Below are positions 1 to 41,718 of a stretch of 41,718 bases of DNA, piece by piece. Every line of letters starts with the position of its first letter. Position 1 is the stretch's first letter. A program made the position numbers and the translations under genes. The notes under the pieces were generated by a model. That model saw nothing but the letters and a program-made list of their open reading frames with translations, had not been told where the DNA came from and searched no databases. Source of the DNA: Acinetobacter sp. (lineage in GTDB: Bacteria; Pseudomonadota; Gammaproteobacteria; Pseudomonadales; Moraxellaceae); the NCBI GenBank assembly GCA_031277915.1, contig JAITLL010000043.1, positions 1-41,718 of the forward strand, written 5' to 3'.

Positions 1-161
1 AAGGTAATCGTAATATCTCCTCGATCCACAGGGAAACTTGGGACAGGGCAAAAGATACGATAAGACCTTACATATAGCTAGCAAAGAGCATGTAAGAGAT
101 GGATAGACACAAATCTTAGATTGCTCACCGTTGCAGAAAAGCCCGTGAAACGGGCTTTTTT
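1..161 (+). ncRNA. 3' part of an unidentified transcript, possibly a small RNA
   Basis: No convincing reading frame is seen here. A 7-bp stem (CTTACAT with ATGTAAG) lies at about 67-101, and the stretch runs directly into a strong intrinsic terminator at 137-161. A structured non-coding transcript entering from the left edge would fit, but I could not match it to tmRNA, RNase P, 4.5S or 6S RNA. The identity is unknown and the 5' end is outside the window. Confidence 0.25.
137..161 (+). terminator. Intrinsic terminator
   Basis: AAAAGCCCG-tgaaa-CGGGCTTTTTT is a short GC-rich hairpin with a tight loop followed by a U-tract on the plus strand. It ends whatever transcript enters from the left edge. 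Confidence 0.85.
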
Positions 162-546
162 AATGCCTGTAAAAAAGCTATTTATTGGATGACCAGATCA
201 TAAATAAAGTTTTTTATGGCACCATTTTTACCATTTGTTCTTAAGTAAATAAAACGATGTAGAAATAATAAATTTTTTTAAACATACAGACTATTCTGTA
301 TTGCAATTTAATTTATTTATAGGTACATTTACTTAACGGTTTAAAGTTCAAGTTTAATAATGGACTCATGGTCGTTGTGGGAGATCTAAGAGCCTGCATT
401 CTTCCCCAAGATGCGGGTTTTTTTTATGCCTATAAAAAAGTGACTCTTAACTCGACTTAAATAAAAAATATCTAATTTTCTGTTATTTATTAAGTTTTAA
501 TAAGCCTACGATCTAAAGATTACGTAGGCTGTACATGTTTAAAAAT
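162..546. other. Non-coding AT-rich stretch with palindromes
   Basis: I see no gene in this 385-bp stretch. It contains a perfect 7-bp inverted repeat ATACAGA-ctat-TCTGTAT at 284-301. That repeat sits inside a wider pair of 10-bp inverted arms, TTAAGTAAAT at 241-250 and ATTTACTTAA at 327-336. A terminator lies at 393-425. A hairpin (AGCCTACG with CGTAGGCT) lies at about 503-531, just past the end of the leftward copper-storage gene, and may mark its 3' end. The palindrome looks like a regulator site, but no regulator can be assigned. Confidence 0.4.
393..425 (+). terminator. Intrinsic terminator
   Basis: CCTGCAT pairs with ATGCGGG across an 11-nt loop, and eight T follow. There is no coding region upstream on this strand since the terminator at 161, so a short non-coding transcript may end here. 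Confidence 0.75.
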
Positions 547-882
547 TTAGGCGCGATAGGCCAAACATGCTTTAGCACAGATTTGACAGTGCTCATGGTC
601 ATGTTTACTGCATTCTGCTGCACAAAGTTGACAGGCATTGGCGCACAATTGCATTGCCGATTCGGCCAGCTCAGAATTTCTTAACTCTAGAGAGGTACAT
701 AGTTGGCAGGTTTCTACACATGTCATGCAATGTTTAATACACTCTCGCATCATATGAACATGTTCCTCTTGCAAACATGCAGCTGCACAAGTTTTACAAG
801 CGATCATACATTCAATACAGGCTTGAACTGAGGTAGAGGTGTCACAAAATAAAGCTGAGTTTGTTTCTTGTTGAATTTCCAT
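547..882 (-). CDS. Csp-like four-helix-bundle copper-storage protein
   Basis: This 111-aa protein has 18 cysteines spaced as CxxxC or CxxC along helices (for example CIECMIACKTC and CMTCVETCQLC), plus His-rich turns such as HDHEHC. This is the pattern of the DUF326/Csp copper-storage family, in which the core of a four-helix bundle is lined with Cys thiolates that bind many Cu(I) ions. There is no signal peptide or Tat motif, so it resembles the cytosolic Csp3 type rather than exported Csp1. A good ribosome binding site (AGGAGA) precedes the ATG on the minus strand. The likely role is intracellular Cu(I) buffering. It stands alone, with no copper exporter or CueR-type regulator next to it. 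Confidence 0.8.
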   Translation of the reverse strand: MEIQQETNSALFCDTSTSVQACIECMIACKTCAAACLQEEHVHMMRECIKHCMTCVETCQLCTSLELRNSELAESAMQLCANACQLCAAECSKHDHEHCQICAKACLAYRA

Positions 883-1183
883 AAGAGTTCTCCTGTCGAA
901 GACTATTATTAAAAAATGGAATATCGTTATATTTTCTATTTTAGAAGATCGTTTTTAAGGTATGGCTGTTTGTAATGAAAGGGCTACAAATCGCTAATAC
1001 ATAATTAACCTCGTAGTAGAATGTTACATCGAGTTTTTAGCTTTAAAACTCTTGGTTTTTGACAATAAGGGGGTAATTAGATTTAAGGATTGTGTTAAAT
1101 TTAATTTTATATAATACTTTTGGCTAATTTCTTATTGTGTGAATATTAGGCAAATTAGGGATGTGAACTTTGAAGGACACGAA
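883..1183. other. Intergenic region, about 300 bp
   Basis: AT-rich spacer between the leftward copper-storage gene and the rightward 38-codon frame. A TATAAT hexamer at 1110-1115 could be the -10 box for the small frame, but no well-spaced -35 box is clear. No metal-regulator box could be recognised. Confidence 0.3.
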
Positions 1184-1300
1184 ATGGAAAACGTTAATCA
1201 ATACGCTCACGGAGCTGAGCATGAAGTCCACATTCATTGCAAACGATCATTAAGCACATTAATACTGAGTATGTTCGTATTAATTACAACTGGTCGTTAA
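1184..1300 (+). CDS. Small putative membrane protein, 38 aa
   Basis: A 38-codon frame starts MENVNQYAHGAEHEVHIHC. The hydrophilic, His-rich N-terminal half carries HGAEHEVHIHC, a possible metal-binding stretch. The C-terminal half (LSTLILSMFVLITTG) is one hydrophobic segment. GAAGGA lies about 7 bases before the ATG, and an intrinsic terminator begins 4 bases after the stop, so it has the layout of a complete one-gene transcript. I do not recognise the family. The His/Cys content next to a copper-storage gene may be coincidental. Confidence 0.5.
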   Translation: MENVNQYAHGAEHEVHIHCKRSLSTLILSMFVLITTGR

Positions 1301-1303
1301 AAG

Positions 1304-1327
1304 AAAAAGCACCCGAGGGTGCTTTTT
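1304..1327 (+). terminator. Intrinsic terminator of the 38-aa gene
   Basis: AAAAAGCACCC-ga-GGGTGCTTTTT is a nearly continuous palindrome with U-tracts on both strands. It can therefore also terminate the leftward gene from the other side, or protect it from read-through. Confidence 0.9.
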
Positions 1328-1354
1328 CTATATATGTACTATAAATAGATATGT

Positions 1355-1684
1355 TTAAGAGTCTATAAAACCATGACGTTTTTTATAGGCTTTGCGGTCA
1401 TAAGAAGGGATGTTTGATCGCTGGAGATCAATCGCAAGTTGTTTCTTGTGTTGGAACTGAACTTCGTTAACAAGAGCAGCATAAATTTTGGGTCGATCAG
1501 TTTTAAACTTTTCTACATCCAATAGAATCTTATCTTCATTCTTGACAATGTATACAACAGAACCATTGCCATTCGTTTCATAAACAGTCCAACCAAGCCG
1601 TACAGTGTAGAGGCCAGACGTCTGATTTTTCCCTAAATAAGATTTAAAACCATCAAGATGAGGGCGAGCATAAGTAGTCATCAT
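1355..1684 (-). CDS. Hypothetical protein, 109 aa
   Basis: This is a soluble, basic protein of unknown function. It has a predicted beta-rich centre (YTVRLGWTVYETNGNGSVVY) and a Lys/Arg-rich C-terminus (AYKKRHGFIDS). It begins with two Met codons. GGAGG at 1689-1693 lies 4 nt from the first and 7 nt from the second (1681), so the second Met is the better start. There is no signal peptide, membrane segment or recognised motif. It is transcribed alone toward the terminator palindrome at 1304-1327. Confidence 0.6.
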   Translation of the reverse strand: MMTTYARPHLDGFKSYLGKNQTSGLYTVRLGWTVYETNGNGSVVYIVKNEDKILLDVEKFKTDRPKIYAALVNEVQFQHKKQLAIDLQRSNIPSYDRKAYKKRHGFIDS

Positions 1685-2109
1685 GCATCCTCCATCAACT
1701 ATTTAAATCGATGAGGGATGGGAAACAATATATCTATTCAGTAAAATCACGATTTTCATATGTATATATTGGTCAATTTCAAGCGGTGTGGTATTTCTTT
1801 TCAATGGCGGAAAAAAATATGACAATTTGCTTAAAAAATACTCAAGATAATTTCTTAATTTTAAAAGATAAATCATTACTTACTTTGAGCTCATTTTTAA
1901 ATTAGAGCAGTATTTTTAAAAAATTATGTGACGTATTTTGCAAATTTAAAATGGAACACATTATAATGAACTAAGATTCACTTTTTAATAAGTTGCTAAT
2001 TTAAAAAAATAAAAAGTATTTTTAATATTTCTTGTTACAACGATTTTGTCGACAATATATGATTGTTTTTGACATATTTGCCTTGCGTAATTATTTGAGT
2101 TTCTTGCCT

Positions 2110-2706
2110 ATGATGGTGTCATTTTTGTTTATTGGGCTTGTAGTCACTATTTTATTGACTCCAGGACCAACAAATACATTATTAGCCTCAGCTGGCATAC
2201 AGGCAGGGGTAAGGCAGTCTCTTAAATTGATTCCAGCAGAAGTGATGGGTTATCTGATTGCGATTACGTCATGGGGTGTTTTACTTGAGTCTGTGTCCCA
2301 TTTCATTCCATGGCTTCCAGCTATATTAAAACTGATGAGTGCGAGTTTTATTCTTTATCTTGCTTTTAAACTCTGGATGACATCAACTGAAGATATTAAG
2401 CTAGACCGACCACTTATTACGCCGAAAGCTTTATTTCTGGCTACACTCTTAAACCCGAAAGCTTTGCTTTTTGCGACGGCTATTTTCCCACATGCAGCAT
2501 GGGAAGTACCGTACTTGTATTTTATTCATATTATTGTCTTTTTATCTCTAATTACCCCAATTGCTTTTTTATGGATTATGTTTGGGACAGTATTAATTTC
2601 AAATAAAGTCACTTGGTTAAATCAACGTAATTTACAACGTACAGCTGCATTTATTTTAACTTTCTTTGCAATGCCAATCGGCTATTCAGCGATTAGCTCA
2701 TTTTAG
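2110..2706 (+). CDS. LysE/RhtB-family exporter
   Basis: This is an inner-membrane exporter of the LysE superfamily, which exports amino acids or related metabolites. The family hallmark TPGPTN is near the N-terminus, a conserved LNPKALLF lies in the middle, and about six hydrophobic segments are seen. The open frame extends upstream to a TTG at 2032, but that would place TPGP at residue 43, whereas family members have it near residue 15-20. Starting at ATG 2110 puts it at residue 17, so I use this start (198 aa). The ATG at 2113 is also possible, and no clear ribosome binding site helps decide. The substrate cannot be predicted. A second member of the family lies at 7877-8494. Confidence 0.8.
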   Translation: MMVSFLFIGLVVTILLTPGPTNTLLASAGIQAGVRQSLKLIPAEVMGYLIAITSWGVLLESVSHFIPWLPAILKLMSASFILYLAFKLWMTSTEDIKLDRPLITPKALFLATLLNPKALLFATAIFPHAAWEVPYLYFIHIIVFLSLITPIAFLWIMFGTVLISNKVTWLNQRNLQRTAAFILTFFAMPIGYSAISSF

Positions 2707-2754
2707 ACCTAACAATTTAATTTATATTAAAAATTTAATATACAGGAGTTTTTT

Positions 2755-2973
2755 ATGAAAAAATTAAAAGTCATTATCAAGGATCAGTTTGACAAAGAAT
2801 CAATTGCTTTGGCAAAAGTTAGACCAATGAATGATCATGCGCTTGAGCTTCATAAAAGTGTTGAACATATTGAAATTAATGATGATATTATTCTACCCAA
2901 CATGGATTTACTGTATGAAAATCCCAAAGATGGCAAAATTTATCAATTAATTGGGCCATTTAGTGAGGAATAG
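2755..2973 (+). CDS. Hypothetical protein, 72 aa
   Basis: This small acidic soluble protein starts MKKLKVIIKDQFDKES. It has alternating charged and hydrophobic residues and no membrane segment or Cys. CAGGAG lies 6 nt before the ATG, so translation is well supported. It follows the LysE-type gene by 48 bp on the same strand and may share its transcript. I do not recognise the family. Confidence 0.6.
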   Translation: MKKLKVIIKDQFDKESIALAKVRPMNDHALELHKSVEHIEINDDIILPNMDLLYENPKDGKIYQLIGPFSEE

Positions 2974-3176
2974 TAAATTAAGTTTCATGAATAGATTTTG
3001 TGTCTGGTTTAATCTTAATAGAAGAGGCTTTAGTTAAGATATGGTGAAAATTAAGCCAAACTAACGTATAGACACAATTAAAATATTGAACATCGAAATT
3101 GGTTATGGGACTATGTTTCTGCAAAAGTGTGATGTAATCTACATTTTTGTATTTCAGGACTAAGTGGTGTTCACTA

Positions 3177-3216
3177 AGCCCATTTCTTCAATGAGAAGTA
3201 GAAATGGGCTTTTTTT
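3177..3216 (+). terminator. Intrinsic terminator
   Basis: AGCCCATTTCT pairs with AGAAATGGGCT across a 12-nt loop, with seven T on the plus strand. It lies 200 bp beyond the 72-aa gene and protects the 3' end of the converging xseB. The plus-strand stretch 2974-3176 shows no gene. Confidence 0.85.
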
Positions 3217-3225
3217 ATAGAAAAT

Positions 3226-3420
3226 TTATTCTTTAAAAGTCTCATCTAAAGCTTGCTGAACGGCTTCAATCCGGGTTTTACAAGCTTTATAAGCACTAAT
3301 CGACTCTTCAACAATCTTCATTAAATTATCAATATCTGGGCTTTCCTGAGATTCAAGTAATTCTGCATTTCGCTTTAAGATGTCATGACCTTCTTTAAAA
3401 GATAATGCTTTATCATTCAT
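3226..3420 (-). CDS. xseB: Exodeoxyribonuclease VII small subunit
   Basis: XseB combines with XseA to form exonuclease VII, which degrades single-stranded DNA from both ends. The 64-aa protein is all-helical, with the family pattern LSFKEGHDILKRNAELLES and a downstream coiled-coil-like helix. It is slightly shorter than the roughly 80 aa of E. coli XseB. Its ATG overlaps the xseA stop (ATGAATGA, 8-nt overlap), a coupled arrangement consistent with one operon. Confidence 0.85.
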   Translation of the reverse strand: MNDKALSFKEGHDILKRNAELLESQESPDIDNLMKIVEESISAYKACKTRIEAVQQALDETFKE

Positions 3421-4675
3421 TTGGAATTACCTCAGTAATATTAGCTTTAAGAGTGCCATCTTGCATTTCAACTGTAATGGCAGAGCTTGAGATTTGGTGA
3501 ATAGATCGAATCGCTTTACCTTCTGATCTCACTATTGCATAGCCCTTCGCTTGAATTTGCTGTGGATTTTGTAGAAGAATTTCTCTCATAAGAGATTCAG
3601 TTTGTGTCAAAGAAAATTTAACCTGTTGGTGTGACACAAATTGAATGCGTTCTTTTAACTGCTCAAGTATCTGCTGTGCTGAATTGAGCTGGGCTTGAGC
3701 AGAAGATTTAATATGATGAAGATATTGATCACTTTTACTCTGATATGTCGTAATTTGGTGCCGTGACAAGAGCTTAATCGTCTGTAGACTGTCTACAGCC
3801 TCTTGGACACGTTCAACAATATGGTTGCGAATACCGGCAATTACTTTACTTGGAGTATCAAACGAACGGTGTGCAATTTCATCAAGGATTGTATGATCTT
3901 TTTCATGTCCAATACCCACCCAAATCGGTACACTGCGTTTGCAGAGTAGGGCTGCAAGCTCATAATCATTTAAGTAAGCTAAATCATTAACAGCACCACC
4001 ACCACGAATAATTACAATCAGATCTGGCGGAAAGCTAAAAGTACTGGCCCATTGCTTTAATCCTGTTGCAAGAGATTCCATCAAGCTAGCCGCCGCCATA
4101 TTTCCCTGGAAAGTCGCATTTTGATAAACAAAATGGCACACATCATTTTTTTCTAAAGCATCGGCATCTTTTTTAAAGTCACCTAGGCCCGCCGCATTTT
4201 GAGGAGCAATCACTAGAACATGTTGAATATCAAAAGGAGTAGGGAGAAGCTTATTTTTATGAATTAAACCTTCTTGTGTGAGTCGCTCAATAATTTGCTG
4301 ATAACGTTTAGCAATTTCACCTAAGGTAAAACTTGAATCTATTTCTTCAATATTGACTGAAAATCCATATTGGGGGTCAAAACGTGCTCTAATTTTGATG
4401 AGAACATTTAAATCACTTGAGAGTTCAACCCCTGTTTCTCGTTCAAATTTAAGAACAATTTTACTGGCAGAAAATTTCCATATAGTTGCTTTACAACTGG
4501 CAATAACCTTGTCTGTATCAACATCTTTTTCTGCAAGCTCTAAATAATAATGTCCACCTTTAAGATTTAAATTCCGAATTTCTGCTCTAACCCATACTGG
4601 CTCATCAAAGGTCAGGCGTATCACTTCCTGCACAGTGCCGAGATATTCACTAAGGGAGAACTGAGGATCAGACAT
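3413..4675 (-). CDS. xseA: Exodeoxyribonuclease VII large subunit
   Basis: This is the catalytic subunit of exonuclease VII, 420 aa and within the usual family length. An N-terminal OB-fold (about residues 5-110, starting FSLSEYLGTVQEVI) is followed by the nuclease domain. That domain carries the conserved IIRGGGAVNDL and a downstream VGIGHEKDHTILDEIAHRSFDTPSKV, after which comes a long helical coiled-coil region. The role is trimming single-stranded DNA in mismatch and recombination repair. It is first in a two-gene operon with xseB. mutS lies elsewhere in this window (32127-34772) and is not linked. Confidence 0.95.
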   Translation of the reverse strand: MSDPQFSLSEYLGTVQEVIRLTFDEPVWVRAEIRNLNLKGGHYYLELAEKDVDTDKVIASCKATIWKFSASKIVLKFERETGVELSSDLNVLIKIRARFDPQYGFSVNIEEIDSSFTLGEIAKRYQQIIERLTQEGLIHKNKLLPTPFDIQHVLVIAPQNAAGLGDFKKDADALEKNDVCHFVYQNATFQGNMAAASLMESLATGLKQWASTFSFPPDLIVIIRGGGAVNDLAYLNDYELAALLCKRSVPIWVGIGHEKDHTILDEIAHRSFDTPSKVIAGIRNHIVERVQEAVDSLQTIKLLSRHQITTYQSKSDQYLHHIKSSAQAQLNSAQQILEQLKERIQFVSHQQVKFSLTQTESLMREILLQNPQQIQAKGYAIVRSEGKAIRSIHQISSSAITVEMQDGTLKANITEVIPNE

Positions 4676-4931
4676 ATAAATTATAAATGATGGGATGAAG
4701 CTAGATAGTATAAAAGCTATCCAAGCAAGGCAATTGATGTCTATGAATATCGGGTTCTATTTAAAATAAATACAACAATTTAAAGAATCAAAAGTTGAAG
4801 ATTGATATGCATATTTAGACTGAATAGATAAAATGAAAAATTAATAAAAAGATAATTCTTAATAATTACAAACGATTAGAAAATAAAGTTTGCTTTATAA
4901 AATATATGGGCGTATAAAGCTTACTTCCAAT
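4676..4931. other. Intergenic region between xseA and tRNA-fMet
   Basis: AT-rich DNA containing the divergent upstream regions of xseA (leftward) and the tRNA gene (rightward). No ORF or clear repeat is seen. Confidence 0.4.
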
Positions 4932-5008
<77 letters not shown>

Positions 5009-5181
5009 AAATATTATGCTCTGTGATGTACCACTTTTCATGATACGAACTTATGAAAAGCAATTAGCTTATAAATAACCCTATATGAAGCTAAATATTA
5101 AATTCTAGACGAACTGTCCATACCTTAAATCTAGCGTTCTAATTACATACCGTAAAATCACATGAGCTCAGTAATGAGTGA

Positions 5182-5415
5182 ATGATTGTGAATATAGTAA
5201 ATGAGTGGCACATTGCCACAGCCGTAAATGGCAATGAAATTAATGTGAGAGTAATTCCTCATATACGTAAGCAAAACTCGCTTGATGGCTATCGTTGGGT
5301 TGAAGTTGGAAAGAAAATTCAGCTTCAAACTGGTGAAGAAATTGAGTTGAACCAAGATGGTAAGAGCTTTTATGCTGCATTCAATCAGCTTTATCGTCTA
5401 AATTGTTATTGCTAA
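5182..5415 (+). CDS. Hypothetical protein, 77 aa
   Basis: This is a small soluble protein of unknown function (MIVNIVNEWHIATAVNGNEI...), probably beta-rich, ending in LNCYC. It sits between tRNA-fMet and the prophage-like repressor and has its own downstream terminator. The ribosome binding site is weak (GAG just before the ATG), and a GTG two codons downstream is an alternative start. It may be cargo or debris of the adjacent prophage remnant. No family is recognised. Confidence 0.5.
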   Translation: MIVNIVNEWHIATAVNGNEINVRVIPHIRKQNSLDGYRWVEVGKKIQLQTGEEIELNQDGKSFYAAFNQLYRLNCYC

Positions 5416-5420
5416 CACAT

Positions 5421-5454
5421 AAAAAACCTATCTCTTTAAAGGATAGGTTTTTTT
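5421..5454 (+). terminator. Intrinsic terminator, near-symmetrical
   Basis: AAAAACCTATC-tctttaaag-GATAGGTTTTT, with T-rich tails on both strands. It ends the 77-aa gene and may also stop leftward transcription from the repressor. Confidence 0.85.
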
Positions 5455-5530
5455 ATAACTAAAATAATTAGAACTATATATGCTGGTCAGACTAAATTAT
5501 GAATACATTATTATTCTAGTTATATTTTAA

Positions 5531-6202
5531 TTAGCCCGCTCGCCAGAACTGACGACCCATCACCTTAAAGTTTTTTCCGTTCTCTTCGGTTACGCGGCGA
5601 TCTCTAAATTTTTCATTTAAGCTATGCAAAATTAAAGAACCATCTGCCTCTTTAAAAATTTGTTTAATCATTCCTTCGCCAGCAAAGTAAACCGCATAAA
5701 TCTCACCATCAATGACTTCAGTCTGAGAAATATCAATACCGACCAGATCTCCATCTTTAATGTAATCGGTCATACTATCGCCTTTAGCTTTAATAATACG
5801 CATGCATTCTTGGGGAACACGTTTTTCTTTAAAGAAAGAAGCTGGAAAAGGGATTTTTCCATTCATTGCATCGAAATGGAATTCGATGGACTCACCTGTA
5901 CCACAGGAAAAGCTCGCCTCAACCACCGCGATCCATACATATTGATCTGCTGCATCGCCACTCACAACAGTAGGGCTAAATACATCACTTTCCCTAAAAG
6001 AATCTTCTGTATTTCCTGTGGTAAGCCAATACGCATTTACACCTAAAAACTGTGCAATTAATGGAAGAAACGCAGATTTTAAGTTTTTTCCCGATTCTAA
6101 AGCTTGATAAGCAGGCTGAGACATTTTTACTGCTTCAGCAACTTCTGCCTGAGTTTTTTTAGCTTTAATTCTTGAATCTTTTAAACGGTCTTTAAGAGCC
6201 AT
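5531..6202 (-). CDS. CI-type self-cleaving phage repressor (XRE HTH + S24 peptidase)
   Basis: This 223-aa protein has two parts. The N-terminal XRE helix-turn-helix (about residues 5-60, with KKTQAEVAEAVKMSQPAYQALESG) binds operators. The C-terminal LexA/S24 peptidase domain carries a Cys100-Gly101 cleavage site (SFSCGTGE), nucleophile Ser143 in KGDSMTDYIKDGD and general base Lys180 in GMIKQIF. The Ser-Lys spacing of 37 equals that of LexA. Such repressors cleave themselves when RecA filaments form after DNA damage. It is transcribed leftward and away from three operator-like palindromes at 6235-6295, as lambda cI is from its operators. Acinetobacter lacks LexA but carries the UmuD-like regulator UmuDAb. 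This protein is more CI-like because of its full XRE domain and lambdoid operator array. Confidence 0.9.
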   Translation of the reverse strand: MALKDRLKDSRIKAKKTQAEVAEAVKMSQPAYQALESGKNLKSAFLPLIAQFLGVNAYWLTTGNTEDSFRESDVFSPTVVSGDAADQYVWIAVVEASFSCGTGESIEFHFDAMNGKIPFPASFFKEKRVPQECMRIIKAKGDSMTDYIKDGDLVGIDISQTEVIDGEIYAVYFAGEGMIKQIFKEADGSLILHSLNEKFRDRRVTEENGKNFKVMGRQFWRAG

Positions 6203-6234
6203 AATGATCGCACCAGCTAGCTTATAACAAATAT

Positions 6235-6295
6235 ATAACTAAAGTTATATTTAGTAAAATAACTATAGCTATTGACCTATAATAACTATAGTTAT
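6235..6295. promoter_or_regulatory. Three-site operator array for the CI-like repressor
   Basis: Three near-identical 14-bp palindromes lie between the repressor start and the rightward genes: ATAACTAAAGTTAT (6235-6248), ATAACTATAGCTAT (6259-6272) and ATAACTATAGTTAT (6282-6295). The centre-to-centre distances are 24 and 23 bp, the geometry of lambda OR1-3, which allows cooperative dimer binding on one DNA face. The leftmost site extends to a longer palindrome (6233-6250). All are seen directly in the sequence; binding by the adjacent repressor is inferred. Confidence 0.85.
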
Positions 6296-6298
6296 AAT
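6272..6298 (+). promoter_or_regulatory. PR-like rightward promoter overlapping the operators
   Basis: TTGACC (6272-6277) and TATAAT (6293-6298) are separated by 15 bp, slightly short of the optimum. The -35 box abuts the middle operator and the -10 box overlaps the right operator, so repressor binding would block RNA polymerase. The promoter points toward the holin and endolysin genes. Confidence 0.6.
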
Positions 6299-6810
6299 AT
6301 CAGTTGTATCTTAGGGTGAATAGATAAAGTTTAAATTGTATTTGAATCACTATTTATAGCCTTATCAATATGTTGAGATGAAAGCTAAATGTGTTTTGTT
6401 TCTAGAGGAAGCAAAATAAAAGGGGATAGCTCAATTATTATTTACAGATAGGCTATCAAAAACAAAAAATGAAATAAAAAAAGCCCGATTCCGTGGATCA
6501 GGCTTAATGTTCATCGATAAAGGGTATCAAGAACATGACAAATCTAGCAAAAAATTTAATTCGCCACAAAATTTTCCGATATACGGCAATATGTTATCTC
6601 AAATTTTTGGTCAAAAACCTACAAGTGAGTCAACTCATTAATCCTTTAGTTCTGGCTTATTTTTATGGCAATACCATGAATTTTGAAACTAAAAGATTGA
6701 TGAGCCTAAGAGGCTTTTGCATAGCAAAGTGGTAAGTAAAGAATATGAAAAATAACAAGGTAGTACAGAGGCTTATTTTTCAAGCTTTGCTTTTTAAACA
6801 GGATTGAATT
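6299..6810. other. Remnant of a phage early region without a recognisable cro
   Basis: Between the rightward promoter and the holin there is no convincing gene. A 66-codon frame (6535-6735) lacks a good ribosome binding site and domain signal. At 6475-6505 a hairpin carries its U-tract on the minus strand. This part is best explained as the junction left when the central part of a prophage was deleted, joining the immunity region to the lysis genes. Confidence 0.5.
6475..6505 (-). terminator. Leftward intrinsic terminator
   Basis: Read on the minus strand, AAGCCTGAT-ccacgga-ATCGGGCTT is followed by a T-run. It would stop leftward transcription before the repressor gene. No leftward gene now lies to its right, which suggests that the gene it once served is deleted. 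It has no U-tract for plus-strand transcription, so rightward read-through to the lysis genes remains possible. Confidence 0.7.
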
Positions 6811-7200
6811 ATGGAAAATTTTTTAAGACAAAGTGTATTAACCACTGTTTTTCATCTCTATGGTACCGTCATGATGGTTGCTCTAGCAATTACCTTAGTT
6901 GTAGCTGTTGTTCTCATTATGCGCTTTCCACGTTCGCCTCAAGAATGGGTGGTAGCTTTGATCTGTACTATTGTTTCAAGTTTAACTGGTGGCTCATTCA
7001 TTATTATGAAATGGGACTTACATGAATGGGTGACAGATATTTGGGGAATGATCACTTTAGGTGGCTTCTTCTTTATTTGCGGATTACCTGGCTGGGCAAT
7101 TGTGAGATGGATTTTTAATTTCATTAATAAACAAGAAGGAAAGACCATTGTTGAAGTAATGAAAGACTTAAAAAAAGCAAAAGATGATATTCAAAGCTAA
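6811..7200 (+). CDS. Putative phage holin, three TM segments
   Basis: This 129-aa membrane protein has three hydrophobic segments at about residues 15-38, 46-65 and 78-100. The first includes MMVALAITLVVAVVLIMRF. It ends in a charged cytoplasmic tail (VMKDLKKAKDDIQS). The topology, size and position 36 bp before an endolysin gene match a phage holin, which opens the inner membrane to let endolysin reach the wall. AGGA lies about 7 nt before the ATG. I assign the function from topology and context, because holins share little sequence. Confidence 0.7.
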   Translation: MENFLRQSVLTTVFHLYGTVMMVALAITLVVAVVLIMRFPRSPQEWVVALICTIVSSLTGGSFIIMKWDLHEWVTDIWGMITLGGFFFICGLPGWAIVRWIFNFINKQEGKTIVEVMKDLKKAKDDIQS

Positions 7201-7236
7201 CACTTCACAGGCTGAAATATAGATGAGGACAATACA

Positions 7237-7782
7237 ATGAATATTGAACAATATTTAGATGAACTTATAAAACGTGAAGGGGGATATGTGAACGACCCAA
7301 GTGATCATGGGCATGCCACTAAATTTGGTATTACACAAGCTGTTGCCCGTGCTTATGGATATCAAGGCAAGATGGAAAATTTATCTTTAGACGTGGCTAG
7401 AGATATTTATAAAAAGCAATATTGGTTTGAACCACGATTTGAGCAAGTTAATTTGATTAGTTCCCCCATAGCTGAAGAACTATTCGATACTGCTGTTAAT
7501 TGTGGTATTGGTTTTACAAAACCACTATTACAACGTGCTTTGAATTTGTTGAATAGACAAGGCAAAGAAGGTTGGGTTGATCTTGTTGTCGATGGTGAAT
7601 ATGGGCCAGCCACTTTAAATGCTTTATCCATGTATATTCAAAAACGCGGTAATGAAGGGGAAAAGGTGTTGGCACGACTTCTTAATATTATGCAAGGTCA
7701 GCACTATATTGAAATCACCGAGAAAAACTCAAATTACGAGCAATTTTTTTATGGATGGCTGGCGAAGCGAGTAAACTTATGA
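7237..7782 (+). CDS. Phage endolysin, GH108-type N-acetylmuramidase
   Basis: This 181-aa lysozyme-like protein hydrolyses peptidoglycan glycan strands. The N-terminal glycosyl hydrolase 108 domain shows KREGGYVNDP with catalytic Glu14, then DPSDHGHATKFGIT. A C-terminal peptidoglycan-binding type 3 region (LVVDGEYGPATLNAL onward) follows. It closely resembles my memory of A. baumannii phage endolysins such as PlyF307. The usual GG before ATK(Y/F)GIT is G25-H26 here. There is no signal peptide, so export would depend on the adjacent holin. GAGGA lies 8-9 nt before the ATG. No Rz/Rz1 spanin genes follow; a strong terminator does. Confidence 0.92.
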   Translation: MNIEQYLDELIKREGGYVNDPSDHGHATKFGITQAVARAYGYQGKMENLSLDVARDIYKKQYWFEPRFEQVNLISSPIAEELFDTAVNCGIGFTKPLLQRALNLLNRQGKEGWVDLVVDGEYGPATLNALSMYIQKRGNEGEKVLARLLNIMQGQHYIEITEKNSNYEQFFYGWLAKRVNL

Positions 7783-7856
7783 AAAAGCCAACTTGCTAAA
7801 ATTGTTTTAAGCATAAATGCGATGAAACGTTTAACAAGTTGGCTTTTTCTTTTTTA
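7782..7856 (+). terminator. Terminator after the endolysin
   Basis: AAAAAGCCAACTTG pairs with CAAGTTGGCTTTTT, a 14-bp stem with a roughly 39-nt loop, followed by further Ts. It closes the holin-endolysin transcript and faces the converging LysE-type gene. Confidence 0.85.
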
Positions 7857-7876
7857 ATAGGGTAGTGCTTAATGGA

Positions 7877-8494
7877 TTATTGAGTAATCAGTAAAATAGC
7901 AAGAAGAAAGAAAATACAACCACTCACTTTATTGAGTCTTGAAAAATTATTCCCTGCAAGCATTTTTTCCTTAAAAATTGAAGAAAAGTTGGCATAAAGT
8001 AAATGAATAAAAAAACCAATTAAGCAAAATGTTAAAGATAAAACAAGAAACTGGTTTAATATTTCTTTTTTAATATCAATGAACTGTGGAAAAAGTGCAA
8101 TAAAAAATACGATTGTTTTTGGATTAAGCAGTGAAGCAAGTAAACCCTGATAGAAAAGTTTTGATTTTCTTACTCCTTTTTTGTCATGTTCAGTTTCTAA
8201 TAAATCTTGAGTCGGAGATTTTTTGATAAAATTTTTATAGCCTAAATACATCAAGTAAAAGGCCCCGATAAATTTTAAGATGGTGAAAATGGTTGGATTA
8301 CTCGTAATAATAAGTCCTACACCACTCGCAGAAATCACTGCAATAATGAACATACCGATAATTAAACCGCTAATACCAAATAGAGCTGTACGTACTCCGT
8401 AATTGATTGAGTTCGTGACTGTAAATAAAACGCCTGGTCCTGGGCTTGATAAAGTAAGAAAAGCAATGGTTATAAAAACTAAAAGACCGTTCAC
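7877..8494 (-). CDS. LysE/RhtB-family exporter
   Basis: This 205-aa inner-membrane protein has about six TM segments and the family hallmark SSPGPGVLF at residues 17-25, plus the second conserved block LLNPKTIVFFIALFPQF. It starts with GTG, and AGGAAGT lies about 8 nt upstream on the minus strand. It probably exports amino acids or small metabolites; the substrate is unknown. It differs clearly from the homologue at 2110-2706, so the two are paralogues rather than a recent duplication. Confidence 0.88.
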   Translation of the reverse strand: MNGLLVFITIAFLTLSSPGPGVLFTVTNSINYGVRTALFGISGLIIGMFIIAVISASGVGLIITSNPTIFTILKFIGAFYLMYLGYKNFIKKSPTQDLLETEHDKKGVRKSKLFYQGLLASLLNPKTIVFFIALFPQFIDIKKEILNQFLVLSLTFCLIGFFIHLLYANFSSIFKEKMLAGNNFSRLNKVSGCIFFLLAILLITQ

Positions 8495-8995
8495 GTTGTT
8501 ACTTCCTGTTTATCATCAATATGTTAAATTGCATTCTTAGATTAAATCACAATAGTTAAATTGTATACAGACAAGTACGTATATTTGTAAAACAGTTAAG
8601 TTATTTTATAAACATCTATAAGCTGGTATTGATGTCATGATTATAGTCGATTTTCAGGAAAAAATTGTTTGTGAAAAATTGAAATATACTTAATTAATAT
8701 ATAGAAAATGATCTTTTTCTTCTTATTTTTATTTAAAAATCAATAAATTATTCTTGTTGGTGTGGGGCTATGTTTAGTGTGAATTTAATTATTTAAGATA
8801 TCGATTGCAATTCGTTAAGAAGCGTGTATAGTCAAGCGTAACTACAAAAATATTCATGTTCGCCTAAATCTCTCTTTCGCAGTTTTATTTATAATCCTCC
8901 GTGTATTTTTAGATATTTAAGTAAACGTATATTTTTTAGCTCAATTGGTTTATCCAATAATAAATGATAATTGTTTTAAAAGTTAGGATTAATTT
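8495..8995 (+). promoter_or_regulatory. Promoter and long 5' leader of the cold-shock gene
   Basis: This 500-bp spacer holds no ORF. TTGCAA (8805-8810) and TATAGT (8827-8832) with 16-bp spacing form a likely sigma-70 promoter. A start near 8839 would give a leader of about 157 nt, close to the 159-nt leader of E. coli cspA, which folds as an RNA thermosensor. The leader length and position are seen; thermosensing is an inference from the family. Confidence 0.55.
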
Positions 8996-9211
8996 ATGTC
9001 TAATACTACTGGTACAGTAAAGTGGTTTAACGAAACTAAAGGTTTTGGTTTTATTCAAACTGATGAAGGTAAAGATGTTTTTGCACATTTTTCTGAAATT
9101 CAAACACAAGGCTTTAAAGTTCTTTTAGAAGGCCAACGTGTTCAGTTTACTGTGACACAGGGTAAAAAAGGCCCACAAGCTTCGAATATCACAATTGTGA
9201 CGAATGCCTAA
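8996..9211 (+). CDS. Cold-shock protein, CspA family
   Basis: This 71-aa single cold-shock-domain protein has RNP1 KGFGFI (residues 15-20) and RNP2 VFAHF (27-31). These bind single-stranded RNA or DNA and melt secondary structure. The length matches the CspA family. AGGA precedes the ATG. It is monocistronic, with a long leader and its own terminator. Several Csp paralogues are usual per genome, so I assign no individual symbol. Confidence 0.95.
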
Positions 9212-9291
9212 ACTTACATAATTTGATGATTTTATATGACTTCTTTAGAGCGAATTGCTCAAGTAAATGATCTAAAATTATCAGTGTAGTT

Positions 9292-9324
9292 AAAAAACCC
9301 ACTTCTTCCTTTGTGGGTTTTTTT
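9292..9324 (+). terminator. Intrinsic terminator of the cold-shock gene
   Basis: AAAAAACCCAC and GTGGGTTTTTTT pair around a 10-nt loop, about 80 bp past the stop. Confidence 0.88.
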
Positions 9325-9415
9325 ACATGAATAATCAAATAATTTGATTATTTGTTTTATATAATATAAAAACTAAATATATTCTGAATAAGTTAACTTA
9401 ATAATTGGTATAAAA

Positions 9416-9643
9416 ATGGATATTTGTATTGGCGGTATTTTAAACGGTAAAGTTAGAAAGAATAATGAGAATTGTTTTAGTACGGGAAATCCTCACTCAC
9501 ATGATATAATTGAATATCAAAAGCAATATTTCCATTTAAGCGGAAAACTTTTGTCATTTTGGGTTTGTAATGAGTTAAATTTTCAAGAAGCAGCACGTAT
9601 AGCTGAAAGTTTCTTGGAAAAAGAACAAGGATTTTTGAAGTAA
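9416..9643 (+). CDS. Hypothetical protein, 75 aa
   Basis: This small soluble protein starts MDICIGGILNGKVRKNN. A predicted beta-rich N-terminal two-thirds is followed by a C-terminal helix (FQEAARIAESFLEKEQ). No ribosome binding site is visible before the ATG. I do not recognise it. It stands alone between the cold-shock gene and the ProC-like gene. Confidence 0.5.
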   Translation: MDICIGGILNGKVRKNNENCFSTGNPHSHDIIEYQKQYFHLSGKLLSFWVCNELNFQEAARIAESFLEKEQGFLK

Positions 9644-9918
9644 ATATTAAATAAAGTAGTTTAGACATAATGAAGATTAAGCTCTTTCAAGTAAGAGATA
9701 AGCTAAAAATATTTTTAATTACATATTTTTAACACTTTGGACTAATTTGTTATCCCTAAAGTCATAAGTAAAGAGTAATCTAAGCTCAATGTATAGATTT
9801 GTTGTAAACTTAACATTTATAAAAATTTATTAAATTTTTATCCTATTAACAATGCATGACTTAAGTCATAAATAATATTTCTTTTTGTAGTATATCTAAG
9901 GGAAGGAAATACTTCTAA
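9644..9918. other. Intergenic region before the ProC-like gene
   Basis: AT-rich spacer without ORF or terminator. GGAAGGAAA near 9900 may act as a distant ribosome binding site for the next gene. Confidence 0.3.
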
Positions 9919-10734
9919 ATGTTGAATGTAAAACAACTGAATATTTGCTTTATTGGCAGCAGTAATCTGTCGTTAGCTTTAATTGGAGGCTTGGTTTTAA
10001 AAGGTTTCCAAAAAGAAAAAATTAATCTTATAGAGGAAATTAAGTTCGATAATAAAATTATTCTAAAGCAAAACCAGTATGAGGTGAAAAAGGCAGATAT
10101 TATTATTTTATTGCTAGACCCCAAAAATCTAAAAAACATACTTGTGCCATTAAAAAAGTGGCTAGTTGATAAAACTGTTGTCTCAATGATGGCTGGTATT
10201 AATATCAAACAATTAATGAATATTACTGGTTCAAAAAAAATTATAAGAATTATCTCTAATCCACCTGTATTAACTTATACCGGTACACATGTGCTAATTG
10301 GTTCAGAAAATTTAGAGCCAATAGATAAAGAAGCAATTGAGGAAATTTATTCGGCAACAGGGAAGACCTATTGGGCAAATTCAGAATCGGAAACTGATGC
10401 TATTATTGCTTTGTCTGGTTCAGGGCCAGCTTACTTTTTTTATATTCTCGACAGTATGGTAAAAACAGGGATTTCCATGGGGCTAGATAAGCAATTTGCT
10501 TTGGATTTGGCACTGCAAGCTGCTTCAGGTGCTGTGGAAATGGTTCGTAAAAGTAACGTTCAGCCAAGTGAGTTATGTGGAAAGGTAACATTGGCGAATG
10601 GAATTACAGAATCTGCATTAAGAATGTTTGAATTAGGAAATCTTTCTGACGATATTCGCCTGGCTTTAAAAGCGGCTTATCATCGTAGTAGGGAAATAAG
10701 TGCAGAAATTAATGCAGAAATTGCTAAACGCTAA
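9919..10734 (+). CDS. Divergent pyrroline-5-carboxylate reductase paralogue
   Basis: This 271-aa protein has the two-domain ProC fold: an N-terminal Rossmann domain and a C-terminal helical dimer domain with the strongly conserved ALSGSGPAYFFYILDSM. ProC reduces pyrroline-5-carboxylate to proline with NAD(P)H. Several normally conserved motifs are altered here. The dinucleotide loop reads FIGSSNLSLALIGGL instead of a GGGNM-type loop. The usual MPNTPA block reads ISNPPV. The usual VTSPGGTT reads VTLANGIT. These changes suggest a second, specialised or weakened paralogue rather than the housekeeping enzyme. It is a single gene with no biosynthetic neighbours. Confidence 0.8.
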   Translation: MLNVKQLNICFIGSSNLSLALIGGLVLKGFQKEKINLIEEIKFDNKIILKQNQYEVKKADIIILLLDPKNLKNILVPLKKWLVDKTVVSMMAGINIKQLMNITGSKKIIRIISNPPVLTYTGTHVLIGSENLEPIDKEAIEEIYSATGKTYWANSESETDAIIALSGSGPAYFFYILDSMVKTGISMGLDKQFALDLALQAASGAVEMVRKSNVQPSELCGKVTLANGITESALRMFELGNLSDDIRLALKAAYHRSREISAEINAEIAKR

Positions 10735-10895
10735 TTTAAAGTTGCTACTCAGTACCTTTCAATCTTGAGATCATTTCTATTTGAAAGGTACTTGCCTAAA
10801 CTATTATTTTAACCGTATGAGAGAAATAAACGTTCACTTACTCGTATCAGTGATAGCTACCTCCCTACTTAATTTTTTAATTTAAAAAATTTAAG

Positions 10896-11015
10896 TTATG
10901 GATTTTGCAAAAAATATTCCCAAATAATAAAGCCCAAACCGAACCCTAACATTGAGTAGAGAGTAATAATAAATAATACAAAACTAGCTTTATTTTTCTT
11001 TCTTAAAAAATTCAT
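10896..11015 (-). CDS. Small single-pass membrane protein, 39 aa
   Basis: This 39-codon frame begins MNFLRKKNKASFVLFIITLY, continues with a Gly-containing hydrophobic stretch (SMLGFGLGFIIWEYF) and ends LQNP. A positively charged N-terminus followed by about 25 hydrophobic residues predicts one helix with the N-terminus in the cytoplasm. GAGG lies 8 nt upstream of the ATG on the minus strand. The family is unknown. It has the size and shape of small membrane proteins that modify larger complexes, but no partner is nearby. Confidence 0.55.
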   Translation of the reverse strand: MNFLRKKNKASFVLFIITLYSMLGFGLGFIIWEYFLQNP

Positions 11016-11449
11016 GTTAGCTACCTCGTGTCTAGATAATGGCTATCATGAACAAATGTGATGTGTAATCATAGATACAGAGTTTTTTAAAAAAAATATA
11101 ACAGATAAGAAGACTGTTATAATTTACTCATTAATTAAGTTTTTCTTAAATTTTCAGGAAAGTAAGCAATAGTCATAATATGCTGTAGGATAATTAAAGT
11201 GATATTTATTTTTAAATTTTACTGATTTTTATATGCAAAATGATCGATATTCATAAAATATATTTTTTCAATTAATTAGAAATAACAAATTCAGTAGGTC
11301 GTAATCTTGATAAAGAATCTAGCTGAAAAATATAGGAATTTATTTATATATTGTGACGGGGAAGTTTGCCTAATTTAAAAGTTGATCTTTTGAGACTTAA
11401 ATTTTAGAGGATAAATTGCTACCCTTACGCTTGAAATTAAGGTGAGATT
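11016..11449. other. Intergenic region, 434 bp, with an inverted repeat
   Basis: This divergent spacer lies between the small membrane protein (leftward) and the secreted protein (rightward). Apart from TATAACAG-N9-CTGTTATA at 11097-11121, a possible operator or hairpin, I see no feature and no ORF. Confidence 0.35.
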
Positions 11450-11773
11450 ATGAAATTTATATTCCTCTTTATGAGCACTATCACACTTCCATGTTATGCG
11501 GCATCAGAAACAATGGAGGTTCACTATTGTCAGCTTGTGAAAAATGCTGCAAAAGGAGTGATGGATGCAAGACAGCATGAGGTGCCAGTGATTGAACTAC
11601 AAGAGATTGCCAGTCATCTTGAAGAAGTAGAGGCGAAGCAACTTTATCAAGAACTCATTGATACAGCATACTCTTCAAAATTAGTTGAAGATCCTTTAAT
11701 TAAGACAAAAGCTGTTGAAGACTTTCAGACGGTATGGCATGAAAAATGTTTAGCGAGAAGTTCTGTAAGCTAA
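11450..11773 (+). CDS. Hypothetical secreted protein, 107 aa
   Basis: The protein has a typical signal peptide (MKFIFLFMSTITLPCYAASE; likely cleavage after CYA). A mature region of about 90 residues follows, helical, with two remaining Cys residues (about 27 and 102) that could form a disulfide in the periplasm. AAGGTGAG precedes the ATG. It is monocistronic with its own terminator. The function is unknown. Confidence 0.65.
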   Translation: MKFIFLFMSTITLPCYAASETMEVHYCQLVKNAAKGVMDARQHEVPVIELQEIASHLEEVEAKQLYQELIDTAYSSKLVEDPLIKTKAVEDFQTVWHEKCLARSSVS

Positions 11774-11792
11774 GTTGTGTACATGTAAATGG

Positions 11793-11818
11793 AACCTACT
11801 TATGTAGTAGGTTTTTTT
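11793..11818 (+). terminator. Intrinsic terminator
   Basis: AACCTAC-ttatgta-GTAGGTT followed by a T-run, 20 bp beyond the secreted-protein gene. Confidence 0.85.
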
Positions 11819-12049
11819 AAAGTGATTAAAATAAATACTAGACTCCATGAGGTTCAAAGTAGCTTTAATTTTATGACATAATTATTAAAAATTTAGAATT
11901 AACAAAGTATTTACAACAGATTAAGTTATATAAAAGTTAAAAAGATTATTTCTAGAAAAAAATTGTATTTTATTTTTACTCTTAATTTAACCTTAAGGCT
12001 TGGGCTTTTAGATATCGGTTAATAAATACGTATGTTTGGAGAACATACA

Positions 12050-12814
12050 ATGATTAGTCATGAGAATTTATCTAGAACCTTGAGTAAAGTTCCAGAGGTT
12101 ACTTTACTGTTTTGGATTATCAAAATCGCTGCTACAACCTTAGGTGAGACTGCTGGAGATGCATTATCCATGTCCCTCAATTTGGGATATGTGATCAGTA
12201 CTGCAATTTTTGCAGTGATCTTTGCAGTATTTGTCGGGCTACAAATTAAAGCTAAAAACTATAATTCGTTTTTTTACTGGGCGACGATCATTGCTACTAC
12301 GACGCTAGGAACAACGATCGCCGATTTTGTTGACCGAACTTTAGGTGTGGGCTATGCAGGAGGAAGTTTAATATTACTTATATTATTAGGCCTCTCTCTG
12401 TTTGTTTGGTATTTAAGTTGTGGCACGATTTCGGTAAAAAGTATCCAATCTGCTAAAAGTGAAGTCTTTTATTGGTTAACCATTATGTTCTCTCAAACTT
12501 TAGGGACGGCATTAGGTGACTGGACGGCTGACACTCAAGGGTTAGGCTATACGAGCGCTGCTTTAATTTTTGGTACTTTATTGTTGGTGTTAGCAATCTG
12601 CTATTTTTATACCAAAATCTCAAGAACCTTATTATTCTGGTTGGCCTTTGTTCTTACTCGACCACTCGGGGCAGTTTTAGGTGATTTCCTCGATAAACCT
12701 ATTGCACATGGTGGATTAGATCTAAGCAGATTTAGTGCATCTTTTGTTTTGTTGGCTTTTATTGTGGTTTGTTTAATGGTCTTTAAACCTAAAGCAGCAC
12801 AAACATCTCATTAA
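12050..12814 (+). CDS. Eight-TM membrane protein made of four internal repeats (COG4705-like)
   Basis: The protein is built from four repeats of about 55 residues. Each has an aromatic-rich entry, a conserved T(x)LGxxxGD-type motif and usually a Gly-Tyr: LLFWIIKIAATTLGETAGD, FYWATIIATTTLGTTIAD, FYWLTIMFSQTLGTALGD and LLFWLAFVLTRPLGAVLGD. Each unit gives two TM segments. The pattern fits the uncharacterised COG4705 family as I remember it. The conserved acidic residue in each repeat, placed inside the membrane, suggests a transport or ion-binding path. The frame opens at 12032, but GGAG at 12038-12041 lies 8 nt before ATG 12050, so I use that start (254 aa). Confidence 0.75.
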   Translation: MISHENLSRTLSKVPEVTLLFWIIKIAATTLGETAGDALSMSLNLGYVISTAIFAVIFAVFVGLQIKAKNYNSFFYWATIIATTTLGTTIADFVDRTLGVGYAGGSLILLILLGLSLFVWYLSCGTISVKSIQSAKSEVFYWLTIMFSQTLGTALGDWTADTQGLGYTSAALIFGTLLLVLAICYFYTKISRTLLFWLAFVLTRPLGAVLGDFLDKPIAHGGLDLSRFSASFVLLAFIVVCLMVFKPKAAQTSH

Positions 12815-13125
12815 TTTTATAAATTGAGGATTGTTATTGTTTTTTCTAATTTATAGAGATATAGATAATATTCCTCAAAATTTTAATTATGAATAATTGG
12901 TTAATAATCTATGGTGAATTTTTAATATAACTTATTTTGTGGTTAAAAAATATAAAAAATAAAATTAAAAAAAAGTTAGAATTAAAATAGATGAATTTAG
13001 AGGCTTATATATATTTAAATTCATCTGATTCCATAATTAAATTACTTCTTAATGAGTGTTTTTATTAAGAAATAATACTTTTAATTAATAATGAAATTGA
13101 TTTAATAATTATTGGGAATTATATT
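12815..13125. other. Very AT-rich intergenic region
   Basis: These 310 bp consist mostly of A/T runs (for example around 12940-12990), without ORF, terminator hairpin or clear repeats. DNA of this kind often attracts H-NS-type silencers. It precedes the unusual 420-aa gene. Confidence 0.4.
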
Positions 13126-14388
13126 ATGATTAATAAAACTTTACCTCGAAATGCATTACCTTCATTTTTTAAAGATGTCGAAATTGTGGGTTCTGCACAG
13201 GATGATTTTCTAAAATATCAGTTAGATAATCAATCAACTGTATTGAAAGACACAAAAGATGAAATTGTACTTGGTATACAAAATACTCCACGGTTAGTTA
13301 CCTCTGATCGAGTAAAAAGCCTTTATGTAAATAATGATTTTAAAGCTATACAAAATCTACAAAAGGAGGCGCAAAAAGATATAGATCCCATTCATGAAAA
13401 TATTAAACTTCACAAAGAGAAAGCTTGGACACGCGTACGTGGAAAAGATGGAAAGGAATTTTATCTAAGCTATTCAAAAAAAGGCAGTATGTGGGTTTTC
13501 CCCGAAGAAATGCGTACCATGACTGACGCTGAAGGAAATGTCACATACCAGTGTGTTATGCAAATCGGTTCGTACACTGCAACTGGAAATATTGTAGGTA
13601 TACATTCTTACAATTTCAGCTATAAATCAATACTTCCTATTATGGCTATAGCACTTATTGTTGCTGTGGCATTGGCGGCTATTCTATTTCAAGCATTGGC
13701 ATTTGCTGTTACAGCTTTATCGTTAGTCTTAGCGACTGCTGCATCTGCTCTTGGTTTTGCTTCTTTTAGTTTTACAATCGGTCCTGTGGGTTTATTTGTT
13801 TTAGCCGCAACAGTTATTTTTATTATTGTCTTTATTGGGTTAATGGCATTATGGAATTTTATAAATAGGAAATATACGATTAGGTTGCAGGTTTATAATT
13901 GGGATAAAAATTATGACTGGAAAATTGTAGATGATTTTAAGTCGAACTCTATTACTCCAAGTACTAAGGATCCAATTTTAATTGATATTCCGAAATTTGA
14001 TCCAGAAGTAATTTATCCACCTGGTTTTGACCCAGTAGAACCTATTGATCAAATTTGTCATTATGCAGTTATTATTTGGGAAAATGATAATACCTTTTTA
14101 GAAGGATGTTCGATGGCATTAAGATTCAAAAGAGGAGATAATCCTAATTATGGATTTATGTGGGCTTTTTCATGTCCACGCTTTAAAGACAATCAACAAG
14201 CTGCTACAAATCAGTTAACTACAGCTAAAAATTATCGTGAAAAGGAAGTCAAATGGAATAAAGATCCTTTGGGATTTACAATCTATGCAGGTGATGATCA
14301 AAAATCAAATATTAAATTTGGTTTGTCAGCATTAAGTGGTGCAGATGATGACCTTTACACAATAAATATTAATATTTGTCCAACCTGA
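13126..14388 (+). CDS. Unrecognised 420-aa protein with central membrane block (possible pore-forming protein)
   Basis: No family is recognised. The N-terminal 160 residues are hydrophilic, without a signal peptide, and include a beta-like stretch (GKEFYLSYSKKGSMWVFPEE). Residues about 167-250 form three long hydrophobic segments rich in Ala, Val and Ile. From there to the end the protein is soluble and predicted beta-rich, with a Pro/Asp-rich linker (DIPKFDPEVIYPPGFDPVEP) and a block ending in SCPRFKDNQ. A hydrophobic hairpin between two soluble domains, with no signal peptide, recalls membrane-inserting toxins. The C-terminal block loosely recalls actinoporin-like folds, but this is inference only. 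It stands alone with its own terminator. GGGAAT before the ATG is a weak ribosome binding site. Confidence 0.6.
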   Translation: MINKTLPRNALPSFFKDVEIVGSAQDDFLKYQLDNQSTVLKDTKDEIVLGIQNTPRLVTSDRVKSLYVNNDFKAIQNLQKEAQKDIDPIHENIKLHKEKAWTRVRGKDGKEFYLSYSKKGSMWVFPEEMRTMTDAEGNVTYQCVMQIGSYTATGNIVGIHSYNFSYKSILPIMAIALIVAVALAAILFQALAFAVTALSLVLATAASALGFASFSFTIGPVGLFVLAATVIFIIVFIGLMALWNFINRKYTIRLQVYNWDKNYDWKIVDDFKSNSITPSTKDPILIDIPKFDPEVIYPPGFDPVEPIDQICHYAVIIWENDNTFLEGCSMALRFKRGDNPNYGFMWAFSCPRFKDNQQAATNQLTTAKNYREKEVKWNKDPLGFTIYAGDDQKSNIKFGLSALSGADDDLYTININICPT

Positions 14389-14445
14389 GATAGTTATTAT
14401 CAATATTTAAATAATTAAATTTTTTAATCACTCTAATAATATAGA

Positions 14446-14479
14446 GGCCACATTACTCTGTTGGGTGATGTGGTTTTTT
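14446..14479 (+). terminator. Intrinsic terminator
   Basis: GCCACATtAC...GTgATGTGGTTTTTT: CCACAT pairs with ATGTGG, with six T on the plus strand. It lies between the 420-aa gene and the converging MFS gene. Confidence 0.75.
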
Positions 14480-14504
14480 ATTTGAGGCTAGATTTGATCG
14501 AAAT

Positions 14505-15722
14505 TTAAGAGACTTTGCGTGTTATCCACCAAAATAATAGCGCCAAGCAACTAACACTTGCACCGAGTGTACATACGCCAAGCCATCCAGCATAAGCATA
14601 AGTAACAGTTGTACTAATTGCACCTAGTCCACTTCCTACCGCATAAAAGAGCATGTATAGCCCAACGAGCCGACTATGCGCTTCTGGATGAGTACGAAAA
14701 ATCATACTCTGGTTGGTTACATGCAGAGCTTGTCCACCTAAGTCTAACAATACTATGCCAATTATGAGCGCCCAAAGTGAGTAGTCCATGAGCGAGAGTG
14801 GTACCCATGCGCTTAGCAATATTAAGAGTGCTATGGCGCTTGTACGTTGAGCATATCCGCGGTCAGCCCAGTGCCCAGCTCGTGCGGCAGCTAATGCACC
14901 TACAGCCCCGACAAGCCCAAAAGCTCCAATTACAGTATGCGAAAAACTATATGGTGGTGCACTTAAAGGCAGTACCAACGCGCTCCAAAAAATATTAAAT
15001 GCCGCGAACATGAGTAAAGCTAAAACACCACGTACTTGTGGAGTTTTCTCTTGGCGAAGCAGTTTGAACATGGATGTTAAAAGCTGTGGGTAGCACATGT
15101 TAACAGGCCGAGTTTTTAAATGAGGAAGGCATTTCCAAAGTGGCAATGCAAGGATGAGCATAAGTATTGCTGCGCAAAAGTACACACCACGCCAACCAGC
15201 AATATCGCTAATTCCTCCTGAAAATATGCGGGCAAGCAGTAAACCAATAAACACACCACTTTGTGCAGTACCTACTACATGTCCTTGCTCATGTGGGGCA
15301 GCAGCACTTGCAGCATAAGCAATTAGTCCTTGAGTCATGGCTGTGCCGAGTAAACCGACAGCAAGCATTCCTGCCAATAGAACACTTGCAGAATGAGCAA
15401 AGGCAACCACGAGCAATGCAGATACTAAAGCCAGTAATTGTAGGGCCATTAATCGACGCCGATTTACAAGATCACCCAACGGTACTAGAAACAATAGGGC
15501 AAGGGCGCAGCCAATTTGTGTGGCTGTCACTACACCACCTATGGAGGCATGGCTAACATTAAAGTCTTTAGCCAATATGTCGAGCAAAGGCTGCGCGTAA
15601 TAGACATTTGCCACACTCGCACCACTGGCTATAGCAAACAGCAAAATTACGCCACGAGGCATGCTTGAAAGCGGTTTATCACTTTTGGCGTGTGAAATAG
15701 AAGATGCAAGAGAAGCTTTCAT
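14505..15722 (-). CDS. MFS drug/metabolite exporter
   Basis: This 405-aa major facilitator has 12 hydrophobic segments. It carries the family loop between TM2 and TM3 (LVPLGDLVNRRRLMALQ, motif A-like) and ANVYYAQPLLD in TM1, typical of the YnfM/arabinose-efflux-like branch of drug:H+ antiporters. It is transcribed divergently from an HxlR regulator 110 bp away, and operator-like repeats lie between them. Expression is therefore probably repressed by that regulator and induced by an aldehyde, quinone or other electrophile, as in known HxlR systems. The substrate is unknown. Confidence 0.88.
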   Translation of the reverse strand: MKASLASSISHAKSDKPLSSMPRGVILLFAIASGASVANVYYAQPLLDILAKDFNVSHASIGGVVTATQIGCALALLFLVPLGDLVNRRRLMALQLLALVSALLVVAFAHSASVLLAGMLAVGLLGTAMTQGLIAYAASAAAPHEQGHVVGTAQSGVFIGLLLARIFSGGISDIAGWRGVYFCAAILMLILALPLWKCLPHLKTRPVNMCYPQLLTSMFKLLRQEKTPQVRGVLALLMFAAFNIFWSALVLPLSAPPYSFSHTVIGAFGLVGAVGALAAARAGHWADRGYAQRTSAIALLILLSAWVPLSLMDYSLWALIIGIVLLDLGGQALHVTNQSMIFRTHPEAHSRLVGLYMLFYAVGSGLGAISTTVTYAYAGWLGVCTLGASVSCLALLFWWITRKVS

Positions 15723-15740
15723 GGCCTAAATCCATTCAAT

Positions 15741-15798
15741 CTAGTTTTAAAATGCAACTAGTTGAATGTTAAGTCTACTAGTTTTAAAATGCAACTGG
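15741..15798. promoter_or_regulatory. Paired HxlR operator-like repeats
   Basis: Two 21-bp copies at 15741-15761 and 15778-15798 differ at one position. Each begins CTAGTTTTAAAATGC and ends AACTAG or AACTGG, so the ends form an inverted repeat CTAGTT/AACTAG. The starts are 37 bp apart. They lie in the divergent promoter region of the MFS exporter and the HxlR gene and are the likely binding sites of the regulator. Confidence 0.75.
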
Positions 15799-15832
15799 AT
15801 GGCTTGTTACTGATTATTGATAAGGAAACTCA

Positions 15833-16279
15833 ATGACGAACTCTACATTGTTAAAAGATGAGCCTTGTCCTGTTGCGCGCTGCGTCAACCTTATAGGAGA
15901 CCGATGGTCACTGCTTATTGTGCGCGATGCTTTTGATGGAATACGTCGTTTTAAAGATTTTCAGCAGAGCTTAGGAGTGGCTAGAAATATTCTTTCTGAT
16001 CGACTGAAAAAGTTAGTAGATGCTGGTGTTCTTGAAATGCAAGATGCTTCTGATGGTACGGCTTACCAAGAGTATGTATTGACTATTAAAGGAGAAAGTT
16101 TGTTTTCAGTAGTGGTTGCTTTACGACAATGGGGAGAGCATAACTTATTTGAAAGTGGTGAGCGCCATTCTCTATTAATTGATAAAAATACAGGACAGCA
16201 AATTCCATTTATGGCACCCGTTGGACAAGATGGAAAAGTGCTCAGAGGTTCAGATACTCAAGTACAGAAGGTTAAATGA
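15833..16279 (+). CDS. HxlR-family transcriptional regulator
   Basis: This 148-aa winged-helix regulator has the HxlR signature CPVARCVNLIGDRWSLLIVRD near the N-terminus. The recognition region RRFKDFQQSLGVARNILSDRL and a wing follow. Cys12, near the start of the domain, is the position that senses oxidants or electrophiles in several family members. AAGGA lies 6 nt before the ATG. It is divergent from the MFS exporter and probably controls it and itself through the two repeats between them. Confidence 0.92.
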   Translation: MTNSTLLKDEPCPVARCVNLIGDRWSLLIVRDAFDGIRRFKDFQQSLGVARNILSDRLKKLVDAGVLEMQDASDGTAYQEYVLTIKGESLFSVVVALRQWGEHNLFESGERHSLLIDKNTGQQIPFMAPVGQDGKVLRGSDTQVQKVK

Positions 16280-16311
16280 AGTCTTATTAATACTTTATTT
16301 TAAACGTAAAA

Positions 16312-16338
16312 AAGCCCTTGCTCGAAAGCTAAGGGCTT
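16312..16338 (-). terminator. Hairpin terminator, U-tract on the minus strand
   Basis: AAGCCCTT-gctcgaaagct-AAGGGCTT, preceded on the plus strand by an A-run at 16308-16313 that becomes the U-tract on the minus strand. It also lies just past the hxlR stop and may serve both directions weakly. A 19-codon frame at 16429-16488 follows but is too short to call. Confidence 0.6.
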
Positions 16339-16486
16339 AGTCATTCATTGATCTAGCAATGAACTATATAAGGCTCATCTCATACTAAAGCCAGTATATA
16401 TGAAATTGAGTCAATAAAGAAGGTAAACATGCCAGAACAGAAGTTTAAAATATTCTTTAAAGCTATTTTTATGAGTAATAGCCAAT

Positions 16487-16524
16487 AAAAAAACCACCTA
16501 ATTCTTTTGAATTAAGTGGTTTTT
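16487..16524 (-). terminator. Terminator of tRNA-Gly
   Basis: Read leftward, AAAACCAC-TTAATTC-aaaa-GAATTA-GGTGGTTTTTTT forms a long hairpin with a U-run, starting 6 bp after the tRNA 3' end. Confidence 0.85.
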
Positions 16525-16530
16525 AAATTT

Positions 16531-16606
<76 letters not shown>

Positions 16607-16669
16607 AATGTGAGCACATTATAGAGTGTTTCATTAAAGTGTCAACACTCTTGTGATCTAATTGAACGT

Positions 16670-18103
16670 TTAATCAGCACGACGCCAAACTGTACCTTGA
16701 CGAGTATCTTCGAGTACTACGCCTTGGTCGAGCAAAGACTGACGAATACCGTCTGCTTTAGCAAAGTCTTTTGCTTTTTTCGCATCAACACGTTGTTGAA
16801 TGAAATCTTCAATTTCAGCATCAGATAAAGCAAGTGCTTCTTGTCCAATATCTGATTTTAAGAAATCATCTACATTGTGTTGTACCAAACCTAAAATGTT
16901 GGTGAGGTGACGTAATGTCGAATAAAGCACAGTCGCTTGGTCAGCTTGCTCTTCTTTTACAGCACGGTTTAACTCTTTGTTGAGTTCAAACAATACAGCC
17001 ATAGCTTCAGCCGTATTGAAATCATCACACATCGCATTGTTAAAGCGTTCAATAAAGCTCTGATCAAGCGCTTCAGTTGTCGTTTGACCGTACACTTGCT
17101 GGTAAGCTTTAAATGAATGATAGAAACGAGTTAAAGAAGTTTTTGCTTCTTTAAGCGCTACATCAGAGAAGTTCACAGGACTACGATAGTGTGAAGACAC
17201 AATAAAGTAGCGAATTACTTCAGGGTGGAATTTCTCCATCACGTCACGAATAGTAAAGAAGTTGCCTAAAGACTTAGACATTTTTTCACCATCAACGTTA
17301 ATAAAGCCAACATGCATCCAGTAATTTACATATTGCTCACCAGTTGAGGCTTCACTTTGTGCAATTTCATTCTCATGATGTGGGAACATTAAATCTGAAC
17401 CACCACCATGAATGTCAAAGTGGTTGCCTAGGCAGCAAGTTGACATTGCAGAACATTCGATGTGCCAACCCGGACGGCCATTGCCCCAAGGAGATGCCCA
17501 AGATGGCTCATTTTCTTTTGCATGTTTCCAAAGTACAAAGTCAAACGGGTGTTTCTTTTCAACTTCTACGTCAACACGTTCACTTGCACCAGCTTGCATA
17601 TCATCAAGCTTACGACCAGAAAGACGACCATATTTTTCAAATTTGGTCACTTCAAAATACACATCGCCGTTTGAAGCAGGGTAAGCTGAGCCTTTATTGA
17701 CTAAATTGCCAATCATATTTTGCATTTGCTCGATATATTCAGTGGCTTTCGGTGCTTCGTCTGGAGCTAAACAGCCTAAGTTCGCTGCATCTTCATTCAT
17801 TGCATCGATGAAACGAGTAGTGAGCTGTTGAATTGTCTCGCCATTTTCATTTGCGCGTTTGATGATTTTGTCGTCAATGTCAGTAATGTTGCGAATGTAG
17901 CGAACATTCCAACCCTGACTACGTAAAAAGCGAATAATGTAGTCAAATGCAACCATAACTCGAGCATGTCCGATATGACAGTAGTCGTAAACGGTCATAC
18001 CGCAGACGTACATGTCGATGTGACCTTCTTTGCGAGGTACAAATTCAACTTTTTTTCGTTGCTCAGAGTTATATAAAACAAACGGTTGCATAAGGGTTTT
18101 CAA
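16670..18103 (-). CDS. cysS: Cysteinyl-tRNA synthetase
   Basis: This class I aminoacyl-tRNA synthetase attaches cysteine to tRNA-Cys in the cytosol. It is 477 aa, the usual length. The ATP-binding HIGH motif is at residues 43-46 ([11 protein letters not shown]), and KMSKS lies in [12 protein letters not shown]. Zinc-ligand residues that discriminate cysteine are visible (Cys34 in VCGMTVYD, the CSAMSTCC block, and HHENE). An anticodon-binding helical C-terminus ends [10 protein letters not shown]. The gene is monocistronic. An alternative Met at position 5 is possible. Confidence 0.98.
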
Positions 18104-18290
18104 ACACTCAACAAAAATAGTGTTACATCATAACTGATGCATCATTTTTCACAAAGTTTTATGCACGAATTTTATAAGCTTGTGAAATCTTATACATTTA
18201 AAAACGTGTAACTGATTGAGTTATGCTAGAATGCCCCCAAATCTTTTGATTAAAATCACCGATCTCAATTGAGAGATCAGATCAATTATT

Positions 18291-19283
18291 TTGAGTCAAA
18301 CTCGTATGCCTAATCCTACAGATTTCCAGAGCAGTGCATTAGCTACATTGCGTATTGAGCAACAAGCCATAGATGTATTAGCAACACAAATTGATGACCG
18401 TTTTAGCCGTGCTTGCGAAGTACTGTTGCAATGTAAAGGTCGTGTTGTGATTACAGGTATGGGTAAATCTGGGCATATTGGTCGAAAAATGGCAGCAACT
18501 TTTGCCTCGACAGGTACACCATCTTTCTTTATGCATCCTGGTGAAGCAGGGCACGGCGATTTAGGTATGCTGGTTCGTGGTGATGTACTCATTGCAATTT
18601 CCAACTCAGGAAAAAGCGATGAAATCATGATGCTTATGCCACTGATTAAACACCTCGGCGTACCCATGATTACGATTAGCCGTAATGATAAAGGCCCAAT
18701 GCCGCAAAATGCCGATATTGCATTAACTTTAGGTGAGTCTGATGAAGCTTGTCCTTTAGGTTTGGCACCTACTTCAAGTACGACTGCAACATTGGTATTA
18801 GGTGATGCTTTAGCCGTTGCTTTACTAGAAGCACGTGGTTTTACTGCCGATGACTTTGCACGTTCACATCCAGCTGGTGCATTAGGGAAACGTTTGCTTT
18901 TACATGTAAAGCATTTAATGCATACAGGCGATGAATTGCCAAAAGTTTCACCAGATACTCCAATGAATCAAGTGCTTTATGAGATTTCAAATAAGCGTTT
19001 GGGCTTAACAACGATTATTGATGAACAAGATCATTTGCTTGGTATTTTCACTGATGGAGACTTACGTCGCCTGATTGATAAACAGCAAGGTTTTGATGTG
19101 AATTTGCTTGTTTCTGACGTAATGACAAAAAAACCGTCAACGATTTCTCAAGAGGTACGTGCTGTAGAAGCTCTACAGCAGCTTAACCAGAAAAAAATCA
19201 GTCAATTTGTGGTAGTCGATGACCAGAATAAAGTGATTGGTGTAATTAGTATGCATGACCTTATTCAGGCAGGGGTGAATTAA
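18291..19283 (+). CDS. kdsD: Arabinose-5-phosphate isomerase
   Basis: KdsD converts D-ribulose-5-phosphate to D-arabinose-5-phosphate, the first step toward Kdo for the lipooligosaccharide inner core. The 330-aa protein has an N-terminal SIS sugar-isomerase domain (GMGKSGHIGRKMAATFASTG, then SNSGKSDE) and two C-terminal CBS domains (from about 205). The frame opens at TTG 18291. ATG 18306 (MPNPTDFQ) is an alternative start, and neither has a strong ribosome binding site. It is the first gene of kdsD-kdsC-lptC-lptA-lptB. Confidence 0.95.
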   Translation: MSQTRMPNPTDFQSSALATLRIEQQAIDVLATQIDDRFSRACEVLLQCKGRVVITGMGKSGHIGRKMAATFASTGTPSFFMHPGEAGHGDLGMLVRGDVLIAISNSGKSDEIMMLMPLIKHLGVPMITISRNDKGPMPQNADIALTLGESDEACPLGLAPTSSTTATLVLGDALAVALLEARGFTADDFARSHPAGALGKRLLLHVKHLMHTGDELPKVSPDTPMNQVLYEISNKRLGLTTIIDEQDHLLGIFTDGDLRRLIDKQQGFDVNLLVSDVMTKKPSTISQEVRAVEALQQLNQKKISQFVVVDDQNKVIGVISMHDLIQAGVN

Positions 19284-19286
19284 TTC

Positions 19287-19826
19287 ATGGCATCGTATGC
19301 ATTGTTAGAACAAGCACGTCATTTGCAGGCATTGGTTCTGGATGTTGATGGTATTTTGAGTGATGGCTTTGTTACCTTAACCAACACAGGCGATGAAATT
19401 AAATCGTTTGATATTCGTGATGGTTTAGGCATGAAACTTGTTCAAAAAGCAGGTATGAAAGTCATTATCATTACTGGTCGAAAAAGTAATATCGTTGACA
19501 AACGTATGTCTGATTTAGGTGTAGACCTTGTTTTTCAGGGTCGTGAAGACAAAGGTTCAGCACTTCGCGAAGCTTGTGCACAATTTAATATTCTGCCTTC
19601 AGATTGCTTATATATGGGCGATGATTGGCCTGATCTTTCGGCTTTTGCGATTGCCGGAATGAACGTTACTGTGCCAAATGGGCATGAAGAAGTGCGTCGC
19701 CGTGCACACTTGGTTACCCAAGCGATGGGCGGTCGTGGAGCTGTACGTGAAGTCTGTGATATGTTGCTGATCGCAAAAGGCATTTACCAAGAACTTCTTG
19801 AAAAATATCTTGCAGTACCGCATTAA
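19287..19826 (+). CDS. kdsC: Kdo-8-phosphate phosphatase
   Basis: KdsC removes phosphate from Kdo-8-phosphate to give free Kdo. This is a small HAD-superfamily enzyme without cap, 179 aa. It has the nucleophile motif LDVDGILSDG at about 19-28, the Thr motif IITGRKS, and the C-terminal acidic motif GDDWPDL. It lies 3 bp downstream of kdsD and is translated from the same transcript. Confidence 0.96.
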   Translation: MASYALLEQARHLQALVLDVDGILSDGFVTLTNTGDEIKSFDIRDGLGMKLVQKAGMKVIIITGRKSNIVDKRMSDLGVDLVFQGREDKGSALREACAQFNILPSDCLYMGDDWPDLSAFAIAGMNVTVPNGHEEVRRRAHLVTQAMGGRGAVREVCDMLLIAKGIYQELLEKYLAVPH

Positions 19827-19863
19827 TAACAAGATTACTTAAAAAGGTAGGCTATTCCTGCTC

Positions 19864-20412
19864 ATGGATACCAGAGTTTTATATATTGTTGCTGTAGTGG
19901 TTGCTGCTGTAAGTGGTGGTTACTACTACTATAGCGGCAAGGCAAAAAAACTGGACATTGGTTCGGCGAAGAATATGACGTATTCAGCGCAGGGCGTCCA
20001 TTTGACTCAAACTGATGACAAAGGCAATTTGTATATTCGTGCTGAAGTTCGTCAGCTTGAACAGGATATGCAGCAAAAGACATCCAAGTTGGATCAACTT
20101 AATGCCTCTATGTATAAATTAGGTAAAGTTGATGCAACATTCTTTGCTAAACAAGCCTATGGATATGATGATAATCAAAAGGTTGTGTTATCGGGTGATG
20201 TGGTAGCAACTAAGCTGGCACCTCAAGGAAAAATTGCATTCCATACCGATGAATTAACAGGTTATCCAAAAACCAGAGATATTGAAACGAATCATCAAGT
20301 GATTGTTCAGTCTCCACAAGGCGAGTTTGTGAGTAAAGGATTAAAAGGCAATTTGAATAATGGTCAGTACGAATTTTTTAATATTCGAGGAAAGTATGCA
20401 CCAAAGTCTTAA
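19864..20412 (+). CDS. lptC: LPS export protein LptC
   Basis: LptC is the bitopic inner-membrane anchor that passes LPS or LOS from LptBFG to LptA. It is 182 aa, with an N-terminal membrane segment (VLYIVAVVVAAVSGGYYYY) and a periplasmic beta-jellyroll containing the repeated pattern of the family (LTQTDDKGNLYIRAEVRQLEQD). It sits between kdsC and lptA, as in other gammaproteobacteria, and its 3' end overlaps the lptA start. Confidence 0.93.
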   Translation: MDTRVLYIVAVVVAAVSGGYYYYSGKAKKLDIGSAKNMTYSAQGVHLTQTDDKGNLYIRAEVRQLEQDMQQKTSKLDQLNASMYKLGKVDATFFAKQAYGYDDNQKVVLSGDVVATKLAPQGKIAFHTDELTGYPKTRDIETNHQVIVQSPQGEFVSKGLKGNLNNGQYEFFNIRGKYAPKS

Positions 20413-20944
20413 TTTAAAACGTTCTTCAGCTTTCCTAAAACAAGCTGCGGTAATTACATTCGTTGCTTTATCATCTGCTTCGACTTTTGCATTGCCGTCT
20501 GACCGTAATCAACAAATTTCATTGGTTGCAGACCGTGCCACCTATAATGATAAAACGGGTTTGACGACTTACACGGGTAACGTCGTGATTGAGCAAGGGA
20601 CAATGAAGCTTCAAGCTGATTCGATTGTTGCAAATCTAAACTCGAGACGTGAAATTCAGGTCATTACTGCAAAAGGTAGACCAGCCAAGTTCCAACAGCA
20701 AGTCAATGCAAATAAAGGCGTTGCACGTGGTGAGGGGCAAACGATTGTCTATAACGCCGATACAGGCATTATTACTTTATCTGGCAGTGCATATTTATAT
20801 CAAGATGGTTCAAGTATTCGTGGTAACTCTCTGAAATATAGTATGAACAAAGGTGATGTTGAAGCCCAAGGTTCTTCTTCAAACCGTGTACAAATTATTA
20901 TTCCACCTTCAAGTTCAAAAAGTTTCCCAGGAGCGCGTGACTAA
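20396..20944 (+). CDS. lptA: LPS periplasmic bridge protein LptA
   Basis: LptA forms the periplasmic bridge carrying LPS or LOS to LptD at the outer membrane. The frame is open from 20360, but ATG 20396 ([16 protein letters not shown]) has GAGGAAAG just upstream and yields a normal signal peptide ([16 protein letters not shown], cleaved before LPS), so I use it. The mature OstA/LptA beta-jellyroll includes [20 protein letters not shown]. It overlaps lptC by 17 bp and lptB by one base. Confidence 0.93.
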
Positions 20945-21690
20945 TGCAACAAGCTCTTCAACAACCGCAAACTTTGTGTATTAAACACTTAGCAAAAAAC
21001 TATAGTAAGCGTTGGGTGGTCAAAGACGTCTCTTTTAGTATGCAAAGTGGACAGATTGTTGGCTTGCTTGGTCCTAATGGTGCTGGAAAAACGACGAGCT
21101 TCTATATGGTCGTTGGACTGGTCCGTATGGATAAAGGCGAAATCCATCTTGATGACTTAGATATGTCAGACTTGGCGATGCATGAGCGTGCACGTAAAGG
21201 TATTGGTTATTTACCTCAAGAAGCCTCTATCTTTAGAAAATTGACGATTGCTGAAAATATTATGTCGATCTTAGAGACGCGTAAAGATTTAAATAAACAG
21301 CAACGACAACAACGCCTTAATGAATTATTAAATGACTTTAAAATTAGTCATATTAAAGATTCATTAGGAATGAGTGTTTCTGGTGGTGAACGCCGTCGTG
21401 CAGAAATTGCTCGCGCGTTGGCAGCAGATCCTAAATTTATGCTCTTAGATGAACCTTTTGCCGGTGTTGACCCAATCTCGGTTGGGGATATTAAAGACAT
21501 TATCCAGACACTAAAAGATCGTGGAATTGGTGTACTCATTACAGATCATAATGTACGTGAAACTTTGGCGATCTGTGAGCGTGCTTACATCGTAAGTGAA
21601 GGTTCAGTTATCGCTGAAGGTACTCCACAAGAGATTTTGGATAATGAGCAAGTGCGTAAAGTCTATTTGGGTGATGATTTTACAGTTTAA
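20944..21690 (+). CDS. lptB: LPS export ATPase LptB
   Basis: LptB is the cytosolic ATPase of the LptBFG transporter that extracts LPS or LOS from the inner membrane. This 248-aa ABC protein has Walker [10 protein letters not shown] (about 43-51), signature [16 protein letters not shown], Walker [14 protein letters not shown] and switch His in ITDHNVRE. It starts within the lptA stop (TAATG). lptF and lptG are not in this window. A terminator closes the operon, and the rpoN gene that often follows in relatives is not here. Confidence 0.97.
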
Positions 21691-21714
21691 TTAAAGTCAT
21701 TAATCTAATTGGTT

Positions 21715-21739
21715 AAAAAGAGGTCAAGGCCTCTTTTTT
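21715..21739 (+). terminator. Terminator of the kds-lpt operon
   Basis: AAAAGAGG-tcaagg-CCTCTTTT with a T-run, 25 bp after the lptB stop. Confidence 0.85.
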
Positions 21740-21897
21740 GTTTTTTTATATTTTATAAATAAAAACAAATACATATACCGCTTATTTAATAAAAAAATAA
21801 TGTGTGATTTATTCGACCAATTATGCTGTTTTAGTTGAAAAACTATGTAGAATGGAGATGCTTTTAAACGATAACAAACAACATCAACAAGATAAGC

Positions 21898-23430
21898 ATG
21901 ATTGGATATAACCAGAAAAGAGTGAAAGGGAAATGTAGAAAGCAGGCTTTCCTGAAAGGGCTTATGCTTCTAAGTACACTACATGTACCTGTTGTGATAT
22001 ATGCTGCTAAACCAAGTGAGCAATATCACACCCTGAAAGAGAACCTGTCACAACTTTTTGTCCCTAAAAGTAGTGATGAATTTAAAGTTGCCAAGATGCA
22101 AGAGCTTAGTAATTTTAAGCTAGATCGTTCTATTGTGCAGGAATTTCCAACTGTTCAACTTAATGATAAGTCGGTCTCATCATTTGCCAACTTGTCATCT
22201 AGAACGATGACCTTGCAAGATGCTGTAAAAATTGCCATTCAGCGTAGTCCGGATATTTCACAATCTATTGCAACTTTAGCAGGTCAAAATTCAGGAGTTG
22301 ACGTCGCTAAAGCAGGTTATTACCCCCAGTTAGCTGGAGGGGTTTCAACTGGTGATTTAAACACTGGAGAGCGTGGTAGGCAGTTACTCACTTTAAGTGC
22401 CACACAACTGCTTTATGACTTTGGTAAAGTCAAATCAGGTGTCAATGTTGAGCAATCTAAAGTTCAGGTTGAACAAGCGAATGTATTGGTCAGTATCGAC
22501 ACTCTAGCGCTTGATGTTGCGCAGACCATCGTTAATATCCAACGTTATCTTCAACTTAATAAAATTGCTGAGCAGCAAATTGTTGGTATTCAACGTATTC
22601 AGGACATTGCTAACCTACGTGCAAATGCTGGTGTAGCGAGTCAAGCTGACCCTATTCAAGCGCAGTCATATTTGCAGGCCTCACAAGCTATGTTGATTGC
22701 CCAGCAATCATTGCTACGACAGTATCAACAGCATTTAAGAACACTATTAGGTGCTGATGTTAGTCGTACTGGATGGATTATTTCCGAAGATCTAGTCAAG
22801 CAATCAGACTTATATAACGAACCTGAGTTTAATACCATTCCTAAAATGATTGCTGCACAGGCAAGTGTTGAAGTCGCCAAAGCACAAAAAGAGCAAACCC
22901 GTTTAACACGCTATCCGACTTTAGCGGTAAAAGGCTCGGTCAGTCAGGCGATTAATGGCAAAAATCCAAATAATAACAAAGATGATGGTATGTATAGTTC
23001 CGTCATGCTTGAAGCAACGAGCCAGTTTTATCAAGGTGGGGCAACCGCTTCACAAGTAAAAATGGCAAGCTATGCTGAAGAAGCTGCTAAATCTAAAGTG
23101 AATTCTGTTTATATGGATGTTCTGGATCAAATTAGAACAAGTCGTGAACAAATTGAAAATAAACAACGCCAAATACAGGTCTTGGTAAGCCGCCAAGCAA
23201 CCACGGTTCGTACGCGTGAACTGTACCAAGAACAATACAAACTCGGTACTCGTACACTCGTCGATTTATTAAATGCTGAACAAGCTATTCACAGTGCCGA
23301 CTCGGACCTCGAATCAGCACGTTATGATATTTATAACAGTATTGTTCAGTACATAGCAGCAACAGGACGTTCCCGCCAAGCCTACGGCTTAAATAATATT
23401 TCAATTCAGGGGTTCGAAGTACAACCATGA
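21898..23430 (+). CDS. TolC-family outer-membrane channel of a type I secretion system
   Basis: This 510-aa outer-membrane efflux protein supplies the outer-membrane tunnel for the ABC and adaptor genes that follow. An N-terminal signal region (about 20-39, LKGLMLLSTLHVPVVIYAA) precedes two long outer-membrane-efflux repeats, with motifs such as MTLQDAVKIAIQRSPDI and LYQEQYKLGTRTLVDLLNAE. It is longer at the N-terminus than E. coli TolC and resembles the LapE/AggA type used with LapBC exporters. Its stop overlaps the ABC gene (ATGA). The ribosome binding site is poor. Confidence 0.92.
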   Translation: MIGYNQKRVKGKCRKQAFLKGLMLLSTLHVPVVIYAAKPSEQYHTLKENLSQLFVPKSSDEFKVAKMQELSNFKLDRSIVQEFPTVQLNDKSVSSFANLSSRTMTLQDAVKIAIQRSPDISQSIATLAGQNSGVDVAKAGYYPQLAGGVSTGDLNTGERGRQLLTLSATQLLYDFGKVKSGVNVEQSKVQVEQANVLVSIDTLALDVAQTIVNIQRYLQLNKIAEQQIVGIQRIQDIANLRANAGVASQADPIQAQSYLQASQAMLIAQQSLLRQYQQHLRTLLGADVSRTGWIISEDLVKQSDLYNEPEFNTIPKMIAAQASVEVAKAQKEQTRLTRYPTLAVKGSVSQAINGKNPNNNKDDGMYSSVMLEATSQFYQGGATASQVKMASYAEEAAKSKVNSVYMDVLDQIRTSREQIENKQRQIQVLVSRQATTVRTRELYQEQYKLGTRTLVDLLNAEQAIHSADSDLESARYDIYNSIVQYIAATGRSRQAYGLNNISIQGFEVQP

Positions 23431-25562
23431 TGACAAAAATAAATTACCAGCCTTGGTTACAGGCAGTCTTAACTATTGCCAAACATTATCGAATCGAACC
23501 ATCAGAAGAAAGAATTCGTTTACAACTCGATTGGAATCAAAATCAGAATTTAGATGACGTGTTGCAGTTAATGACGCGTCAGGTCGGCCTGAACCTTCGT
23601 AAAGCACCATTTTCCTTAGACTTGTTAAATCCATGGCGTTTACCTGTTATGGTGGAGTTTAATGATGGGCAAGTCGGTGTCATTGATAAAGCAGATACGC
23701 AAGGAAACGTCAGTATCCAGTTCAGTGGAGACCAAGGGCTTTCTCAAAATTTATCTTTAGATGTTTTAAAAACGACACTTAAAAATGTCTATATTTTGCG
23801 TCCTGAGACATCTATTCCAGATGCCCGTATTGATGAATATATTAAGCCATACGAAGCAAACTGGTTTTGGTCAATTGTTTTAAGAGACTGGAAACGTTAC
23901 ATTGATATTATGTTTGCCTCGCTCATTGCCAATATTTTGGCACTGGCAACCATTATTTTCTCGATGCAAGTCTATGACCGTGTTGTACCATCTCAGTCGA
24001 TTCCGACCTTATGGGTTTTGGCAGGTGGTGTACTGATTGCAGCACTGTTTGAGTTTACTTTGCGTATTTCACGGGTATATCTATCTGACATTATTGGTAA
24101 GCGCGCAGATTTACGTGTCTCTGACCGGGTATTTGGTCATGCCTTAAGAATTAAAAATAAAGACCGCTCTAAATCTACCGGTAGTTTTATTTCTCAAATT
24201 CGTGAACTCGAAGGCGTTCGTGAACTGGTTACCTCTACAACGATCAGTGCGATTGCCGATTTCCCATTCTTTTTCTTGTTCTTGATTATCTTTGGGATTA
24301 TTGGCGGGAAATTATTTTGGGTCATGCTCGTTATTGTGCCTCTTATGATTTTGCCAGGTGTTTTGGTACAAAAGAAACTGGCTCAGCTTGCACAAGAGGG
24401 TATGAGAGAATCTTCAATCCGTAACGCAATTCTTGTAGAGGCGGTGCAAGGTATTGAAGACATTAAGCTATTACGTGCTGAATCCCGTTTCCAAAACCAG
24501 TGGAATCACATGAATGAGGTTTCAGCTGATATTGGGATGAGACAGCGTAAAATTGTCGGTAGCTTAATGGCTTGGACCCAAATGATTCAGGGTTTAACGT
24601 ATGCCATTGTGGTATTAGTCGGCTGTTTTGCTGTGATGGATGGAGAGATGACAACGGGTGCACTGGTTGCATGTTCAATTCTTTCTTCACGTATGTTGGC
24701 ACCAATTGCCCAAATTACAGGGGTATTAGGCCGTTTACAGCAAGCAAAAGTTGCTAAACAAAGTTTAGATGAACTTATGCAGCGTCCAATTGATCAGGCT
24801 GATCGTGCGCATTTAGTTCATAAAGCGGTTTTAAATGGTAATTACGAACTCAAAAATCTAATGTTCCAATATGGTGACGACGACCCAAAACCAAGCCTTG
24901 CAATTCGCCATTTACAGATTCGTGCTGGTGAAAAAGTTGCAATTTTAGGGCGTAATGGTGCAGGTAAATCGACACTGCTTCAGCTTCTATCGGGTATGCA
25001 AGTTGCGACTCAAGGTGCTGTGCATTTAGATGGTTTAGATCTCTCTTTAATTGATCCGTCAGATGTACGTCGTGATATGGGGCTTCTGAACCAGAATGCA
25101 CACTTATTCTACGGAACAATTCGTGAAAACCTAACCTTAGGTGCACCACTTGCCACCGATGAAGATATTCTTCGTGCATTGGTTGTGACAGGTGCATTAC
25201 CTTTTATTCAAGAGAAGAAAGAAGGACTCGATCATCTGATTTTAGAAGGTGGAGTTGGTTTCTCCGGTGGTCAAAAGCAAGCCTTATTGCTTGCGCGTTT
25301 ATTGATTCGCCAACCGAATATTTTATTACTGGATGAGCCGACCGCAGCGATTGATGATGTGGCAGAGAAGCAACTCATTGATCATCTAAAAGGATGGTTG
25401 GCACATCGGACATTGGTTGTTGCAACCCACCGCCGTGCTGTTTTAGAACTGGTTGATCGCATTATTGTCGTGAATGAGGGCAAGATCGTGATGGATGGAC
25501 CAAGAGATCAAGTACTTAATCAATCAACAGCCCAACAAAAACAAGTAAGCCAAGGGGGTTAA
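23427..25562 (+). CDS. Type I secretion ABC transporter, LapB/HlyB-like
   Basis: This 711-aa permease-ATPase energises one-step export of a large protein across both membranes. The N-terminal domain (residues 1-130) has the C39-peptidase fold length but lacks the catalytic Cys motif. It is thus a C39-like, non-cleaving domain, as in HlyB and LapB, where it binds the substrate. Residues about 155-440 are the membrane domain. The ATPase domain has Walker A LGRNGAGKST, signature GFSGGQKQALLLARLL and Walker B ILLLDEPTAAID. It is between the TolC-like and HlyD-like genes in one operon. Confidence 0.95.
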   Translation: MMTKINYQPWLQAVLTIAKHYRIEPSEERIRLQLDWNQNQNLDDVLQLMTRQVGLNLRKAPFSLDLLNPWRLPVMVEFNDGQVGVIDKADTQGNVSIQFSGDQGLSQNLSLDVLKTTLKNVYILRPETSIPDARIDEYIKPYEANWFWSIVLRDWKRYIDIMFASLIANILALATIIFSMQVYDRVVPSQSIPTLWVLAGGVLIAALFEFTLRISRVYLSDIIGKRADLRVSDRVFGHALRIKNKDRSKSTGSFISQIRELEGVRELVTSTTISAIADFPFFFLFLIIFGIIGGKLFWVMLVIVPLMILPGVLVQKKLAQLAQEGMRESSIRNAILVEAVQGIEDIKLLRAESRFQNQWNHMNEVSADIGMRQRKIVGSLMAWTQMIQGLTYAIVVLVGCFAVMDGEMTTGALVACSILSSRMLAPIAQITGVLGRLQQAKVAKQSLDELMQRPIDQADRAHLVHKAVLNGNYELKNLMFQYGDDDPKPSLAIRHLQIRAGEKVAILGRNGAGKSTLLQLLSGMQVATQGAVHLDGLDLSLIDPSDVRRDMGLLNQNAHLFYGTIRENLTLGAPLATDEDILRALVVTGALPFIQEKKEGLDHLILEGGVGFSGGQKQALLLARLLIRQPNILLLDEPTAAIDDVAEKQLIDHLKGWLAHRTLVVATHRRAVLELVDRIIVVNEGKIVMDGPRDQVLNQSTAQQKQVSQGG

Positions 25563-25565
25563 TTC

Positions 25566-26756
25566 ATGAGCGAACAACAACAAGAACTTACCCGTTCAAT
25601 GAATGTATCTTATAGTGAACCGCCATTACCACGTGCCAGTTTAGTGATCTGGATTGTGGGTATTGGGCTTGTCATTTTCTTTATTTGGGCATGGTTTTTT
25701 AAGTTAGAAGAAGTATCGACTGGTACAGGTAAGGTCATTCCATCGTCTAAAGAACAGGTAATCCAATCTTTAGAAGGCGGTATTTTAACTAAACTGAATG
25801 TACAAGAAGGTGACATTGTTCAAAAAGGACAGATCCTTGCCCAGTTAGATCCAACTCGATTTGCGTCAAACGTGGGTGAGTCAAGATCTTTACTGATTGC
25901 AGCTCAAGCAACAGCGGCACGTTTACGTGCAGAAGTGAATGGTACACCGCTAGTTTTTCCTGAAATTGTTGCAAAAGACCCAAAGCTTGTACATGAAGAA
26001 ACGGCTTTATATGAATCTCGTAGAGCTGATTTACAGCAAACGCTTTCGGGTTTAAAGCAAGCATTAGAGTTGGTTCAACAAGAACTAGCGATGACTGAAC
26101 CTTTAGTTGCTAAAGGTGCGGCCAGTGAAGTGGAGGTTTTACGCTTACGCCGCGAAGCGAATGATTTGCGCAATAAAATGAACGATGCACGTAACCAGTA
26201 TTATGTGAAGGCTCGTGAAGAATTATCTAAAGCAAATACGGATAGCCAAACTCAACAACAAGTGGTGATGGGACGTAACGACAGTTTAGAGCGTGCCGTG
26301 TTTAGAGCACCTGTGCGAGGAGTTGTAAAAGAAATCACAGTGACAACGCATGGTGGTGTTGTTCCACAAAACGGTAAGTTAATGACAATTGTCCCAATTG
26401 ATGAGCAATTGTTAATTGAAGCCCGTATTTTGCCTCGAGATATTGCGTTCATTCGCCCTGGTCAAGAAGCTTTGGTCAAGATCACAGCTTATGACTATTC
26501 AATTTATGGTGGTTTAAAAGGGAAGGTGACGGTTATTTCTCCAGATACCATTCGTGATGAAGTGAAACAAGACCAGTTCTACTATCGGGTTTATATTCGA
26601 ACTGATACCGATAAGCTTTACAATAAACAAGGTAAAGCCTATGGGATTACACCGGGTATGGTGGCAACTGTAGATATTCGTACTGGTGAGAAAACTGTAC
26701 TAGATTACTTGCTTAAACCATTTAATAAAGCGAAAGAAGCATTGCGAGAAAGATAA
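25566..26756 (+). CDS. Type I secretion membrane-fusion protein, HlyD/LapC-like
   Basis: This 396-aa adaptor bridges the inner-membrane ABC protein and the outer-membrane channel. A short cytosolic tail and one TM segment (SLVIWIVGIGLVIFFIWAW) precede the biotinyl-lipoyl-like half (EGGILTKLNVQEGDIVQKGQ). A long coiled-coil hairpin (about 105-235) and a beta-barrel domain (FRAPVRGVVKEITV) follow. It lies 3 bp after the ABC gene with a strong GGGGG-type ribosome binding site, and a terminator follows. No large RTX or adhesin substrate is adjacent. In Acinetobacter, such systems are reported to export Bap- and RTX-type proteins encoded elsewhere. Confidence 0.95.
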   Translation: MSEQQQELTRSMNVSYSEPPLPRASLVIWIVGIGLVIFFIWAWFFKLEEVSTGTGKVIPSSKEQVIQSLEGGILTKLNVQEGDIVQKGQILAQLDPTRFASNVGESRSLLIAAQATAARLRAEVNGTPLVFPEIVAKDPKLVHEETALYESRRADLQQTLSGLKQALELVQQELAMTEPLVAKGAASEVEVLRLRREANDLRNKMNDARNQYYVKAREELSKANTDSQTQQQVVMGRNDSLERAVFRAPVRGVVKEITVTTHGGVVPQNGKLMTIVPIDEQLLIEARILPRDIAFIRPGQEALVKITAYDYSIYGGLKGKVTVISPDTIRDEVKQDQFYYRVYIRTDTDKLYNKQGKAYGITPGMVATVDIRTGEKTVLDYLLKPFNKAKEALRER

Positions 26757-26789
26757 TAAAAAAAGCCCCGAAGTTCGGGGCTTTTTTTA
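26757..26789 (+). terminator. Terminator of the type I secretion operon
   Basis: AAAAAGCCCCG-aagtt-CGGGGCTTTTTTT, a strong GC-rich hairpin directly after the HlyD-like gene. Confidence 0.95.
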
Positions 26790-26849
26790 TAGGTTTGATT
26801 CTATTAAATTCACGTTATAATTTGATTTTTATTGTGCTTTATTTAATTT

Positions 26850-27449
26850 ATGGCTTTTACGATTGCATCACCAGTTACATTTGAAGAAGAAATTAAAAAA
26901 AGTAGATTTCAGGCAATTGCTGTGCCAGTAGAAAATGAACAGCAAGTGAAAGAGTTTTTAGAACTCAATAAAGATATATCGACCACGCATCAATGTTGGG
27001 CATGGAAAATTGGACATAACGTTCGCTTTAACGATGATGGTGAGCCATCTGGTACAGCAGGGCGTCCAATCTTGGCAACTATTGAAGGCAATGATCTGAC
27101 CAATATTATTGTGATGGTGAATCGCTGGTATGGTGGAATCAAACTGGGAACCGGTGGTTTGGTACGGGCCTATGGTGGTTGTGCTGGGCAATCATTATTG
27201 TTGGCGGAGCGTATTGAGCTTATTGCAAAGAAAACCATCTACTTTTCTTGTCATTTTAATGAATGGGCCATCTTTCAATATGAGCTTACGCAGCAACAAA
27301 TTGATTTTCAGGAAACCTATACCGCAACAGGTGTAGATATTGAAGCCCGATTGCAAATACACCAAATTGGGCCACTTGCCTTGAAACTCCGAGATGTGAC
27401 CCGTGGTCGTGAAGAATTAAAAATTGAGGAGGAATTAACTGATGACTGA
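26850..27449 (+). CDS. yigZ: YigZ/IMPACT-family protein
   Basis: This 199-aa protein of the YigZ/UPF0029 family has an N-terminal domain with the conserved HQCWAWKIG and the block RFNDDGEPSGTAGRPIL, followed by VNRWYGGIKLGTGGLVRAYG. The C-terminal domain is of the DUF1949 type. Eukaryotic IMPACT modulates Gcn2 translation control. The bacterial role is not established, and relatives have been studied as nucleic-acid-binding or peptidase-associated proteins. Its end overlaps the acetyltransferase gene by 8 bp. Confidence 0.93.
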   Translation: MAFTIASPVTFEEEIKKSRFQAIAVPVENEQQVKEFLELNKDISTTHQCWAWKIGHNVRFNDDGEPSGTAGRPILATIEGNDLTNIIVMVNRWYGGIKLGTGGLVRAYGGCAGQSLLLAERIELIAKKTIYFSCHFNEWAIFQYELTQQQIDFQETYTATGVDIEARLQIHQIGPLALKLRDVTRGREELKIEEELTDD

Positions 27450-28053
27450 TTCCTTACTCAAATACCGTGAGCAACATAAGCACCGCCTAAATTATATGCC
27501 TTGGTTATATTGGACTCTAAAGCCTAAACACCGTGCTTGGGCTGAAGAATGGCAAAAAGAGTATCAAGCTTATTTAATGGATATGGAAACAGTCGAGATC
27601 GGGGAGAACTGCTTTATTTCACCGTTAGCTCATATTTTTGCTGAGCCGGGCCGAAAAATTACGATTGGTGATAATTGCTTTGTTGCAGCTGACTGTAGTT
27701 TGCATGGGCCACTTGAGATTGGTAATGAAGTCGCAATTAACCACCATTGTATTTTAGATGGTGGTCGTGCTGGTATAAAATTGCATGATCAAGTTCGTAT
27801 TGCTGCTTATTGCCATCTTTATGCATTTGACCATGGTATGCAACTAGACCGTCCGCTTTACCAACAACCTGTTCGTTCTCAGGGAATCGCAATTGAAAAA
27901 GATGTTTGGTTAGGGGCACATGTCGGGGTGAAAGATGGTATTAAAATTGGCAAACACGCCGTGATTGGTATGAATAGCATGGTTACCAAAGACGTTGAAC
28001 CTTATCATATCGTGGGTGGAAACCCTGCAAAATTTATCCGTTTAAGAGAATAA
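27442..28053 (+). CDS. Hexapeptide-repeat acyltransferase
   Basis: This 203-aa protein of the left-handed beta-helix acyltransferase family contains repeated [I/V]G-x4 turns (ITIGDNCFVAADCSL, IGNEVAINHHCIL, IEKDVWLGAHVGVKDGIKIG). It ends with the usual VVGGNPAKFIRLRE type tail. Relatives transfer acetyl groups from acetyl-CoA to sugars, serine or antibiotics. The substrate is unknown. The start overlaps yigZ, and GAGGAGGAA precedes its ATG, so the two are translationally coupled. Confidence 0.9.
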   Translation: MTDSLLKYREQHKHRLNYMPWLYWTLKPKHRAWAEEWQKEYQAYLMDMETVEIGENCFISPLAHIFAEPGRKITIGDNCFVAADCSLHGPLEIGNEVAINHHCILDGGRAGIKLHDQVRIAAYCHLYAFDHGMQLDRPLYQQPVRSQGIAIEKDVWLGAHVGVKDGIKIGKHAVIGMNSMVTKDVEPYHIVGGNPAKFIRLRE

Positions 28054-28209
28054 TACGGTCTTAAGAATGTAATAAAATGTTTGATCTTTAAACAAAAAGT
28101 TTGTTTTTAATACATAAACCTTAACATACAAATTTTTATCTATGTTAAGTTAAAGCTAAGTTATAGAAAAATCTCCAAGGCAAATAGACCTGAAGAAGAG
28201 AGGCAAAAA

Positions 28210-29052
28210 ATGAACCGTGTTATTGCGTGTATTGACTCATCACCTTGTATTAATGCGATTGCAGATGCAGCAGCTTGGGTTGCTAAAGCAACCGGACGAG
28301 AGCTTGTGTTATTACAAATTCTAGATTACTACCCAGCAAGTTATCACCTCGGTGAAATTAGTGGTGTAATCGGCTTTGAAAGCAATGCGATGTTGCTTAA
28401 AGAGTTATCTGAATTGGAGCAAAAACAAAGTGAATTTGCTTTAGATTACAGCAATAATTTACTCAGACATATTTCTGATGTAATTAAAGAAAAACACGGC
28501 ATTACTTGTTCAAAAATTCAAGAAAAGGGTGATTTTTTAGAGCAAAGTTTTAATCTTTTACATGAAAACGATATTGTTATTTTAGGTCGAGTTGGTGAAA
28601 GAGCTGCTGAAAAACATAAACCAATTGGTAGTAATGTTGAAAACTTTATTCGCGGCGCGAATTGTACAGTTTTGACAATTGGTGAAAACTTTAAAGTACC
28701 AACGCGTTTTATTTTCGCCTATGAATATTCACCTACATGTCAAAAAATGATGCACCGTATTGCACAAAGTGATTTGTTACGGACTTTACAGTGTCATCTA
28801 GTATATGTCGGTGACCATCCTGAAATATTAAATGAACCAGAACATTACCTAAAACAAGCGGGCATAGATGTGGTTACTGTTTACCGATATGGTGATGTAG
28901 CCCAAAATATTCTTGAATATCAACAAGAACACGGTATTCAAATTATTGTACTGGGTGCATTTAGTCACAGTAAAATTCATCAGTTCTTCTTGGGGAGTAT
29001 TGCAACAACCATATTTCGAAATGCGACTGTACCATTACTTGTGGCGAAATGA
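28210..29052 (+). CDS. Tandem-domain universal stress protein
   Basis: This 280-aa protein has two UspA domains. The first starts MNRVIACIDSSPCINAIADA. The second, less conserved, ends with LGAFSHSKIHQFFLGSIATTIFRNATVPLLVAK, where the G-x9-G-S/T ATP-binding pattern is mostly kept. The role is general stress survival in the cytosol. GAAGAAGAGAGGCA upstream provides a ribosome binding site. A long perfect inverted repeat lies just after the stop. Confidence 0.92.
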   Translation: MNRVIACIDSSPCINAIADAAAWVAKATGRELVLLQILDYYPASYHLGEISGVIGFESNAMLLKELSELEQKQSEFALDYSNNLLRHISDVIKEKHGITCSKIQEKGDFLEQSFNLLHENDIVILGRVGERAAEKHKPIGSNVENFIRGANCTVLTIGENFKVPTRFIFAYEYSPTCQKMMHRIAQSDLLRTLQCHLVYVGDHPEILNEPEHYLKQAGIDVVTVYRYGDVAQNILEYQQEHGIQIIVLGAFSHSKIHQFFLGSIATTIFRNATVPLLVAK

Positions 29053-29057
29053 TGAGA

Positions 29058-29102
29058 TTTCCATATAGTTATCCGCAAATCTTGTGGATAACTATATGGA
29101 AA
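29058..29102. repeat. 17-bp perfect inverted repeat containing DnaA-box-like sequences
   Basis: TTTCCATATAGTTATCC and its exact reverse complement flank an 11-nt loop. The inner part of the hairpin contains TGTGGATAA (29083-29091), a perfect consensus DnaA box on the minus strand. It also has TTATCCGCA (29069-29077), one mismatch from consensus, on the plus strand. No U-tract follows, so it is not a standard terminator. Confidence 0.75.
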
Positions 29103-29168
29103 AGCAAGGGTAATAAAAGTAATCTATTGATTATCAATAATAAAATAAAAAAGATGATTTTTTAACCA

Positions 29169-29843
29169 TTATTTCACAATTGCAATTGCGAAGCCATCAT
29201 GGCCTTTTGAGCCAACTGTTTGTAACGCTGTACAAGACAAGATTTGGGGGTGATTTTTTAAGGCTTTGAACGTTTCACGAATGCCTTCAATGCTTGGTTT
29301 TTTGTTTTCCGGATTTAAAATATCGCCAGCACGAATGACATTATCAAGCACAATAATCGTGCCTGATTTTGAAAATTTCAGACTCAATTCTAAATATTCA
29401 GGATAACCCTGTTTGTCAGCATCGATAAATATAAAATCGAACGGTTCAATTGATTGCGGTTCAATTGCAGACAGAATATCAGCAGCACGGCCTACTTTAA
29501 GCTCAACTTTTACAGGCAGATTTGCATGATCGATATTCTTTTGGGCCATTTCTGCATGAGTGTCACGGCCTTCAATGGTAAGTAAATATCCATCTTCAGG
29601 GAGTGCACGTCCTAACCAGATGGTACTGTAGGCAGCAAAAGTCCCAATTTCTAAAACACGTTTGCACTTATTCATCTGAATCAGCATTTGCAAGAGCATT
29701 CCTTGATTTGGAGCAACTGCAAGATGATTTGAAAAGCCGTGTTCGTCAGTATTTTTTAATGCAAAGTCGAGTCGAGGGTCTTCGGGAATTAAATGTGAAT
29801 CGATATATTCGTCAATGTCTGTCCACATCTGCTGCATAATCAA
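29169..29843 (-). CDS. SAM-dependent O-methyltransferase, class I
   Basis: This 224-aa protein of the catechol/caffeoyl-CoA O-methyltransferase family has SAM-binding motif I in VLEIGTFAAYSTIWLGRALP, an acidic motif II (TIEGRD) and the metal-site block FIFIDADKQGYPEYLE followed by LDNVIRAGD. It is cytosolic and probably methylates a phenolic or similar hydroxyl in a Mg-dependent reaction. The frame starts at TTG 29843 with AGG nearby. ATG 29837 (MQQMWTDID) is an alternative. It is monocistronic. Confidence 0.92.
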   Translation of the reverse strand: MIMQQMWTDIDEYIDSHLIPEDPRLDFALKNTDEHGFSNHLAVAPNQGMLLQMLIQMNKCKRVLEIGTFAAYSTIWLGRALPEDGYLLTIEGRDTHAEMAQKNIDHANLPVKVELKVGRAADILSAIEPQSIEPFDFIFIDADKQGYPEYLELSLKFSKSGTIIVLDNVIRAGDILNPENKKPSIEGIRETFKALKNHPQILSCTALQTVGSKGHDGFAIAIVK

Positions 29844-29969
29844 ATTTACCTGTATGTTAATAGGCGTATTTTAAACGTTTATGACTAGAGTGCAAAAATC
29901 TTCGATTGAAGAATTTTTGGTTGATTATGGAATGAGCAAATAGAGGAGTTGTTTTGATTTTAAAAACCG

Positions 29970-30006
29970 AAAAAATTCCCCTCACACTTTGAAGTATAAG
30001 GGGAAG
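29970..30006 (-). terminator. Terminator of the M15 peptidase gene
   Basis: Read leftward, TTCCCCTT and AGGGGAA pair around an 18-nt loop and are followed by TTTTTT. Confidence 0.8.
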
Positions 30007-30011
30007 TATTC

Positions 30012-30734
30012 TTAGAAATGACACATAGAAGAGCTTCGGGTTAAATCAGGACCCCAAGTACGATACCCTTGAGTATCGATATGGATTTGTCCTGAACTAT
30101 ATAAACCAATACCCAAGTTTAAACTTTGGCCATGTTGAGCCCAGAATTGACACAATTTAAACTTTGTATTTTCAATAAAAGCATAGTCTTGTGGCTGCGG
30201 AACTTCTGGTCCAATACGGAAATCGATAGCCGAGTTAAATAAATGTTTAGATGAGCTTGCACCACCAGCACATTGGTTTAAAGGCAGGTCACGATAAACT
30301 GAAGTCACTTCAAAGTCAGTTAAAATTTTTGCGGCAACTAAATATTTAAAGACTCGTAAAGTCGATAAAGAGTTATTCCACAGCTCCCGATTTGGTACAG
30401 CATATTCTGAACTACCACATTTTTGCCAATCACGAGCTGATCTTAATAGTTCAAAACTTGGTACGATGCCTGCCACATCATTGCGCGCTAGAAATTTTTC
30501 ATATTCGCGTACGCGTTCATAATGATCGCTTGTATTTAACCAAGCACGATAAGAAGAAGGCTCAACTTTAGGGGGAACTGGGCGTTCGATAATAACGCGC
30601 TCTTGAGGAATAAAGATGCGTTTACCACTTGGAGAGGTTTTGCCTGTTGTTGTATGTTGGGGAGAGCTGACACAACCCACCATAACCGCTGGGATTATGC
30701 ATAGGGGCACCAAGCTCTGCAAAAACTTCTGCAT
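30012..30734 (-). CDS. Peptidase M15-like lipoprotein
   Basis: This lipoprotein has a signal peptide ending in a lipobox (AVMVGC, Cys21) and a C-terminal peptidase M15-type zinc domain. The visible ligands are SKHLFNSAIDFRIG (His and Asp) and GQIHIDTQGYRTWG (His). M15 enzymes act as D,D- or L,D-carboxypeptidases or endopeptidases on peptidoglycan stems. It would act in the periplasm, anchored to a membrane. The frame opens at a TTG (30746), but the ATG at 30734 (MQKFLQSLVP) gives a clean signal sequence, so I use it (240 aa). Confidence 0.85.
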   Translation of the reverse strand: MQKFLQSLVPLCIIPAVMVGCVSSPQHTTTGKTSPSGKRIFIPQERVIIERPVPPKVEPSSYRAWLNTSDHYERVREYEKFLARNDVAGIVPSFELLRSARDWQKCGSSEYAVPNRELWNNSLSTLRVFKYLVAAKILTDFEVTSVYRDLPLNQCAGGASSSKHLFNSAIDFRIGPEVPQPQDYAFIENTKFKLCQFWAQHGQSLNLGIGLYSSGQIHIDTQGYRTWGPDLTRSSSMCHF

Positions 30735-30830
30735 AAGAAAAATCAAAAGCTTATAAATATTGCGCTTATTTTAATGCAAAACAGTGCACAAATTACGAGG
30801 AATTTGCAATGAAATGTTTGAATAGGGTAT

Positions 30831-30862
30831 AAAAAAGATCAGCCGTTGCTGATCTTTTTTTA
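30831..30862. terminator. Bidirectional terminator
   Basis: AAAAAAGATCAG-ccgttg-CTGATCTTTTTTT is almost fully symmetrical, with U-tracts on both strands. It ends fdxA transcription leftward. Confidence 0.9.
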
Positions 30863-30863
30863 A

Positions 30864-31187
30864 TTATTTTTCTAGATACTGTAACTTATCTGGTTTGCCG
30901 TTCCATTCTTCACGGTCAGCAGGTTGATCGCCAATTTGAGTAATGTTCGGCCATTTTTGAGAAAGATCCGCATTTAATTCAATAAATACTTCTTGACCTT
31001 CTGGTAACTCATCTTCAGAGAAAATTGCATTTGCAGGGCATTCTGGTTCACACAATGCACAGTCAATACATTCATCCGGATTAATCACTAGGAAATTCGG
31101 ACCTTCGTAAAAACAGTCTACAGGACAAACTTCTACGCAATCTTGGTATTTACATTTAATACAATTTTCAGTGACAACAAAGGTCAT
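30864..31187 (-). CDS. fdxA: 7Fe-type ferredoxin FdxA
   Basis: This 107-aa ferredoxin of the Azotobacter FdI/FdxA type is a cytosolic electron carrier. The first cluster region ([17 protein letters not shown]) is arranged for a [3Fe-4S] cluster, and the second ([12 protein letters not shown]) for a [4Fe-4S] cluster. The C-terminal extension rich in acidic and Trp residues is typical of the family. The partner enzyme is not nearby. The gene is monocistronic. Confidence 0.96.
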
Positions 31188-31531
31188 GGCGACAGCTACC
31201 TAAAAAATATGATTTCATTTTGAATAGCTTATTTTAGGCAAAAAAGGGGTAAACAAACAATTGCTTTTATTGATATTGTTTATTTATACATATGAAGATA
31301 AGCTAATACTTTGATATTAAAAAGAATGTTCTAGCTTGAGGATCGGCTAAATTGTAAAATTAAGATAAAAATATATTTTATAAAACAATAGCTTAAATAA
31401 AAGTTTTCTTACGAGTTTAAATGTCATTTAAGTCAAGGTAGCTATTTGATTAAATATCTTAACTACAAATTTTGCTTTTGAATTAAGCTTTTGTGCTGTA
31501 TCGATATTAAAAAATCTTTGAATTATGGGGC
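31188..31531. other. Intergenic region, 344 bp
   Basis: AT-rich DNA upstream of fdxA and downstream of the GNAT gene. I see no ORF, hairpin with U-tract or repeat in it. Confidence 0.4.
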
Positions 31532-32068
31532 TTAAAGCGTACAAAGTAGGTGAATGTCTTCGGGTTCAAGCTCCCATAATTGCCGATCTGGATGCTTTAA
31601 GGGCTTTGCACCATGCTTGATATAAAAGTCTACGGTACGTTTACTCGGCGTCGCTGAAATATAAAGTTGAAGTGAGCCTAGTTGCTTGGCTGACTCTTTG
31701 GCTGCCTGCATCAGTTTTGCGCCAATACCTTGACCTTGTTGATCGGCATCGACATAAAAATATTGCAGTAATTTTGCATCTGGATAATTAGCGATGAGTT
31801 GATCTGATACGACGCTAATGCCCACTAGCTGGTCAGAGGTGTTAAAAGCACCTATAAATGAAGCATCTTGTTTATAGCGTTCTTTTAATTTGGGTGGATC
31901 ATTTTCTAAATGATAAGCATCCCACTGCTGAACATCGTAAAAACATTCTGTTAATTCTAACTGTTCTTGTTTTTGTAAATAGAGTTGGGTAATCAGTTCT
32001 CGTCGATTAATCTGTTGCCAAATTAAATCAATCTCTGCATAGAGCAGGGGCCTTAAGAAAATAGAAAT
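31532..32068 (-). CDS. GNAT acetyltransferase with probable AUU start
   Basis: This GNAT-fold N-acetyltransferase has the acetyl-CoA pyrophosphate-binding motif in YVDADQQGQGIGAKLMQAAKE and the C-terminal ATPSKRTVDFYIKHGAKPL. The substrate is unknown. The frame extends up to a TTG at 32119, but that lies inside a hairpin with no ribosome binding site. The only good ribosome binding site, AAGGAG at 32075-32080, stands 6 nt before an ATT codon at 32066-32068, giving ISIFLRPLLYAEIDLIW. That is a natural GNAT N-terminus of about 179 aa. The gene follows mutS closely on the same strand. Confidence 0.75.
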   Translation of the reverse strand: MSIFLRPLLYAEIDLIWQQINRRELITQLYLQKQEQLELTECFYDVQQWDAYHLENDPPKLKERYKQDASFIGAFNTSDQLVGISVVSDQLIANYPDAKLLQYFYVDADQQGQGIGAKLMQAAKESAKQLGSLQLYISATPSKRTVDFYIKHGAKPLKHPDRQLWELEPEDIHLLCTL

Positions 32069-32087
32069 TTTATTCTCCTTAAAGTAA

Positions 32088-32117
32088 GAGCAAACATGTT
32101 TATGCGCATGTTTGCTC
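32088..32117 (-). repeat. 11-bp perfect hairpin between mutS and the GNAT gene
   Basis: GAGCAAACATG-cgcataaa-CATGTTTGCTC on the minus strand, starting 10 nt after the mutS stop and followed by TTACTTT. It could be a weak terminator or attenuator that reduces read-through from mutS, or an RNA end protecting the mutS mRNA. Confidence 0.7.
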
Positions 32118-32126
32118 AATAAATAA

Positions 32127-34772
32127 TTATGAATTGAGCGCTGCTTTTAGCTCATAAAGTTGTTCAAGCGCCTGACGAGGCGTCAAGTTGTCTACTTCAA
32201 TTTGTTTGAGCAAATCTAAAGCAGGTGAAGGTACTTCAATCTCAATCACTTTCTCGATAACCTGCGCGCTCGATATCGCACTTGAATCTATAGTTGCAAA
32301 CAAATCATCTTGAACGCTGGCTTGTAAGTGCTGCTGTTGTTGCTTCTCTAAAATGCGCAAACGCTTTTGAGCTTCTTTAATGACATTGGCAGGAATACCG
32401 GCCAATTTCGCAACTTGTAAACCATGACTCTGACTTGCAGGCCCTTGTTGAACTTTATGTAATAAAATCAGGTTGCCATTTAACTCTTGAGCAGTCACAT
32501 GGTAGTTGTCGATACCTGCTTCACTACCTAACTCGGTCAATTCAAAATAGTGGGTCGCAAACAGACATAAACATTTAACGCGTTTGGTTAAATCAATTAC
32601 ACAAGCCCATGCTAATGAAAGACCATCATAGGTACTAGTTCCACGACCAACTTCATCCATTAACACCAACGACTGATTCGTTGCATGGTGCAAAATTTGG
32701 GAAGTTTCAGTCATCTCGACCATAAAGGTTGATTTACCTGTTGATAAATCGTCGGCTGAACCAATACGGGTAAAGATACGGTCAATCGGGCCAAGTTTGG
32801 CAGCTCTTGCTGGAACATAACTACCGCAGTAAGCAAGCAAACTAATTAACGCCGTTTGACGCATGAAGGTTGATTTACCCCCCATGTTTGGGCCGGTAAT
32901 AATGGCCATGCGGTGCTGTACATCAAGGAAAGTATCATTTGGGGTAAATGGTGCTTTACTTAAGGCTTCAACCACAGGGTGACGGCCTGCCTGAATTTTA
33001 ATACCAGTTTCTGGTGTAAATTCTGGACGTGCCCAATTGTTCAAACGCGCTTGATGTGCAAAGTTTGCAATTACGTCAATTTGTGCAATTGCTGAACTCA
33101 TCATTTGTAGATGAGCAATATTTTCGCGGAGGTTCTCAAGCAAAGCTTCAAATAGCGCTTTTTCACGAGCTAGAGCACGAGACTCGCTTGATAAAACTTT
33201 ATCTTCAAAGCTTTTTAGCTCAGGCGTGATGTAACGCTCGGCATTCTTTAATGTTTGACGGCGAATATAGTCGACAGGGGCTTGCTCGGCTTGAGCACGT
33301 GTCAGTTCAATGTAGTAACCACTTACACGGTTATAACCGATTTTTAAGGTATTAATGCCTGTACGTTCACGTTCTTTGATTTCTAAATCAATGAGGAATT
33401 GGCCTGCATGATCACGAATTTGACGTAATTCATCGAGTTCAGCATCGTAACCTTCTGCAATTACATTGCCATCACGAAGTAATACAGGAGGGTTTTCAAC
33501 AATGGCTGCCATTAAGTGTTGATGAAGCGCTTTAAAGTCGCCAAGTTCTTGATCAAGCTGAATTAATAGTTTTGATTTTTTCGATTGAATCACTGGCGTT
33601 AGAGCCGTTCGTAACGCTGGAATTTGTGCGCAGGCATGACGAAGCTGAACTAAATCGCGTGGACGAGCACTGCCAAGCGCTACACGGCTTAAGACACGTT
33701 CAATATCGCCAATTTCTTTAAGCACTAAACGAACAGGGCTTTCATGATATCCCTGAATGAGTTGCTCAATCGCATCTAAACGAGCATCGAGCAAGGCTGT
33801 ATCACGAACAGGTTGCATGAGTGTACGACTGAGTAAACGACCACCCATTGCAGTTTGGCAGTCATTCACAAGTTGGAATAAAGAGGTTCCATGATCAAAT
33901 AGCGGTTCAATAATTTCTAAGTTACGGCGTGTGATGGGGTCGAGTGCAATAAAGTCAGTACTTTGTTCTAACAAAATTGAACGAATATGAGGTAACGCCG
34001 TTTTCTGGGTTTCTTTAGCATAGTGAATTAGTGCGGCTGCCGCAGCTTTAGCTAAAGGTAATGCGTCTAGTCCAAAACCAGAAAGCGTTGATACCGTAAA
34101 CTGATCACATAAGGTTTTTTGTGCGTTATTTAAATTGAAGTCTACATTTGGGCGCTTGGTTACTGGGCAATCTAAGTGCTTTTTAATTTGCTCAATAATA
34201 TGAGTATCAACTAAGTCTTCATCAATCAGAATTTCACTTGGCATGAGGCGTGCCAGTTCAATCGGGAGTTGTTCTGGTTTGTAGTCTTGTTGCTGAACTT
34301 TAAAAATACCTGCGCTTAAGTCGAGTAATGCAAAACCGATTTGATTTTGATGAATACATAGCGCAACAAGGTTGGATGACTGATAGCTTGTGAGTAGTGC
34401 GTCGTCAGTTAATGTACCAGGCGTAAGAATACGAACAACTTTACGCTCAACAGGGCCTTTACCCGTGACTTCACCCACTTGTTCGCAAATGGCTACTGTG
34501 CGGCCTGCTTTGACAAGGCGAGCAAGATAGCCTTCGGCTGAGTGATAAGGAACCCCCGCCATTGGAATCGGGTTGCCGTTTGCTTTACCGCGATGGGTTA
34601 GGGTAATTCCTAAAAGTTTGGCTGCTAAGTGTGCGTCTTCAAAGAAAAGTTCATAAAAGTCGCCCATACGATAAAACAGCAACGCATGTTGATAATCTTT
34701 TTTGACCTTGAGATATTGCTGCATCATTGGAGTGTGGTTAGAGAGATCGGCCATGATTTCAGCGCTATTCAT
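32127..34772 (-). CDS. mutS: DNA mismatch repair protein MutS
   Basis: MutS recognises base mismatches and small loops after replication and recruits MutL. It is 881 aa, within family length. The mismatch-contacting Phe-x-Glu is in [15 protein letters not shown] (about 33-47). The ATPase has Walker [33 protein letters not shown] and [11 protein letters not shown]. The C-terminal dimerisation helix ends [20 protein letters not shown] keep the ATG at 34772 because AAGGG lies upstream; the Met at residue 7 has no ribosome binding site. Confidence 0.98.
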
Positions 34773-34932
34773 GCGTAATAAACCCTTAAAAAAAGCAATA
34801 ATATTTTACGGTTGGTCATCTAACCAATTCTAATAACTTCTGTGTGAATTGGACTTAATCTAAGAAAAAAGTATACCTTTTCATGTACCTTTTTTATGTC
34901 AAAATTGAGTCAACAGTGTGTAAGAGCTTAAC

Positions 34933-35142
34933 TTAATTTCTCACGGTTGCCATCTTAACAAATTGAGACTGATTCGCAAAAAGGATTCCTAAAATGAGCG
35001 AGGAAATAAGCAACAAAAAGAAAGTAACCTGAGCAGTTTGAGCAGAAGACAGGGTGACGATTGGCAGTCCTGATAAAACTGATATAGGTAAATATGCTGA
35101 TTTCAGAATGCATGTGAAATTATGGGTTTTATAAGGATACAT
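34933..35142 (-). CDS. Doubtful small ORF with one TM segment
   Basis: This 69-codon frame starts at an ATG overlapping the end of the LysR gene. It contains one hydrophobic stretch (VTFFLLLISSLILGILFA). No ribosome binding site and no family are recognised. It may be a fragment of a lost membrane-protein gene. I list it because the region is otherwise empty. Confidence 0.25.
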   Translation of the reverse strand: MYPYKTHNFTCILKSAYLPISVLSGLPIVTLSSAQTAQVTFFLLLISSLILGILFANQSQFVKMATVRN

Positions 35143-36052
35143 GCCCCAATTTCTGCTGTATGAAATCTATAAGCGCTCTTGTTTTAGTAGGCAAATAACG
35201 CCGATCTGAATAAAGTGCAAACAATTGCAGTGGCGCTACCGCTTGTTCAAACTCAATCTCGATGAGGCGACCGTCACTAAGATAAGGTTGGCAAGCTTGT
35301 TTCGATAAAATTGCAAACCCGATACCTGCTACAGCAGCTTGTCCTGCCATTTCTCCGCTGTTTACCCGATAATGTCCTTTAACCTTGATGGTCTCGAACT
35401 CACCCTTTTTATTAACAAATTGCCAAGGAGCGCCTTTGAGAGCACTGACTGTTGTAATACAGGGCAATTCTTCAAATTGTTGAATATGAGTAGGGGTGCC
35501 ATAACGTTGAATGAGAGAAGGGGCTGCAACAATGCTGCAAGGAATAGTCACCAGATGACGAGCGATGTAGTCACTGTTATCCATCTGACCACGGCTAATA
35601 ATAATCGCTAAATCCAGATCATCTCGCAGAGATTCAAAACCTGACAAATTTGTGACACAACTTATTTCTAGGTCGGGATACTGACAGGCAAATTCTGCAA
35701 TAACAGAACCTAGCAGTGCAGGGCCTATTTCATTGGGAATACAGATTCGTAAAGGACCCGTGAGCTGCATTTGCCGCAACGTTAACTCTGTCTCCGTTTG
35801 CTCAAGTGCTTCGAGTAACGGTTTTGCTCTGGTATAGAGTAGCTGTCCCGCCTGAGTAAGTTTCATATGTCGGGTGCTGCGCTCAATGAGCTGAAGATCG
35901 AGTTTTTCTTCTAACTGAGAAATACAGCGACTCACGTTTGATGTCGGCATTTCAAGGAGTTTCGATGCACCTACAAAACTTTCTCTTTCAACCACAGCAA
36001 TAAACACTTTCAGGGTATTAAAATCAAAAGCCGAACGCATTAATTGTCCCAT
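35129..36052 (-). CDS. LysR-family transcriptional regulator
   Basis: This 307-aa regulator has an N-terminal winged helix-turn-helix (FNTLKVFIAVVERESFVGASKLLEMPTSNVSRCISQLEEKL) and a periplasmic-binding-protein-like effector domain. Met5 (MRSAFDFN) is an alternative start. It is divergent from an MFS exporter, with about 90 bp between them, so it probably regulates that gene and itself. The effector is unknown. Confidence 0.93.
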   Translation of the reverse strand: MGQLMRSAFDFNTLKVFIAVVERESFVGASKLLEMPTSNVSRCISQLEEKLDLQLIERSTRHMKLTQAGQLLYTRAKPLLEALEQTETELTLRQMQLTGPLRICIPNEIGPALLGSVIAEFACQYPDLEISCVTNLSGFESLRDDLDLAIIISRGQMDNSDYIARHLVTIPCSIVAAPSLIQRYGTPTHIQQFEELPCITTVSALKGAPWQFVNKKGEFETIKVKGHYRVNSGEMAGQAAVAGIGFAILSKQACQPYLSDGRLIEIEFEQAVAPLQLFALYSDRRYLPTKTRALIDFIQQKLGHVSL

Positions 36053-36143
36053 ATTTGATAATAATAAGTGCCATTTTTACCATATAATAAACACTGTTGA
36101 TAGTAGTTAAACTTGGATATCTTTCATCCATAGGTTGCTTGCT

Positions 36144-37328
36144 ATGCCTCTAGGCACACAAACATTTAATCATAAAGCCCTCATGCGGATAGCCATTGTA
36201 ATTGCTTTTGTCCAGTTCACAAATGCGCTGGAATATATGGTGTTTAACCCCGTTTTTGTTTTTATGGCAACCGATTTTGCAGTACCAGTATCATTCTCAG
36301 GTTATGTTTCGGGGATGTATACACTGGGTGCCGTCCTTTCGGGAATTATTGCCTTTTACTGCATTGATCATTTCAATAAAAAGCGGTTTTTAATTATCAA
36401 TATGGCGCTGTTGGGTCTACTGACACTTTTGACTACCTGCACATCCAGTTTTAGTTTTCTACTTGCACTTCGATTTTGTGCAGGGCTGGTGGGTGGTACG
36501 ACCATGGGTGTGGGTATCAGTATATTAATAAACAACGCACCGACTCACTTGCGCGGAAAAATGTTGGCGACGGTAATTGCTTCATTTTCGATAGTAAGCA
36601 TTGTAGGAATGCCCACGATATTATTTCTGTGCACACATTATGGTTGGCATGTTGCTTTGTGGCTCATAAGTGCATTGTGTGTATTGGCATTGCCATTGAT
36701 TGTATCCATCATACCCAAAGACCCAGTCTCTTTAGATACGCTTCGTGCGCCGCCTTTAGATGCAGATACTATACTGTTCGCCTCTGGTAATGCGCTCGTA
36801 CAGTTTAGTCCAATGCTGGTCATTCCTATTCTTGCACCATTAATGATGCAGCAGTTGGGCGCTTCGCAAGACCTGTTGCCTTGGCTCTTCTTTAGTGGGG
36901 GTGTTATAGGTTATTTGTCTACAAAAATCACAGGGGTGCTAACCTCCCGTTTTTCTACTTTGATGCTGGCTACAGGTTCAACCATAGTTTTTATACTGAG
37001 TTTACTCATACCAATGCTAGGTTATCAGCATGCAGGGTTATTTATTACTTTATTTCTCGGTGCATCTTATAGTCGTTTGGTTTCATCTTCGGTGGTTACG
37101 ATTCAGTTTCCTGATGATAGGCAACGAGCAGGTTTCTCTTCATTACAGACATCAATCATGTATCTGATTACAACCATCGCATTTTTCCTGTCCGCTTTTC
37201 TATTAGCTGATCATGGCATGGCAGCAGAAAATATAAACAAGTTGCTGGTGGTATGTGCAATTTCCGCATCTTTATTCCCAATCCTGGTTCTTATTATGCA
37301 AAAGAAACTGGCTCAACGTTTTCATTAG
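36144..37328 (+). CDS. MFS exporter
   Basis: This major facilitator has 12 TM segments. An N-terminal segment (IVIAFVQFTNALEYMVFNP) and the motif-A-like loop after TM2 (CIDHFNKKRFLIINM) place it with drug/sugar efflux carriers of the AraJ/YdhP type. The frame opens at TTG 36135. ATG 36144 (MPLGTQTFN) is more likely, with AGG 9 nt upstream. It is controlled by the divergent LysR gene, by inference. The substrate is unknown. Base composition is somewhat less AT-rich than in the neighbours, which fits acquired DNA. Confidence 0.88.
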   Translation: MPLGTQTFNHKALMRIAIVIAFVQFTNALEYMVFNPVFVFMATDFAVPVSFSGYVSGMYTLGAVLSGIIAFYCIDHFNKKRFLIINMALLGLLTLLTTCTSSFSFLLALRFCAGLVGGTTMGVGISILINNAPTHLRGKMLATVIASFSIVSIVGMPTILFLCTHYGWHVALWLISALCVLALPLIVSIIPKDPVSLDTLRAPPLDADTILFASGNALVQFSPMLVIPILAPLMMQQLGASQDLLPWLFFSGGVIGYLSTKITGVLTSRFSTLMLATGSTIVFILSLLIPMLGYQHAGLFITLFLGASYSRLVSSSVVTIQFPDDRQRAGFSSLQTSIMYLITTIAFFLSAFLLADHGMAAENINKLLVVCAISASLFPILVLIMQKKLAQRFH

Positions 37329-37663
37329 AGATAGTTCCAAAGTTGCTATTTTCGGTACATTAAAAGGGTAACGACTAAAAAGATTTTGGCCTTTGGCTCA
37401 TACCAATTTGAAGACTACATTTTGTTGAAAATTGTCTCAATATGTTCTGGTACATGGGTTTTGAAGGTCAAATACTGAATAATGAAAACTGTCTCATTTC
37501 TATCTCCTGTTTTAGTTGTACTCATAAAATACATGATATTTTCCATACCGCTCAAATGCCGTTTTCATTTAGCGTAAGCCAATAAAAGTTAATTAAAAGC
37601 CAGTAGTGATAAATACAATCTATTTGAGCTGGGATAATCCATAAAAGGTTCTTCCAGATACTT
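37329..37663. other. Intergenic region with a possible leftward gene fragment
   Basis: No gene is certain here. On the minus strand, 37415-37546 holds a 43-codon frame (MENIMYFMSTTKTGDRNETV... ending ETIFNKM) of protein-like composition. It could be a very small gene or a truncated one, and its ribosome binding site is weak. No terminator is seen after the MFS gene. Confidence 0.3.
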
Positions 37664-37705
37664 TTGTTGGCACAACGAATTTTTTATAAAATTAAGGACA
37701 AGTCA

Positions 37706-38128
37706 TTGAAAGAAAGTCTTATTTATCGTATTGCATCAATCGTTATTCTTTTAGGAGGAGTGACGCAGACATCCATGGCAGCAGAATCTGCTGAAACACT
37801 TTACCGGAAATGTCAGGCACGAACATCGACAGTAGAGCAAAGGAAATGCTACCCAGCAGTGGAAAAACAATCTGAGGTAGAACTTGTTGCTGCAGAGAAA
37901 AAAGTACGGGCCACTATGGTGGAGTTGGAGAAGATGAGTGAAGGTAGCCGGTCAATGCATCCCGTCAAGGCCTTTGACCAAGCAGCGCGAGCATACCGCG
38001 ATTTCCGTACTGCAGAAAGTGGTCGTGTGTTGGCATCTTATGGTTCGGGTAACGGAGGTGGTCTTGCGGCATCTCAGACGAACATTGAGATGAATCTAGC
38101 ACGAATTAAACTTTTAAAAACCCAGTAG
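37706..38128 (+). CDS. LprI/DUF1311-like secreted protein
   Basis: This is a periplasmic protein with a signal peptide (LIYRIASIVILLGGVTQTSMAAES). Its domain resembles the N-terminal domain of the lysozyme-inhibitor LprI family (DUF1311), with paired Cys residues in LYRKCQARTSTVEQRKCYP and a following helix. The frame is open from TTG 37664, but AAGGA stands 6 nt before the TTG at 37706 (then KESLIYRI), so I choose this start (about 140 aa). LprI-type proteins may inhibit host lysozyme; here the function is inferred only from the pattern. Confidence 0.65.
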   Translation: MKESLIYRIASIVILLGGVTQTSMAAESAETLYRKCQARTSTVEQRKCYPAVEKQSEVELVAAEKKVRATMVELEKMSEGSRSMHPVKAFDQAARAYRDFRTAESGRVLASYGSGNGGGLAASQTNIEMNLARIKLLKTQ

Positions 38129-38146
38129 CACAGTGTTAAAGCTGAC

Positions 38147-38188
38147 GCTTAAACAGTACTGTTACTAGCTTAAACAGTACTGTTACTA
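38147..38188 (+). repeat. 21-bp tandem duplication
   Basis: Two exact adjacent copies of a 21-bp unit beginning GCTTAAACAGTACTGTTAC occur at 38147-38167 and 38168-38188. Each contains the palindrome AACAGTACTGTT. The array starts 18 bp after the LprI-like gene and leads into gene debris. It may be a replication-slippage product or a paired regulator site. Confidence 0.85.
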
Positions 38189-38560
38189 ACAGTTTTAACA
38201 GATAAAACTGCGGGACAAATTAAATCTGAAAATGCTGGAGTACTGCAAAACAACATTGATAAAGATTTAAAAGAGATTAATCCTCAAGGTTCAGTGACTC
38301 AAAAAATCGAGAAAATGCACCTAAAATTATTGTATATTGTTTTTAAAAACAATTATTTATATTGGGATTGCAAGGCGGTGACGCAGGAGCAAAGAAAGTG
38401 GGAATATACCGCGTGGGGATACATACAGTCTTGGAAGCATCTGGTACAGGCACACTTGAAGGTAAGATTGTTTCGACAGCGTCTAAAGAGAATAATGACA
38501 CTGACTACGAACTAGCATGTATTTTATCATTTTTAAATTTAATAACTATTTTTTGAATTA
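38189..38560 (+). pseudogene. Decayed gene fragment, possibly of a large filamentous surface protein
   Basis: Two protein-like stretches lie in different frames. From about 38192 one reads LTDKTAGQIKSENAGVLQNN and continues to DKDLKEINPQGSVTQKIEKM. After a frame change, 38362 onward reads LQGGDAGAKKVGIYRVGIHT and continues to EASGTGTLEGKIVSTASKEN. Neither has a proper start. The second stretch loosely recalls Gly/Ala-rich parts of FHA/CdiA-type exoproteins, but I am not sure. At least one frameshift plus truncation at both ends marks it as a remnant. Confidence 0.5.
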
Positions 38561-38620
38561 GCACATAGATTGCATTGTTTTAGAAGGTTTAAAAAATATT
38601 ATGTAAATGGGAGAATATGA

Positions 38621-40699
38621 ATGACAGTATATTATAAAGCGATTACATTGTTGTCTTTATCAATTTCGGCTTTTATGTTAATCGGCTGTAATTCAAAAAA
38701 TAAAGATAATTATACAGGCCCTGTGCAGGGGGAGGCTGTTCCTATTGTATCAAAAGGGGATGAAAAAACTGAAAAGAAAGAAGATGTAAGTATAAATGAA
38801 ACTGTAACTACGTCAGGGATTTTTGGGGCAGATAAACGTTTTTCAGAACTAAGTACTGGAGTCACAGAATCAGCAAAATATATAGCGTCTCCTGCAACTG
38901 AATATCAGTTTGGTAGTCTAGTGGTTAATGGGAAATCTGATTTTTATAATGCAGGTCAACCCACAAATAATAATGTGCAAGATGTGCGAGTTGTACCGTT
39001 ACATGGCTGGATTCGTTACCCACAGATGAATATTAAAGAGCCAACAAAGAAGTTTCCAATCATCGTTTTTTTACATGGGCAGCATAATGCAATAGATCCA
39101 AGCTATAAAGGCTACGATTACCTTGCTAAAAACCTTGCAGAGCAGGGCTATGTTGTTCTATCAATTGATGCAAATGATATTAATGGTACTGGTGGAGACC
39201 CATCCTCACAGAGCAGAGGGCAATTGGTTTTAGGTACTTTAGATAAACTGATGCAGTTAGATAGTTATGGTGGTCCAGGTGTTCTTAACGAACTTAGAGG
39301 AAAGTTGGATTTTGATCGACTTGGTATCATGGGACATTCACGTGGCGGCCAAGGGATTAATTCGGCAATAAAATTTAATACTCAGCGTTTTGGTAACGAT
39401 ATTGAATTGTTTACTAAAGCCCTAATAGAAAACCCAAACCAGTTCAGTAGATACCCAGAGCTAGTGGCGGCTGCTAAAGAAGATAAGCAGAAATTGCAGG
39501 ATCTTATGATTGCTCGGAATATCAGCTTTTCAAAAACATCGGATTCGGTTAAGCCTTATAACTTTAGAGCGGCATTTGCACTTGCACCTACAGACTTTGT
39601 AAATTATAAAGGTCTCATTAATGTGCCTTTCGCTACACTACTTCCATCTTGTGACGGTGATGTAAGTGATCTGCAGGGTACATTTGCTTTTGATAATAAT
39701 AGATTCTCTATGAAGTATGATATGGCGCCAAAGTATCAAATACTGGTTCGAGGTGCGAATCATAATTTTTTTAATACGATATGGGTAGACGATGATTTCA
39801 TAGATCTCAACGATGACTTCACAGTAAATTATGATAATGATGATTACTGTAATAGTGGTAGGTCAGAGAGTGCACGTTTGAATGCAATTGATCAGCGTAG
39901 TACGGGGCAATTCTTGATCAATAGTTTTATGCGTTATTATGTTGGTGATGAGAATCAGTTTAAATCCTACTGGAATGCGACAGCACAGTTACCAAAGTCA
40001 GCCTGCCCAAAAGGCGATGATACTTGTGATGAACGAGTTATATTGACTGTACAAAAAAATGGTAGTCAGGTCATTCAACGTTACGAAAATTATAATGCTT
40101 TGACAGTTAATTTACTGGGAGGTCTAAATGAATACAATGGTTTCCTGAATGATTCCGTAATTGCTTGTCGATCTTATTTAGGATTCAAAGATACAATTCA
40201 GGGTAAATGTTCGAATAATATCGCTCCTTTATTTACGCCGGGGGATACTTATAAAGGGGGACTGGTGTCATTTCCAGACCAATTGCATTTGTCTTGGGGG
40301 AAAGTAAATGCAACATACGTTCTAAATCTGAATAAATTGCCTACACAAGGGTTTGATAGTCTCACATTCCGAGTAGCACTGCCAAAAGAAATTGGGCAAG
40401 AAATATATGTCAAACTGACAGATATTAATGGGAAAGTGGCGCAGGTTGCTGCGAGCGATTTTAGTGATGCATTATACAGTATCCCACGGAAGAAAAAGGA
40501 CGGCATTCCTTTTACAATACTTGCTGAAGATCAAAAATATGATTCAAAAGTAGTTGCAGCTCTAAATATGATTAATATTCCTTTGAAAGCATTTAAAGGT
40601 ATTGATGTTCAATATTTGAACAAACTTGAATTTATATTTCCGAAAGAAAAAGGAACTGTTGTGTTGAATGATATCCAACTGCAATCACTAAGGAATTAA
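38621..40699 (+). CDS. Large alpha/beta-hydrolase lipoprotein
   Basis: This 692-aa lipoprotein has a lipobox (FMLIGC, Cys23). The alpha/beta-hydrolase core includes IIVFLHGQHN (oxyanion strand) and the nucleophile elbow MGHSRGGQ (Ser240). Likely acid residues lie in the CDGDVSD block (Asp345 or Asp347), and the catalytic His381 is in RGANHNFF. The hydrolase part resembles chlorophyllase/PET-hydrolase-like enzymes. About 290 further C-terminal residues form a beta-rich domain of unknown function. GGGAG lies 7 nt before the ATG. It would sit on the outer or inner membrane facing the periplasm or surface. The substrate is unknown. Confidence 0.8.
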   Translation: MTVYYKAITLLSLSISAFMLIGCNSKNKDNYTGPVQGEAVPIVSKGDEKTEKKEDVSINETVTTSGIFGADKRFSELSTGVTESAKYIASPATEYQFGSLVVNGKSDFYNAGQPTNNNVQDVRVVPLHGWIRYPQMNIKEPTKKFPIIVFLHGQHNAIDPSYKGYDYLAKNLAEQGYVVLSIDANDINGTGGDPSSQSRGQLVLGTLDKLMQLDSYGGPGVLNELRGKLDFDRLGIMGHSRGGQGINSAIKFNTQRFGNDIELFTKALIENPNQFSRYPELVAAAKEDKQKLQDLMIARNISFSKTSDSVKPYNFRAAFALAPTDFVNYKGLINVPFATLLPSCDGDVSDLQGTFAFDNNRFSMKYDMAPKYQILVRGANHNFFNTIWVDDDFIDLNDDFTVNYDNDDYCNSGRSESARLNAIDQRSTGQFLINSFMRYYVGDENQFKSYWNATAQLPKSACPKGDDTCDERVILTVQKNGSQVIQRYENYNALTVNLLGGLNEYNGFLNDSVIACRSYLGFKDTIQGKCSNNIAPLFTPGDTYKGGLVSFPDQLHLSWGKVNATYVLNLNKLPTQGFDSLTFRVALPKEIGQEIYVKLTDINGKVAQVAASDFSDALYSIPRKKKDGIPFTILAEDQKYDSKVVAALNMINIPLKAFKGIDVQYLNKLEFIFPKEKGTVVLNDIQLQSLRN

Positions 40700-41220
40700 T
40701 AGACCTGACATTTATTTTTTATCAGTGATCTGTATTCTTAATTGAAATGAGTTTTTATTATGAATTTTCCAGTGGACAAAGTACTTTGATGTAATTTTGA
40801 GTATCTGTATAAAAGCAGCACCTATAAAATTCAATAGGTGCACGTTATTAGTATCACAGATTAAAACTACTATCGTACAATTAGATAGGTGAAGTTCTTT
40901 GAACGAGTTGAAGTGCTTGATAAACCGCTCCACTAGCTGATCCTCCGATAAAATTTCTAGTTTTTTGGCTAATTGATGATAATTTTGTCCAATTTTATAG
41001 CAACAAATTTAAGTTATTGAAAAAAAGAGGAGTGAAGCATTCAAATAAAAGTCCAATAAAAAAAGCGAATCACTCTGTAATTTGTAAATTATATTAGAAA
41101 AGTAGCGTTGTTTTTGGCAGGAAAAATGCCTTTTTATAAACCCCAATTTAACAATAACTCACTCATTATTTATTCTTACTTTTTAATGATCTATTTTAAA
41201 ACAAATGTCATTTTGTATGC
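40700..41220. other. Intergenic region, about 520 bp
   Basis: No convincing gene is seen. A hairpin GCACCTAT-aaaattca-ATAGGTGC at 40818-40841 lies about 120 bp after the hydrolase stop, without a clear U-tract. The rest is AT-rich spacer leading to the promoter at 41221. Confidence 0.4.
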
Positions 41221-41249
41221 TTGACTGCACGTGACTTGGACACTATCCT
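41221..41249 (+). promoter_or_regulatory. Sigma-70 promoter of the C4-like locus
   Basis: TTGACT (41221-41226) and TATCCT (41244-41249) are separated by exactly 17 bp. Transcription would start near 41256 and read into the cruciform RNA region. Confidence 0.65.
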
Positions 41250-41267
41250 TTGCCTGCTGGCCTACAT

Positions 41268-41448
41268 TGCCAGTCGGTTGTCGCAGACCGTTCCGAAAAA
41301 GCATTAAAGGTTTTATATCTTTAGTGTGTACACCCTCGCGCCCCCTCTATGGTGGAACGGAGGGGGACACCTTCGGGTGTGCTGGGTTTTTTCGGCCAGT
41401 CTGCGAACCCCCTTCGTTCTGCCACCATAATTTTAATGTCGGCAGAAC
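41268..41448 (+). ncRNA. C4-like antisense immunity RNA region (P1/P4 type)
   Basis: The transcript can fold as a cruciform. A long outer stem pairs TATGGTGG-AACG-AGGGGG (41348-41366) with CCCCC-TTCGTTC-TGCCACCATA (41408-41429). Inside it are two small hairpins, ACACC-ttc-GGGTGT and CTGG...CCAG. Upstream, GGTTGTCGCAGACCG (41276-41290) is nearly complementary to the loop sequence CAGTCTGCGAACC (41397-41409), differing by two extra bases and one mismatch. In phages P1 and P4, C4 RNA processed from the leader pairs with such sequences and shuts off the downstream anti-immunity or replication genes. The assignment is by structure and motif memory. Confidence 0.6.
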
Positions 41449-41645
41449 TCCCAATAAAAAAGGAGTTGGCTTTGCACATCCATTATTTCTTGGCAGCCCT
41501 TGCCAAAAGCTATAACGACACCGCTTAAAAAATTTAATGCCGCTTGAACGCCGTAGGGTTTTCAGGCTTGAAGTCATTACGGCTCAAAAAAACTGGCATC
41601 AACAACAAAACTTGAGATGTGCCATGCACAGTCTCTACGGCTTTG

Positions 41646-41684
41646 CTGTGCCTTTTTTTCTCCCAGAAAGGGCACAGTTTTTTT
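41646..41684 (+). terminator. Intrinsic terminator after the C4-like region
   Basis: CTGTGCC pairs with GGCACAG across an 18-nt loop and is followed by seven T. It could limit transcription from the upstream promoter, as expected for an immunity RNA that causes early termination. The window ends 34 bp later. Confidence 0.75.
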
Positions 41685-41718
41685 ATCTCACTTAGAAACA
41701 ACAAGAATTTATAACGGT

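Follow-up and report, generated by a model that had tools for sequence, protein, structure and literature searches.

Within the 41,718-nucleotide stretch of Acinetobacter DNA that we analyzed (the window), a CI repressor, three operators, a holin-like gene, and a GH108 endolysin form a free-standing unit near tRNA-Met (Table 1). An earlier sequence-only reading had described this four-part arrangement, and profile matches, palindromes, and same-site copies in relatives confirm it; that reading missed a probable fifth part, an antisense-RNA gene predicted within the leader. By sequence comparison, relatives are shown to hold the module at the same site, with intact ORFs, purifying selection, conserved operators, and a conserved RNA-like element. 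We favor, with a probability of about 0.5, the interpretation that it is an ancient domesticated lysis module that CI, and perhaps also the RNA, would keep locked and that RecA-driven cleavage of CI would release.

Table 1. Features of the island and the adjoining tRNA gene, with positions in the window
Feature	Positions	Strand	Remarks
tRNA-Met marking the locus (context)	4932..5008	+	beside island in 16/16 relatives scanned
CI-type repressor (HTH + S24 autoprotease)	5531..6202	-	223 aa; PF00717, phrog_4
Operator 3 (TATAACTAAAGTTATA palindrome)	6234..6250	.	16/17 positions invariant in 17 islands
Operator 2	6258..6273	.	palindrome; 14/16 positions invariant in islands
Operator 1 (ATAACTATAGTTATA)	6281..6296	.	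overlaps putative rightward promoter
Putative rightward promoter PR	6272..6300	+	consensus TTGACC-17-TAATAT only
Predicted ~60-nt antisense RNA	6475..6536	-	hairpin with C-rich loop, then intrinsic terminator
Extended -10 promoter element TGnTA[AG]ATT of predicted antisense RNA	6541..6549	-	17/17 islands
Two conserved palindrome-like blocks (CCGATATACGG; TTTTTGGTCAAAAA)	6573..6619	.	upstream of antisense-RNA promoter
Holin-like membrane protein (phrog_1024)	6811..7200	+	129 aa
GH108 endolysin (N-acetylmuramidase) with PG_binding_3	7237..7782	+	181 aa
Terminator-like hairpin after endolysin	7781..7857	+	inverted repeat I4, 95% complementary; then T-rich

The whole module, with its ORFs intact, is present in 17 of the 17 assessable genomes of the Acinetobacter calcoaceticus-baumannii (ACB) group; in an 18th (G109), the contig ends just past the CI start. 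Eighteen of 176 genus genomes match xseA plus tRNA-Met over the full 1596-base query at a level of at least 82%, and the other genus genomes give xseA matches of 69 to 77%, mostly partial. The module is also intact in all three chromosome-sized A. baumannii records of PLSDB. Median omega (NG86) indicates purifying selection: it is 0.018 for CI, 0.063 for the holin, and 0.094 for the endolysin, with control values of 0.044, 0.055, and 0.074 for xseA, LysE, and proC, respectively. CI and the RNA segment are the most constrained parts; among the three genes, constraint is lowest on the lysin. The selection on an intact repressor-lysis module that the sequence-only reading suspected is thus strongly supported, and its alternative, a young deletion remnant, is refuted by the shared site in all 17 assessable genomes together with the low dN/dS; nor was decay of the lysis genes seen in the sister genomes. 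That the ORFs are intact across the whole ACB group suggests the bacteria use the module.

It is very improbable, in our estimation, that the repressor is kept for some other reason while the lysis genes hitch-hike neutrally. The weaker constraint on the lysin, with a pN/pS of 0.30 over 5 A. baumannii-like haplotypes, would fit such a history, but the lysis genes are intact in every island at a median dS of about 1 and median omega of 0.06 to 0.09, and the module is found throughout the group. Moreover, three genomes (G085, G047, and G062) have a broken lysin piece (~45 to 53 residues) 8 to 22 kb away, each time next to one and the same MarR-like gene. Unlike the island lysin, this piece shows the decay that a remnant not under selection should undergo. 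In quick trees (SH-aLRT only) that took in 16 other lysins and 15 other holins, with named phage lysins left out, island lysins and island holins each form their own clade (99 and 98). The only two “viral” rows inside these clades include the neighboring chromosomal genes and are the island itself, and exchange of lysis genes with phages is not supported by these trees. On this comparative evidence the module has almost certainly been inherited and selected.

Profile searches assign CI to PF00717 (1.9e-20, plus HTH) and to the phrog_4 repressors (1.4e-42), and the protein has the N-terminal HTH, S24 domain, cleavage site, and Ser/Lys dyad of a lambda-type repressor. Cys100, Gly101, Ser143, and Lys180 lie where the sequence-only reading placed them and are identical in 17/17 island copies; from these residues, RecA-stimulated self-cleavage is predicted. 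The three spaced operators are likewise present as palindromes. The rightward promoter held up in part: it matches the consensus and its region is conserved across islands (19/25 positions invariant in the operator 1/promoter block, 6272 to 6296), but such sites are not commoner between 4600 and 8900 than in shuffles (13 versus a mean of 19). The promoter-to-holin distance is ~510 nt, and ~1000 nt in 11 species. In the operator search, which covered the island's own genome (91.84% complete), TATAACTATAGTTAT at 0 to 1 mismatch matched only at the island (4 matches, being two sites on both strands), and at up to 2 mismatches there was no genome-wide excess (29 matches versus 60 for a reversed-pattern control); a role for CI as master of a regulon is therefore not supported.

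The holin-like protein matches phrog_1024 (2.6e-53), a family to which no function is assigned. Hydropathy suggests about three membrane spans, and a small membrane protein of 1 to 3 spans adjoining an endolysin is the expected form of a holin; no curated holin model matched it in domain and NCBIfam-type profile searches. The assignment, which rests on position and hydropathy, is likely, and lethal hole formation is putative. The endolysin carries a GH108 domain (3.7e-24) with the E-G-G motif and PG_binding_3 (9e-16), and its REGGY motif is kept in 17/17 islands. The effector of the module quite probably acts on the cell's own wall. Of the terminator that had been proposed after the endolysin, the hairpin stands, with 20-nt arms at 7781 to 7800 and 7830 to 7849, but only 6/16 relatives keep a run of five T in the 110 nt that follow the lysin; the other 10 do not.

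The identity of the enzyme also raises the prospect of TtsA-type (type 10) export, in which the GH108 enzyme, together with the holin-like protein, would open peptidoglycan and release protein or vesicles without killing. Among solved structures, the enzyme is closest to Sen1395 (6v3z, 7.3e-50), which we take to belong to the TtsA group, and the island enzyme is related to the TtsA and Sen1395 muramidases along its entire length. An NCBIfam holin-associated muramidase model also matches, though far below its cut-off (62.8 versus 240 bits), and we noticed no spanin on reading the island ORFs. Unlike TtsA and Sen1395, however, the island enzyme has an adjoining holin-like gene and CI control, and we noticed no cargo gene nearby when reading the ORFs between tRNA-Met and lysE. 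A phage CI circuit would also be an odd control for routine export, and we consider this explanation improbable.

The predicted antisense RNA stands out within the leader: 58 of the 60 positions at 6477 to 6536 are invariant in 17 copies, whereas invariant four-fold sites number 9/124 in xseA and 7/75 in CI (together 16/199), 1/31 in the holin, and 1/29 in the lysin. The segment can form two hairpins on the minus strand, the terminator-like site was found independently, and changes in the stems favor that strand. The extended -10 element lies 13 nt before hairpin 1, and in the palindrome-like blocks further upstream 16/20 and 12/15 positions are invariant. Relatives of the segment occur in prophage and other loci, and the related putative prophage RNAs appear to sit after the second early gene, which would be the lambda OOP position. 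In 22 of the 26 relatives that were aligned, a preceding ORF of at least 60 aa stops at the RNA, with a CII-like identity shown for the second early ORF of A785.1 only; that phage's own hairpin differs. The Rfam model of the Betaproteobacteria toxic sRNA (RF02278) scored 21.8 bits (E 0.063), below its gathering cut-off of 50. From these sequence features, we think it probable that the RNA exists; its action as a second lock on the lysis transcript is a more tentative proposal. The leader may instead encode a conserved short peptide, but two overlapping ORFs read in all copies were rejected as small-protein genes. Their lengths vary among copies, the first stops after 10 to 19 codons in 11 species, and in one species (G146) the second has no start codon. 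The minus-strand RNA therefore accounts better for the conservation of the leader. A C4 antisense RNA at 41345 to 41429 belongs to a separate known sRNA type, as described in the available text of PMC5320573.

The lambda immunity region comprises a divergent CI, three operators, a rightward promoter, and a leftward OOP RNA at the end of cII. The island likewise has a divergent CI and three operators over a rightward promoter, and its predicted leftward RNA ends in an intrinsic terminator in the region where cII would end. Unlike lambda, it leaves no room for cro and cII, operator 1 and the RNA being ~180 nt apart and cII lost; its rightward promoter faces lysis genes, and the predicted RNA runs antisense to their leader. 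Its proteins resemble those of Acinetobacter temperate phages: CI is homologous to that of A785.1 (80%) and vB_AbaS_TRS1 (57%), the holin-like protein is 74% identical to that of Ab105-1phi, and A785.1 also has a GH108 lysin. Unlike the island, A785.1 has its lysis genes ~6 kb from CI on CI's other side, with two ORFs between the holin and lysin genes, and it also contains cro, cII-like, replication, and tail genes.

These resemblances led us to consider whether the island provides phage immunity or abortive infection. CI, and perhaps the RNA, would act in trans on related phages sharing the operators or the early-operon junction, and the lysis pair would kill the cell upon repressor titration or cleavage during infection. 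CI and the RNA are indeed the best-conserved parts, operators almost identical to the island's occur in prophage-like loci (L089 and L115), vB_AbaM_ABMM1 and A785.1 have CI at ~80% identity, and in a mechanical test the RNA segment is antisense to the first start codon of an ORF of at least 45 aa in 23/26 relatives. Loss of CI should also be costly while the lysis genes are intact, as in an addiction module. In contrast, the operator region of A785.1 appears unlike the island's when compared by eye, and PADLOC matches are weak and confined to the HTH for CI and absent for holin and lysin. We judge this explanation unlikely. A broader version seems a little less likely again: a “guarded suicide” unit belonging to the core genome throughout the ACB group, in which an immunity region (CI plus an OOP-like RNA) wired onto a lysis pair would immunize against related phages and lyse the cell when DNA damage or an infecting phage inactivates the repressor, with the RNA under its own host control through the two upstream palindromes.

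For the domesticated lysis module that we favor, we envisage that a prophage in the ACB ancestor lost nearly everything except the repressor, operators, antisense-RNA gene (derived from the end of its early regulatory operon), and lysis pair, and that selection then retained this remnant. CI would keep the rightward promoter shut, and the convergent RNA, whose sequence complements the lysis-transcript leader, could guard against leaky transcription. RecA-stimulated cleavage at Cys100-Gly101 would open the promoter, and holin and muramidase would breach the wall of the damaged cell, letting out DNA, vesicles, or enzymes. The interpretation in the sequence-only reading is thus partly supported; that DNA damage opens the module and lyses the cell is what we infer, and we give damage as the trigger an even chance. 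In the available text of PMC3978071, Table 3 of a mitomycin C RNA-seq study of ATCC 17978 contains induced lysozymes and holins, placed in prophages, together with five starred (non-prophage) “hypothetical” genes to which no identity is assigned. A later mitomycin C study, in its available text, adds 50 genes, only three of which are non-prophage genes (PMC10808703). Every lysozyme or holin named in the available parts of both sources lies within the three prophages, and carriage of the island by 17978 is unconfirmed. Further points weigh against the favored interpretation: the basis of the holin assignment in position and hydropathy, the fact that no spanin was noticed among the ORFs read, the looser constraint on the lysin among A. 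baumannii-like haplotypes, the long gap between promoter and holin, and the poorly kept T-run.

The DLP12 lysis genes of E. coli are of phage type, and a host function has been proposed for them; they and the explosive-lysis genes of P. aeruginosa lie in tailocin or larger cryptic prophage clusters. The island resembles the endolysin-driven explosive cell lysis of P. aeruginosa in that phage-type lysis genes are proposed, in the available text of PMC4834629, to serve the host. Unlike either system, its repressor, predicted RNA, and lysis pair stand by themselves as a unit that is fixed throughout a group of species. If our interpretation is correct, the ACB group, including naturally transformable hospital species, has fixed a self-lysis unit that is triggered by damage or phage and could supply neighbors with DNA, vesicles, and enzymes during antibiotic stress. 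The module would be a very small domesticated prophage and, because it is removable whole, a clean natural test of whether bacteria are selected for programmed lysis. Among the matches listed from open-licence PMC text, we noticed no paper describing it. The essential repressor GO593_00515 is not the island CI; the available text of PMC10865783 describes an Arc-type repressor in a prophage.

Relatives of a 77-aa ORF beside tRNA-Met (5182 to 5415) occur in 155 of the 175 genus genomes, and the start of the island is therefore placed after it. Integration into tRNA-Met is not supported, given this genus-wide ORF and the lack of an att-like repeat of the tRNA end among 20 of 26 direct-repeat families. 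Island genes are absent from 11 non-ACB loci around the 77-aa ORF (tRNA-Met is beside it in 10), which are not true empty sites because lysE and proC are also absent there. As the sequence-only reading held, no integrase, replication, packaging, or structural family matched among 16 window ORFs (6 plus 10 neighboring), and neither these ORFs nor the L031 annotation indicates an intact or inducible prophage at the island site. Isolated phage-like hints do lie nearby: ORF 1355-1684 matches phrog_1824, and the region at 13126 to 14388, which matches no PHROG, has as its L031 counterpart a CDS annotated as “phage protein”. In L031, the annotated island neighbors are host genes, with one “phage protein” ~5 kb off and a separate prophage beginning ~14 kb from the island.

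The features that the sequence-only reading had named in proposing a phage-type lysis switch without a phage were all located in the window, including Cys100-Gly101, Ser143 and Lys180 of the CI repressor. They follow the order xseA, tRNA-Met, 77-aa ORF, CI, operators, leader, holin-like gene, endolysin and hairpin. The putative rightward promoter is simply a match to consensus. When 16 of the window's ORFs were compared with PHROGs, integrase, replication, packaging and structural families gave no hit outside the island's own genes. A 109-aa ORF (1355-1684, minus strand) matches phrog_1824 (1e-29) and has a counterpart close to the island in 15 of the 16 relatives.

Layout of the island in the window
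Feature	Position	Strand	Remark
tRNA-Met	4932-5008		between xseA and 77-aa ORF
CI/S24 repressor	5531-6202	-	leftward
Three palindromic operators	6234-6296
Leader	~510 nt		between operators and holin-like gene
Holin-like gene	6811-7200	+
GH108 endolysin	7237-7782	+
Terminator-like hairpin			3' of endolysin

When 176 genomes of Acinetobacter species were searched at the DNA level with xseA plus tRNA-Met (1596 bases), exactly 18 matched over the full length at ≥82%; the remaining genomes have xseA matches of 69-77%, mostly partial. The 18 include A. nosocomialis, A. seifertii, A. calcoaceticus, A. pittii and A. lactucae, i.e., the A. calcoaceticus-baumannii (ACB) group. Together, CI, conserved leader, holin and endolysin are present in 17 of them, the window's genome and 16 relatives, at one site between tRNA-Met and lysE/proC; in the 18th, G109, a contig end falls just past the CI start. 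Because the island is group-wide with intact ORFs, the alternative of a young deletion remnant is excluded. At 11 non-ACB loci, the neighborhood of the 77-aa gene showed none of the island's genes. In PLSDB, three A. baumannii records of chromosome size contain xseA, and all three have an intact island; these records (NZ_CP104448.1, NZ_CP077849.1, NZ_CP064203.1) are labelled plasmids, yet measure 3.7-4.1 Mb. Two further island-matching records (CAKLQF020000006.1, CAKLQH020000032.1) are named "Acinetobacter phage MD-2021a" in GenBank. Both carry the ordinary bacterial genes xseA and proC, and the first also phenol hydroxylase genes; they look like bacterial contigs.

All 17 copies encode a CI of 223 aa, a holin of 129-130 aa and an endolysin of 181 aa, without stops. 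Median dN/dS (omega; pairwise Nei-Gojobori, 17 sequences, MD-2021a excluded) is 0.018 for CI, 0.063 for holin and 0.094 for lysin, so that the check proposed for the two lysis genes returned purifying selection. Comparison values are 0.044 (xseA), 0.055 (LysE), 0.074 (proC) and 0.077 (77-aa ORF), at a median dS of 0.8-1.0 (0.39 for the 77-aa ORF). Among five A. baumannii-like haplotypes, of which two carry the name A. baumannii and the rest lie within 15-44 differences of 2239, pN/pS is 0.064 for CI, 0.090 for holin and 0.30 for lysin, the last being the weakest point in the case for selection on lysis. In contrast, a second lysin is reduced to a piece of ~45-53 residues in three genomes (G085, G047, G062), 8-22 kb from the island. 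These pieces (loci L310 9262-9414, L311 4455-4297, L312 5485-5351) adjoin the same MarR-like gene; in the window the corresponding gene adjoins tRNA-Gly, but no lysin piece was found there. The island is almost certainly under selection.

Quick trees, one of 36 lysins and one of 35 holins, put the island copies in clades of their own (SH-aLRT 99 and 98, respectively) and thus give no hint of exchange with the sampled sequences from elsewhere (16 lysins and 15 holins). Only two "viral" rows fall inside these clades; both carry LysE and proC, and one also CI and the 77-aa ORF, i.e., the island itself. We also sampled 20 of 55 other GH108 places, of which 11 belong to other species and 9 are second copies within ACB genomes. 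A holin relative lies nearby in 11, and none has a CI of the island type within ~10 kb (seven CI queries, E 1e-10; other CI types would escape). In the temperate phage A785.1, however, CI (80%) lies only ~6 kb from the lysis genes, on opposite sides. In prophages, related CIs are followed in turn by operators, a cro-like gene, a second early ORF (CII-like in A785.1), a hairpin and the next early gene, and the operators of two prophage-like loci (L089, L115) are nearly identical to the island's. The island retains CI, operators and hairpin element and then passes into the lysis pair; with only ~180 nt between operator 1 and the hairpin element, cro and cII cannot fit. An 84-aa ORF (MTTAMQNRAK...) between leader and holin in 11 of 17 islands (L066-L076) has a pooled omega of 0.126 and matched no family below E 0.01.

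Between two species groups the leader is more conserved (84-89% over 356-425 nt) than the genes (~74-75% over the holin-to-lysE stretch). Its minus strand carries a predicted hairpin followed by an intrinsic terminator, and an extended -10, TGnTA[AG]ATT, precedes the minus-strand hairpins in 17 of 17 islands. Across these copies 58 of 60 positions in 6477-6536 are invariant; invariant four-fold sites number 9/124 in xseA, 7/75 in CI, 1/31 in holin and 1/29 in lysin. The earlier reading overlooked a probable antisense RNA gene. Two conserved palindrome-like blocks, 6573-6592 and 6605-6619, lie upstream of its predicted promoter, without a named binding protein.

A profile search with this element (matches kept to E 1) turned up relatives at prophage and other genomic loci. 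From 47 distinct segments, 29 were aligned, namely 3 islands and 26 others (10 at E ≤0.001, the rest weaker); the 18 omitted were 5 islands, 11 near-copies and 2 poor matches. By mechanical test, an ORF of at least 60 aa terminates at the RNA segment in 22 of the 26 non-island relatives, and the first start codon of the next ORF lies inside it in 23. Two of nine terminator pairs changed on both sides. Changes of C-G to U-G, U-A to U-G and A-U to G-U keep pairing on the minus strand and would lose it on the plus strand; choosing hits for terminator likeness favors outcomes of this kind. Rfam gave no family above cut-off over 6200-6900 (best RF02278, 21.8 bits versus 50), and no close second copy was found in the element's own genome. 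From its position we call the element OOP-like, after OOP, the leftward small RNA of lambda. Prophage-like loci such as L134, L141, L169 and L128 point to a putative Acinetobacter prophage small-RNA family to which the island's copy belongs; its members often have a C-rich loop and lie antisense to the beginning of whichever gene follows the second early ORF.

Activated RecA promotes self-cleavage of CI repressors. Such cleavage would open the rightward promoter, and the antisense RNA, head-on to the lysis transcript, could damp leakage. Acinetobacter lacks LexA (PMC3978071), which makes a phage-type repressor plausible as a damage switch. Published mitomycin C induction data for A. baumannii 17978, a strain that may or may not carry the island, count against this damage-triggered reading: Table 3 of PMC3978071 lists two induced lysozymes (A1S_2016, A1S_1600) and a holin (A1S_3755), all assigned there to prophages, and PMC10808703 reports 50 further induced genes, of which only three lie outside those prophages. 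The passages of PMC6561030 and PMC11472050 that matched the terms searched mention no lysozyme, endolysin or holin. The island might instead serve immunity or abortive infection, or non-lytic export by a TtsA-like muramidase, whose closest solved relative is Sen1395. Judged from sequence, we favor a real, selected, group-wide and domesticated lysis module, which probably includes the antisense RNA.

Elsewhere in the window, at 41345-41429 (plus strand), lies a C4 antisense RNA (Rfam RF01695, 80.7 bits), the group 1 sRNA type that PMC5320573 describes from A. baumannii.
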